Shown: positions 1 through 64,000 of the stretch, piece by piece
How the letters are laid out: each line of letters opens with the position of its first letter
How positions within the stretch are numbered: the stretch's first letter is position 1
From: Rhizophagus irregularis
Lineage: Eukaryota; Glomeromycota; Glomeromycetes; Glomerales; Glomeraceae
Assembly: GCF_026210795.1 (NCBI RefSeq)
Contig: NC_089452.1
Span: 2,604,001-2,668,000 of the forward strand
DNA: 64,000 nucleotides
Reading direction: 5' to 3'
Program-made: the position numbers and the translations under genes
Notes under the pieces: model-generated
The model's input: the letters and a program-made list of their open reading frames with translations, nothing else
Databases searched by the model: none
Told to the model about the DNA's origin: nothing

Positions 1-13
1 ATAACTATTATAC

Positions 14-230
14 TTCTTTTAAAAATTCATTTAAATTATCATTTAAATTCTTGTGACATTTAAGAATTACTTCTTCATCTCCAATATTCTTTAACCAAAT
101 AGCTTTGTATATAGTACCAAATCCTCCTTCATTAAGATATTCAACATTTTTGAATTTGTTATAAGGAATCCATCTTAATTCTTTTTCAAGAATAAAATCA
201 TCTATAATTATATTTCCACTTTTCCCAAAT
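14..230 (-). CDS. Protein kinase N-lobe exon (Sel1/RIR-type kinase), gene runs off the left edge
   Basis: The minus-strand exon reads FGKSGNIIIDDFILEKEL, then RWIPYN, then a glycine-rich loop EGGFGTIYKA and the VILK strand holding the ATP-contacting lysine. It ends ..NEFLKE directly at a donor GTATAA (13-8). The same order (SxNxxIDxFI, WIPYN, GGF, VILK, EFLxE then intron) occurs in the complete kinase gene at 59210-62445, and the intron position is identical, so this is a paralogue of the tyrosine-kinase-like family expanded in Rhizophagus. The acceptor is at 232-231 (TTATAG). The first base A belongs to a codon that needs two bases from upstream exons. The rest of the catalytic domain lies beyond base 1, so activity cannot be judged. 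Very confident for the domain, less for the upstream structure. Confidence 0.85.
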
Positions 231-2785
231 CTATAAATTTAAATAATTAAAATTATATTATAAATTGTATTATAATTTACACAAAATAATTTATTACTTA
301 CTCTAAAATTTAAATATGAATTTAATGTAATATAAGACTTAATTTTTGGATAAATACATATAGTAACCTATGATTACAACTTACCAACTAAAGTAACAGA
401 TATTTTTAAAATGTAAGAATTCAGTTAACAAAAAATATTATATAAAATATACAACAATAAAGATACTTACAAGCTAGACCATAAATAATTTTTCAAATAA
501 AGAAATTAATTAGTTTAAATTATATGTAAATAATATAACAATAAGTGATAATAGAATTAAATAAATAACTTACGAACTATTATTTAATAATTTTTTAAAT
601 AAAGAAATTAGTTAGTTTAAATCATATGTAAATTTTATAACAATAAGTAATAATAGAATTAAATAAATAACTTATAACTTACAATCTATTAAATAAATAA
701 AGAAATTAATTAGTTTAAATTATATGTAAATATTATAACAATAAGTAATAATAGAATTAAAAAAATAAATAAATAACTTATAACTTACGATCTATTTAAA
801 TAAAGAAATTAGTTAGTTTAAATTATATAAATATTGTAACAGTAAGTAATAATAGAATTAATAAATAACTTATAACTTACGATCTATTTAAATAAAGAAA
901 TTAGTTAGTTTAAATTATATGTAAATATTATAACAATAAGTAATAATAGAATTAAATAAATAAATTATAACTTACAATCTATTAAATAAATAAAGAAATT
1001 AGTTAGTTTAAATTATATGTAATTATTATAACAATAAGTAATAATAGAATTAAATAAATAACTTATAACATACGATCTATTTAAATAAAGAAATAAGTTA
1101 GTTTAAATTATATGTAAATATTATAACAATAAGTAATAATAGAATTAAATAAATAACTTATAACTTACGATCTGTTCAAATAAAGAAAGTAGTTAGTTTA
1201 AATTACATGTAAATATTATAACAATAAGTAATAATTGAATTAAATAAATAACTTACTCCCTATATTATTTAATAATTTTTTAAATAAAGAAATTAGTTAG
1301 TTTAAATTATATGCAAAGATTATAACAATAAGTAATAATTGAATTAAATAAATAACTTACTCCCTATATTATTTAATAATTTTTTAAATAAAGAAATTAG
1401 TTAGTTTAAATTATATGTAAATATTACAACAATAAGTAATAATAGAATTAATTAAATAAATTATGGTTTACAATCTATTAAATAAATAAAGAAATTAGAT
1501 AGTTTAAATTATATGTAAATATTATAACAATAAGTAATAATAGAATTAATTAAATAAATTATGATTTACAATCTATTAAATAAATAAAGAATTAGTTAGT
1601 TTAACAATAAATAATAATAGAATTAAATAAACAACTTACTCGCTATATTATTTAATTTTTTTTTAAATAAAGAAATTAGTTATCTTAAATTATATGTAAA
1701 TATTTACAACAATAAGTAATAATAGAATTAAATAAATAAATTATGACTTACAATCTGTTAAATAAATAAAGAGATTAGTTAGTTTAAATTATATGTAAAT
1801 ATTAAAACAATAAGTAATAATTGAATTAAATAAATAACTTACTCCCTATATTATTTAATAATTTTTTAATAAAGAAATTAGCTAGTTTAAATTACTATAC
1901 GTAAATATTATAACAATAAGTAATAATAGAATTAAATAAATAACTTACTCCCTATATTATTTAATAATTTTTTAAATAAGGAAATTAGTTAGTTTAAATT
2001 ATATGTAAAGATTATAACAATAAGTAATAATATAATTAAATAAATAAATTATGACTAACAATCTATTAAATAATAAAGAAATTAGTAAGTTAAATTATAT
2101 GTAAATATTATAACAATAAATAATAATAGAATTAAATAAATAACTTACTCACTATATTATTTAAATAATTTTTAAATAAGAAATTAGTTGGTTTAAATTA
2201 TATGTAAATATTATAACAATAAGAATTAAATAAATAACTTACTCCCTATATTATTTAATAATTTTTTAAATAAAGAATTTAGTTAAATTATATAGTATTA
2301 ATATAAATATCATAATAACTTACACCCTGTAGTATTATTAATTAGTTAGATATAAAGATAATATAAAAGTATTTACTGTAAATTATATATATTACTTACA
2401 ATCTAGTTATTTCAATTAAGAATATAATTAATTGAATTATATAAAATATTAAACAAATAAATGTAATATATATATTGTAACTTACCATCTGTAATATAAT
2501 TAATTATTAAATAGTTATTTAAATAAAGAATTTAGTTATTTGAATGCTATATAAAATAAGTAAAGAACTAAAGATTTAAATAACTGATAATTTACCAACT
2601 ACGGTATTATTAATCATTAAATAAATTTATTTAGTTATATGGAATACAATAAAAAAAAATTAGTAATTCATTATTATTCAATTATAGTTAGTCTAAATTA
2701 TATTTGCATATTATGCGGGATATAATTATAGTGGTATTTGAATTTTTTATAAATAAAACTTAGTATTTCAGCTTGTTTGATATAC
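231..2785 (-). repeat. Tandem array of intron-like units separated by 3-nt potential microexons
   Basis: About 25 units of 70-112 bp each carry, on the minus strand, a donor (GTAAGT in 20 of 25; GTAAAT, GTATGT, GTAAAC or GTTAGT in the others). In most this is followed by an AT-rich body, a branch-like ACTAACTAATTTC and an acceptor AAATAG, TATAG or ACAG. Between each acceptor and the next donor lie exactly three bases. Their centres are 2597, 2487, 2401, 2325, 2244, 2150, 2061, 1950, 1844, 1753, 1641, 1571, 1473, 1362, 1258, 1170, 1075, 977, 882, 790, 684, 575, 472 and 386. The last unit (302) has a single base, A. The trinucleotides are mainly ATT, ATC and GGA, plus TTG, ATG, GGT, TGA, CGA, TTC and CTT. 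Unit size matches ordinary introns of this genome. It lies between the exon ending at 2786 and the kinase exon starting at 230. Whether the 3-nt pieces are retained in mRNA is inference. Confidence 0.8.
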
Positions 2786-2836
2786 CTTTAGTTTCTTCAG
2801 TGCCACTTTCTACAAATTCTTTGATAACACTGGAAG
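2786..2836 (-). CDS. Short upstream exon of the kinase gene (tentative)
   Basis: Between an acceptor CTAG (2838-2837) and a donor GTATAT (2785) the minus strand encodes SSVIKEFVESGTEETK and leaves one base, G, so it ends in phase 1. Charged helical segments of this kind (..EFVESGTEE..) are familiar in the N-terminal part of Rhizophagus Sel1/kinase proteins, which is recall rather than a search. The frame upstream is closed by TAA near 2861 and no ATG lies between, so an internal exon is likelier than a first exon. Its phase matters: with 3-nt microexons and the 1-nt microexon at 302 it joins the kinase exon in frame, whereas direct joining of 2786 to 230 runs into TAA after seven codons. Confidence 0.45.
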
Positions 2837-2861
2837 CTAGTTTATATTGCAAGTTTGTTTA

Positions 2862-3422
2862 TATTGCAAGTTTATTTTAAAATTTTGAATAATTTCAATT
2901 TATATATATTATGTATTCATGCTATATGCTTTACCTTTACCAATATATTGACCCATTACTATACCGAAATTCTCCCTAATTGGAGTAAATATCTTTTTTT
3001 TCTTTTTTTTTACTTTTTAATATTAAACGCTTTTATTAGTATGAATAAATATTAGTAATAAATATATACAAAAGAAGCATTGCAATACATGTATGACAAA
3101 CAAATTTACACATCCGGAATTTCAAAATGTGACAATCGTCAAACCTTATTGTTGTAAAAAAATAGAATAGTAGCAAAAAAAGTCTTTTTTTTTATTAGCG
3201 TTGTTCAATAAAATGTATAAAAATAATAAAAAAAAAATAGCCAAAATAAAAAAAATTATAAATTAAAAAAAATTATTTTCAGTTTGAACTGAAAAAATTA
3301 AAAAAAAAATGATTATAAATTAGTATTGTAATAAAAAAAAAATGATTAAAAACAAAAAAAAAAATAATTAAAAGTTTTTTGGTTTAAAAAAAAAGAACCA
3401 AAAAAATAAAAAATAAAACATG
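2862..3422. other. AT-rich intergenic, no gene seen
   Basis: Homopolymer-rich A/T sequence with long A runs at 3170-3420. A 66-codon plus-strand frame at 2855-3055 is hydrophobic low-complexity translation of T-rich DNA and is not supported as a gene. Confidence 0.5.
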
Positions 3423-3431
3423 GCCGTTGAT

Positions 3432-4255
3432 AGCATAGCGGACATCCCTATTTTATCACAATTTTGCTGATCATTTGCCGATCATTTATCGATCATTTAT
3501 TCAATTATATCACATAATAAATGCCGTTATTAAAAATTTTACATAATAATATATGCTCAAAATTTACAAAAAACTTAAGTTTGGTTATAATTTGTTGCAT
3601 ATTAAATTTTATTTGAATTGGATTGTTATTGAGTTACTTTTATTAGTAGCAACTTTTTAACTTTTATTATTGTTTTAAATTTTAATAAAAATAATTAGTT
3701 AGTAGCATATGTTTTATGGTATTATTTATTAAATTTTGTGATTTATTTAGTTTCATGGCATCAATTTACTTAATTTTGTGACATTAATTTATGTAATTTC
3801 ATGGTATTTACTTAATTTTGTGACACTGATTTATTTGATATTTATTTATTCATTTTGCAAAATTATTTGTTAAATACCTTACTAATAAAAAATCTGTTTA
3901 ATGGATCGTATCACTGTTTTATTTTTACTATATATTATATATAAGATAAAGAATATTTGTGCAAAGTTTCAAGTTTCGCCCATGCATATTCACCTTCGTC
4001 CATCAATTTTTGTCTGATGATCCGCAAAAATGACTGAATTATCACATACGAAAAATGTGTTATTGTAATATAAAAAATTATACTAATTATTACATAATTA
4101 AAATTATATAATAATTTAGTAATTATCTTGGATTTCCATTATTTTTTTGCCATATCATTTTAAAATTATTTATGGCTTTTCAACAAGTTTTTAAAATCCG
4201 GAATTATGTGATCGGCAAATGATCGGCAAGGTGATATAAGCATGTCCGCTATGCT
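3432..4255. mobile_element. Mutator-like MITE with 9-bp target duplication
   Basis: The terminal inverted repeat AGCATAGCGGACAT occurs at 3432 and inverted at 4242-4255, and similarity continues into TATCAC. It is flanked by an exact 9-bp direct repeat GCCGTTGAT (3423-3431 and 4256-4264). Length 824 bp. A 9-bp duplication is typical of Mutator-like elements. Subterminal copies of GATCATTTGCCGATCATTT lie inside the left end and GATCGGCAAATGATCGGCAA inside the right end. No transposase frame is visible, so this is a non-autonomous copy. Confidence 0.85.
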
Positions 4256-4425
4256 GCCGTTGATAGAAAAGGAAAGAAAAAAAAATTAATTTTAGTTTAA
4301 CCGTTATCTCGGTTTAACCGTTAAAGAAATTGGTTCAATAAAAAATAAATAAATTCGGTTTAACCATCAAAGGAAAACTAAAGGGAAAAAAACCAAAAAA
4401 ATATTCTTTTATTGCAGTGATCGCG

Positions 4426-5368
4426 AAATCCCAACGATCAGAATCCCGTTATAACACAAACCTGACGCTCAAAGTCCTGACAAATCATAATTCCGAAAAT
4501 TCAAAATCCTGACACTCATTATCCAAACACTTTATATTAATAAATAAAAATGTAATGTTTGCATATAAAGATATAATTTTTTTAATATACTTTTTATTCA
4601 TGAGGATAGTATTAAGCAAAAGATTGAAATTTATTTTTCTAACTAATAACATTAATAATAATTCATTAAATTTTACGAAGTATGATTATTAAAATTATTA
4701 ATAAATAAAAAATATGTAATAAGATTAATTTTTGCAAAATATTTAAAAATAATATTATATAAAAATATTCAATTATTACTCATATTAATGGAAACATTAT
4801 TCATTATATAAAGTATTGCAAAATTATTATGTCTAAAAAATTAAAAAAAAATAATAAGTGTCGTGATAATGAGAGTTAGGATTTTGAACTTTTAGGAATA
4901 TGATTTGTCAGGATTGTGAGCGTTGTATACATGTTGCCGAAACTTTTTTTCAATTTCGGCCGCATTTCGGCTCCAAAATATAGCTACTTGTAGATATATC
5001 AATAAATTTTTTTAAACCTCAGATAATTTGGGCCAGATCTGCAGCAACTTTTAGCAGACTTCAGAAAATTTCGGCATAATCTGTAATAATTTCGAATCGG
5101 ACTTTAAAGTTTTGGCCATATATTAAATATAGGTTGTCCGAAATTCCAGAGCCCTGCCGAAATTATGTAAGTTGGTCGAAATTCCTCAAAAGTTCTTTCA
5201 TAGGTTCTTCAGACCCGGATTAACCTATTTGAAGCCTAATTTCAGCCAGATCTATGAAATCAGATGATTTTGCTTTGACCAGTTTGTCATGTGGGCGAAA
5301 TAGCCGAAATATTTCGGCAACATGTATAGAGCGTTGGGCTTGTTGTTATAACGTGATCATTGGGATTT
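4426..5368. mobile_element. Long-arm TIR element of the 'AATCCCGA' family
   Basis: The left arm (AAATCCCAACGATCA.., CGTTATAAC, GACAAATCATA, TTCAAAATCCTGAC) is repeated inverted at the right end over about 100 bp once the nested insertion at 4926-5328 is removed. The middle is plain AT-rich sequence. Related arms occur at 20889-22171, 24665-24785 and 55204-55848. I could not settle the exact ends or a target duplication. Confidence 0.7.
4926..5328. mobile_element. hAT-like MITE (403 bp) nested in the element at 4426-5368
   Basis: The inverted termini TATACATGTTGCCGAAA (4926-4942) and TTTCGGCAACATGTATA (5312-5328) match perfectly. An exact 8-bp duplication GAGCGTTG flanks it at 4918-4925 and 5329-5336. 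Many internal TTTCGGC and GCCGAAAT repeats are present. The 8-bp duplication suggests a hAT-type transposase acting in trans. No coding frame. Confidence 0.85.
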
Positions 5369-6316
5369 GAATGGCTTCCATCATCCCGAAATGATGGAAA
5401 CGGCTGAAAAAGAAATATAATAAAAGCTTAACTTTTTCCGTTAGCATCACAAAGAAATTTCTATACAAAATTTTTGCGGATTTGCCATCGAAATAGGACC
5501 CAGATAGTACCAACTTAATAACCTTTTCAGGTGAGATTTTTTATTTGCGTAAAACAAAATTTTTTAAAAGGTCTGATTTTCATTTTGCGTAATTTTGACA
5601 TTTCAAAATATTATGAGGTTATTTTTGATATAAATTAGGAAATTTTATAGTTATAGCAGATCAATAGCAGATTAAAACTTACTTATTTTGTAAAATAGCC
5701 ACGAAATTACCATATGATATTGAAGCACAATTCTGTTATTTATTAAAAAAAAAAATTTTCTTTTGCCCTTTATAGAATATCCATTCTGTAAAGAATTTTA
5801 TAACGTTTAAGCAGAAGTATAGTAAAGAAAGTCTCTTAAAACACGAATTTTGTGCCCGCATTATTCATCCAAAAAAGGCGGTATGAAAGTTATTAAGCTG
5901 AACCGAAAATGGGAAGAAGATTATCTAAACTAACATGTGAGAGTTCTGGTTGTAAAGCTAAGGAAAGTCAAGGATCAATTTACAATTTCTTTAAACCTAC
6001 TGAAAGTCAACGTATTGAAAGTTCAGACGATGATGACTTATTGAAAATAGATGAGGCAGAGGAAAAAGAAATAAATGAAAATGTAGATACCTTGCTTACA
6101 GATAATGAATTTTTAAGTAATTTAAACAAATCTGGAAAACGTTTAATTTGGAAAGGTCTTCAATCTGAACAAATTTCTAATTACATAAAACGTACTCTGG
6201 CACATTTGGTGGATCTTGACGAGTAGAAATTGTTGCATGTGAATTATTTCCTAACAAGTTTCCTAAAAAGTTTAGAAAAAAGAAACTGAATTATAAACAA
6301 AAACGGAAATAGTAAG

Positions 6317-7820
6317 TCCCTATAAGAAATATATATACGGAAAGGATACGTTTTGTATACATTTTATGTACGTTTCTATAGATTCCGTATACAAATTCCG
6401 TATATTTAATAAGCAATTCATTTTTGAACATTTTTTAAAAAAACTAATGTATACGGAAAAAATTAATCATACGGAATGTATACGGAATTTTTAAACTTAA
6501 TATATTTAGAAAATAATTTTACAAAAATCTCGTATCATAACACGAGATCACGTGATTGTTTATTGTTTTGTTATGATACGTTTTTTGTTTTTATATAAAC
6601 CCTTACTTTGATGAGTTTGATCTTCCGATCTTCCTTTCTGTCTTTCCTTTTCTTCTCTTTTCTCTTGTCTTATTTTTGTTATTTTTTCTAAATTTTTCTT
6701 CTTTTTTCGTCACCCCCCCTTTTAAAAAAAAATTTTTTTTTCGTACCTCACTTTAAAAATTTTTCTTTTTCATCACTCTCCTAAAAAAAAAAAATTTTTT
6801 TGATTTTATTCTTTTATTCCCACTCTTCTAAAAATTTTCTTAAAAAAAAAATTTTTTTTAACTCTCCTAACTTCGTTACCCTCTTTTTAAAAAAATATTT
6901 TTTTTAACCCTCCTAACTTCGTTACCCTCTTTTTAAAAAAATATTTTTTTTTGATTTATTCTTTATTCCCCTTTCTTTTTATTTATATTTATCCCTTTTT
7001 TTATTTCATAGGCCAGCAGATTTTTTTTTGTGAGAAGATTCAGTTTTTTTGTAGATCAGTTTGGGAGTCCTTTCCTTTTTGTAGGATTGTTCAGGATTTT
7101 TTTCTTTTTTTAGGTCAGTTCAAATTTTCTTTTTTTTTTTTTGTAAGTTGGGTTCAGATTCTTTTCTTTTTGTAGGTTGTTTCAGTTTTGTTGCTTCAGA
7201 GTCTTCTTTTTTTGTAGGTCAGTTTTGGATTTATTTTGTTGTTTTGGTTTCTTTTTCATCAGATGCTTCATAATTCTTTTCATTTATGTAGGTCAGACAT
7301 TCTGGAGTTCTCTTTCTTTTTTTGTAGGAATACTGACCTTTGGTGACTTGGATGATTGCAGATACTATATGAAGGGGGTTTTTGTTTCCAATTAAGTTAG
7401 ACGTTCTTTTTTGTTTTTTTTTAGGTTGTTTGACTCCAAATGAACCTGAACTTATAGATAATTTTGGTTGCAATAGGTGGCCTTAATAAGGAGGGAATTT
7501 TCATAATGTATTTGTATTTTGTTTATTTTTTATTTTTTTATTTAATTTAATAAAGTAAAATTAGATTTATATAAATATAATTATAGTAAACTGTAATACA
7601 AATAGTAAATTCAGTGACCAAATCGTATAAATTTCGTGATAAAATCAGTGATCAAATCATGTAAATTCCATATGAATTCCGTGCAAATTCCGTATCCAAA
7701 CCATATTTTTAGTGATACGGAATTGTGCATTTTTCCGTATCCTATTATGATACGTTATTTCTAAGGAAAAAAAATCGTATAAAAACTTTATAAAAAACGT
7801 ATCCAATTTTTTTATAGGGA
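6317..7820. mobile_element. TIR element with internal promoter-like and acceptor-like repeats
   Basis: The ends are TCCCTATAA (6317) and its inverse TTATAGGGA (7812-7820), each followed inward by GGATACGTTTT. Subterminal ATACGGAAT/ATTCCGTAT copies crowd both ends (about 6345-6490 and 7687-7740). Inside, on the plus strand, a TATATAAAC box (about 6593) is followed by a CT-rich leader. At 7008-7435 more than ten polypyrimidine stretches end in TTTTGTAG or TTTTTAG followed by GTCAG or GGTTG, resembling repeated 3' splice sites. It sits inside the pseudogene at 5909-11750. No transposase seen. The target duplication is unclear. Confidence 0.65.
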
Positions 7821-8609
7821 GTTATTATTATCATATAAATATTTTCATTAAATTCAAAAAAAAACCTTTGTTTATTTTTTAAAATTATGTAGGTTGTGCA
7901 GTACGTGCCAAAACATGTCCAGAAATTGCAGAAAATGGTAATGTTTGTAATGAAAATGTCATTACATTCGATCTGATAAAAATCTTTGCAATAAAATTGG
8001 AAAAAAACACCATTACCAGAAAATGTCAAATTTACACCCAAAATTTTATTGGGAAAATAGTCCTTTAAAATCTCATCTTCAAAATTTTGACCTCTGTGAA
8101 ATCTGGAATTCGCTTAATTATGATGATAAAAATAAAACAATCAAACACCAAATTCCTGGATTATATTGGTTGATAAAGCAATAAATGGGGGCATTTAATG
8201 ATGCATTAGTCTTTTCACCTATAAAAAATTTTCAGAAAAATAATCGTGTCTGAGTTTCTTCGAAATAGAAGCTATAAAAATGATCATTTATCGGAGTTTT
8301 TTCCAGAATTTTTTTTATAGGGTCAGGTGAAGTACAGTGAAGAATTTACCAATTTCTTAGTCCTTTTAGGAAATATTAGTCCCAAGGCTTTAGATTTATT
8401 TTGTCAAAATTTAGAAGGAAGAGGAATTCAATCACTAAGGTATTATTTATATTATTTGTATTAATTTCCTTAAAAGTTTTATATCATAACCTGCTTTTTA
8501 ATTATTAGAAAAATACGCTGTAATAATGTAGATTATCTGGATCCTGATCTATATTTTGAAAATGTTGCTGATTTCAAACAATTTACTTAATATAATTAGA
8601 TATGATGGC

Positions 8610-8951
8610 TAGAATTGGAATTGATTATCGAATCTTTGTAAATTTGATTTTTTTCTCCTTAAAAGATAATCCATTTTAAGCTTTGATAATTAATTCCATG
8701 AAGAAATTACATATCGTTACTATTACCCAACTGTAAATTACTATAAACATCATTGTCGATCATTGCCGATCATTTGCCGATCATTTCGTCATTTTTAAGT
8801 TTTTTATCGATCAATTTTTCTTTTTTGAAAATATATTAAAACATGCATTTGATTCTTGGATGCAATGTTGAATTAATTTTTTTGTTTAATTTCAATTTTC
8901 TCTTAAACAAATGAGATTCAATTTTGATTCGATTATCGATTCCAATCCCTA
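8610..8951. mobile_element. hAT MITE (342 bp), degenerate
   Basis: The left end TAGAATTGGAATTGATTATCG and right end CGATTCCAATCCCTA are an imperfect inverted pair. An exact 8-bp duplication ATGATGGC lies at 8602-8609 and 8952-8959. The ends match the better preserved element at 38585-39032. Internal copies of GATCATTTGCCGATCATTT (8758-8790) also occur in the Mutator-like element at 3432. Confidence 0.8.
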
Positions 8952-10357
8952 ATGATGGCCCAATTGCTGCAATGACCGATAATACAAAATTAAAATCACA
9001 GTTGAAATATCCTTCTATTTTTGGTTGTATTATTGGGTCAATTCTTTCAAAAGAAGAAACATATGTAAACATTTATTCTGATATTCCGAAGATAATTACA
9101 AAAATCAAATCATCAAATGGAATTGCTAAAGTTGTTCATATATATCTTTTGTGGGTATAATATCAATATGTATCATAAATTAAATTCTCAGAGAAAATGC
9201 TAATTTAATTTAATTAATAATTTTAAAAGATACCTTTACCTAAATTTCCACCAGTTGCTATTGCTCTTATCCCTAATAATAAAGGATCAGATACTGTTGA
9301 TGATATTGAAAAGTTACATAGAAAATTGATTGAAGAAATTGCACATCTTCATATTTTATCAATTGCAGAATTTCAGGCACAACAATCCGATTCCTAATAC
9401 TCAAACTTCTAAAAGGCTTATAGTTCATGAATCTTCTTTGAATATCAATTTTTCATGCCCTATTTTGGATAATTCGAGTACAAGATCCTAAGTATGCAAA
9501 GAAAACTGCTCGAAATGCAATTATGTCTGGAGCACGCCTGTTAACTTTTGAAACATCATCTGCATGATTTTAACATTTTTTACCTCTTATTAACCGTCAT
9601 GATTCAATAATGTTATTGTTAAGTTAGATCTGCAGGATGATGGTGTCGCGTATAGAACATTCTGTTCATCAAATTTCAAACAACGTCTTGGAAATAATTA
9701 TAAAGTTGAACAAGTTGCCATATATCTATTTGTAATGGTAGTATAAATATTATTGAAAATAATTCTTGTTCTTATTATTCAGTACTAAGTTATATTAGTT
9801 ATTTATTTTAATAGGAGAATTAATAGATAGTTGTCTCAATCATGATATTGCTCTTATTGAACGCATTCGAATGGCAATGGCTACCTATTTTTTCCCTCAT
9901 TTATAGAAATTTAATATTGAAACTTTTAGTACAAATATATCCAGATTTTGTATCAATGCAAATAAATTTTTTAGCTATCAAAGTTTTGGTATATTTACGT
10001 CTCTTGCAGAATCAATAGTTTTATTAGTAAAAGCACATCGTGAATTTTATCCATAAATTCCATTATTACCTTGGTCCCATAGTTCTGAACCCTGTGAACA
10101 TTTCTTTGGTATTACTCGTCAAATCAATGCTGATTTTGACTTTGCTGAATTTATACAAATGATTCCTAAAATCGCTCAATACAATAATGCTTTACGAAAT
10201 CAAAAATTAAACTTTGACAAAGAAAAAACAGTTAGACAAGATAATTTTATAATTTAATTAATTAATTATTATTTTTATTATTCATTTATTTTACATTTAT
10301 TTTATAAATAACCATTTTCCACTAAGATATCTTTTTGATTATAACGAAGGCCAATTA

Positions 10358-10543
10358 CAGTCGTCCTCCCATATAGTCACCCCCTGTATAATCACAACTC
10401 CCTTATAAGCACATTTACATTAATCCCAAGTTACTAATAAACTTATTAAAAAAACCTTCCCTTTAATCACATCATATATAATTTTTATAGTCGCACCATT
10501 TTTTTATGGTCCCGAAGGGTGTGATTATATGGGAGGATGACTG
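10358..10543. mobile_element. Tc1/mariner-type MITE (186 bp)
   Basis: The inverted ends CAGTCGTCCTCCCATATA and TATATGGGAGGATGACTG are flanked by TA on both sides (10356-10357, 10544-10545). It falls inside the pseudogene, separating the RNQKLNFDKEK block from the following LRLWPTDKQI block. No coding content. Confidence 0.85.
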
Positions 10544-11750
10544 TAAATAATTTGTCTTTTGAAATATTAAGATTATGGCCTACAGACAAACAAATTATGC
10601 AGACTATTCATCATTCTCATCGATTAGCACTTGAACTTACACCTGCAAATCCTGAAAACTTATCAATTGATATAAATAATTCACTTATTAAATCGGCTCA
10701 CATGAAAATGAAGTTTCAATGTCATGTACATATAATGGAACAGATCCATCCTCAAATAGTTATAATATTCAATATATTCAAGAAAATGATGATGACATAT
10801 CCTCTTCGATAAATATTGCATCAAGAGAAATAGGTCGAAATAGTAATGATTTGGATGATGATGATGATGATTCTTCATCTGTTAACATATTTTCAGAGTG
10901 GCCAAATGCAACTAATGAATTTTCAGATTCCTTGTCAGTTTTTAAATAATGGTGATAGTGATAAGTATTAGATAATTATATTTTAAAGTATTTACAATTT
11001 TAAATTAAAAATTATAGGTTATCATTATTTTCCGGAAAATATTTTTGAATTTGAAGCTTTACTTAATCAACGTAAATTACATGATGCATATTGTTCAAAA
11101 CCACTTGAACGAAAATTTAAAATAAAAGCATCAAATTCAATTAGATTGAATGCATCAAATTCTATTCAACCTAATAAAGCTAGCCATTTCGTTGCATATT
11201 TTACAGAGAACTAAAATCCTGAACAGCGATTTATTAAACAAAGAGAAAAAAAAATGGAAAGAAAATCGTAAAAATATATCTTTGATACTAGCGCAATTAT
11301 ATACAGAAGAGAGTCCCCAATATTGAAAATGCAAATATATTCAAGGAATTTCGCTATTGAAGGGTGATTATGTTTTTGTTCTATATGGCGAAACTATGTT
11401 TGCAGAGGTTGTAGCAATATACAGTACTTTGAGGATTACAATAACTACTATTGTTATACAGATGAACCTATTACAAATTAAATGATGTTTCTTATATTTC
11501 CTTGTGTGTTTATTTACCTATTCATCTTGATCTGTTTAGTGACGTTTTGAAAGAGGGTTGCAATTTTTTGACACATCATTTAGCATCTAGTATCATTTTC
11601 ATTTTGGTAAATCAGGAGTATCAGTTGATGAAAATATTTTAAAATTTCCGTAAGATTATTATTATGATGTTTTGGGAGATATGAATAGTCAAACGATCAT
11701 TTTGCTTATTTTAGATAAAATTTTAAAGTTAGATTCTTAAATGCGTATTA

Positions 11751-13215
11751 AAACCTATGCGTAGTAATATAGAAAATTTTTGGGTTCACCTGACCTATAT
11801 ATGTATAGCTCGGTGTGCACATGGTCTTGACAGGTAACAAACACGGAATAGATCAGTCGCAGATACACAATTCAAATTGTTTATACAGAGCATCACCGCA
11901 AGTATCTCGTTTTAAAGCAAAAAGTGAAAATATGGATATTGATAATATATCCAGTGTTGAAAATTTTCGAGTTATACAATGTAAAATTATTAGTACGAAA
12001 AATACGAAAAATCATATAACGTGAAATTATTAGTACGAAAATACGAAAAATCATACAACGTAAAATTATTAGCACGAAAAATAAGGAAAAATCAAAAAAA
12101 AATTATTTTTAAAGGTCCGTCTGAGTACGGAAAAATTGAAATTTTTTTTTTCGTACTAATTTCTATTACCATTACAATATCGTACTATTTTACTATATGC
12201 TCATCTTATGATAGCATCTATCCTATTTTTAACATACTTTATTTAAATAATAATATTTTGTTGCATAAAATGGCAAAAATTTTTCATAAAAATTTTATGA
12301 GTTCATTAAATTTCCTCTTCTTTATTTAATAATAAGTAGTTTTTGATCTTTATAATATATTTATCGATTAGTTGGAACTCAAAATTATCTTTAGTTACAA
12401 CTACAGTAGAGAAACTAAGTACTGCTTCTTAGTATTTTAAAACACTTTAGAAACTATCTTTTCGTCAACCTACCGTTATAATTAAAAATTCTTTTATAAA
12501 AGATAATTACCCACAATAATAAATAATAACGTATGTAATTATTTTAAAAAGTTCTCAAAAAGGAAATAAATACAATAAAAATTCTTTTATAAAAGATAAT
12601 TATCCACAATCATAAATAATAACGTATGTAATAATTTTAATAAAAATGCATCAAAACGATAACGAAGATCCTTATCTTTTGGATGTAAATACAAAAAAAA
12701 AGAGTAACCATAGTAATCATAACTGAATAATAAAAATTTTTAGCGAGTAGATAGTAATTTACATTTATATATCCATGTTATTTATATAAATTACTTAAAA
12801 TTATGTGAATCTTCATAAAGTATATAAGGAATTAAAAAGAGTGTTAAAAAGGGATAATATGACGTTATTTTTTATGATTGTCTCATGAAAAAATATGGTA
12901 AATTGATCATCTGTACAAAAATTGTTAAAAAAAATTATTAAAATTATTAAAATTGATAATTTTTTTTGATCGTCAGACACTTAGTGACTAAGGATAGTAA
13001 ATCGGTAATGTTTATGTTTCTATGTTGCGCAATTTTTTTTTTTTATGCACGCACGTTACCGTCGTAACGCATCCGGCATCCCTTATTCTTTTTTAAAAGA
13101 TTTTATGCAGGTACCTTCCATAAATGATTGATTTTTCAGTACGGAATGTTCTTCCATGCGACAATTGAAAAGAAAACTTTATGATTTGCAGGTGTTACAA
13201 TTCATTATAGAATAA
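11751..13215. repeat. Intergenic with two short direct-repeat clusters
   Basis: Three tandem copies of about 40 bp (AAATTATTAGTACGAAAAATA core) lie at 11976-12094, slightly before and within this stretch. A direct repeat of about 61 bp starts at 12484 and again at 12577 (AAAAATTCTTTTATAAAAG.. to ..AACGTATGTAA). Frames at 11815-12329 are translations of these repeats. I see no gene. Confidence 0.6.
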
Positions 13216-13223
13216 TATAAATA
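13216..13223 (+). promoter_or_regulatory. TATA box of the lipase gene (candidate)
   Basis: TATAAATA lies 149 bp upstream of the ATG at 13372, in a local context richer in G/C than the surroundings. It is the only TATA-like string at a suitable distance. Prediction only. Confidence 0.4.
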
Positions 13224-13371
13224 CGACTGCCAACGTCGTTTTTTTTTTAAAAAAAAAAAATAAAAAGAAAGAAAATTTTTTTTCGAAAAAAAAAATAAAA
13301 TAAAACCATCACTCGGTACCGAATTAATAAACTATTCCAAAATTGGAACACAATCGATTTAGTTATAAATT

Positions 13372-15410
13372 ATGCCACCTTCGGTTAAACAATATGATAC
13401 TTATTTGGACAAAACTAATGTCAAAGATGATTTAAACCATATTAAAGATTTTTGCTCACAATTTCCAAAAGATAAACAAAATTATATAGAAGATTTAAAC
13501 GCAACTCCTGAACATAGACCTCAAGTGTTAGTATGGGCTCCATCACTCACTTATTTTGTTTACGTTCATAGAGTTTTGAAAAATGTTATTATTACTTTGT
13601 TATTTGAATGGTCAATGCCAATATTTCATCCGTTTAATTTCTGTTTGTTGATTACGGTATTTCCTACTTTGATTATTGGAATCATTATATTGGAAGTTGC
13701 TTTACATATTGGACTTAAGTTTGGGTTAGGAGAATTGATTCAAAGGATTGCTGATGAATGGGCAGATGGTTTATCGATCGTTAATTGGTGTAAGAATTTT
13801 TTTTTTTTCTTTTTAAATTATATATGTTCATATATATATACGTATATAAAATTTATTTATTGACTTTTAAAATTCTTTATATAGGGGACCCAAGAATATT
13901 TACATCAGAGGTAGATGAAATCGTAAAGGATGGAATTATTGCGTTGGATGCTCCTTTACCACCACCATTACCCGAAGAACAATTAGATGATTCAATATTT
14001 GGGGTTGAAGGAACGATACAACATCGCGGGTTTCATCTTGACATTGCAGAATTGTTATTATTTATGTCTTGTATTATATATGAGCGTAATGATGAAATAG
14101 TTAGAAACGCTCATAAATTAACGAGTGAAATTACGAGACAAAAAGGAAAATCTATAACACAAGAAGATATTAAAACCATTACAGATCGATTGAAAGAAAG
14201 TGAAAGTCGTATACATGAACAAGCAAGAAAATGGGGATTGAAATTCACTTCATTATCAGAATTAAATTCATTAGGAGGTCCTTTTTCAGGAATGTTTTGG
14301 AGTTTAGAACATAATTTTATTGTTGTTGTATTTAAAGGAACAACGCCGCTTAATTTTGAAGATTTCGTTATTGATTTAATGTTTCAACGAACTGATGCAA
14401 GAAGTTTTGTATTTGGAGAAGTTCATGAAGGATTTTATACTTCGTTATTTCCACAAAGTGGACATTCTACATCAAGATCAAGTCGCTCTTCTCCTTATAT
14501 AACAATACTTAGAGCCATTAGATCAAAAGCTGCTGAAATTCAAGATCTTCGATCTGAAAAAGTAAAAGTAAATGTTTGGGTAACCGGTCACTCGCTAGGT
14601 AAATTTTATTTTAAAATTGGAGTTAATTAATTTAATTTAAAATTATACTAATTTCATATTTCATACCATTTAGGTGCTGCACTTGCTAGTTTGTTTTATA
14701 CTCGTCTCATTAAATCACCAGGAGATCTTGGACCAAATTGTATTTTAAGAGATGGATATATGTTTGGTAGTCCAAGTATTGGTGATGCAGATTTTGCCGC
14801 TGAATTCGCCTCTTATACTAATTCACCGTATGATAGGCATAATACTCTTTGGAGAATTATTGATGATACCGATATTATTACTAAACTTCCACCTGGTTGG
14901 TCCGATCCATCCGTTAGACGTGTAATTAATAAAAGTAGTATTTTGAATTATGCACATGTTGGAGAAGGTATTAGATTTTTCCAAGATGGAAGTAGACCTT
15001 CTAGTACAAAAAATTTATTTTCTTCAGGTAAAGAACCTATTATTATTGAACGGGCCAGTGATAATCTTAGTTTCATAGGATGGACTAGATCGAATGTGAA
15101 TGAACTCTTTGGATGGGCTAAATTGAATATGAATGATGATGGAGAAGATAATGTAGAGAAATCACATTCAAGTAAAAATGTTTTTCAAGAATATAAGCAT
15201 AAGGAAGGAAGTCCTTTAGCCATTATAGAAAAATTGATGCCTACCTTTTTTAAAAATCATTTACCTGCTAGATATTTTTCTGTTATGCAAAGATCGAGAA
15301 AATATTTTGATTATTCACATAGTAGTACAACTGTTAATGAAAAAGATAACACCTACGCTAGTGGAAGTAAGAACTTTCAAGAATTTGCCGAAAAACATAT
15401 TGAAAAGTGA
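13372..15410 (+). CDS. Class 3 (fungal) triacylglycerol lipase-like protein, three exons
   Basis: Exons 13372-13789, 13885-14598 and 14674-15410 join in frame (donors GTAAGA and GTAAAT; acceptors ATATAG and TTTAG) to about 622 residues. The nucleophile elbow VTGHSLGAALA spans the second intron, with Ser near residue 376. Downstream, IIDDTDIITKLPPGW is the likely catalytic Asp region and YAHVGEG the likely His, giving the Ser-Asp-His triad of alpha/beta-hydrolase lipases. Exon 1 contributes about 140 residues with a strongly hydrophobic stretch (FNFCLLITVFPTLIIGIIIL and an earlier one), so the protein is probably membrane-anchored; it is not a secreted short lipase. EDFVIDLMFQR before the elbow is also typical of the family. 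Substrate is unknown: acylglycerol or phospholipid hydrolysis is inferred from the family. The frame is intact. Confidence 0.9.
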
Positions 15411-15896
15411 ATTTTTATTAATTAATTTGATGGATATACAGTATGTCGCATAAATATATTTATCAAAAACTGTATTTATTAAATTATATTAATTATACTT
15501 TTTTCTGAAAAAGATTTTGTATTGTATTTCGAGATTTTATCAATAAAAAAAAAATACATTTAGGCAAAATAATAATCTATGGTACGCAAGCGTCATCATG
15601 ATCAAAATTTTCAAATTAAATAATTTAAGTATTTCGCATTGAAAAAAAGAAAAATTCGAAATATATTCGTGACATGAAAAGCAGATTTTAACTTAAAATT
15701 CGTTTTAAACAAAGCTCTGAATTTTAAATTCGTTTAAGTAAAACTTTGAATTTAAATTCGTTTAAGTAAAAAACCTTATGTTCCTATATTGTAACACAAT
15801 ATTCTATTGTGATAATGATTCATAGAAATCCCAAAAAAAGAAAAAAAAACCACAACATGCGTTGTGAATTTTACAATGAGAAACAAAAATTCTGAA

Positions 15897-15927
<31 letters not shown>

Positions 15928-16110
15928 GATAAAATTTTTAAAAAATAATTTAATAATAAAAAATTTAATAAAATTTTTAATAATGATTAATTAAAAATAA
16001 AGTAGATAAAAATACAATATAATACACAACCTTCTAATGTTTGAATTGTTTGAATTGTTTGAATTGCACATTTAATCGTTCTAATCCCTTTTTTTTTTTA
16101 CTACCCATTT
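15411..16110. other. Convergent 3' intergenic, no gene
   Basis: It lies between two convergent genes. It holds long A/T homopolymers (15895-15930) and a short tandem with a TTTAAATTCGTTTAAGTAAAA core (about 15700-15775). Confidence 0.5.
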
Positions 16111-16799
16111 TTATAATACTAAAATACCCATAATTAATCCACCTATAATAATACTACAATCTATTAAATTCCAACTTAAATTATTACCACCATTATTAGG
16201 TCTAGTAGAAGGTACGGGTACGTGACCAGTTAAGATATTGGTTATACTGTTTGTTTGTGATGAACTTGAACTAACCGTAGAAACCGTTGGACTAGGTAAT
16301 TAAAGAAATTATTTGTTAAAGAATATTGTTTAATTAAAATTAGAATATAATCGAAAGAAATTTAAAATTTTAAAATTTAAAATTACCTATTATTTGGTGT
16401 ACCTCCTGGGGAAGGAACATTATTAGACGGTTGTGGCACTCCAGGAGCAGGAGTAACAGGTTGAGGTTGAGGTTGAGGTTGAGGCGCTCCAGGCTGAGGC
16501 GCTCCAGGCTGAGGAGCGCCAGGTTGAGGTGCTCCAGGTTGAGGTGCTCCAGGTTGTGGTGGAGGTGCTCCAGGAGAACCATTGGGAGAACCGGGAGCAG
16601 CTGGTCCTGGACCAGGTACACTGGTATCAGTTGGAGCAACAACTGGTGGTGGTGCTGTTACTGTAATTGTAACATCAGGCAATGTACTTACTACTACTGC
16701 TGTTTTTGTTACTTGCGATAATCCTTTTGGAAGGAAAGTTATTAAAAGAAGTATTGATATTATTAAGAATGTGAATGACTTTTGTTGTATATCCTTCAT
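16111..16799 (-). CDS. Secreted proline-rich protein with probable GPI-anchor tail, two exons
   Basis: Exon 1 (16799-16387) and exon 2 (16291-16111) join across a 95-bp intron (GTAATT..CCTAG) to 197 residues. Residues 1-28 are a signal peptide (hydrophobic core FLIISILLLITFL, cleavage near GLSQ). Then follow a Thr/Val/Pro segment, a PQPGA five-residue repeat array of about five copies, PQPQPQP, and a Ser/Thr-rich exon 2. The protein ends in a small-residue site (NGGNN) and the hydrophobic tail IIIGGLIMGILVL with no charged residue after it, which fits a GPI attachment signal. A cell-wall or surface mucin-like protein is inferred. The 15-bp DNA repeat (GGCGCTCCAGGCTGA type) is GC-rich compared with its surroundings. 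Without the intron the protein would lack the anchor. Confidence 0.8.
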
Positions 16800-16949
16800 A
16801 ATTAATGAAAAAGTATATATATATATATATATATATCTATTATTTTAAAATTATATAATTTTTTTTTTTTTAAGAAAAAATTTTTTTTTTAAAAAAAAAA
16901 GACAAAGGAAGAATTGAAATTTGAAACTCTTTATTTATATTACAAACCC

Positions 16950-17086
16950 TTATATACCTTTTATATATAAACATGGATATTAATGCAAACCCCAAACAAA
17001 CACTAAACCTGTGTTACAGTTATTCGCACTACTTATTTTTGTGTAAGTCCCCGGATTTAGAAATTTCGATATATTAAATGACGTCA
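16950..17086 (-). promoter_or_regulatory. Upstream region of the proline-rich gene: TATA and TGACGTCA
   Basis: A TTATATATAA stretch lies at 16961-16970, about 165 bp before the start codon. A perfect CRE/ATF-type palindrome TGACGTCA is at 17079-17086, 280 bp upstream. The palindrome is rare in such AT-rich DNA, but function is unproven. Confidence 0.35.
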
Positions 17087-18641
17087 TCAAACCATTTAAT
17101 GGTTAGAATTTTTTTTTTTTGGAACGGTTAAAAAAAAGAAAAAGAAAAAAATATCAAAAAAATATCTCGAGAAAAGTTTTGAAAAATTTCATGGATTTAT
17201 ATAAAGACATTACCTTTTAGATCATAATAAGGGTATAATAAAAAAATAACTGATAAGGATAATTCGGGTTGAAAATTTAACCGAATTATGAAAATCAATA
17301 TATTAAAAATCGCAAATTTTCAATGATGATTACTTAATGATGTTACTATAAATAACAAACATCTGACGTTTAATTGATTTGGATTACAAACAAGATAAAT
17401 AATAATTACATTACTGTCATTTTAATTAATAAATAGTAATTGTTATTTAATGATTCCAAACATGAAAAAATACTCGTAAATAAAGTATAAAAAATTTTTA
17501 TTTGAACAATTTTATGATTTTGTAAACTGAAATTGTGGAATATGCCAATACGATGAATTTTAACGCTAGTATTAAAAAAAAAACGTTAATAATAATTTAA
17601 CTTATAAACTATTTCGTTAGCGAACGTAAGACAGCTTTTATCATTTTTTTTTTCTATGGACTTCAATATACTTTTATTAACTTTTAGTTTTAAGACGCTC
17701 TTTTATGAGATAACGCAAATTTGTAGATATCGAAAATATTGTCATCCTGACAAAATCCGTATTAATTTCCATAAATCTAAAGGATAGCAATAATTTCAAT
17801 ATTTAAATTAATAAAAAAAAAACTTTCAAAGGAAATAGTTAGCGAGTTATCATGATTTAAAAGAGATGGCTGCGCTAATTGAATAAACTAAAAGAAATAT
17901 CACATACGCGAATATTCACGTTTATAATAGAGTTTCAAAATACTAACTGAAAAGTTCCATACATAACCTGAATAGATAAGATTTTATTCTGTGTGAAATT
18001 AAACGTAAAAATATATTATCAATAAAATCAATAAAATTTCGAATTTTAAGAATAAAAATGGTACAGTAATAAATCGATGCTTTTAACGACTTTTTAAACT
18101 TGTAAATAAAACTTGTAAATGAACGAACTTTATAATTTTTATCATGGTATATATTAACGCAAAAATAATACGAGCTAACTTTTAGAAATTATATTAATGA
18201 AAAAGTAATAAATTTAAATTTTATTCATTAGTAATATTATTTATATACTCAAATTATTTGTTTATTTAAAAATGCTGTAAATACCGTAAGTATAATAAGA
18301 TAATATTTTATTAATTAATTAAAATTGACGCAATAACATCTTGAATTATTACAGATACTGCGATTCTCACAATACTAAATCAAGAAACAGAATTATGATT
18401 TTATATCTGTCGTTATCGTTCAGCCCAATAGGATCATGCAGATTTTCATAGACCGATATTTTTATTAGGTATAGCGATAACACATGATTGAGAGTGAAAA
18501 AAATATGGAATATTTTGTAGAAAAAGTTTAAATAAACCTTATAAAGTGGATTAAAAATAACATAAAAGTGAAAGTTAAATAAAACTTATTTATGATGTTA
18601 TCGTTCTGACGTTTTTTGATCATGCATTAATTAATAACACA
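17087..18641. other. AT-rich intergenic, nothing recognised
   Basis: No frame longer than 60 codons and no paired repeat that I could see. It lies between two minus-strand genes. Confidence 0.5.
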
Positions 18642-18753
18642 CTTGGATGTGGGTCGCAGGGACCTTCATTGATTGGTGAAAATGGCACTACGTGACCCAT
18701 TTTCATCCGATCATTCGGTCCTGTGACCGATATAGCTACTCCCCCATCCAATT
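18642..18753. repeat. Long imperfect foldback (about 110 nt)
   Basis: The outer arms TTGGATG..GGTCGCAGGGACC and GGTCCTGTGACC..CCATCCAA pair. Inside them GATTGGTGAAAATGG pairs with CCATTTTCATCCGATC around an 11-nt loop. It is G+C-richer than the flanks. A foldback MITE or a structured RNA are both possible. It sits about 220 bp beyond the 3' end of the membrane-protein gene. Confidence 0.55.
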
Positions 18754-18969
18754 ATATTAAAATTAATAGGAAAATTTCAACATTAAAGAACATTAAAGAC
18801 TATTATAATAAATCGTCCAATCAAATTCATCGTCCGATATCTATATGACACTATGTAATACGTTATGTAACAAATATACAATTTTAAATTTTATTTAATA
18901 TAAATATAAATATACAATACATTACTTAATATACTAATACAAATAAACAATATATATAATTTTTTTACT

Positions 18970-20085
18970 TTAGAAATCACATCTTTTACGATTGCTCAAA
19001 TTCATATTATGCCAATAATCATATAAAATTATGATATCATCCACTTTGCCTGATACATGCTTTTTATAATTATAAATATCAACATTAAATGAAACATAAA
19101 TCAAACCATCCAACTTTAACCCAAAATGCCAATATAAATCAAGAAATAATCTTATAATAATAATCCAATAATAATCCATAATATAATAAAATCCATAATT
19201 ATTAAATGATTTAATAGTTGAAATAAATATTTTAATTAATCTTTCAATAATCCAACAAATTCCAATAAAACTAGAACAAATAACACATAATATAAAAATG
19301 AATAAATAATGAAATGGTATAAATATTGATAAAATAAAACATTTAATTTTTGATGAAATATTTTCAAGATTATTAAAAATTTCATTAAATGATTCATAAG
19401 TAAATAAATATGGAATACAAAACCAACAAATTAATGTTGATATTAATTTCATCATTATTACATATGGTATGATGATCATTATGTAAATTATAATTATTAC
19501 GTTAAAGTCAATAAAACTAATTGATTTTAAAATAATCCATTTAAAAATATAAATTTTATAATATTGAATTTTTTTGGAAATTTTAATAGAATTGAAATTC
19601 CAAAAATTTTGTGTAATTTTTAAATTTTGTTTATATATTTCAAATATTAATGAACAATTTAATAATTCTTCAATATAATAATTTTCATAATAATATTTAT
19701 ATATTATATAAAATATTGATGCTGTTGAAGATATTGAATAAAGTGAATATTCTGGTCTTACAAATATTATTATTATTCGATATATTAATATGGAAAATAT
19801 ACTATATCCTATGATAATTATAACACAAATTGGAATATATATTATAATTATCAAAGGTGAAAATAAAAATGAATAAATTCTTATCCTCAAATCAAATTCT
19901 TTCTCTGTGAAAATGAATGAATATAATTGATATATTGTCGGTATATACCATATTAATGTAGTACCGAAATTTAAAATTAAGAGTATACATATAATCATAA
20001 AATAAAGAATAATATCAATTATAATAAGTACTGAAAGACTCGTTACTTTTGAAATCCAAAATAAGATGAACATTTTTTTTGACAT
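18970..20085 (-). CDS. Multi-pass membrane protein of unknown function
   Basis: A single uninterrupted frame of 371 residues starts MSKKMFILFWISKVTSL. It is dominated by Ile/Leu/Phe/Tyr segments that form at least six membrane spans (roughly residues 10-60, 70-110, 190-225, 245-285 and 300-320), separated by short charged loops with FDLRIRIY and VRPEYSLYS. The C-terminus (about 60 residues, KLDGLIYVSFN.., SGKVDDII) is soluble and ends NRKRCDF. I do not recognise the family. Repeated poly-hydrophobic proteins of this type, with the same YSISSTAS-like loop, are plausible in this lineage. The intact 371-codon frame in such AT-rich DNA argues for a real gene. A T-run precedes the ATG. No neighbours suggest its role. 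Confidence 0.7.
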   Translation of the reverse strand: MSKKMFILFWISKVTSLSVLIIIDIILYFMIICILLILNFGTTLIWYIPTIYQLYSFIFTEKEFDLRIRIYSFLFSPLIIIIYIPICVIIIIGYSIFSILIYRIIIIFVRPEYSLYSISSTASIFYIIYKYYYENYYIEELLNCSLIFEIYKQNLKITQNFWNFNSIKISKKIQYYKIYIFKWIILKSISFIDFNVIIIIYIMIIIPYVIMMKLISTLICWFCIPYLFTYESFNEIFNNLENISSKIKCFILSIFIPFHYLFIFILCVICSSFIGICWIIERLIKIFISTIKSFNNYGFYYIMDYYWIIIIRLFLDLYWHFGLKLDGLIYVSFNVDIYNYKKHVSGKVDDIIILYDYWHNMNLSNRKRCDF

Positions 20086-20888
20086 TTTTTTTTTTCTGAA
20101 AAATTATAAAGAAAAGCTTTTACGATCGGAATTTATTCCGTTTATAGCTAGTGTGATAGATATTATCTTTGAAGATTAGCTTAAATTAGTTAAAATTCAG
20201 TAAATCTTTTCTTTTGGAAGTTTATGACGCAAAAAAGGGGCCAATTTTTTTTTTTTAATTTTGTCATTGTTTTCCTTCCTCTTATCATTTTTTAAAAGAT
20301 AAAAAAAGTCTCGTGATATGTAAGTTTATTCCGTAGTAAGTTTTTTTTAAGGCGATGAAGCTTTATAGAACAATATACTGTGTATTCCCAAATTTAAATG
20401 AAAAATTGAGACGGAATTATTTATTACGTTTATCAAATTACGATAATTTCGATTTTCAATAGGGGGCATGATATTTGACATTTGACAACCACCACAATAT
20501 ATAAAATCGAAAATAGATCTACAATATTTAACCGAAAAAATCAAGTTGGATCTACATTTTGCGAAAAATGATGTTCAGTTCGTTGATAAGAAATTATCAA
20601 GTCAAGTGAGTATCGCTTCTTCTTTATTAACAAGCAAACAAAGTGACAACCTCATGATAATTGTTATTAAAAAAGGACTAAGAACTTTGCGCAACCTTTT
20701 GGAAGTACTGTATATCCTTGATATGAATTATTTATAGATACCGGGTAACAACGTGCGTAGAACTCTGTCAGTTCGCTCAAGCTGTTCTATTTAAATAGGT
20801 ATTTGATGAGAAAACTTACTTTAAAGTTCGTTATGCTTTTTTTATTTTTTGAGTGGATCATTAAGGATATTTTATTCATAATTAAAGC
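20086..20888. other. Intergenic with a possible exon remnant
   Basis: On the plus strand 20362-20460 reads LYRTIYCVFPNLNEKLRRNY before stops. A separate frame at 20540-20620 (KLDLHFAKNDVQFVDKKLSS) ends at a GTGAGT donor-like site. These could be broken exons of one gene, but I cannot assign a family. Confidence 0.25.
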
Positions 20889-22171
20889 GGTTATGGGTCA
20901 AAAGACCGACAAACAAAAGACCGATACAACATAATCCCGATCTACAAAATCGCGAAACTACAAAATCCCGACTAGGACAAAATATCGACTAGTTCAAAAT
21001 CCCGAAATACAAAATCGTCTAATACAATAAAAATTTTATAGATTGTAATTAATAGAATTGTTACAATTGTACAAACATATATTTACTATTATAGTTAAAG
21101 AACAAATAAATCAATAAAATTGCATAATTGATTATTTAAAGTATATTGTGTAAATCATTTAATGTACATACAAATTAGTTAATATTCCATGTTCTCATGT
21201 TCTAGCTTGCTTAGTAACATAGCATATTGAAAATTCATATGAAAATTTTTTTATGGTTATGTAATCATTCTGATTAACAAATTGCGCGTTGCATATTATT
21301 ATTTGACAAATTTGATTTACGCGTAATTATAAATATTTATTTTAATTGACAGAGAAAAAAGAATCATGACGATCATCAGTGATAAAGAAAACCGTTCAGT
21401 GATGGAGTATCTTCGTGTCATTGCCCATAATCTTACATTATAAGTCTTACATTATAAGTAAATTTACAAAAATCTAGTTCTTTTATCTAGTTCTTTTATA
21501 AATTAGGCCACACAAATTCAATTTTTCGGTTCACGTAACATTGAAATTTAAAATCAACCCGGGGACCCGGGGTTTATTGTTTATTAGTAAAAAAAGTTTA
21601 TATATAAAATCGTGACATTTGATTGGTTGACTTTTAAAAGGGAGGAATTTATTTTCGCTCTAGAAGTTCTCAGCCGCGTGATAAACTTACCCGCCAATAA
21701 AATTACGTCCTGATCACATTATAAATTTTTTATATATAAACTTTTTTTTATTGAAATTTGAAAAAGTGACCCGGCCGGGTGAAGTGAACCGAAAATTCGA
21801 ATTTGTGTGGCCTTACAACAATTAATAAATAAAATAAATGATATACAATATTTTGCGCAATTTACTTATTTTAATGTCTAAAGAATAAAAGATTTCCAAA
21901 TAATTTTTACTCAATAATATATATAAATAATATAAATATTCTAAATATTCCATTAAATTATTTTGCAAAAGACAGATTAAAACAAATTATTAATAGTATC
22001 TAATCTGTCAAGATTTTGAACCGTCAAGATTTTGAACCGTCAAGATTTTATATTTCGGGATTTTGAACTAGTCGATATTTTGTCCAAGTCGGGATTTTGT
22101 AGTTTCGCGATTTTGTAGATCGGGATTATGTGGTGTCGGGATTCTGGATTTCGCGATTTTGGACGGATCCC
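20889..22171. mobile_element. hAT-like TIR element, 'AATCCCGA' arm family
   Basis: The arms at about 20925-21030 and 22010-22150 are near-identical inverted copies (ATAATCCCGATCTACAAAAT, CGCGAAACTACAAAATCCCG, then ATCGACTAGTTCAAAATCCC). An exact 8-bp direct repeat ATTAAAGC (20881-20888, 22172-22179) brackets it, giving 1283 bp. No transposase frame is visible. A Harbinger-like MITE is nested at 21506-21812. Confidence 0.75.
21506..21812. mobile_element. PIF/Harbinger-like MITE (307 bp)
   Basis: The ends GGCCACACAAATTC and GAATTTGTGTGGCC are perfect inverted copies, followed inward by CGGTTCAC. They are flanked by TTA on both sides (21503-21505, 21813-21815), the usual Harbinger target. Inside is a second inverted pair built on GTTTATATATAAA and TTTATATATAAAC. 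Nested in the element at 20889-22171. Confidence 0.8.
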
Positions 22172-22179
22172 ATTAAAGC

Positions 22180-22888
22180 AATAAGAAATTAAATCTTATT
22201 ATTGTAAGAAAGTAAAAAACTCTTGTCAATGTTTTGCAATTTCAAAATTACTAGAATTTTAAATCTCTTGCATTAACAGGTAATCGTTTTTAAAGGAATG
22301 AAAATAAAAAAAAGAATGCATCTATTTAAATTTATCATTAGTTATATTCTAATAACGAAAAGTTATCTACATGTATTAAATCCAAAGATTCTATTCATAT
22401 CAGTTTAAAATTTTATACTAAACTGAACTTTGTTTAGCAAAATTTCTACATACTCAATTGATATAAGTGTAGATGGGAAATACTATTTTAAAAAAAAAAA
22501 TTCATAATTGTTATAAAGTATGTTAAAAATGGTACTTACACAATTTGAATTTATCTTCAAAATTATTAAAAAGTTTTTTTATTTATGGAGAATAGGTATC
22601 AAATTATGTTTATTAACATAATTGTTTCACCTAGAAGTTTATATTTAATTTTTAATCACGTGTTAACAATACGGGTACCGGAAATTTTTAATTTTCTGCG
22701 CCACATTGCCCACATATTAAAATTTTATTTGATCGACACCACAACTTTTTATTGGCTAATGTTGTTGATTAATTTTATTGGTTAAAGCTGATTAATTACA
22801 ATCATGTGTCACGTACAACATGTAATACATATTTATGCTTTTCATTTAGAACAATGCGTTTTCACGCATTTTAACCTTTTTTAAAAAA
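22180..22888. other. Upstream region of the F-box gene
   Basis: It contains two ATTGG boxes (about 22751 and 22778) within 150 bp of the ATG, and CACGTGTTAAC near 22658. A 66-codon frame at 22585-22785 has no recognisable content. Confidence 0.35.
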
Positions 22889-24265
22889 ATGACTATCTTA
22901 AATAGAGATGTTCTTTATTTGATATTCAAAGATTTTCAAGATGATAAAAAGTCACTTTTTTCATGTCTTTCAGTTAATAAAACTTGGAGTGAAATAATTA
23001 TTTCAATTTTATGGATAAATCCTTGGAAATATTTAAAGAGAGGAAATGAGAAATTATTATCAAACGTAATAATTTCACATATATCAAATAAATCAAATAA
23101 GAAACCTTTATTTAATTATATTAGTTTATGTAGACATTTAAATTTAAATGAAATCGAAAGGATATTTAATAATCATAATCATTTTGAAGAAATTAAAAAC
23201 GATATACTTAATCTTTTTATTAATGAAAACACAAAATATACTCATCTTTATATATCACAAAGATTTGATTATCAAATAAATCTTATTCCTAAATCTAAAC
23301 ATTGTTTTTCAGAAATCGAATTTCTTAGTTGTGACGCTAGTATAAATGATAATATTTTAAATGGATTATCAGAAATGTGCAAATCAATTAAAGAATTAGA
23401 ACTTTTTATTCAAATGGATAATTATAATTATGGAATTACAAAATTAATTGAAAATCAAAATAAATTATTTAAAATTCATTTTATAATTAAATATTCAATA
23501 AATGATGATTCATTTTGGAAAGTTTTTGAAAATTCTTTAATTAAACATTCAAATACTATAAAATATTTTAAATTAACTGAAAAATTTATGGAAAGAACTT
23601 TTCAAAGGATATGTATATTGGAATTAGGTGGTAATTTTAGAAATATGAAATTGGATCATTCTAGGGAAAATTTATCTTTACCTTTCTTACGAATTTTAAA
23701 AGCTAATGATGTTCCGGTAAATTTTTTAACAAATTTGATTGAAAGTTCAAATGGTTATTTAGTAGAAATTAATATTTGTTATATTAATAATTTATTAATA
23801 CAAAAGTTTGATAATAATAAAATTATTCAAACAATTTATAAAAATTGTTCAAACCTTAAGTATCTTAGATTATTATGTAAAAGTAGTAATATTTTAGAAT
23901 TAAAAAATTTATTGTTTAATTGTCAATATTTAGATGGGTTATATGTTGATACTAATTTTGGAAGCGTGAATTGGAAGGATTTATTCATCATTTTAACAGA
24001 ATCATCACCAATTAGTTTGTTTAAATTTAAATTCCATTTTTCTTACGAGTTACCTAATTTGGAATATTTTAAATTATTTTTTGATAATTGGAAAGGTAGA
24101 AATCCTATGTTATTACAATTCCTTAAAACGGGAAGAATGATTAAAGAATATAATGATTTGATAGAAAAATATAAATCGGAGGGTATTATTAAAAAGTTTG
24201 ATTATGAGGAATATTCTGGAGATTATTTTGACGATTTTGAATGGATTAAAGCAAAAAAGAATTAA
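22889..24265 (+). CDS. F-box protein (substrate adaptor of SCF ubiquitin ligase), single exon
   Basis: The 458-residue frame opens with an F-box: NRDVLYLIFKDFQDDKKSLF followed by SCLSVNKTWSEIIISILWINPW (residues 5-47), the Skp1-binding fold. The remainder shows leucine-rich spacing (CSNLKYLRLLC, LLFNCQYLDGLYV), consistent with irregular LRR-type substrate recognition. Family knowledge: such proteins link targets to Skp1-cullin-F-box ubiquitin ligases. Rhizophagus has very many of them, nearly all intronless with the LFSCLxVNKxW signature seen here. Targets are unknown. The same layout occurs at 45573-47009 and in pseudogenes at 36729-38170 and 42422-43805. The frame is intact and ends KAKKN. 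Confidence 0.88.
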   Translation: MTILNRDVLYLIFKDFQDDKKSLFSCLSVNKTWSEIIISILWINPWKYLKRGNEKLLSNVIISHISNKSNKKPLFNYISLCRHLNLNEIERIFNNHNHFEEIKNDILNLFINENTKYTHLYISQRFDYQINLIPKSKHCFSEIEFLSCDASINDNILNGLSEMCKSIKELELFIQMDNYNYGITKLIENQNKLFKIHFIIKYSINDDSFWKVFENSLIKHSNTIKYFKLTEKFMERTFQRICILELGGNFRNMKLDHSRENLSLPFLRILKANDVPVNFLTNLIESSNGYLVEINICYINNLLIQKFDNNKIIQTIYKNCSNLKYLRLLCKSSNILELKNLLFNCQYLDGLYVDTNFGSVNWKDLFIILTESSPISLFKFKFHFSYELPNLEYFKLFFDNWKGRNPMLLQFLKTGRMIKEYNDLIEKYKSEGIIKKFDYEEYSGDYFDDFEWIKAKKN

Positions 24266-25515
24266 TTTTCTTTTAGTTTACAGGTGATATAATAAAATTT
24301 CATTAGACGTTTCATTAGATGATGCGACTTTCTTTCATTTTCGTAGTAAGCACTCTTTATTGCATTATTTCATAGACTCTTCTCTTCTTTTCGATTTTCA
24401 TATATATTTCTTTTCTTTTTTGTGATTTTTCTTTCCTAATTCTTGATTTACAAAAGAAAAAAATAAAAAAAATAAAGTATAACGATTTATTTTTAAACAC
24501 ATTGTGAGACGGTTTAAGAATGTATTCATATAATGTTTTATAAAATTAGGATGTAATGCTCGCCGACCTTAGTCCTAGAATTTTTACTATAATTAATTCT
24601 ATCAATCTCATTATCTTAATAGATTATCGTTAATAAACCAAAGGAATAATATTCAATAATGAATGTCGGGAATAATGTGGTTACGGGATTTTGAAGCATT
24701 GAGATTATGATTTGTCAGGATTATGAGCGCCGGTATTGTGTTTTAGCAGGATTCTGGTTATCGGGATTTTGAACGCTCCCCATTTTATATACTCAGTCAA
24801 ACGTAATTCCCCATAATATAATTGTTGTCATTGTAAAATAATTTAATTCCTCCAATCTCCATTTATTGTTATATTAATGAGAAAATTTTACAAACTATCA
24901 AAGAAAAAGAAATATATGAATTGAAATTTTATTTGTAAATGAAATAAGAATATACACCGTGTATATTTATATTGTTTATATTATATGTCTTGATAACAAA
25001 TAATTTAGTAAAAAAAAAAATAATAAATGGACTTTTAAATGTTTCATGATATTTATAATCCCGTATTGCAATCTCTAGAATTTATATTTCGTAAAGATCT
25101 CTTTACACTTTGACGTTTCGTGATTACTTCTAAATAATTAAATTCAGATAAAACACACGTTTATTAAATTCAGGTTCAAAGTTAGAGTGAAATTCATCAA
25201 AAACATCCCGATAGACATTTTACCAAAGATCAATTTCACACATTTTAACGATAGGATGTTAGGATGTTCCACCGAAAGGGTGTTTCGCTGAAAATGTTAA
25301 CGATTGCTTTTGCCACATACCATATATATATATATACCTTTTTTATTTAATTGATTGCTTGGCTTATAATAAACTACTTTATCATATTTACTGTACAATA
25401 AAAATTTTTCATATTTTCATTTAAACTTAAAACAATATTACAATATTGATAATGCAATAAAATTAGTTTAAGATTGAAATTTATTAATTACAAGAAGCGA
25501 AAAGCGTGATAGATA
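24266..25515. other. Intergenic with one solitary transposon arm
   Basis: Only the arm at 24665-24785 is recognisable. The rest is AT-rich, with a short (TA)n run at 25320-25336. Confidence 0.5.
24665..24785. mobile_element. Solitary arm of the 'AATCCCGA' TIR family
   Basis: Repeated CGGGATTTTGA, GTCAGGATTATGAGCG and CGGGATTTTGAACG strings match the right arms at 4861-5368 and 22010-22160. No inverted partner is found within the surrounding 2 kb, so this is a deletion relic. Confidence 0.6.
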
Positions 25516-26302
25516 TGGGCCGGTGCAAAAAGATTCGTACCTCACCAAAAAAGGAAAGGATTTACATCAAGAAATATGTGCGACCAAAACAAGGTGAAAA
25601 AAAAATGACTTCGAATAAACATTTTTCACTATAGTTTTTTTATCCTATTACTCATAGTTCCCCCATGAAACGCACCATTAACTGATAACGAAAAGTCGAT
25701 GGTAATATCCATTTACAATTATTTTTCAGGGGTTAACTTTAAAACGGAGGACGATCAGAAGGTCAAATTACGTAAGCAGATTGCTGAGGCATTGGTTATA
25801 GCTGAGAGTACAGTTGGGTTGTGGTGGCGGACTGGAACAAGTGTGGTGATAATACTTTTACGCCACATAAAACCCTCAGAAGACCTAAATTGCAACCCGA
25901 CGAAAACATTTCAATAATTTTTCGTACAAAAGTTCTAAATGCTAATTAAAATGCTAATTAAAATAAACAAAGAAAAGGTTCCATTTTCTTGTGTTAACAT
26001 TGCAGAACAATATGAACATAAAGTTAGTTAGGAATACATTTCTAAATATATTTAAGGAAAAAATTTCTTCTAAAGTTATAGTTGGGCTTTGGAGAAGTAC
26101 ATTTAAAAACGCTTTTGAGTCCGACGAAAATATACAATTAATTGATGAAGAATTTTGACGCTTTAGTAGTTCCGATTATTATCACGTGATATCATATCTT
26201 TCCCAATGTGTACTGATGATAAATAATCAAAAAAAAAATTACATAGAAAAATTTTTTTTATCGATGCAATGTCTGATGTACGAATCTTTTTGCACCGGCC
26301 CA
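25516..26302 (+). mobile_element. Tc1/mariner element with decayed transposase
   Basis: A perfect terminal inverted repeat of 25 bp (TGGGCCGGTGCAAAAAGATT followed by CGTAC) is flanked by TA at 25514-25515 and 26303-26304. Length 787 bp. Plus-strand remnants show the transposase helix-turn-helix: RKQIAEALVIAESTVG (25767-25815), then in a shifted frame DWNKCGDNTFTPHKTL and RRPKLQPDENIS (25828-25912). Stops follow, and the catalytic DD(E/D) part appears deleted or unrecognisable. The intact termini beside a dead gene suggest mobilisation in trans until recently. Confidence 0.85.
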
Positions 26303-26390
26303 TATTTACTTTTAAGATAAGAAATTCTATTTATCAATAAAAAAGTTTACACTTATTTATAAAAGAATTTTTATTAATATCTTTAATCCA

Positions 26391-26964
26391 TGATCCGTCT
26401 CCGAACCAGTAAAAACTACTAATACATTTTGGGTTATCATTTTTGAAATTAATTATCCCTTAAATGGCTTTTGAGCTAATTTAACCAGAATTTTTTTTAA
26501 AAAATGTTATAAATAATATTCCGAAGTATTATACTTGCCATATTTAAGGCTGAAAAATAGTGTAACCAATTACTTTCAAAAATTTTTATATTGTATAATT
26601 TTAGCGACGCTGGATTCCAGCCTTTAAAAACGCTATATTATTCAATTACAAGAAGTGTACCGATCATAAAGTTAATATTTTTTATTAAAAATAACTTGTG
26701 TTAAAAGGTATAAACAAAAAAAATAAAAAAAATACAATTATTCATTTCTATCAATCACATATTGAGCGGTACATCTAATTTGAATGGTGGATACTTTAGA
26801 ATATTAGTTTCTTTTAAACTACCTTTTTTTACTAATTTCGTAAGCTCATATCACATTTCCTGTCTGCTATATCTATTGCTCTTATCTAAATTTCCTGCTA
26901 ATTAATCTGTAAAAATAATTCTCCGAAATACATTAGTAGAATTCACTGGTTTGGAGACGGATCA
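26391..26964. mobile_element. TIR element, unclassified (574 bp)
   Basis: TGATCCGTCTCCGAACCAGT at the left end and its near-perfect inverse (ACTGGTTTGGAGACGGATCA) at the right differ at one position. No clear target duplication and no coding frame. Confidence 0.65.
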
Positions 26965-27684
26965 CGAATTAAAATAAACCTCGCTTGCTAAACAATATAT
27001 TCCCCTTAATATATTTTCTTTAATTCCTCCTTCTTCAATACTACTATCTGACCCAAGATTACTCTAGTATTGCGCCATATTTAAATAATGTGACAGTACA
27101 TTTTAGGTAAAACGTCCTGTCGGTGTAACCGTAATAATAGATCACAATAATTAATGCAAATTTATTTAAATACTGAAGTTAAAAAATAATTATTGCAGTG
27201 TTAAAATTGTTTTAATAAAGGAGCAATATGTGTCTATTATTTTTTTTAGTGCGCCCAATAAATGCAACGGATTACCTGTTAATGTATGGGAATCCATTAA
27301 TGGAACTATGAAATAATAGCTATTTTCAACCAATGTGACCATTTTGCACGTATTATATAACCTATTAAGCAGTATCCCAACGTAACTTTCAAAGATGTCG
27401 CGAAATTGCGTGGCGCATTGTTCTAAGGATTAAGTGTGATTCAATGCAACATATATAGATTATATAGAAAAGATGTTATGTATAGACACCTATGTATGTA
27501 GTGTATAGTGATGTGCACTATACGTTGATTTTGTGATTGTACGACATGATAAACATATTTTTTGTACGTATGTATACTAACCATATGTATGTGTTATGTG
27601 TATATATAAATGTATCCAGTGGCGCAGCATATGTTTACGAAGAACCACCAGTTGAACCGGCAAAAATTGTAGCACAGGGCCAGC
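26965..27684. other. Intergenic with diverged copy of the adjacent hairpin arm
   Basis: 27476-27515 (TATAGACACC.., GTATGTAGTGTATAGTGATG) resembles the left arm of the inverted repeat at 27685-27850. Short conserved-looking frames (for example PINATDYLLMYGNPL near 27257) are not assignable. Confidence 0.4.
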
Positions 27685-27850
27685 GGGGCAATTAGGAAAC
27701 ATGTAGCGTATAGAGACCCTTGTGTGTAGTGTATGGTGATCTTTAGCTATGTACGTACAGTACACTCAGTGCAACCATACGTACATAGCTAAAGATCACC
27801 ATACACTACACACAAGGGTCTCTATACGCTACATGTTTCCTAATTGCCCC
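27685..27850. repeat. Perfect 73-bp inverted repeat with 20-nt loop
   Basis: Arm 27685-27757 (GGGGCAATTAGGAAACATGT.. to ..AGCTATGTACGTA) is matched base for base by 27778-27850 inverted. The loop is 27758-27777 (CAGTACACTCAGTGCAACCA). A transcript would form a 73-bp duplex without mismatch. No gene is visible around it. Confidence 0.95.
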
Positions 27851-28690
27851 ATATATATGGTCAAAAAGGACGAGTTCCCAGAATACTTAGTAAAAATGAG
27901 AACGTTAATTTAGTAACTTACTTTTTTTATTTAATCTTCTGTACCATAAACTTAAATGACAGGTTCAAGTTTTTATTTTATAATTTGAAAAGTCGCTTAC
28001 TCTATAGTCTAAGCTATGAAGTAGCATAATACTTAAGAACTATACCATTCACTATACCAATGGAACCCCATGGAAATCAACCGCTTCACCAATCTTATTC
28101 CGAGCTTGTAAAAGTTTTCATTATAACAAAATACAATTTATTTGTTCATATTTAAGTAAAAAAAATAATGATATTTTATGATATCAATTTTGATAATTTT
28201 AATAAAGGATGTAGAGGTTAACTTGCCTGAACCTGGAGCGTGAAGGTTCTTTTAAAAAAATATTTTGTCATCATTATTAATATACATATTAAAATTATTT
28301 AGTAAATATGGCAAAGAAATTTTAGAAATAAATTATGTACTGAACTCTTTCCGCCGATCATATGCCCATAAATTTCAGGACGGAACAAAAGGTGGAAGAG
28401 TTCAAAAAGTGTTTAGGAAAAGTACGCATTTTACCATGACCAACTGCTTATTCACTCCTTAACGAACAGTTTGATATTGTTCCGGGGTTCACTTAGAGGT
28501 TTCTAACTTGGATATACGTCGGTTTCTTTGGGTTTTTGGAATTTTTCGTCGCGAATATTTTCTGAACGGCGCAGCAAAAATTTAGCACGCGGACGGAATA
28601 CAAAACAGTGTAAGACCTAGCTAAGCCCGTGATAAGTCACGTTGCCACCTTAGGCTTAACAAAATAATACTTTATTAATAATACAATATA
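27851..28690 (+). other. Unassigned stretch, less AT-rich, possible decayed gene
   Basis: Between 28300 and 28460 the plus strand reads SFRRSYAHKFQDGTKGGRVQ followed by KVFRKSTHF before a stop. Base composition is less AT-rich than the flanks. I recognise no family. Confidence 0.25.
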
Positions 28691-28693
28691 TGC

Positions 28694-29032
28694 TTGGTTA
28701 AAAATATCAAGTTTTTCAAGAGCATCAATGCGGAAATACAAGAATTCTCACGGAATTTTCGCTCGGAACTTCATTTTTTGCCATCACAGCGTTACGTCAA
28801 GAACCCCCAGAAAAGATATAAAGCTCGCTCTACAGACGTATTTTGGTCTTACGATTCTCCATATACTTCCGAGGATACCAAAAACCTCGAATTTCGTCCT
28901 AATAAACGAGACGTTAATACGTCTTATGAGTTGTCCTCACATTATGGTTTGGCGGTACAAAAGCGTTCCCGCCAGGACCTTTCATCCATCATAGACTCCA
29001 CGGTGGCTGGTTCGTCGAAGTGTACCTTATGA
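28694..29032 (+). other. 112-codon open frame, unknown
   Basis: The frame (NFRSELHFLPSQRYVKNPQK.. to ..DSTVAGSSKCTL) has mixed polar composition and more G/C than the surroundings, unlike the T-rich random frames elsewhere. No motif is recognised. The string AATAATACAATATATGCTTG occurs just upstream (about 28676) and again at about 29480 as a direct repeat, so this could be part of a mobile element. Alternative overlapping frames are equally open for 88 codons, so coding status is doubtful. Confidence 0.3.
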
Positions 29033-29034
29033 TT

Positions 29035-30600
29035 TAGTTTAGTTTTTTTAACAATTATGTAATAGTGTGGTTTTTTTTTAGTTTTTATAACTTTGCTCTT
29101 TTTTGGAGTTTTTTTTATGTATAGCTTGTCTATTTCTAGATTCTTTTACTTTATACATATAATATGTATTGTTTCGTTAATTTTTAAAACAATTAGAATA
29201 GTTTTAACCATTCCACCTCTGACAGTATTTACAGGTGGCGACCTTAGTTCGAAAGAAAAATACGGGCCTTGTTTTTTTTAATTTGGTTGTAGGTTCGTTA
29301 CTGTTTAGCGTCGGTTTCTCTCTAAACAGTTACAATTTTAATACTAGTTAGGACCTGTTGTTCTGAACTATAGTTCGTTACTCCGAGGTGAAGTTCTATA
29401 TTGTATCTCATATTTTTCATAGCATACTTGTAATTTTTGATCTTCAATGTAGTCCTCCTGACTAGCCATAAAATAAATAAATAATAATACAATATATGCT
29501 TGGTTTAATAATACTAAATATAAATAAAATGAAAAGCAAATTCGTATACTGAATTTCATAAGGTCAAATAAATTATATCCCTTTTTATATCTTTTAGTAC
29601 ATTCGTTCCTCAATTCTAAATTATGACTCACTATTCAAAATGATATTCACCTATAAATAAATACACAAATCCTTAATTAGTCTAATTAGTCTAATCGTAA
29701 ATTATTACTCAAATCACCTGATCTTTAGCTTAACGTCATCTCGGCCGGACGTTACATTTGTAACGTCATACAATTTTAAACTACTAAAAATTTACACACT
29801 AACTAAATATAATACTGCGCCTTATAATTAATAAATTTACTAGGTATATTACGGCATTACAACAGTAATGGAAGATTCAATGAGGAACCAATTGGATTGA
29901 AGGGAAATGAGGTGATTTACTGTGGGACAAATTGCGGCGACAAATTTATCCGAGGAGGGATCGGCCATATCACAGCAAATCACGTGCCGTGATAGGAACC
30001 TTATTCTCCTTGCAAGAAAAAAAATTTTTTTCGAGAAACAATGGTTTCTGGTTTGTACTAACTTTTTGGTTTTGTATTACGGGTGGGATTACAGGGATTT
30101 GACGTGTGAAAAGGTCGGGCTACACGCTAGGATATGATTTGTTTGCATTTGTGCTTTTGTCTAGATTTAGTCAGTGTTTCCTTTGTTTAGTTTTTTGTGA
30201 TTCTGTTCTTCCTGTATTAGAGATAGAGATAGTTAGTAGAGTAGTAGGGTTAGGAATGGGTTTGTTTTTTTCTTTTTTATTTTGTTGTTTTGTTGTTCTT
30301 GGTTTTGTTTTTAGGTTAGATTAAGTTTTGTTATATATAGAGCCATATCGTGATGCACGCATGATTCTAGGTATTTCTATAGTTGGATATCTATCCTTAA
30401 TAAAGAAATGCGTTATAAAATTAAAAAAAAGTTAAGAAATTTTATCCAAAAATTTTTTTTTAGATGAATATATGATAACTATTTATAGTATTTTTTTTTT
30501 TGTACTATATAGTATCAAAATTTTGATCAACATGCATGATCGTTAAATATAATATTTTTTTGCGCGGATGCACGATGTCGATCCTACTGTAAACTGTATA
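29035..30600. other. Intergenic, nothing assigned
   Basis: T-rich and unassigned sequence, including frames at 29922-30324 with hydrophobic low-complexity translation. An AACGT-rich block near 29735-29770 is partly self-complementary. Confidence 0.4.
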
Positions 30601-30618
30601 AATAAATTTCATGCGTCA

Positions 30619-30625
30619 TATAAAA
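30619..30625 (+). promoter_or_regulatory. TATA box of the kinase-Sel1 gene (candidate)
   Basis: TATAAAA lies 116 bp upstream of the ATG at 30735 in a short GC-richer context (GCGTCATATAAAACCAGG). Confidence 0.4.
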
Positions 30626-30734
30626 CCAGGGGGTACTGTTGTGTATTATTTATATTATTTATGAATTGCGTTTCTCAAATATAAAAGCAACCTTTCGGTA
30701 ATACATTAAAAAATTTTTTACTATTTTCTTAAAG

Positions 30735-33463
30735 ATGACAAAATTAAAAGAATGGATTGATATGAAAGTAAATGATGAAGTTATCAAATATTTTGAATAT
30801 AATAACTTTAGTGATATAGAAGATATTGCAAAAGGAGGATTTGGGATTGTAAGAAGTGCCAATTGGATAGATGGTGGAATTAAGGTTGCATTAAAAAGCC
30901 CCTTGATTAACTTGGCAATTGATGAAAATCAAATGGAAAATTTTATTAAAGAGGTATTTAAATATTAATACAGTACACTTAAAATAAATATAACAAAGAA
31001 TAATGTAATTTTTTTTATGATACATAGCTCAAACTTTTACACCAAGTTAACGTTCACCCTAATATTAATCGATTTCTTGGAGTCACAAAAGGTTTATATT
31101 TATTTAATAATGATATTCATAATATTTATTTAATAATGGTTATTGCATATACATATATTTTTTTCTATTCTTTTATTACAGATCCAGTACATGATGATCA
31201 CATTATTATATTACAATATGCAAATCAAGGAAATTTGAGAGAATATTTAGAAAAAGATTTTCTTTCACTTCATTGGAAGGATAAATCTCAGATGGCATTA
31301 GATATTACATGTGGATTAAAGTATTTGCATTCCAGACAAATAATCCATCGAGACTTGGTAATTCACTTTACAATATTGTCTAAATTTATTATACTTAGTA
31401 TAATTAATGACATTTATTTTTATAGCATGCTAAAAATATATTAGTTAATAACGGTAGTCTTATGATTGCAGACTTTGGATTATCTAAACATTTAACAGAA
31501 ATTAAATCTAACTCCATACTTTTAGGAATGCCTGCGTATATTGATCCACAATGCTATATAAAGAATAATTATAAACGAAATAAGAAATCAGATATTTATA
31601 GTTTAGGTGTGTTGCTTTGGGAGATTTCAAGTGGTACACCTCCCTTTTCTAAAATTCCTGTACTTAGAATTAATTTAGAAATTATTAGAGGAAAAAGAGA
31701 AGTATCAATTGAAGATACACCTATTAAATATAAAGAACTTTATGAAACCTGTTGGAATGGAGAGCCAAATCAAAGACCTGATATTGATGAAGTTTATATG
31801 GTTTTAGTTCAATTAAATTCACAATTAATTAATAATGAACAAATTAAAGTTGTAACAAAACAGTATCTTGGTAATATGAATAATACTAATAATTTAATTA
31901 TATCAACAGAAGTTGCTTGTCACGATAGTAACATAGAAAATTTGGATTTACCAAATGGTAAGTAAAATAATATTTTCATATATTATTTGTTAACATATTT
32001 TATTAAATTTACTTTTAATTTTAGATTCAAATGTATCAAAAGAAGCAAATTGGATTGAAAGCAGTAAATTACAATTCAATAGCAAAGTACAATTTAGAAA
32101 TATGATAAATAATTTTAATAATTTGAATACTAATAATTCAATTTCATTAATGAAAAATCCTTATAGTAATAGTATACTTACAAATAACAAAATTATTAAA
32201 TATATTTTATTGCATCTTTTATGTATAAGTATAATTTTAGCATCAAATCTAAATAATAAGAATTATAATAATACAATCTATTTAATATCAACTGAAAATG
32301 GAAATACACAAATCAACTTTAATATGTGTAATTTGAATGGTACAGGAGCATATAAAAATCAAATAAAAGCATTTGAATGGTATTTAAGATCTGCTGAAAA
32401 TGGAAATGGTTATGGACAATTTAATTTAGGTTGCTGTTATAAATATGGTATAGGAACAGATAAAAATGAAACAAAAGCATTTGAATGGTATTTAAAATCT
32501 GCTATAAATGGAAATAGTTATGGACAAAATAGTTTAGGTACTTGTTATTATTTTGGTATAGGAACAGATAAAAATAATACAAAAGCATTTGAATGGTACT
32601 CAAAATCTTCTGAAAATGGAAATGGTAAAGGACAGTTTAATTTAGGTATTTGTTATTTGAATGGTATAGGAACAGATAAAAATGAAACAAAAGCATTTGA
32701 ATGGTTTTTAAAATCTGCTGAAAATGGAGATAGTGGTGGACAACTTAGTTTAGGTTATTGTTATTTGAATGGTATAAGAACAGATAAGAATGAAACAAAA
32801 GCATTTGAATGGTATTTAAAATCTGCTGAAAAAGGAAATAGTTATGGACAATTGATTTTAGGTAATTATTATAAAAAGGGTATAGGAACAGATAAGAATG
32901 AAATAAAAGCATTTAAATGGTACCTAAAATCCGCTGAAAATGGAAATAGTTTTGGACAATTAATTTTAGCTAATTGTTATAAACTTGGTATAGGAACAGA
33001 TATAAATAAAACAAAAGTATTTGAATGGTATTTAAAATCTGCTGAAAATGGAAATAGTTATGGACAATCTGGTCTAGGTAATTGTTATTTGAATGGTATA
33101 GGAACAAATAAAAATAAAACAAAAGCATTTGAATGGTATTTAAAATCTGCTGAAAATGGAAATAGTAGAGGGCAAAATAGTTTAGGTAATTGTTATTTGA
33201 ATGGTATAGGAATAGATAAAAATGAAACAAAAGCATTTGAATGGTATTTAAAATCTGCTGAAAATGGAAATAGTAATGGGCAATTTAGTTTAGGTAATTG
33301 TTATTTGAATGGTATAGGAACAGATAAAAATGAAACAAAAGCATTTGAATGGTATTTAAAATCTGCTGAAAATGGAAAAAGGAAAGGACAAATTGATTTA
33401 AGTAATTGTCATAAATATAATATAGGAACAGATAAAAAGCATTTGAACTGCTGCAAATATTAG
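30735..33463 (+). CDS. Protein kinase with C-terminal Sel1-repeat array, five exons
   Basis: Exons 30735-30953, 31028-31091, 31182-31357, 31426-31957 and 32025-33463 join in frame to about 809 residues. Kinase domain: glycine loop KGGFGIVRSA, VALK lysine, HRDL|HAKNIL catalytic loop (split by intron 3), DFGLSK, GMPAYIDPQ activation segment, KSDIYSLGVLLWE and NQRPD. All key residues are present, so it is probably active; it is of tyrosine-kinase-like type. Then follow an Asn-rich linker, a hydrophobic stretch near residues 387-406 (IIKYILLHLLCISIILASNL, possible membrane anchor) and ten 36-residue Sel1 repeats (consensus TKAFEWYLKSAENGNS.GQ). Sel1 solenoids are scaffolds for protein partners. 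The last repeat is disrupted: after GIGTDK-like residues the frame reads KHLNCCKY and stops, while the +1 frame reads KAFELLQILEMIIIAQFNL. Domain order is the reverse of that at 59210-62445. Confidence 0.88.
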
Positions 33464-34059
33464 AAATGATCATTATTGCACAGTTTAATTTACTAGAAGA
33501 ATGATATGCAAATAAACTAGAAAATGAATTTAGAGCAAAATTTATATTTTTTATTGTCCTAAATTCAAAAAATAAAAAGTAATTTTAACACTCACTAGTT
33601 GTGGAAATTACCAGTTATATAACTTATAAATATGTATAATTTTATTAATAAAAAACACTAAAAAGTTTATAAATATTAAAGTTTCTATTTGTTACATTTT
33701 ATTAAACAAACTTTAATAATAGACAATGCACTTTAAACTAAACTAAATGTACAGTAGCATATAAAAGAAATATCATAAAACTTATATTTATTTTATTTAC
33801 AGTAATATTAACAATATTTTAGGTTGAAAAAAAACTGATTAGATCTAATACAATAATTAGACTGAGAAATTTGTATAATATGAAATTGTATATCATTGTC
33901 TTTTTAAAATACAAGAAAGGAAGTTTTTCAAAGAAACCTTCCAACCATTTTAATAACAACTAGTATGCACCTGTCAATTACATAAACGGTCAGTTAATAC
34001 AGCTTAAAAAGTGTATTTGGGTAATAATATGAATAATAAAATTTTTATTATTGAATAAT
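33464..34059. other. 3' intergenic, nothing recognised
   Basis: AT-rich, without frames or repeats beyond the frameshifted tail of the preceding gene (to about 33505). Confidence 0.5.
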
Positions 34060-34470
34060 CTCTGGATATACAACATTGCAAGTACATTTAATTAAATTTC
34101 CATTATCTTCATCTAACTGCTGTTTAATCATAAGGATTTTTAATTTTTTTTGATGTTACTCTTGAACAGGTAACTTATGTGTAAATACAGGAATTAGAAG
34201 ATATAATTGAACCTAATTTAATGTTTGTCCTTGAGATTAATTAATAGTTATAGCAAATGCAAGTTAAACTGGAAATTGGCACTGTTTAAAAGTAAATTGC
34301 AAATTGGAATTTGAAAATGATAGAGTAATACATGGAATAGAAGCATGAAATCCAGTATGTTTTCCAGAAATGATTTCTGTTTTAAAAACACGATTTTGAA
34401 AGGAATGACAAATTAATCTAGTTCCATTACGAAGCCCTAATATAATTGGAGACTCTACTTTTAATGACAA
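34060..34470 (-). pseudogene. C-terminal fragment of a Pif1/Helitron-type helicase
   Basis: The minus strand reads LKVESPIILGLRNGTRLICH, then SFSNSNLQFTFKQCQFPV, then after a stop LAFAITIN, a stop, SQGQTL and VFTH. These are the NGTRL, RRQFPV and (M)TINKSQGQTL motifs of the last helicase domain of Helitron/Pif1-like proteins. Stops replace key codons and the N-terminal helicase and Rep parts are absent. It is a truncated, dead fragment. Helitron ends were not seen. Confidence 0.75.
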
Positions 34471-34516
34471 TTTACGAGGGAAGAGTGAAAGAGTTAGGAA
34501 ATTCTATTGGATACTG

Positions 34517-36590
34517 ATGTTCAGAATTTCTTTATTCTTCAATAGTATTGGCACTAAAATATTCAATTGTTTCTCCAGGAAATTGATTCAAGTTAAATCA
34601 CTATTAAACATACTTTTAACACTATTCAACACCCCTTTATTACGTCCTATCACATTACAAAAATTAGATATTCTCCAACATGAATTATGGTATACTGCTA
34701 TCCTACGAAACATTAACAATTACTCTTCTACCATTATCAAACTTTCATATTTAACTACTAAAGTCTCACATTAATAAATCAATATTGCTTCATCATCGAC
34801 CTAACATTTAATACTAACTTAATAGGTGGCAAACTGGCAATACTCCTATACGAGATTATATAGACAATTTATCTAACAAAGACCTAAGATCTTTAGAAAA
34901 GAAAAACATTATGTTTATGGATCAAATTACCACCGACGCTGGATGGTCAATATTTATTGGCATGGGAAGGAGTAAAACGCAACAACTTAAACAACTTCAC
35001 AGGAAAAATACTGAAGTGATTTCGTAATTTAAAAACAACTATACCTTAAGCAATTATCGACGTCTATCAAGATTCAATCTCAATAATCAATCGTACGCAC
35101 AAAGCGCCTAAAATTGGAACAGGATTTAGGGAATAGACATTACACTGGAACAATCAACTGAAGATGGTGATTTTTGGAAAAACGTTATCACAAGATACAC
35201 TAATTTAGAACACTTCTGACACCTTACTACATGATCCTTCTTTAACATCACGGCAACAGCCTTAATACTTATGTCAAGATTTACGACCCAAATGTGTCAT
35301 CAGCAATAAAACTAATTTTCAAACACACACAAAAATTTCTTCAATCCTAGACATTTAGCTTATGAAAATTTCCTTTTATTAACAATAAATTTCCTATTCA
35401 TGTTCAACCCATTAACTTATCACACACCGAAGTTCCATCACGCAACCTCCAACTTACCATTCAACAAATCAATCACGCCCTTACCTGCAAAGATTCTATC
35501 AAAACAAAATTAATTACCCTCGTACAGGAATTTAATGATTACTCTAACTTCCATTTTACACAGAATACAACAACGCACAAGTGGTTACGGTTAGATCCAA
35601 ACACAACCCATACCATGTATGGAATGTAAACTAGCCAATGATTTTATGTGGGTGTAGTTCAATACATTATGCATTGTTGTTCAACGCCATATATTAACAC
35701 AACTATATATATACATTTTAATTAAATTATATTTATTTTGCTCACCTTAGAAACCAAACCAAATACCTTATTTATATTATGGTTTATGCCCCAACACTAC
35801 AACAATATCAAAATAGTACTACAAAGATACCAAGGTGTGTCAATACATCACCACTTTTCAATTTCAAGGAGGACACCAATTTCCCTAATAGTCTTTCTAT
35901 TAGCGCTCATCCATGTATACTCCTTTTCTACAATTTAGTACAATCAGAATTAACTACTAGTAGCCTATTCTATAACTATATAGGAAAATGAGAGATCCTT
36001 TATTCATAGAATACACCAAACAATTTATTCATGATCTTACACAAATAACTTGGGTGGAACGTACTAAACTTTTCAAATCATGGGAATTATCACAAGGACG
36101 GAATTACCAAAAAGAAGAAAAGATATCACTATTACTTCAAGAATAACCGCGATACTCAAATATCAAATTCTAATGCATCCCGATCACGTTCACGTAACGT
36201 CAACAATAATATATCACATTCATCATATCATAGACAAAAATTGCCATATAGATATGAAAACCCACATTAGATGGACCTCTAGTAATTTTTTACATTCAGG
36301 TGCTTGATAAAATCATAGAGATTCTTTATTGTTTGAAGATATAAACATTTCTACTATTTTTTATGATATTTCATGTTTTAATAACATTTGATCATAGTTT
36401 TTGTTTTATTTTTTATTTTCTCTTTACTTTTTTAACCTCAATTCGGGCAGTTGCTTCTTTTTTTGCAACCAAGTTGACACCGCCATTATGCGGTTTGGTT
36501 TGCAGTTATTTTTTCGATTCTAGCGTACTGTAACTTTGTTCACGCTGAAAATACAAATAAAAATAAAATATTCAAATTTAAATACAAGGC
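34517..36590 (+). mobile_element. Decayed LINE-like retroelement, 3' portion
   Basis: Plus-strand fragments in several frames (IMFMDQITTDAGWS near 34908, FIEYTKQFIHDLTQITWVER near 36002, multiple Pro/His/Thr-rich pieces) resemble the region after the reverse transcriptase of LINEs common in this lineage. The C-rich composition contrasts with the neighbouring DNA. It ends with two small hairpins, GTTGC..GCAAC (36450-36469) and ACCGC..GCGGT (36479-36494), and an A-rich tail AAATAAAAATAAAATA (about 36553-36568), a typical LINE 3' end. No reverse transcriptase core is readable, so class assignment is tentative. Confidence 0.5.
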
Positions 36591-36728
36591 TGGCACCTTG
36601 AATCTTCTTGACTACGGTTAATATAACCAATTTATAAATAAACACATGAGAATTTAATAGTATAAATGAGAACTTTATTATCAAAGAAAAATGAATACAT
36701 GAAAATCTAAAAATTAAGAAATACGATA

Positions 36729-38170
36729 CTAAAAAATAAATCCACCATTATCAAACTCTGCAATTTTAAAATTCTTAATGACTCCTAATTTAATATATTC
36801 ATTAATTATTTCCATATTTTTATCACATTTATCTAAACTATGTATTATACAATCATGATCATTATTTGTAACGATCGCCAAAGAAAGTGATTTTTGTGTT
36901 ATACGGTTTATCCAACTTACAAAAAAAGCCTCCAATTCCTCTTGAAGTAATTTTGATATTACATCAGATGTATGATATAATATTATTTCATGAATATTTT
37001 GCGAATATTTAACAACTGCCTCCAATGCTTCCTTTTCGCTCAAAGATGATCCTGTACATTAATAGTTTCTAAATATTGACAACTATTTAAAACTGTTTTT
37101 AATGATTCCAATTCATTATCATGTTTAAACCCAACAAAAAGTTTTCTAATATTAAGACAGAAATTTGCTATAGCCAAATTTAGTGAATTATAATTATGAC
37201 ATCTAACATGATCTTCGCTTAAATAAAATTCTTTTAAACTTTTCCCATTGTTTTCTAAGAATTTTATTAATGACTTACATTTTGAACATATATTTCTAAT
37301 TTTAAGAATTTGTAATTGAGGAAAATTAGCGTATGATAGTTTATCAAATCTACATAGTCTTGTTCACATTTGAATAATAATCTAAGCACTTGTAAGTTTG
37401 AAAATTGGTGATAAATGATAATGAAATATAATTTACATCATAAAGATTTAATCCAATTAGATTATTTGTTATTGAGGAAGTAAAATTTTTATCTTCATAT
37501 TTTCGATGTTGTGTCAAACAAAAATACTTTAAATTCTTCTGAGCAGAAATTAAATCTGTAAATTCATTCGAAATAATATGATCTTCAATATTTATATTTA
37601 AAAATAATATATTGAAACATATTTGAGATAATTGATAAAAAATTCGGGGGAAATATTTGAACTACATTGAAATTCTGAAAGATTTTTTAAGCAATCTTTT
37701 ATTTCAGGATAAAGGATAATTTTTGGTATTTTCGATATGAGTATAATTCTAAGTATTTTAATGAAGAGATCTGCATCATAAACAATTTAGTACCACTATT
37801 TGTATGTAATCGACAATTCCAGGATTAAAAATAATTGGACGAGTTTCTTCAAGAAGTTCTCCAATTTTTTATAGACTCGACTAATTGATAATATTTTACA
37901 AAACGTTTCATATTTAAATATCGAAAGTTTTAAAGTTGGAGATGAAATAACAATTCCTTTATCATATATAATTTTTTTTGACTCATTTAGTAGACAAGCA
38001 ATTAAAGTTCTATAATGTCGAATATTATAATTCCCACTATCTCTCCAAAAAGTTCTTACTGAAGTCTCACACCAAAGTCGGTTTACTAATAAGCATGAAC
38101 ACAAAGTAATTTTATCATCTTTTAAATATTCAATAATCTCATTTAAACAATCAGCAGGAAGTTGCGACAT
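36729..38170 (-). pseudogene. F-box protein pseudogene
   Basis: The N-terminus (38170-37796) has a clear F-box: LPADCLNEIIEYLKDDKITL then CSCLLVNRLWCETSVRTFWR. It runs off frame after VYKKLENF. The middle (about 37050-37780) carries leucine-rich fragments in other frames. The C-terminus (37043-36729) is again open, ending FKIAEFDNGGFIF, the kind of ending seen in intact members. At least two frameshifts are needed to connect the parts. A sequencing-error explanation is possible but less likely. Confidence 0.8.
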
Positions 38171-38576
38171 GGGTTATTTTCACTAAAGAAGGGTTTGTAA
38201 TTTTTTAAATTGGGACAAAAAAAAATTCATTCATTTATAATCGTGTTGACTGTGTTACATACCCACGTAATCGTTTGATTTCACGTGACTATGCTCGGTT
38301 AGAGTAAAAGTTACTTTTTCAAGTTAGACAAATTTTACATTTAAAGCTATACAAACGAAAATAGGACACACTTTCTTGTTTTTGTATAAATCAAAATCCA
38401 ATAATAAATACTGCATTAGTACACTTCTTATTTTTTCAAACTTCAAAAGTAATACCAAACGTATAAAAATAAATACTTTTCATCTTTTCCTTATTAGAAA
38501 TTGAACTTTAGAGCGTATTACTATTGTAGAAAATGGTTCAACATCTTTCGAAAAAATATTTGTATCACGAGAACTT
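38171..38576. other. Upstream of the F-box pseudogene
   Basis: It contains TCACGTGA at 38281-38288 and no frame of note. Confidence 0.4.
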
Positions 38577-38584
38577 ATATACTC

Positions 38585-39032
38585 TAGGGATTGGAATCGA
38601 TTCCCATTATTAGAATCGATTCTAAAATCGATTAATCGCGATTAATCGTTTCGCAAATACCGATTTTTTTTTATACTATTTATAATAGGTGTGTTTAAAC
38701 ACATATCACGTGATTACAAAATTACAGTGATCGACGAACAAATTTCCTTTTTTGGGTATTTGTACAACCTTGTGCGATAGCATCATAGCAACTTGAATTT
38801 TATTGGGAGATAAAATTTCCTTTTTAGGAAGTTTGTGTTCCGTCACGTGATTTGCGGGCGGAATTATGAATTTGGCCAAAATTAACTATTATGAACAAAT
38901 AATAATTTACGGTCAAATTAACGAAACTGCGCCACAATAAGTAGATTCGATTTTTATTCGAGATTTGATTTAAAATCGATTCTTATCGATTTTCGATAGT
39001 TTCGATTTTAATCGAATCTTTTCCGATCCCTA
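38585..39032. mobile_element. hAT MITE (448 bp)
   Basis: It begins TAGGGATTGGAATCGATT and ends with AATCTTTTCCGATCCCTA. Multiple ATCGATT and AATCGAT repeats lie in both subterminal regions. An exact 8-bp duplication ATATACTC is at 38577-38584 and 39033-39040. It carries two TCACGTGA palindromes (38706, 38843). Same family as 8610-8951. Confidence 0.88.
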
Positions 39033-39040
39033 ATATACTC

Positions 39041-40776
39041 TATATATATATATATATGTTTGTTTAATTTCTCGTATTCCAATTCTAATCGTGTTATCTG
39101 GGCACGCACGTTGAGGGTGTTGCAATCATCAAAAAATTTTCCACCGTCAAGATATCAAACCACTTACCTAAACCTCTTCGATACAAACAAACAACATGAA
39201 CAAGCCTTACAGTCGACTTATGACAAATAGGTAAATAATAACATCTATAAACCTCCCGTAAGGCATTACATACATGACTGACGTTACATTATTTGTAAAG
39301 TATATTCTAATTGAAAACTTGCACCCGTAAAACAATACAACTCAAAAACTATTAAACAACAACTCCACCGGGATCGATAATTACATTATTAGCAAGTTCA
39401 CAATTCTCCATCAAATATCATTCACCCAAAATAATATTTGTTCAAATCTTATCAAGCGTAAATACCTATTATGTAATAATTTATTTAGGTTAAAAACTCA
39501 TTTATCATTTCGATTAAAACAAACTTAACATACGTCAACATACATCTAAACAAGTTCATTACTGACGGTGAAATGATCGCTAAAAGTTGTAATACCATCC
39601 ATTGGCCAGACTTCGCAACATCATTTATCTCCTCGCCCCGCTTGAAACAGATAAAGTCCTTGAAGGAGGGGCCCTCCACTAATGTTATCAAAATTCAAGA
39701 ATACAATTATTAGACACTCCCAAGATTCCTTTTGCCTCTTTCGACCATAACTATGGAGTTCAGCATTGAGGACTTAGATACTCCTAAAGACATCAAAAAG
39801 TTAGAACTTTGACCAATAAACGCCAAGACCTCATCTATTTTTACTCCGATCCAAGCTCCTCAAAACGATCGATGATCACACGACTATTACTAAACCTCAT
39901 TAACTTTAGTTGGTCCTTAGTTTCTATTTTATTAAAAAAAAATTCAATATGGTAGACCTTACAGCATTTACGTGAGGCGGGTTTTAGATTATATTTAAAT
40001 TAAATTTCTATACAGTATGCTTTTATCATTCTTTTCACGCGTAGCAAGAACAAGAATTTTTTTTATTTTTTAAATTTTAGTTTCATTGTGAAACAGCAGT
40101 AATTCTGGCCAAAGACATAGTGCCATTCCAAAATATTTATTACCTTATTTTTGGCATTCTTTGAATAAAAAATACGTTAAGTTTCTTTTTACTATTTTTT
40201 TTTAAAAAAAAATATTATTCAATCTTCTTGTATACTTTAAGATTTTATTAAATAATTACTTTAATTTTGTTATGCTCCTCAATATTAAGCGTTGTTATCC
40301 CTTGTCCGTTCTATTTATAAGGTTTTCAAAATCCGTTGATATCAAGAAATCTAATATATCGAGTTTCACATATAAATTAAGATTCTACTTATGATTTAGT
40401 CAATGATTAAAATCGAGTATACTCGAGTATTTGTTTAAGTTTACAAAATATATTCGAATTTATTTATCTTATTGAAATTTTTTTTTATTTATACTTCATG
40501 TCAACTACGCCTTATACTATTAGGATTATACCATTGTTTTATTCTTTTGGTTTATGACTTTTTTGTGGGTTACAGCAATACAGCAAATTCCATAAATTGC
40601 TACCCAGATTCAATACTCATCATATTAATAAATTGTTCTTGAACTTTATGAATTTATTTTTTTTTTTACACCTAATCCTTAACGATCGTGTAATTCGGTT
40701 TTTTACCAACAAATATTATCAAGATTTATTTTTAACATGAAAATATAAATAGTACAATCACAAGAGTATCGAAACA
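39041..40776. other. C-rich decayed sequence followed by AT-rich intergenic
   Basis: 39100-39920 is C-richer than the genome background and shows short plus-strand fragments such as DLIYFYSDPSSSKRSMITRL (about 39829), which might be a retroelement remnant. It is too broken to assign. 39920-40776 holds nothing I recognise. Confidence 0.3.
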
Positions 40777-40780
40777 TTAA

Positions 40781-41184
40781 TTCGTAATTCGCGAGAACAG
40801 TTTTATTGTAATTTCGAACTTTTAAAAGTACCAAACAAATTCTTGACTTTCTGAATATCTCTCATTAAAAAATCATAAAGGTATCTTCAAAATTGCAAAT
40901 TTTAAATGAGAGCTGAAATTACGAAATTAGACATATTCGTTAAATTTTACTATTAAAATCATCGGCTGGAGCATATTTGGGCATATTGTATTTTTTTAAC
41001 AATTAAGAACTCATTCTTTGAAATCAGTGGTGGCCAAATTATATATTATAATTAAAATTATTATAATATGGGCTAGGAGCTGCTTTGCTTAATTACAAAT
41101 AAAATATGTATAAAAATATGTAAAATGCCCGCTGGTTATTAGTAAATTTGACGAAAATCTTTTTCATTTCTCGCGAATTGCGAA
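40781..41184. mobile_element. TIR element with TTAA flanks (404 bp)
   Basis: TTCGTAATTCGCGAGAA at 40781 and TTCTCGCGAATTGCGAA at 41168-41184 are inverted copies with one mismatch. TTAA lies at both junctions (40777-40780, 41185-41188), as for piggyBac-type insertion. TTAA is common in AT-rich DNA, so the superfamily is uncertain. Confidence 0.6.
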
Positions 41185-41188
41185 TTAA

Positions 41189-42339
41189 TTTTCTAAAAAT
41201 TAATTATTTCGTAGGCGACCATAATATACTGTAGTTAATAAAAATCAAAATTTTGATTTTCTCCGCTAGTGATTAGTAATTTATTTAATTCAAGTCGAAA
41301 GTAAATTAATTTAGAAAAATATTGTCGATTCAATTAAAAAAAAATAATAATCATAATTAAAGAATACAATCTGTGACAATTTATGACAATTTATGAATAA
41401 ATTTTTTTTATCGATAGATTTTATGGTGCATAACATTCATAATCATCAAAAATTTATTGTAAATTCTAAATATATCTAATTTTCAATTTGTATACCGATT
41501 TTTATATGGATTATATCGTAATTTAAAGGTTTACTATTTATAGTAGTTTGTCAAATCTCGGCTGATTTTGTATGGGTATTTTAGGAGTATGTTACGGTTG
41601 TTACCATTCAACCAATAAAAAATATGCGGCTTTATTATGCGATAACGTAATTTTCTCGCGAAAAATTTTAATAAATTGAATAATGTGATTTATATTAGGA
41701 CATTTTGTTTAAATTTTTTTTTTTTAAAAAAAAATGCCACCTCTTTTTAAATAAAAAGAAAATCAGGAGACCAGCTAACATATTATAAGTTTATAACTTT
41801 ATAACAGACCATTCTCTCAACTTGTAAAATTATTTTTGGTAAATATTATGTTAAAAGAACAAAATATACAAGCATGGATAGACTGGATAGTGATAATTTT
41901 CCAGAAAACTAAATGACAGTTAATAATAATTATGTGAAAGGTTTTTATCTTTCGTGTCCATTCTCCCAAATTAAAAAAAAAAATTATTTTTTTTTATTAT
42001 CGAAGTGAACGGAAACCAGTCAAATTAAAAAAATTGATTTCATGACCAATAAGATTTCTGCACGTGTTTAAGCCACGTGATGATTGTCAAAATTTCGCCC
42101 ATACTCCCATAGGCGAGGATAAAAAAAAATTGTTATACTGCTATACACGGCCTTATCCAATCGATCCGAAAACGGTTAAATACCAATCAAAAAAATCAAA
42201 AATTAGAATTTATTACAAATTTGCGATAATCTGCGGCATTATTTATAAGCCAGTATTTTCAATAAAAAAAAAAGCCTTTTATTGTTATATTTATCCGTGT
42301 AAATAAAATAAATCTTGTGGGTTTCGTACGACTTATTGG
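41189..42339. other. AT-rich intergenic, nothing recognised
   Basis: An 80-codon plus-strand frame at 42064-42306 lacks any recognisable motif. Confidence 0.4.
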
Positions 42340-42421
42340 TATATAAAATGACTTACTTTTTCTTTTTCCTTTTTTTTAAAAAAAGAAAAAAATATCTTTT
42401 TCATCGATTTTTTTATAGAAA

Positions 42422-43805
42422 ATGATTAATGTTAACTTAGATTGTCTTAGACTTATTTTCAATAAACTACAGGGTGATAAGCAATCCTTACACTCTTGCC
42501 TTTTAGTTAGTAAAGAGTGGTGCCAATTAGTAATTCCCATATTATGGAAAAATTATTCACAGTATCGTCATGGTGAAGAATCAAGAAAAAAGTTTTTTAG
42601 CATGATACTTAGTTTATTTACCATCATCCTCAAAAAAACTTTTATCTGATAATAACATCAAGTTACCCTTGACAGTTCTTTTAAACCTTCATTATTTAAT
42701 TATATCAGTTTCTGTAAATTTATAAGTACTGAAAATTGTAGAAAGTATGACATTAATGGTATATAAATATAATGCGGAAGAAATTACGAAAATATATGAA
42801 AAAAGATATATTTTAAAACAAAAAATTTATAAATTATTTGTTAGTCAATGTAAAAATATCGAAGAATTATCATGGAATGACTCACAACCTTTGTCATTCT
42901 TTCCTAGGACTTCAAGGTACTTTCCTAGACTACATAGTTTAATTATTATGGCAGATTTTGTAAATTCTGACGCACTTTATGAGATGGCAAAAATTTACAA
43001 AAGTTTTAAATATATTAATTATATGTGAATATTCTAAAGATTAAATTCTTTAATTAATGCAGAAAGAAATTTAAAAGAAGTATTAATTTATAATAATAGG
43101 AAATTTGATTGTAAAGAATTAATCAAAGCATTAGAAAAAAACGATACGATAACTAAACTTCTTTTGAGTTCAGTTAGCATTATTATACCTTCAATCATAA
43201 CGTCACTAATTAATCTGAAGATTGGTTCAAATAATGTTCACGATGAAGATAATGAAATAATTCGACAAAAAATCGCAATTTCAGAATTTCCAGATCTTCA
43301 AATTCTTAATTTAAAAGAAATATCATAATTGGCGATGTTGATTGGAAAGATAAAAGGAAATATTATAAAAATTTCTAATGATCTTTTAATTAAGAAAGCT
43401 AACAATGCTGGAATATTAATTAAAGCTATTGCTAAACATTGTCCAAAAGTTGAAGAATTAACAACATATCGTGGACCAAAAGATTTTATTCATGTAAAAT
43501 CATTATTACTCAATAATTGTAGAAATTTATCTTCCATAGTGTTGAATAGTTTGATTCAAGTTTGAATATGAATGGGGATGAGTTATTGGATATTTTTTCT
43601 AATTTTTCTCTAGAATAATTAGATAAAATATCATTAAGTGGGAAATGGAAATATTCGACAAAAGCCTTTGAAAGAATATTTGAAAGTTATCGAAATTGAA
43701 CTTTAAATTTTTTTGGGATCGTTGATTTTAATAAAAGTAATAAAAGTAATAATATTACAGTTGCTCAGAGAGTACTTTTTGTCAATATATTTATGAAGAA
43801 GTGAT
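42422..43805 (+). pseudogene. F-box protein pseudogene, paralogue of 45573-47009
   Basis: It opens with the F-box INVNLDCLRLIFNKLQGDKQ then SLHSCLLVSKEWCQLVIPIL, and breaks near 42610 where the intact copy continues SSSSKKFLNDNNIKLP (here in another frame). Later pieces resume the same protein: YKLFVSQCKNIEEL with SQPLSFFPRTS (42820-42910), AKHCPKVEEL (43432), and LSGKWKYSTKAFERIFESYR (about 43635). A TATATAAAA box at 42340-42348 is still in place 74 bp before the ATG. At least four frame disruptions. Confidence 0.85.
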
Positions 43806-44269
43806 AATGGATTCAAATTGTGAAATTGGAATTCATAGTGAAATGATTTTGTATTATGAATTTGAATTACTGGTTGTTGAATAAATTAGTTCTTTCCGAT
43901 TTTAAATTTGATCGTTATTCGTTAGTATTTTCACATGTAGTATTTTCACATGTAGTAATTCAATTTTAATGATCATAAGTTTTTAAAGAATTTTGTTTAG
44001 CACGCGTTTATTTAACTCTATAAATAGTATTTTTATTTTTCTTTACTTTCTTTTTTTACGATTAAAAAAATTTTTTCCTTCATCGTCATTTGACCATTAA
44101 ATTTAGGCGCAGTAGCCGCAGTTGCGCAAAATGTACAATACGATGCGGTTATTGCAAATAATATGAATTATATGTTATAGTTATAAGACCTTTTATTTAA
44201 TATATTTTTTTTCTTTAATTTATTTATTTTTTTTTTGGCAGCCCAAAAAAATATCATTTTAAGAATTTA

Positions 44270-44705
44270 TCATTTTGAAGAAGTAACATTGCTACTAGAT
44301 TTCTTGCTTTCATCATCGACGGTAATATTTTGTCTACCAACGCTTTCTCTTATAAAAGTTACAACTTTATCCTTTATAATTTCAAAAAATTTAATATATA
44401 TCAAACTATTATAAATAAAATAAAACTTTGTTTTATTTAAAATTCACCTTGAAGGTTTGGTAGTATCCATAATATTCTTCATATTTTTCTTTAATCATAT
44501 GACGTTGATTCACACAACTGCACTTCCCAGAATTAAGTTCATCTATGAGTACAATTATATTAAGAGAAAAATATATATATTTTTATCACGAAAAATAATT
44601 TAAAATAAATTAAAATACATTCGATCCATTATTTAATAAAAGATATGAGATACCAGATTTTGTATCAGCAGTCATCACATTAATAGAATCAGTATTATCA
44701 GTCAT
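44270..44705 (-). CDS. Small unknown protein, three exons
   Basis: Exons 44705-44654, 44542-44448 and 44371-44270 join with phase-consistent introns of 111 and 76 bp (GTATCT..CATAG; GTGAAT..AAAG) to 82 residues. It starts MTDNTDSINVMTADTKS, has a CSC motif (GKCSCVNQRHM) and a charged helical middle (IKEKYEEYYGYYQTF, then KDKVVTFIRESVG), and ends SSSNVTSSK before TGA. No signal peptide or membrane span. I do not recognise the family. Evidence for the gene is the coherent splicing and clean composition only. It is divergent from the F-box gene at 45573, with an 870-bp shared upstream region. Confidence 0.5.
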
Positions 44706-45572
44706 GTTTTAATTTTGTTAAATTTCGATGATATTAAAAAATTACGAATTAATAGGAAGATTTTAATTTCCTTGATTATAAAATATGATATCAGATATTA
44801 TTCGAAATTTCGAATACGGAAAAATATTTTTTTTTTATAGATTCGTATTTATATAAGAAAATTATTCTGTAAGAATTGAGTCACCAAATAATATTATTAT
44901 CACTTTCGTGGATTGTTGGCTTTATTAACCGATTTACAGTATCATAATTTTTCATATTCAATCATAAATCGTCATAATTATCGTCTCAGGAAAACGTTGG
45001 ACGTCACTTTTCCATTAATGATGATCATTTACATTATATTGTATATGACTCTATTATATTTTGTACAATCTAAACGTTGCTTATTCTCTGTTAAATCTAT
45101 GGAAAAAAACTATCGGAAAACAACGGAATTAGATGGTTACAAAAAAAAATGTGTCCGATTTCAAATGGATTAATTATACCCATTTGAATTTTGAAACGAA
45201 TTTTTTATTATACAAATATTTGCGCTTTTATTAACCGTTTTTGGGGATTAAATATGATCAATTACAGAAATGTGCATAAATAAATAAATTAAATATGGTC
45301 AATTCGGTAAAAATACTGTATATTTTCCTTTATATAAAACAACGTTATATTGTTTGTTTACTATGAGAAACGTTCTAGACTTCTAGGCTAACACAGTTTG
45401 GGTTTGACAAAGATCGTCAATAGGATTAAGAAACGTATGTAACACCACTTTTATTACGTGTCAAAAATAATAAATGACTATCCTAATTTGTATGTGAATC
45501 TCTTAAATTTTATTATAAATAAAAAAAATCATCGTTTAATTTCTTTTAATTTTTTTTGAACAAATATATAAT
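44706..45572. promoter_or_regulatory. Shared upstream region of two divergent genes
   Basis: TATATAAAA near 45331-45339 points to the F-box gene (about 235 bp upstream of its ATG). An 86-codon frame at 44913-45173 is probably spurious. Confidence 0.35.
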
Positions 45573-47009
45573 ATGACAGAATTAAATATTGATTGTCTTA
45601 ATCTTATTTTTAACGAATTACGAAAAGATAAAGAAACTTTATATTCATGCCTTTTAGTTAATAAAAGGTGGTGTCTTTTAGTTGTTCCTATTTTATGGGA
45701 AAAACATACATGGAATTTTTATCATGATGAAGCAGAAAAAAAGTTTTATAATATAATACTTTCATCTTTATCATCATCATCAAAGAAATTTTTAAATGAT
45801 AATAATATTAAATTACCTTCAACAATTATTTCAAAATCATTAACATTTAATTATATTAGTTTTTGTAAAATTCTTGAATCTAGGACTATAGATGGAATTA
45901 TAACAAAATTTTTTAAGGATAAAAAATTTAAAGATGATAAAAGAAAACTTTTAGAACAAGAAATTTACAAATTATTTGTTAATGAATGTAAAAATATTAA
46001 AGAAATGGATTTATATACATCACAACCTTTATCATTATTTCAAGGAGCTTCAACATTCTTTTATAATGTTAAAAAATTATCTATTACAATTAATTGTATA
46101 TTACCTAACACACTTCATGAAATGGCAAAATTTTGTATTTATTTAAATGAATTAATTATTCATAATTGTTCTCAATATAATTCAGGTTTAATTTCTTTAA
46201 TTGATTCTCAAAAGAATTTAAAAATTGTATCAATTTATCCTGATAGTAAAGCGGGAACTTGTAAGGAGTTAGGAAAAGTATTGGGAAGAAAGGGTAATAC
46301 AATAAATGATCTTAGTTTATATTCAATTAACATTATTCCGTTAATATCACTCGTTAATTTAAAAAATTTATTAATTTATAATTTTGAACTTTATGATATT
46401 AATAGTATAGAGATTAAAAGATTTCGTCAATATTTAGAAAATTCAAAATTTTCAAACCTTCAAATTCTTGACGTTTATGGATTATCTTGTTTTAAAGAAT
46501 TAGCAACGTTAATTAAAAATACTGAAGAGAACCTTTTAGAAATTTCTATAATTACTAAATATGTTAATACTAATAATTTGGAAATTTTTATTAATTCAAT
46601 TGCGAATAATTGTCCAAAAGTTAGAGATTTATCCATTGGTATTACATCAAAAGAATTTATTCTTATTAAATCAATATTATTAAATTGTAGAAATTTAATA
46701 TGTATAGAATTTGATAGTATATGTTATGAAAATGATATTATAGGTGATGAAATATTAAATTATTTAATTGATTATTCACCAAAATCTTTAAATAAATTAA
46801 TACTTAGTGGAAATTGGAAATATTCAATTGATATTTTTAAAAGATTTCTTGAAAGTTGTAGGAATCATAAATTAATTCTTTTTGGAATTACATATGAAAT
46901 TTTTATTACAGATGATCATGTAGAAATTGCTAGAAAATATGTTAATGAAGGAGTGATAGATGAGTTTAAAATTTTATATCCATCTCATACATCCCATAGT
47001 TATATTTAA
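45573..47009 (+). CDS. F-box protein, single exon, intact
   Basis: 478 residues. The F-box is at residues 3-46 (LNIDCLNLIFNELRKDKETL, YSCLLVNKRWCLLVVPILWE). Leucine-rich segments follow with recurring 'NCPKVRDLSI' and 'LLNCRNLICIEF' type strands, giving an irregular LRR fold for substrate binding. It closes with the conserved tail type LSGNWKYSIDIFKRFLESCR and YVNEGVIDEFKILYP. Family role: adaptor between Skp1/cullin and ubiquitination targets. It is the functional counterpart of the pseudogene 1.8 kb upstream in the same orientation, so the two probably arose by tandem duplication. No intron. A TATA-like box lies about 235 bp upstream. Confidence 0.9.
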   Translation: MTELNIDCLNLIFNELRKDKETLYSCLLVNKRWCLLVVPILWEKHTWNFYHDEAEKKFYNIILSSLSSSSKKFLNDNNIKLPSTIISKSLTFNYISFCKILESRTIDGIITKFFKDKKFKDDKRKLLEQEIYKLFVNECKNIKEMDLYTSQPLSLFQGASTFFYNVKKLSITINCILPNTLHEMAKFCIYLNELIIHNCSQYNSGLISLIDSQKNLKIVSIYPDSKAGTCKELGKVLGRKGNTINDLSLYSINIIPLISLVNLKNLLIYNFELYDINSIEIKRFRQYLENSKFSNLQILDVYGLSCFKELATLIKNTEENLLEISIITKYVNTNNLEIFINSIANNCPKVRDLSIGITSKEFILIKSILLNCRNLICIEFDSICYENDIIGDEILNYLIDYSPKSLNKLILSGNWKYSIDIFKRFLESCRNHKLILFGITYEIFITDDHVEIARKYVNEGVIDEFKILYPSHTSHSYI

Positions 47010-48223
47010 TAAAATAATTATTTATATTTTAAAGTATTTATAGGATCACACTATATATAAGTCATTACATACAGTTTAATATATATATTTTATTAGTATA
47101 ATATCGATTAAAATAATAGTAATTAAAATATTGAGCTTCGAGAAAATAAAAAAAAGATATATTTTTAAATGGATAAGAGGAGGATTAACGTAAATAGCTG
47201 ATTAATTAAAGTTCGATTTCCAAAAAAATATCATTTATTATGAATTCACAAGATAATGCTTTTCAAATCAAGTTTTAATATTTATTTATTTATTTATTAG
47301 TTCTATTTACCTTTTGAGTCTTAAACAATAAACATGAAAAATTATAAATTTTATCTTACGAGAAATTATAATTAAAATTCACTTGCCAATAGAAAAAGTA
47401 CAATATTAAAATAAGTATTAATTATACTAATTAATTAAAAAAATTTTTTTTTTTTTGGCTGGATATGTTTTTTCATTTTTACTAAGTGAAAAAATATATA
47501 ATATTCTAACTAAAGATTATATAAACTGAACATATTTATTCAAAAAAAAAAAAAATATTAAAATTTCAGTGAAAAAATATTAAAAATAACTTACAGTATA
47601 CAGTTTATAAAAACTCGGAAAAAAATAAAATAAAAAAATAAACTATATAATAATTAAAAAAAAATTTCGATCTAAAAAAAAATGAAAAAAAAATCTTTTT
47701 ATTTAAAATCACTATACTACTTTTCCTCTCACCACCTCGCAAAACCATACAAACTATACAGTACATGCGTAAAGAACCATACCATACGTGATTGCTACCC
47801 AATTAATTTAAAAATCCTCATACAACTATATAATTTAAAGTAGTACAGATTTAAAATCAAAAGAATTTCTTGCAGATTTTCTTAAAAAATTATTCATTTT
47901 AATTATGACAACTATGAAATTACGTCTAAAAGCCGAGCGAAAGTTTTTCCTCACGTATTAAATTTACTATTTTAATAGACGGCAAAATTTGAACCTTTTG
48001 TACTACCTATAAATTTTATTACATGCTCAGGAACTTTCGTACTTAACAAATTAGATGTTATATTTTACATAAAGCTTTAATATATTTCATTTAAAAAAAA
48101 AAAAATAAATTTGATATTTTTTTAAAAAAATTATAAATTTCCTGATTTATAAGAACTGCTCATTTACTTTAACAGATAGGCTTTGCTGAAAATAAAATAT
48201 GACTAGTAAGCTTATTTCGTTAA
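47010..48223. other. AT-rich intergenic, nothing recognised
   Basis: Long A/T homopolymers; the only frames are short and low-complexity. Confidence 0.5.
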
Positions 48224-48227
48224 TTAG

Positions 48228-49228
48228 TGTTACGCAGTAAAATGTTACGCAGCAATCACGTGATATAACGGGTCCCGTGATGCTGATCAATGTAGTAGAT
48301 ATCGAATAGATGTCTGCATTGACCACTATTTTACAACCCGGCCCGGCCCGCACTCGGGAATTAACATAAAGTGCCCGGCCCGGCCCGGCCCGGACTTAAT
48401 ATATCAAAAACCTGGCCCAGACCGGACCCGGACTTCTATTATTATTATATCATTTTGTTGTAAAAACAAAAAAATTGGCCAACTTAATTTTGGCCAGTTT
48501 AATTTTGGCCGGAATTAAGACGATTTTGGCCGAAATTACGAAAATCCGGGTTTATTGAAAATTTATGTGCCGGCCCGGACCTGGCCCGGGTGAATTTTGA
48601 ATAAAATTTGCCGGCCCAAACCCGGATCCGGGTCTAGGGTTTCTGGGTTCTGGGTCCCATTTGCAGACCTCTAATGTCGAATATGTTCGATATATTACAT
48701 ATGTCTGATATATAGAATATATGGTATATAAAGAACATATAGAATAAATAGTATATATAGATAATATATATAGCATATATAGCATATATAGCATATATAG
48801 TATGTATAGCATATGTAGCATAAATTTAATATATTAGATATTATTTTTCTTAGTAAAAATTTGTTATAAAAAGACAGTGTAAATGCGCATTATAAAAAAG
48901 TAGTTCTTTAGAACAGTTCTTAAAAATCTTTAATAAAATTAATTAAAAACCCATATACCCTTTATTTTCGTGTTGTTATTTCTTATACACTTTATTCTTA
49001 TTCATTGTCTATATTTGGTTAGTTTAATCCCTTACTTGCGTCTGATCGTATAGGCTATTTGGAGAGCTATACCATATTCGCATTTGATCGATTTTTGTTA
49101 AGATTTACATTGAATTAATTGAATTAGTATAAGATCTACGTCGATCCTATTAATTTCCGACCCTACCGATCCTTCTGCTTACACTAAATATACCGCTTAT
49201 TTTTAAGCACATAAGAACTGACACAACA
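48228..49228. mobile_element. Solo LTR (1001 bp) with a nested hAT MITE
   Basis: It begins TGTTACGCAG and ends ..GAACTGACACAACA (TGTT..AACA termini). TTAG duplications lie at 48224-48227 and 49229-49232. It is the same LTR as 54096-54751, sharing blocks such as CAGTGTAAATGCGCATTA, TTAATCCCTTAC..GCGTCTGATCGTATAGGC and TTTTAAGCACATAAGAACTG. A TATATAGCA microsatellite (about 48700-48830) lies within it. The extra length comes from the insertion at 48307-48673. Confidence 0.8.
48307..48673. mobile_element. GC-rich hAT MITE inside the solo LTR (367 bp)
   Basis: The ends TAGATGTCTGCATTG and CATTTGCAGACCTCTA are inverted. The flanks ATATCGAA (48299-48306) and ATGTCGAA (48674-48681) match 7 of 8. 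The second LTR copy lacks this segment, which confirms an insertion. Subterminal CCGGCCCGG tandem arrays make it the most GC-rich stretch noticed in the window. Confidence 0.82.
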
Positions 49229-49492
49229 TTAGTAAAAAAAAATTTGATTAACCGAAACTGTATTAGCAGTAAAAATGACACTGACAGCAAATCAAATTAT
49301 TTCAACTATAACAAGTGTAACCTTTAATTTCTTAGCTTCAGCAATAATTATAACTTTAATTAGTATTTGTATTTTCAATTTTATGGATTGTTTTCTGTAT
49401 AACCAACTATTTTTCAACACTATTTAAATAACAATTTGGTTAGAAAAATATATCAAAAAGATATGATGTTATAAATCTTTGCTATTAGTTAT

Positions 49493-52221
49493 CCCAGTAA
49501 ATAGTTTTTGTATAAATTTGTACCAAATATATATTAAAATATACAATATACAAGGATGAGCCCGTTTGGCACGAAATTTGAATTGATTCGTTCTGAATTA
49601 ATTCCAAATTCATTCTAATTTTAACTATATTTATGCTGATGTTGAGCCATCTATAAGCCAAATATTTGCCAAAAATGTACCAAATTTATTTATATTTGTT
49701 TAATATATGTAATTAAAAATATTGTTTATTTAAAGTAATATTACAGTTTACTCAAAGTTATAATACAGCTTCATTGTATTAACTATCTAAATCTAAATCT
49801 ATTTTGTATCAATATTAATCTATACTAAAGTTCACATCACGTATAAATCTATCTAAAGAAGCATTCGATCCCTAAAAAAAGAAAAAGTTAAAAAAATTTT
49901 TTTTCTAAAGTTTCAAATTCCTTTTTTTGAAACTTGGGATTTTGGTTTCCAAGCTGGAGCAAACTTCACTACAAAAAAAAAAAGAAAAATTTAAAAAAAA
50001 ACTTTTTTCTAAGTTTCAAATTCCTTTTTTCGAAACTTACCTATCTCACGCATCTAACTGAGAGTTGATTTCTCACCAAGATCTGTGTCTAAGCTGCTAA
50101 AAAAGAAAAATATATAAATTAGTAACTGTTTTTAAAAGACATAATAAAAGACGGAATAAAACAAAAAGATATTACTCCCACTGAAGTTCCACGTCCAAAG
50201 AGTTGAAGAACTGTCTAAAAAGTAAAAGAGAACAGTTAGAAAATGTTCATCAAAATAAAAATTTTAAGAAAAAAAATGACAATCTTACCAAAATGCTGCA
50301 TCTGGAGAGACCAGAAGAACCATCTAAAAGAAGAAAAAATTGAAACATTAGAAAATGTTTCATTAAAATAAATAGCTAAGAAAAAAATGCCCACCAAAAT
50401 CCACATCCGGAAGTTCAAAGAATAGGTTACCTAAAAAGGAGAAAGAAACATTAATAATGTTTCTCAAAGAATAGTTCAAAAAAATTCTTCCACCTTACCG
50501 AGTTTTTATGCGTCCAAAGACTTGGTCTTCTAAAAGAAGAAAAAACTGAAACATTAGTATACGTTTTGTTAAAGAAATATATAGAAACATAATATTGTCC
50601 GATTTCTTACCAAAATCCCATGCATTTGAAGGGTGGAACGAAGACAAAAATCTAAAAAAAGAAAGTTTAGTAGTTTAGTACCAAAGATGAAAAAAAAAAC
50701 AACAAACAATAAAAAAACCACCTTTATTTCCAAAGAGACATTAAAATATAAAAAAAGAAATATCAAAACCTAAAGAAGAAAGATTAATTGTTAGTATGAA
50801 GACAAATAGATAAAATGAAAATAAAATTGTACACTCACCCAGAAAATCGGCAATACCTAAAAAAGAAAGAAAACCTAAAATTTACAAAAAAAAAGAAAAT
50901 CAAGTTAATAATGAATATGAAGAAATAAAAAAGTGAAAAAAAATGGACACTCACTTGAGAGAATCGGCAAAATCTAAGATAAAAATGAACCATTAATAGA
51001 GTTCATTAAATTAAAGTAATTAATGAAAAAAAATTACCCACCAGAAAGAGAACCGTCTAGATAAAAGAAAGTAATGAACTGTTAGAAACTGTTAACAAAA
51101 ATAGTTAAAAAAAATTGAATACCTTACCAAATTCGTGTTTAAGGAAACTGAAAGAATCACCTAAAAAGACCTACAAAAAAGAAAGGAAACGTTCAGTTAG
51201 AACGTTTCTTAAAGAAGAAAAAGAAAAATGAAAGTTTTGTAGTAAAACGTACAAAACTTACTGTTTTCTGAATTCTAAATTCCCAGAAACCAAACCTACA
51301 AAAAAGAAAGAAGAGTTCAGTTAGAACGTTTCTAATAAAAAAATATATAATTTAAGTTAAACTCACCATTTCAAGCTCCTAAACTAATTCCCGCTACAAA
51401 AAAAAACAAAGGAAACGTTAGAAAACGTTTCCTATAAAGTTAATTTTTTTTTAAAAAATAAATTTTCTAAAAAAGTTTTGAAGCGAACACTTCAAAACTT
51501 ACCATTTTATTTTCTGAAAGGAGGGAAGGGGAAAGGGTGGAAAAAAGGGAAGAAGGGATAGGAGTGAGGGAAAGGGAAAGGGTGAAAGAGAGGGAGGTAA
51601 AAGGAAATCGAGGGGAAGCAAAAGGTGAAAGAGAGAAAAAAATTAAGCTTTGCCAAAAAAAGCATAATTTTTTTTCACTATACCGCAGCTGAAGTTGCGG
51701 TAATTATTAATTTAATATCACATGATACACGTGATACATAATTTTGGGTTTCCCGAAATTTTTTTTTTTATATTTTTAAATGATATAAATAACAGATGTG
51801 TATATATGTGCTCATAATCATACACATATATATTTAATATGAACAATGATATGTATATATGTGCTCATATACATACATAAGTACAGTATAAGGAAATTTA
51901 TCAAGTGCAGAGAAGTAGTAATACAAATTTTATACAAAATTTGTACAAATTATGGTCAAATAATTTTATACGGAATATATAATTAAAATATATGTAAATT
52001 TATATGGAATTTATTTTTGAAAATATTTTAAATAAATATTTATTATGAATTTGGTATGATTTCATTCCTAAATATCGATTTTGGTACAAATTTAACGTGA
52101 TTTAGTAAAATCATTTTATTAATGTGATTTGGATCGGCATAAATTTAATACAAAATAATGATATTTTGTATATTTTAGACATATATAGGGTATAAATTTA
52201 TACGAAAACTATTTACTGGGG
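49493..52221. mobile_element. TIR element (2.7 kb) carrying a mini-exon array
   Basis: The left end CCCAGTAAATAGTTTTTGTA (49493) and the inverted right end (..TACGAAAACTATTTACTGGG, about 52201-52220) pair over about 32 bp with few mismatches. The candidate target duplication TTAGTTAT/TTAGCTAA (49485-49492, 52222-52229) matches 6 of 8. Subterminal ATTTGGTACAAATTT-like repeats occur near both ends. The interior (about 49870-51660) is the exon/intron array described separately. No transposase domain is recognised. Confidence 0.7.
49870..51660 (-). other. Mini-exon gene-like array inside the TIR element
   Basis: On the minus strand a CT-rich leader (51660-51510) precedes ATG at 51505-51503, which abuts a GTAAGT donor. 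Downstream are about 14 short segments of 12-45 nt, each preceded by a polypyrimidine acceptor (TTTTTTGTAG, CTTCTTTTAG, CTTTTTTTAG) and followed by GTAAG, GTGAG or GTGGG. Several segments are related: they begin ATGGTTCTTCTGG, ACGGTTCTCTTTCTG, ACAGTTCTTCAAC or GTGATTCTTTCAG, and two share (T)TTGCCGATT.TCT before GTGAGTGT. Readable pieces include DSFSFLKHEF, NLFFELPDVDF and GSSGLSRCSI. I could not thread one open frame through all segments; the second one has stops in every frame unless a shorter acceptor is used. It could be a mini-exon gene, a non-coding RNA or a decayed copy. Confidence 0.5.
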
Positions 52222-52229
52222 TTAGCTAA

Positions 52230-54091
52230 AATATTTGAATTATCGAGCTTATAAAGAAAAGTCATATCAGATATATAATTAATATCTAGTATATATATTT
52301 ATATGTCAACTTACAAATAGCAGCTTGTAAAGAATGCAATCATCTTTGTCTAATGGGTTATCTAATATTATTTACTAGTTTTTATTAATTTTAGAATCAA
52401 AAACCAAGAATGAACATAGCTTATATCCTGGGTAAATTACTTTACTAAAAATGGCTATTTTTTTGAAATACTTTTATAATATTCTTATTATACCTTTGTA
52501 ATACAGACATTATTTTGTAATGATTGAAATTGTTTTTATGTATTTTGCAATTAATTACAAATACTACTATATACAAGGGCTAATAAAGTATTACAAATCA
52601 TGATTTCAAAACAATTTAAACATTACATTGCAGTGGTATTTGTAATGGATTTATTAATAATAATATAATTGATAAATTGAAATTATTGTGAAATTGTATT
52701 GCAATATTTATAATATTAATATGAAATTGTATTGCGATGGTTTATATAGTATCTTAATATGAAATTGTATTGACCAATCAGGTGACCAAATTCCACCTGA
52801 TTGGTCCCTATTTTTTTTCAATTTCCATCAATCGGTAAACCTGATTGCTGCTAAAAAATGGCACAAAAGGAGGATACTCACTTTGCTATCAGTATAAGAT
52901 ATTTTGATATATATATAATGTCTATATTGATAACTATGTTATCATGTATTTTATATGTATTAGCAACAAACCTGCTATTATAGTTCAAAATATATTAAAA
53001 TATCATATTAAAATGTATTACAATATTAATACTAATATTAATTTTATATTATTTATTATAAATACTATATTAATATATATATTATATTAATATAGTGATA
53101 TCTATAATATATATAAATATTGCCATATACAGTATATTATATTGATATTATATATAATGTTTATAATATATATATTGCCATATATATTATATTGATAATA
53201 TAACCTATTAAAATTAATGTAAATATATATAACAATATGCATAATTATGTCAACATGCTATTTATATATATATTATAAGGATGTCAAAAAAACCTGCTCT
53301 GATAGTAAAGTACGATTTTCACATTTCATAATATTACTAAACATCAAAATATAAATCAATTTCCATATTTTTTACTACATTTCTACATTCATATCACAAC
53401 TATATCTTCATTTCCATGTTCATATCCAAACATTTTAATAAAATAAAATATTTCTTACCTGAATTCATGATTTATTGATCATTTTTCAGAAATAAAATAT
53501 AATTTGAAGTAAAATAAAATAAAAATATCATATTAATTAAAAATACATTAATTTGTTTTTGATTAATTCATGTTATTTATAAAAATAAAATTCAATAATT
53601 CTTGGATAAATAATAATATTTGAGTACTAAAGACTAAAACTTCTGAAACTAAAGTTCCAAATCCTCTTTTTATAGAAAATTTTAGGGAACTCTTCTTTCT
53701 GAATTATTATTACATCACTATTACATCATTATTACAGTATCACGTGACTTAAGAGTCTTCTCCTAAACTTAACCATAAACTCTTCTATACCTAAAATACT
53801 AAGATACCTATGACTTTCTACTAATTACTAGAAATAGCTTCAAATGTGAAGTTAGCAAAATATTTGATGAGTAAATTAACATCATAATTGATTGGAACAT
53901 TTTCTATTCTGATAGTAGTATCAGCTATATGGTTAAGCATTGATATGTTGCTCTATCAAATCTGTAGTTAATTCTAATGCTATAACAATGTTGAGGAGAG
54001 GTATTGATTTGTTGACTTATTGAAAGTTTCTTCTGATGATATTAGAACAGAGAAGTATTCTAAGGTCATGTGTTTGTAGAACCTAAATGTA
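52230..54091. other. Very AT-rich intergenic with small repeats
   Basis: Three copies of a GAAATTGTATTG-containing unit lie at 52690-52770. A perfect 13-bp hairpin (GACCAATCAGGTG/CACCTGATTGGTC) is at 52772-52806. TA-rich runs extend over 52900-53280. No genes seen. Confidence 0.5.
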
Positions 54092-54095
54092 ATAT

Positions 54096-54751
54096 TGTTA
54101 CGCAGTAAAATGTCACGTAGTAATCATGTGATATAACTGGACCCGTGATGCCGATCAATGTAGGAGATATCGAATATATTCGACATGTTCGATATGTTAT
54201 ATATGTCCGATATATAGAATATATGGTATATATAGAACATATAGTATATATAGAATAAATAGTATATATATATAGCATAAATAGCATATATATATAGCAT
54301 AAATAGTATATATAAAATATATAGCATATATAGCATATGTAGCATAAATTAGATATTTTTTTTTATATAGTAGAAATTGTTATAAAAAGGCAGTGTAAAT
54401 GCGCATTAGAAAAAGCAGTTTTTTAGAACAGTCCTTATAAAAATCATTAATAAAATTGATTATTAAAACTCATATACACTTTATCTTTCGTGTTATTTCT
54501 TATACACTTTAATTTTGTTATTCATTGTTTATATTTGGTTAGTTTAATCCCTTACCTGCGTCTGATCGTATAGGCTATTTTGGAGAGCTATACCATATTC
54601 ACATTTGATCAGATTTATGTTAGATTTACATTGAGTTAATTAAATTAGTATAAGATTTATGCCGATCCTGTTAATTTCCGACCCTACCAATCCTTCTGCT
54701 TACATTAAATATACCGCTTATTTTTAAGCACATAAGAACTGACATATAACA
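54096..54751. mobile_element. Solo LTR (656 bp)
   Basis: TGTTACGCAG to ..GACATATAACA, flanked by ATAT (54092-54095, 54752-54755). It is collinear with the LTR at 48228-49228 without the internal MITE. Each copy has its own target repeat, so these are two independent solo LTRs in the same orientation and not the ends of one element. A TATATAGCATA microsatellite lies at about 54230-54340. Confidence 0.8.
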
Positions 54752-54755
54752 ATAT

Positions 54756-55203
54756 CGTTATTTTCTGTCAAAAAAGCATTTTTTTTATTTCATTTCATTA
54801 TTGGTTTTGTTGGTGTCAAAACTATCTCTCAAGATGAATATCTGATAATGACTATCTGCCCGAGAGTTATGTTCTTTAAATATATCATCATGTCGTGTTA
54901 TTGTGTCATTGTTTGTGTTACAAAATTTTTTTTAGTATTTTTTTAGGATAATTTAGGTTATTTTATTGTATAGTTTAGATATTGTTTATTTTTATTTGTT
55001 TATATTATTTTTAGTTTATTTTAGTTTATATACTTATTGGATTAAATGATGAAATCGGAAGATTAGATAATTAGTGGCTGAAGGATGATCATTAGAGGTT
55101 TAGTGGTTGAACAAGATGTTACAAAGGACGATTTGTACTGCGGACTAATTAACCAAAGGACCATTTAAATGATAGACAAAAATGTACCAAATTTTGGGGG
55201 ATC
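54756..55203. other. Intergenic, nothing assigned
   Basis: T-rich at 54920-55030; possibly the left part of another LTR-like repeat split by the element at 55204. Confidence 0.3.
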
Positions 55204-55848
55204 CTCCCGAAATCCCAACAACCATAATCCCGATGTGATAAAATCTTAACATTCCTATTCCCGACTAAGACAATATCCCGAATGATTAAAATACTGAAAG
55301 AATTATATCCTGAATAGTCCAAAACCTGGAATTCAAAATTCCCAAAAGTTCAAGTTACTGATGAGTCAAAATTCTGACACATTAAAGAAAAGAATTTTTT
55401 TCATATGACCATTTATGTAATAATATTATAGTGATTGCATAATTTGCCAAGGAGTTATTATGTCAATTACTCCTGCGTGATCTCACTATATATTATACTG
55501 TAACATGTAAGTCATAAATCAAAATTGCAATTTTTTATCATTTAAATTGGAAATAGTGCATATGTATTGTATATATGATTGTATTAATTGTCGCAAATTA
55601 TATAATCAGTAGGAAATGATCTTCCTAGAAAACAAAAATCAAAGAGATACTTAAAATTATAATATTATGTCGGGATTTTGACTCATCAGTAACTTGAACT
55701 TTCAGGAAATTTAAATTCTGGATTTTAGACCATTCGGGATATGATACTTTCGGGATTTTGATCGTTCAGTATATTGTCTCTGTCAGAAATACGTGCCTTG
55801 GGATTTTATCATATCGGGATTGTGCTTATTGGGAATTTGTGGTAAACT
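55204..55848. mobile_element. Long-arm TIR element, 'AATCCCGA' family
   Basis: The left arm (AAATCCCAACAACC.., ATAATCCCGATGTGATAAAAT.., ..CAAGTTACTGATGAGTCAAAA) is matched inverted by the right arm from about 55668 to 55845 over roughly 170 bp with scattered mismatches. The spacer is about 290 bp. The motif (A)AATCCCGA recurs every 12-25 bp within the arms, as in the copies at 4426 and 20889. Confidence 0.75.
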
Positions 55849-55854
55849 CATTTT

Positions 55855-57037
55855 GAGAGATATTTAAAGAATAAGAGGAGGAGCAATTTTGAAGGATAGT
55901 TAGTGATAGTCAAGTGATAAGTAGTGATAATTAACCCTTGAAAAGGAATAACGAATATTACAGAGCTGCTGAGTGAGGCAGTGATATGGTCAATTCCTTA
56001 CCAATTTTTGTCAATTGTTAATAAAGATACACGTTTCTTACCAATTCCTAATTATATCTTTTATTATTTATCATTTATTATTCAGTTTATTTATTTTCGC
56101 GTTTATTAGTTTATAAATAAAAAATGATATATTGATCGATTACACACCATAAACCTATCTTTATTTCATATACCTTTGTCAAATATTAGCCTACAATTAT
56201 TATCGATTTCCTACTGCATCTCTTATTATATTACATTCATTACATGTATTACTGATATTCTATTTCTGTTACTACCTGACAAATCGTATAAAATCGATAG
56301 TGACATTTGCAGTATTTTTATTTGTGTATTTGTAGATCCTCGAGTATTTTCTATATTCGTAAAATCTTTATTCTGATCCATATCCATTTGATCGTAGTTG
56401 TTTGTGATTGGTGTTTGTTGATCAGAAATATTTTGTCACATAATAATATGTCTGGTTCTGAGGAAATTGGGTGGAAATTTTCATCTTTCCATAGCAGAAT
56501 GTTCAGGTGAGAAGGGGAAGAAGACTCGTTGAGTGTAGAGTTTGTTATTTTATACATTTAAAATCATCTATTGGTTCACCAGAGTCTCTTTTATTGATAC
56601 CATAAGTTGTAGCATTTATTTCTTGTCTGAAAGACTTGTATGATTTTTGAAAATAGTTATTTGTATCCGTCATTTTTTAGAAGGGTACTTTGAAAAGGTG
56701 TTTTGTGCCATAGTAATATATGTTTTTCACATCATAAAATCTATATTTGCAATAAAATTTGTATGTATACTATCTGAAAAAAAAAGTATTCATATTGAAA
56801 TTCTTTAGCAAAATTTTGGTCAAGGGATCGATCTTAACGAATTGAAATTTTTTTATTTTTTTTATTTTTCTTTAAGTTTATAACATATGATTATTTTTTA
56901 TTCCTGTAAAATTTTAATTAAAGAATTATAGCCATTAAAAATTCCTTTAATTATAATATAATTATATAAGGCATATTGGTCAAGGAGCTTAATAATAAAT
57001 AAATTATCTATGTAATTTTTACTTTCTGGCTTTAATT
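55855..57037. other. Intergenic, nothing assigned
   Basis: Short frames at 56176-56557 on both strands overlap one another and have no recognisable content. AATAAAGATACACG near 56022 could be a polyadenylation context of an old LTR. Confidence 0.35.
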
Positions 57038-57045
57038 CTCCCTGA

Positions 57046-59074
57046 TAGGAATGTGGGCATTCCACGACTTAGCGACTCAAGCACAGTACAGAACCGAGAA
57101 CGGAACCAAAACTGAAAACTGGTTCAGTTCTTTGGAACTGAGTCGTTCAACTTGAGCAGCTCAGTTCCGTTCAGAATATTGGTATAATTTTTTAAGAACT
57201 GTGAAGATAATTAACATCACACTAGTAATAATAGGCAGTCACCTGTTGTGCATCAGGACCAATGAGTTTGTTTAGATAGAAAATTTTAGTATCATAATGT
57301 AATACTAAGTAAATTAAAGATGGTTGTAGTAGTTTTTTGTTTATAATTAGGAATTTAATATGGTAATAACTAATTAGTTAACAAAAAAGAATAAAATAAT
57401 ATGTATTAATTATTGATGATTTGACGTTTGAGTAAAGAATGAAATTTGGATTAATTAAGGAATTGTGAAAAAATAATTATCAATAAAAATTAATTTTTTT
57501 TAGAAGTATTTTCTAAAAAACTTTAATATGAAAATATTACAAATATATTTATTAATTGACTATTTCTATTTTTACACTACATGTGTAAATACGGGTCACG
57601 TGATTATTGTCGTTTGCATAAAAAATTTCCTATTTTGGAAATTTGTGTAATGCATTTTAATTACAGTAATTTTGGCTGAAATTATAAATTGGCCGAAATT
57701 ATTAGACGGGACATATGACAAATAAGATTTTTCCTACCGAAAAAATTCAAGTCCCTAGAATAAATAGTAAAAATGGAAAACTATAGGGGTGTGATATGGG
57801 TGACAAATTATAGTCACGTGATACATGTTTCGCATACTAGTGTATATTAAGAAATTATCTTATTAATTAATTATAAATTTTATAATTATTTCTTATTATT
57901 TATATTACGTTAATCTTAAACTTATAACCAACTTAAGAAAAATATTTGAACAATTAAATGTATTAGAATCTCATTTCATTTATTATTATTTTTTGATACT
58001 CATTTTACTCGATAAATTATTAATTTAACTAAGCCATTTGAATTAAAAACTTTATTCAAAAATCTGGTGATTATTTAGAGAATTTCAGATATGGATTTGG
58101 TTATAATAACCTATTGTCAAATCAATCAATTAATTATAAAATATTGTAAAAATATCAATTTTTTAAATTTGAAAATCAAACTATTTATCCAGCATTTAAT
58201 TTAATTGAAATAATCTTAATCATATTATCAACGTCGGTCGATTTCCTAAAAATATAATTGTAAATATAATTAATATAATATTTTATTTTTTTATTTAGTA
58301 ATGAAAAAAATTAAAAAAAAATTGAGGGGAAGAAAAAGGATAAAGAAAAAAAGGATATCCGAAAAAAAATAAGTACCGAAAATACCAGACTAAAAAAAAA
58401 GATTTAAAAATTCTGATTAAGGTAAAATTGCATTAACCGAAATTGGATTAGTTGATTGAAATACACACAGATATAAATCATCATCTATTAAATGGGGATG
58501 TAAAATTTTTAAGAATTTCTATGCAGTTACACTATGAAATTAATGATTATAAATCAACTGTTTGAAAACCATCCTGTAATTAGTCAAGTAAGATAGCAAT
58601 CCATTTAGAGAAAATTTCGAATCTATTCAGAATTTCAGATTCAAACTAGTAACTTAATTTCAGAAATTATCATCTAGTGATCCAGACAAGCATTGTAAGA
58701 TAAGCATTCATCTGGAATTTGTCCGCCTAAAAACATTACGTATTACAGTCAAACCTTTATATAACGATATGTTGGGACATATATGAAATTTTTAGAAAAT
58801 ATCGTTATATCAAAGTTATACCGATATTTATATGTCCTCACATATAGTGGGAAAATAAAATTTTATCAGTATATCAAGTTTTTAATAGTATATCGGTATA
58901 TCGAATATCGGTATATTGAGGTTAGACTGTAGTGCATAAGAGGTCCTGAACTGACTTGAGCCATTCTGTGGAACCAAACCGCTCAGAACCAGTTTTCCAG
59001 AACGGTTCTGCTCAGAACCAGTTCCTCTGCTCAAAAGAACCAGAACTGAACCGATGGAACCGTCCCCATCCCTA
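57046..59074. mobile_element. hAT-like element (2.0 kb), non-coding
   Basis: The ends TAGGAATGTGGGCATTCC and GGAACCGTCCCCATCCCTA form an imperfect inverted pair. The flanking octamers CTCCCTGA (57038-57045) and CTCACTGA (59075-59082) match 7 of 8. Both subterminal regions are packed with GGTTC/GAACC motifs (57080-57180, 58950-59060). No transposase is readable in the interior. A mariner-type MITE is nested at 58746-58929. Confidence 0.75.
58746..58929. mobile_element. Tc1/mariner-type MITE (184 bp)
   Basis: The ends CAGTCAAACCTTTATATA and TATATTGAGGTTAGACTG are flanked by TA (58744-58745, 58930-58931). The start CAGTC is shared with the MITE at 10358. The interior repeats ATATCG and CGATAT. 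Confidence 0.82.
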
Positions 59075-59209
59075 CTCACTGACCCTTTTTCTTTGAAAAA
59101 TGCAAAAATATCTACAAGTGAATATACTTTTAATGATACTAATAATAATGCTTTCTATATATAATAATAATAGATAAATAATCTAACAAATAAAGAATAT
59201 TTAATAGAA

Positions 59210-62200
59210 TTAATAATCCTCAATCATACAATCAAGACCCTGAGACTCTTCTTGAACTAAGATTTCAGTAAGTTTGCGACTTGTATAATATGCTTGTGGA
59301 TGAGATTGCATAATAACTTGTTCTTGTAATAAAGCTTTGTCTGCCTCTACAAATTCAAACATATCATTTTTTAATTGATTATCAGTAATAGGTACTTCAT
59401 ATTTATAATTTCCATTCCTGTTTATTTCATAATATTTATTAATACATCTAATCCATTCAGATACAATATTTTCAAGCATTATTATGGTTGGTCTATTGGA
59501 AGGATTTAAATCCCAACATTTTTCTATCAAATTTATATAACATTTTGGAGTACTTTTCATGATTTTAGGACGTTTTCCTTCATAAACACTCAAGATAAAA
59601 TGATGGTCATGTGCTTCATGGTTAAATGGAGGAATGCCTGATGTAAATTCCCACATTATCATCGAAAAGCTATAAATATCACTTGCTGGAGTATAGGGTT
59701 TTTTTCTTAATATTTCAGGCGCCATGTAAGGTAAAACTCCATAAATTTCATTAACTTTATTATCAGAATCTTGCAAATCACTTATGGGTTTGCACAATCC
59801 TAAATCAATAATAAATGACTCATAATTATCAGATATTAAAATATTACCATCATGAAAATCACCATGAGTTAAATTTGATTCATGGATTACTTTAAGTCCT
59901 AATATTATTTTTTTCAATAATTGTAACTTTTCTTGCCACTTGAATTTAATTATATCAGATAAACATTTTCTCAAACTTCCTTTTTTCGCATAACTCATTA
60001 CTATTATATAATTTAAATTATTTGGATCTTGAGTAATTCCAAAAAATTGAATAAATTTCGAAAATGACTTTTTCTGACAATTATAATGATATTTCCACTA
60101 TGTAAATAACAAAAAAATATTAAACTTCTGCAGAAGGAAATAAAATTTGCTATTAAATATAAATACTATACCTCATCTAGAAATTCACTATTTAAACTTG
60201 ATGAATTATTAAGTTTTTTAAGAATAACCTCATAACATGTTTGTCTATTCCATTGTTGTTTGTCAAAATTCCAACTAAAAATAGGCCCGTCTGACCAGAT
60301 AGCTTTATGAATTTCACTAAATCCTCCTTTAGTATAATAATCAATACTTGTTAAATTATTGTAAGGTATCCACTCTAAAATTTCATAACTATTTTTAGCA
60401 TTTATTTGTGCTTCCTGAATAAATTTATCAATAAATTTATTTTTACTAGTCCACTTTGAAAAATCTTGTTGAAATCGCTTAGTATTACATTGTTGGCACC
60501 AATGGTAATCAGTGTTTGGTAGATTGCATTCATTACAAAATACAACTTCAATTTTAGAAATTTTTTTGTTATTTTCTACTATTATTTGATGCCAATAAAA
60601 GGCCCTTTCTAAATTCTTTTCTGTTCCTTCTCCATATCTATAACATGCAACTAAATTAATTATTGCAAAAATATGACCTTTTTTTGCTGCTTTTTGAAAC
60701 CAATGAAAGGCTTTTTCTAAATTCTTTTCTGTTACTACTCCATTCCTATAATGTACAGCTAGATTAAACATTGCATCAATATGATCTTTTTCTGCTGCTT
60801 TTTGATACCAATGAAAAGCTTTTTCTAAATTCTTTTCTGTTCCTTCTCCATAATAATATCTATTGGCTAGATTAAACATTGCAATAATATGATCTTTTTC
60901 TGCTGCTTTTTGATACCAATAAAAGGCCTTTCCTAAATTCTTTTCTGTTCCTTCTCCATTATAATATCCATTGGCTAAACTATTCATTGCATCTTCATCA
61001 CCATTTTCTGCTGCTTTTTGATACCAATGAAAGGCTTTTTCTAAATTCTTTTCTGTTCCTTCTCCATTTTCACAACATATGGCTAAACTATTCATTGCAT
61101 CTTCATCACCATTTTCTGCTGCTTTTTGATACCAATGAAAGGCTTTTTCTAAATTCTTTTCTGTTCTTTCTCCATTATAATACATATTGGCTAAATTAGA
61201 CATTGCATCTTCATCACCATTTTCTGCTGCTTTTTGATACCAATGAAAGGCTTTTTCTAAATTCTTTTCTATTCCTTCTCCATTTTCATAACATATGGCT
61301 AAACTATTCATTGCATCTTCATCACCATTTTCTGCTGCTTTTTGATACCAATGAAAGGCTTTTTCTAAATTCTTTTCTGTTCCTTCTCCATTATAATACA
61401 TATTGGCTAAATTAGACATTGCATCTTCATCACCATTTTCTGCTGCTTTTTGATACCAATGAAAGGCTTTTTCTAAATTCTTTTCTATTCCTTCTCCATT
61501 TTCATAACATATGGCTAAACTATTCATTGCATCTTCATCACCATTTTCTGCTGCTTTTTGATACCAATGAAAGGCTTTTTCTAAATTCTTTTCTATTCCT
61601 TCTCCATTTTCATAACATATGGCTAAACTATTCATTGCATCTTCATCACCATTTTCTGCTGCTTTTTGATACCAATGAAAGGCTTTTTCTAAATTCTTTT
61701 CTGTTCCTTCTCCATTTTCATAACATATAGCTAAACTATTCATTGCATCTTCATCACCATTTTCTGCTGCTTTTTGATACCAATGAAAGGCTTTTTCTAA
61801 ATTCTTTTCTGTTCCTTCTCCATTTTTATAACATATGGCTAAACTATTCATTGCATCTTCATCACCATTTTCTGCTGCTTTTTGATACCAATGAAAGGCT
61901 TTTTCTAAATTCTTTTCTGTTCCTTCTCCAATATAGTATCTAGTGGCTAGATTAAACATTGCATTAATATGATCTTTTTCTGCTGCTTTTTGACACCAAT
62001 GAAAGGCTTTTTCTAAATTCTTTTCTGTTCCTATTCCATATCCATAATATACACCTAGGTTATTCATTGCATCAATATGATCTTTTTCTGCTGCTTTTTG
62101 ATACCAATGAAAGGCTTTTTCTAAATTCTTTTCTGTTCCTTCTTCATTATAATATCTATTGGCTAGATTAAACATTGCATCAATATGATCTTTTTCTGCT

Positions 62201-62445
62201 GCTTTTTGATACCAATGAAATGCTTTTTCTAAATTCTTTTCTGTTCCTTCTTCATTCTTATAACAGTTGGCCAAGTTAAACATTGCTTCTTTATCACCAT
62301 TTTCTGCTAATTTTTCTAAAGAATTAATACATTCTTTACACCATAATTCTTCAGTAAAAGGTATATTACAATATGAACAATTTTTGGTGTCTATTGTAAC
62401 AGTATCTTCATCTGAGATATTTAATTTATTAAATTCTGTTTCCAT
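59210..62445 (-). CDS. Zinc-ribbon, 16 Sel1 repeats, zinc-ribbon, protein kinase; two exons
   Basis: Exon 1 (62445-60172) and exon 2 (60097-59210) join in phase 0 over a 74-bp intron (GTATAG..ACATAG) to about 1053 residues. Residues 23-39 hold CxxC..CxxC (CSYC..CKEC). Sixteen 36-residue Sel1 units follow (consensus EKNLEKAFHWYQKAAENGDEDAM). A second CxxC pair (CNEC..CQQC, about residues 640-660) precedes FSKWTSKNKFIDKFIQEA and WIPYNN. The kinase has a glycine loop KGGFSEIHKA (third Gly replaced by Glu or Ile), VILKK, a catalytic loop HGDFHDGNIL (HRD reads HGD), DLG in place of DFG, MAPE, SDIYSFSMIMWE and NRPT. The changes HGD and DLG occur in active relatives of this family, so activity is likely but not certain. 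The Sel1 solenoid probably docks partners that feed the kinase. A paralogue of the gene at 1-2836. Confidence 0.93.
60580..62300 (-). repeat. 108-bp coding tandem repeat with 216-bp higher-order period
   Basis: The Sel1 units are 108 bp at the DNA level and very similar. Between about 60990 and 61640 units alternate between SNLANMYYN and NSLAICYEN types, making 216-bp blocks that recur at 60987, 61203 and 61419, so recent duplication copied pairs of units. The antisense strand is open across the same blocks, which is a shadow of the repeat. Confidence 0.85.
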
Positions 62446-64000
62446 TTGTTATTTAGAAATTTGTTTTTACTGAAAAAAAAAAAATTATTTTTTTCTAGAC
62501 AAATTTTTTTAACAAAAAATTTTTTTCTTGTTAACTGTCAATGAAGCTTCTAAAAAGAAATATTCTAACCAAAAGTAGAAATTACAACAAAAAAATTTTT
62601 CGGTCCGTATTATTCCCGATGCACTGATCTGCATTGAGAAATTCCAACCATAAGTAGTTAGTTTAAAGCGGAGTAGGTTTGGCCAGCATTACGGCATTAA
62701 GAAATTACGCTTGTGACAATAAGGGGCATGACAAATAGGTTTTCACTAACTGAAAAAATTCTGTACCGAAATGCTTACTAAAAAAAAGAAAAGTGGGTGA
62801 TTTATAATCACGTAGTTCTGTCCGTTGTAAATGTCATGTTCAATAAAAGAAAATAACAAAATTAAACTTGTTTATTTTCTCACATTAAGATTATAAGAAA
62901 GCATTTTATCAGCATTTTTCTCCAAAAAAATTAGTGGACAAATAGTCCTATTTTTACTAACAAATAAGATAGGATTATGAGCAATTGAGCATGTCCTTGT
63001 TCAACATTATAACTTTGATAATGTAAACAATCATGATGCAGATCAACGCATCAGAAAAATACAGTCCGAAAATTAATAATCCAGAATTTCTCCCTATAAA
63101 TAAAGTCAATCCGTGTTTTATATTCCATCATTTTTCCATAAAAGGCTCATATTTTTGGAATTAATAACCTTATATATATCACGGAATTTATCGAATTATT
63201 TACATTTTCCGTGAATGGATCCGTAAAAGGCTCATTTTTACAGAGTTTTTACAGAAATAACGGGTAATATTTTTTATAAGGCCTAATTTTAGTTAAAACA
63301 TGAAGGTATATTCTATTTTAAAATTTTATTTTTTTAGTAACTCATACAATTTTCCTTCCCTTCCTTCCATCCACTTACGTCATAATTCCTTTTTGAATAA
63401 AATTTCCCCTGCTCATTATTTCCTTTATATTTGTATCCTTTTTTTGCAAAAACAATTTTTTAATTTATTTGTAATACGTTCACTCTATTTACAGAGAATC
63501 ATAATAAGCGACAGACTTCAACGGTTTCTGTTACCTAGTATAGTTTGTGACTTCTAATTAATTGTTAAAATAGTATGTGCTAACGTTAAATTGAATGTTT
63601 TGACAGATTATTTTCTATATAGCTTATCTCTTGCTACTTATATTTACTATATGTTAAAACATAAACTGTTCATTATATTTGATTTCTTTCAGTTTATTTT
63701 ATATGTTTAGTTTCTTAATAATATATGTTTGATAAACTATGCATGTTAGAATTATGTTTACCTAATCATATGTTATTGGCAAAAAGGTTCCTTGACGTTA
63801 CAAAAATTTAAAATTGGTCAAAAACAATCATTTCACATAATTTTAAAATCGAGTCAATAAAATTTTTTTTTCTTTGCAATCCAAATTAATTCAATCGAGA
63901 AAATTTAAAATACTGTTTCAAATTTCCAAAATCCTAACCAATTTTTTGTCTGTAATTAGACGTAAGATGATTTTAGCAATTATAATTTTAGTTGGCTATA
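62446..64000. other. Upstream region of the Sel1-kinase gene and intergenic
   Basis: A T/A-rich leader lies immediately before the ATG. 62735-62830 (GACAAATAGG.., AATCACGTAG) is a diverged copy of 57715-57820. An 85-codon frame at 63300-63557 is T-rich and unsupported. Confidence 0.4.

Follow-up and report, generated by a model that had tools for sequence, protein, structure and literature searches.

Structure of the predicted gene

The window, by which we mean the whole stretch of 64,000 nucleotides analysed here, very probably carries on its minus strand, as far as sequence alone can tell, the 5' half of a gene for a protein kinase, in which the N-terminal segment is coded one codon per intron-repeat unit. 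The features of the predicted gene are as follows.

2935..2956, minus strand: predicted first coding exon, ATGGGTCAATATATTGGTAAAG, giving MGQYIGK plus one base; donor GTAAAG; phase 1
2786..2836, minus strand: upstream exon, coding ASSVIKEFVESGTEETK plus one base; donor GTATAT; ends in phase 1
385..2598, minus strand: array of 24 intron-flanked exons of exactly 3 nt, every exon located
2596..2598, minus strand: first 3-nt exon, TTG
2149..2151, minus strand: 3-nt exon with the sequence TGA, harmless in phase 1 but a stop if read in phase 0
385..387, minus strand: last 3-nt exon, TTG, belonging to CTT TTG A, with which arrays usually end
302..302, minus strand: 1-nt exon A (TTAG/A/GTAAGT), after which the reading frame is in phase 2 instead of phase 1
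14..230, minus strand: first kinase exon, FGKSGNIIIDDFILEKELRWIPYNKFKNVEYLNEGGFGTIYKA...NEFLKE; donor GTATAA at 13-8
Triplets 1-12 of the array (minus strand): TTG ATG ATT GGT GGA TGA ATT GGA GGA ATT CGA ATT
Triplets 13-24 of the array (minus strand): ATT GGA GGA ATC ATC ATT ATC ATC ATT TTC CTT TTG

The original prediction described about 25 introns, with 24 units that place exactly three bases between splice sites. All 24 units are located, from 2596-2598 to 385-387 on the minus strand, but the path from exon 2786-2836 to the kinase exon, whose first base is 230, runs through 25 microexons (24 of 3 nt and one of 1 nt) and so has 26 introns. The 3-nt exons, 24 of the 25 microexons, fulfil what we ask of a microexon array, namely exons of a few nucleotides, consensus splice sites and phase symmetry. 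The donors after the 25 microexons are indeed mostly GTAAGT (20, besides two GTAAAT and one each of GTTAGT, GTAAAC and GTATGT), and the acceptors are TAG in 21 cases and CAG in 4. The 25 introns 3' of the microexons measure 67-109 nt, and the intron leading into the first microexon (2785-2599) exceeds them in length. That ACTAAC precedes most acceptors was overstated for the exact motif, which lies within the last 60 nt of 11 of the 25 introns; a looser branch-like motif is present in 21.

The ATG exon 2935-2956, exon 2786-2836, the 24+1 microexons and the kinase exon form a single open frame. Exon 2786-2836 ends in phase 1, as had been proposed, and joins the ATG exon, likewise in phase 1; the TGA unit was also correctly taken to stop another phase. 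The threaded peptide is VDDWWMNWRNSNYWRNHHYHHFPFE-FGKSGN, stop-free into FGKSGN as originally written, but it depends on the 1-nt exon A and cannot be obtained from the 24 triplets alone. This exon is needed because its frame shift from phase 1 to phase 2 lets the kinase exon be entered in frame. All 24 3-nt exons without it lead to a stop after seven codons, identical to the one obtained, as predicted, when 2785 is spliced directly to 231 as a single long intron (DLGKVEI, then stop). The original prediction relied on the 1-nt exon without naming it, and contained neither the exon with the start codon, nor the family across the genome, nor the hypervariability of the triplets.

Exon 2786-2836 matches a longer exon of EEFEESGTEEF repeats in several paralogs. 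We had considered it as the end of a neighbouring gene, with its frame running past the donor to a stop, and dropped this in view of the conserved upstream exon in the paralogs. The start exon is found by pattern search in 5 of 21 sequences (the window, L016, L017, L019 and L024); other paralog start exons were read by eye as M[D/G]Q..., or, where members are more distant, as MA[Q/H/N/D]..ND[K/E]G, with some of the 29 loci left unresolved. In five paralogs compared, a CTC exon stands one unit upstream of the first TTG. By eye, the window appears to have lost this unit with its frame unchanged.

The end of the first kinase exon is inferred from the open frame of the following exon. The remainder of the kinase lies beyond the window (L001:5936-5073, minus strand) and matches Pfam PF07714 (protein tyrosine/Ser-Thr kinase) with E=3.6e-35; this second kinase exon scores 122 bits against a gathering cut-off of 23.1, and matches PF00069 as well. 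The first kinase exon (73 residues) alone has no Pfam match. An NLR architecture is not met in the two kinase pieces scanned, of which the second is PF07714/PF00069 and the first has no match, the array-coded part being outside the scan.

Occurrence of the array in the genome

Three consecutive array units have 2269 matches in the genome (overlapping within arrays) against 22 for the reversed pattern, and the array is not a product of chance. The array-end signature has 106 matches against none in the control, while a pattern of GTAAGT followed 20 bases on by ACTAAC is uninformative (8 matches against 58 in the control). Among 100 listed array-end places, 88 lie next to a kinase exon on the list; of the 150 exons on that list, 62 are not beside any of these exact places, and may be diverged or array-free. 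At the level of the DNA, the array is shown to be a feature of a gene family, with a kinase family of about 100 places.

We then consider the window together with 28 loci hand-picked from the 150 listed, mainly those that match best, with some weaker ones among which several already showed an array alongside. The array architecture is present at 28 of these 29 loci, all of which have a related kinase exon, and absent from L030. This share is not an unbiased rate, because the loci were hand-picked, some of them for a visible array. A 1-nt exon precedes the kinase exon at all 29 loci (27 A, 1 G and 1 T), at 28 of them behind a 3-nt array, and the exon before it in the 28 arrays is TTG in 23, TTA in 3, ATG in 1 and TCG in 1. 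Counting the bases between AG and GTAAGT inside the arrays of 27 loci (L030 and L033 left out) gives 687 spacings of three and 53 of one, the latter accounted for by the 1-nt exon at the array end together with overlaps at AGN triplets; each other spacing from 0 to 15 occurs at most 3 times. Zero-length AG/GTAAGT thus occurs 3 times against 687, short of what a recursive-splicing ratchet would require.

Exon chains allowing 1-12 nt, with no length preference, give 3 nt for 807 of 858 predicted exons over the 29 loci. Here a chain parser with strict site thresholds, which broke at weak donors, was replaced, and pseudo-exons of 26-45 nt in the earlier chains vanish when exons above 12 nt are disallowed. 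The splice-site models were trained on 3-nt sites with exon length outside the score, and the conservation of GT and AG is partly by construction. Wholly regular are 22 of the 28 arrays, and 19 of these 22 are stop-free into the kinase exon. The in-frame stops in the other three regular arrays (L014, L017 and L038) and the irregular exon lengths in six arrays (L018, L025, L028, L031, L032 and L033) show that some members are probably broken or skipping units. Among the irregular arrays, L018 has two 2-nt exons and a zero-length unit, ATATAG/GTAAGT, that looks like a ratchet site; L025 has one 7-nt exon, readable as GGG with the donor GTTAGT; and L031 has a mutated donor, ATAAGT.

The kinase exon has no stop in 145 of the 150 listed paralogs. 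Its first 42 codons give counts of 1424, 1073 and 1600 at the three codon positions, a sign of no more than mild purifying selection. An in-frame ATG stands before the glycine loop in the kinase exon of 7 of the 29 loci, and an internal translation start is not excluded there.

Avoidance of in-frame stops and variation of the triplets

Stop-forming pairs of adjacent triplets across an intron are nearly missing from the genome, with 3 among 643 stop-capable pairs against 199 expected. The exon before an AA/AG exon ends in T in 3 cases and not in 549, and that before a GA exon in 0 and 91, while all adjacent pairs have 1109 and 2477. When one exon is skipped, the genome gives 77 T-ending and 280 other exons, i.e. 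a fraction of 0.22 (77/357), against 0.31 for all adjacent pairs and 0.005 for adjacent stop-capable ones. In the fetched arrays, the T-ending fraction before a stop-capable exon is 2/54 at the adjacent exon and 0.17-0.36 at the other distances from -6 to +6; the skip-one value, 15/52 or 0.29, equals the baseline of 0.28 closely enough to leave no constraint on skipping products.

Stops were also counted by phase. With L033 included, phase 1 has 3 stops against 14.6 expected, and without it 2 against 11.4 (1 of 2000 shuffles as low); phases 0 and 2 have 5 and 115. In-frame stops occur at 2 of 27 loci against 10.2 expected (0 of 3000 shuffles as low), and eight arrays added later have no phase-1 stop, where 4.2 would be expected (9 of 5000 shuffles as low). 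The distance test, the per-locus test and the comparison of unit pairs below exclude L033. The nominal P values of the genome-wide pair count are too small, because paralogs and tandem units are not independent.

The triplets themselves are compared in 202 nearest-neighbour unit pairs, chosen because their outer introns differ at no more than 3 of 88 sites. The differences per site are 0.25, 0.11 and 0.34 at exon positions 1, 2 and 3, against 0.033 in the nearby intron. The triplet is identical in 109 pairs and has multiple changes in 35, and single changes number 20, 2 and 36 at the three positions, with the least change at position 2, which is the wobble position in the array phase. Even among the 69 pairs identical at 106 intron sites, 26 differ in the triplet. 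In these pairs the triplets are thus shown to vary far more than their own introns, and least at the wobble position.

Alternative explanations

The requirement that the exons be joined and translated in one frame is met, though only indirectly and without transcript data: the in-frame splicing into the kinase exon claimed at the outset is supported by the recurrence at 28 of 29 loci, by the 3 stops in 643 pairs and by the 1-nt exon at 29 of 29 loci. The array could instead be a minisatellite within one long intron, spliced from 2785 to 231, in which AG-NNN-GTAAGT are unused decoys or repeat fossils. It is indeed a tandem repeat, and repeats hold motifs in register by descent; but the direct splice meets its stop after seven codons, the length stays at 3 though the triplets and the diverged end units differ, and the 3 stop-capable neighbours against 199 expected reflect an avoidance at the adjacent exon only, for which an unused intron cannot account. 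We regard this explanation as highly improbable. Equally hard to credit is recursive splicing, with the sites as stepping stones for a long intron and the triplets absent from the mRNA. The ratchet-like unit of L018 speaks for it, and a paper by Guo and Liu, in its available portions, considers such splicing in connection with a 1-nt exon (PMC4674806), but the frame needs the 1-nt exon, and the stop avoidance and wobble pattern demand translated triplets. Stepwise removal may still be the route by which the exons are joined. Least credible of all is a downstream start that leaves the array as 5' untranslated or promoter sequence: the 7 loci with an ATG before the glycine loop would allow it, whereas the other 22 of the 29, among them the window gene, lack one, and avoidance of stops in one phase is unexpected in untranslated sequence. 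By the frame and stop-avoidance tests, these three are rejected as main explanations.

Two others accept that the arrays are, or once were, spliced. Regulated skipping of translated 3-nt exons, giving many isoforms per gene, is unlikely. Any subset of units keeps the frame, skipping would make irregular units such as those of L018 and L031 tolerable, and alternative splicing of 3-bp microexons is reported for truffle NLR genes, as far as the part of the source available goes (PMC10197012). Frequent skipping, however, predicts that T is also avoided two exons before a stop-capable one, where the fetched arrays are at baseline (0.29 against 0.28) and the genome value of 0.22 is far from the adjacent 0.005. 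That 0.22 is below 0.31 may be a sign of some skipping, or an effect of composition. A decaying family, in which arrays were once spliced and most copies are now untranscribed pseudogenes, is quite improbable to us. It would suit the stops in 3 of 22 regular arrays, the irregular lengths in 6 of 28, the missing array of L030 and the weak codon-position signal in the kinase exon, but not the 19 of 28 arrays intact into the kinase, the 145 of 150 stop-free kinase exons, a stop avoidance nearly complete genome-wide (3 of 643), or triplets that have changed between unit copies with identical introns.

Proposed mechanism and significance

We are accordingly left, with high confidence though with no transcript in hand, with a predicted kinase segment that is spliced, translated and hypervariable, with one codon per intron. 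While the architecture, its recurrence, the stop avoidance at the adjacent exon only and the variable triplets are shown directly in the genomic DNA, actual splicing, the sequence in which the introns are removed, unequal exchange and what the segment does are all inferred. In the proposed scheme, a short exon with the ATG and then an acidic exon, each in phase 1, would be followed by the 24 3-nt exons, the 1-nt exon and the kinase exon. The introns, about 90 nt long, would be identified through intron definition and excised successively. The mostly perfect donor GTAAGT would carry the splice signal, leaving the exon bases free to vary. Unequal exchange may add or remove units, and the frame survives because each contributes exactly 3 nt to the mRNA. 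The product would be a protein segment of roughly 15-60 residues, differing in length and sequence among paralogs.

By analogy, the likeliest role for this segment is that of a diversifying recognition segment controlling the kinase (in self/non-self, symbiont or pathogen cues), a role that is possible but tentative. More doubtful, and offered as speculation, is a general view of the arrays as a coding architecture of a new kind: an intron repeat, variable in copy number, whose unit of about 95 bp supplies one hypervariable codon, giving recognition codes to at least about 100 kinases, with length set by unequal exchange and letters by selection or an exon-aimed mutator while the intron stays constant. 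On this view an ancient symbiont would have a receptor repertoire encoded in its genome, and one convergent with truffle NLRs.

Standard RNA-seq aligners and annotation easily overlook exons of very small size, according to the available parts of two papers (PMC8831610, PMC7821500), and, if our reading is true, about a hundred kinase genes are for this reason likely misannotated, in a major plant symbiont. For the spliceosome it would then be a limit case to join dozens of 3-nt exons in a row and a 1-nt exon, the donors having hardly any information on the exon side, and the arrays would be a natural system in which protein segments are altered one amino acid at a time via repeat-unit turnover. 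As candidate recognition kinases, the genes could bear on how a fungus discriminates self from non-self and partner from pathogen.

Comparison with known systems

A literature search limited to open-licence papers found no report of microexons in arbuscular mycorrhizal fungi. The first suggestion that this is among the most extreme microexon genes fits the sources consulted, though it overlooked the 3-bp microexons of truffle NLR genes. In the portion available on Schistosoma mansoni, the MEG have 10-20 short exons, mostly of 15 bp (ranging over 6-81 bp in the body of the paper and 3-81 bp in its abstract), with introns up to 5 kb, and their products are secreted with a signal peptide (PMC10526429). 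On this partial account, they share with the kinase arrays many short exons, mostly multiples of three, and a variable family, while here the exons are of 3 nt, the introns are tandemly repeated and about 90 nt long, and the genes are kinases. The MEG features of 15-bp exons and secretion are not met, MGQYIGK being not signal-peptide-like by eye. The aphid bicycle genes are described as putative effectors with about 17 exons on average, the internal ones almost all in phase 2, and one megacycle gene has more than 100 microexons; the text available has no mention of 3-nt exons (PMC9168663). So far as it goes, they are similar in having many internal microexons of one phase in a fast-evolving family, but the array here is in phase 1 and in a kinase gene, and their features of phase 2 and effector function are not met. 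In Arabidopsis APC11, a 1-nt exon A sets the reading frame, as tested with fusion constructs, according to the section available (PMC4674806). That case, as there presented, is one gene, while a 1-nt exon stands at 29 of 29 loci of the kinase arrays.

The repeats of fungal NLRs (WD40 and similar) are near-identical with few diversifying positions, in a recognition protein; there the entire repeat is coding, while here 3 of about 95 bp per unit are. Three-bp microexons are already reported from truffle NLR genes, and the predicted kinase array is a new and extreme form. In Tuber melanosporum, alternative splicing of 3-bp microexons is attributed to Iotti et al. 2012 by a review of which part was available (PMC10197012). 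Within that limit, the two systems are alike in being fungal, with 3-bp microexons in a sensor segment and a presumed recognition protein diversified. The truffle genes are NLRs for which alternative splicing is stressed, while here we have kinases with long tandem intron arrays in a large family; the diversity lies here in the DNA, and the fetched arrays favour constitutive inclusion.

Predicted structure and reading frame of the window gene

The genome containing the window has 146,748,485 bases in 32 contigs; for Rhizophagus irregularis DAOM197198, the published description gives 146,773,001 bp in 32 chromosomes and lists a kinase repertoire of 2,533 (PMC10234402). The gene as predicted includes the following parts.

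Features of the kinase gene carrying the array
2935-2956, minus strand: predicted start exon (ATGGGTCAATATATTGGTAAAG), found with paralog comparison; ends in phase 1
2786-2836, minus strand: upstream exon joined by the start exon; ends in phase 1
Between 2598 and 385, minus strand: array of 24 exons, all exactly 3 nt long and flanked by AG on the 5' side and a donor, mostly GTAAGT, on the 3' side
302, minus strand: 1-nt exon after the last 3-nt exon
L001:5936-5073 (fetched locus), outside the window: next kinase exon, open, matching PF07714 (E=3.6e-35)

Thus the 24 triplets between good splice sites and the upstream exon ending in phase 1, both in the original prediction, are recovered, and the start exon ends likewise. 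The introns following the window microexons are 67-109 nt long (n=25). The branch-like ACTAAC said to precede most acceptors is found exactly in only 11 of the 25, while a looser branch-like motif is present in 21. When joined in order in silico, the exons give a stop-free peptide, MGQYIGK-ASSVIKEFVESGTEETK-VDDWWMNWRNSNYWRNHHYHHFPFE-FGKSGNIIIDDF... With a single intron from 2785 to 231 the product is DLGKVEI followed by a stop, after seven codons as had been foreseen, and the same product results when all 3-nt exons are used without the 1-nt exon. The switch from phase 1 to the phase of the kinase exon is, as read from the sequence, made by this 1-nt exon, and TTAG, a single base and GTAAG are found in all 29 loci studied (A in 27, G in one, T in one). 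An in-frame ATG upstream of the glycine loop in the kinase exon is absent in 22 of these loci and present in seven. The first kinase exon scanned alone has no Pfam match.

The start exon reads MGQYIGK in the window, MGQC... in the paralogs L017 and L026, and MDQ... in several others. The MG-type starts resemble N-myristoylation sites, a feature not conserved among the paralogs. Another kinase-like gene, which has a long ORF upstream, lies at window 59213-62448 on the minus strand, and a search across the window for further microexon arrays gave none beyond the 3-nt array described.

Microexon arrays in the genome

A search of the genome for three successive AG-NNN-GTAAGT units spaced by 76-106 bp gives 2269 matches, whereas the reversed pattern gives 22. 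Such counts take in exact-consensus sites only, and they are not gene counts because matches overlap along arrays. A protein search with the first kinase exon returned 151 matches (150 of 3785 candidates scored), and five of the 150 listed have an internal stop. The end signature, a TTN exon followed by a 1-nt A exon at consensus sites, occurs at 106 places against 0 in the control. Among the 100 places listed, 88 sit directly 5' of one of the listed kinase exons. Of the 150 kinase exons listed, 62 lack a listed signature. In two of the 12 unmatched places (L043, L044) a kinase exon is nonetheless seen, and it is also there in L042, a third array fetched for the same purpose.

The loci studied, the window and 28 others, were hand-picked, some for an array visible nearby in the pattern matches, and 28 of the 29 have an array. 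The remaining locus (L030, oriented positions 6000-7600) is a kinase paralog in which just the last TTG and the 1-nt exon are left before the kinase exon; where the array would be, upstream, there is unrelated, coding-looking DNA. The 28 arrays usually start with all or part of CTC, TTG/TTA, ATG, ATT, GGT (24 have ATT GGT close to their start), vary in the middle, and end in TTG (23) or TTA (three), most often preceded by CTT (18), before the 1-nt exon.

The exon length is highly regular. Our chain finder scores donors and acceptors separately and allows exons of 1-12 nt with no length preference; of its 858 exons in the 29 loci, 807 are 3 nt, 33 are 1 nt, 12 are 6 nt and six are others. An earlier run allowing up to 45 nt gave 3 nt in 604 of 650 (21 loci) and 196 of 209 (eight loci). 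In AG N(k) GTAAGT spacing over 27 loci, k=3 occurs 687 times, k=1 53 times, and any other k up to 15 at most three times. Only multiples of 3 plus the final 1-nt exon are present in 22 of 28 arrays, of which 19 are stop-free into the kinase; some members have irregular exon lengths or in-frame stops.

Several loci depart from the common form. In L018 (oriented 5740-5960) a GGA unit seems to have given rise to units whose exons are of zero length (ATATAG|GTAAGT) and of 2 nt, which are natural tests for skipping or recursive splicing. In L022 (oriented 3314-4762) an array block of ~1.15 kb is repeated and the peptide repeats WNRNRNDDGDG, which we read as a recent large unit expansion. Arrays seen in the pattern matches at G000:C1:1724640-1728765 and G000:C3:1575212-1577452 have equal 3-nt spacing and clearly different unit sequences, and are possibly independent array families.

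Avoidance of in-frame stops

In the observed phase each codon takes its first base from the end of one exon and its other two from the start of the following exon, so a stop requires a T-ending exon before AA, AG or GA. The first 20 arrays have three such stops against 14.6 (SD 3.0) expected from order-shuffles, with none of 2000 shuffles as low, while phase 2 has 115 against 87. The eight arrays fetched later have 0 against 4.2 (9 of 5000 shuffles as low), with 26 against 22.6 in phase 2. Counted per locus, two of 27 contain a stop where 10.2 would be expected, and none of 3000 shuffles gave so low a number. These nominal P values are too small, since arrays and units are related.

Exon pairs in the whole genome, adjacent unless stated, both at exact consensus (T-ending / not T-ending)
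Before AA/AG: 3 / 549
Before GA: 0 / 91
All adjacent pairs: 1109 / 2477
AA/AG with one exon between: 77 / 280

Of 643 pairs that could form a stop, 3 do so, where 199 would be expected. T-ending exons in the fetched arrays make up 2/54 at the adjacent exon, and a fraction of 0.17-0.36 at every other distance from -6 to +6. It is difficult to account for this adjacent-only pattern if neighbouring triplets are not joined and read.

Variability of the triplets

Among 202 nearest-neighbour unit pairs, with at most 3 of 88 outer intron sites different, the three exon positions show 0.252, 0.109 and 0.342 differences per site against 0.033 in the near intron, a ratio with a 95% range of 5.2-9.4 (loci resampled). 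The triplet is shared in 109 pairs and differs by more than one base in 35; single-base differences number 20, 2 and 36 at positions 1, 2 and 3, position 2 being the wobble base in the array phase. Of 69 pairs identical at 106 intron sites, 26 differ in the triplet, and 17 different triplets occur within a single cluster of 56 near-identical units drawn from 15 loci. Diversifying selection on the encoded residue is the simplest reading; neither a mutator aimed at exon bases nor homogenisation of introns that spares the exon is excluded as the source of this variability.

Inferred splicing and comparison with known systems

With no RNA data, we infer that the ~90-nt introns would be removed one after another by intron definition. 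The donor is GTAAGT at 491 of 570 training sites, and such near-perfect donors may compensate for the freely varying exon bases. Gain or loss of units is frame-neutral because they are fixed at 3 nt; a CTC unit of five compared paralogs is seemingly absent from the window array, with the frame kept. No constraint against exon skipping was seen in the fetched arrays, so constitutive inclusion is favoured, though not proved without transcripts. The genome-wide skip-one fraction of 0.22, somewhat below the 0.31 of all adjacent pairs, leaves room for some skipping.

A kinase with a fast-varying segment built from short exons suggests, by analogy, a possible role in recognition. For a 1-nt exon, Guo and Liu suggest sequential intron definition (PMC4674806). 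The nearest report comes from a review (PMC10197012), which credits truffle NLR genes with 3-bp microexons, a feature common to those genes and the kinase arrays.
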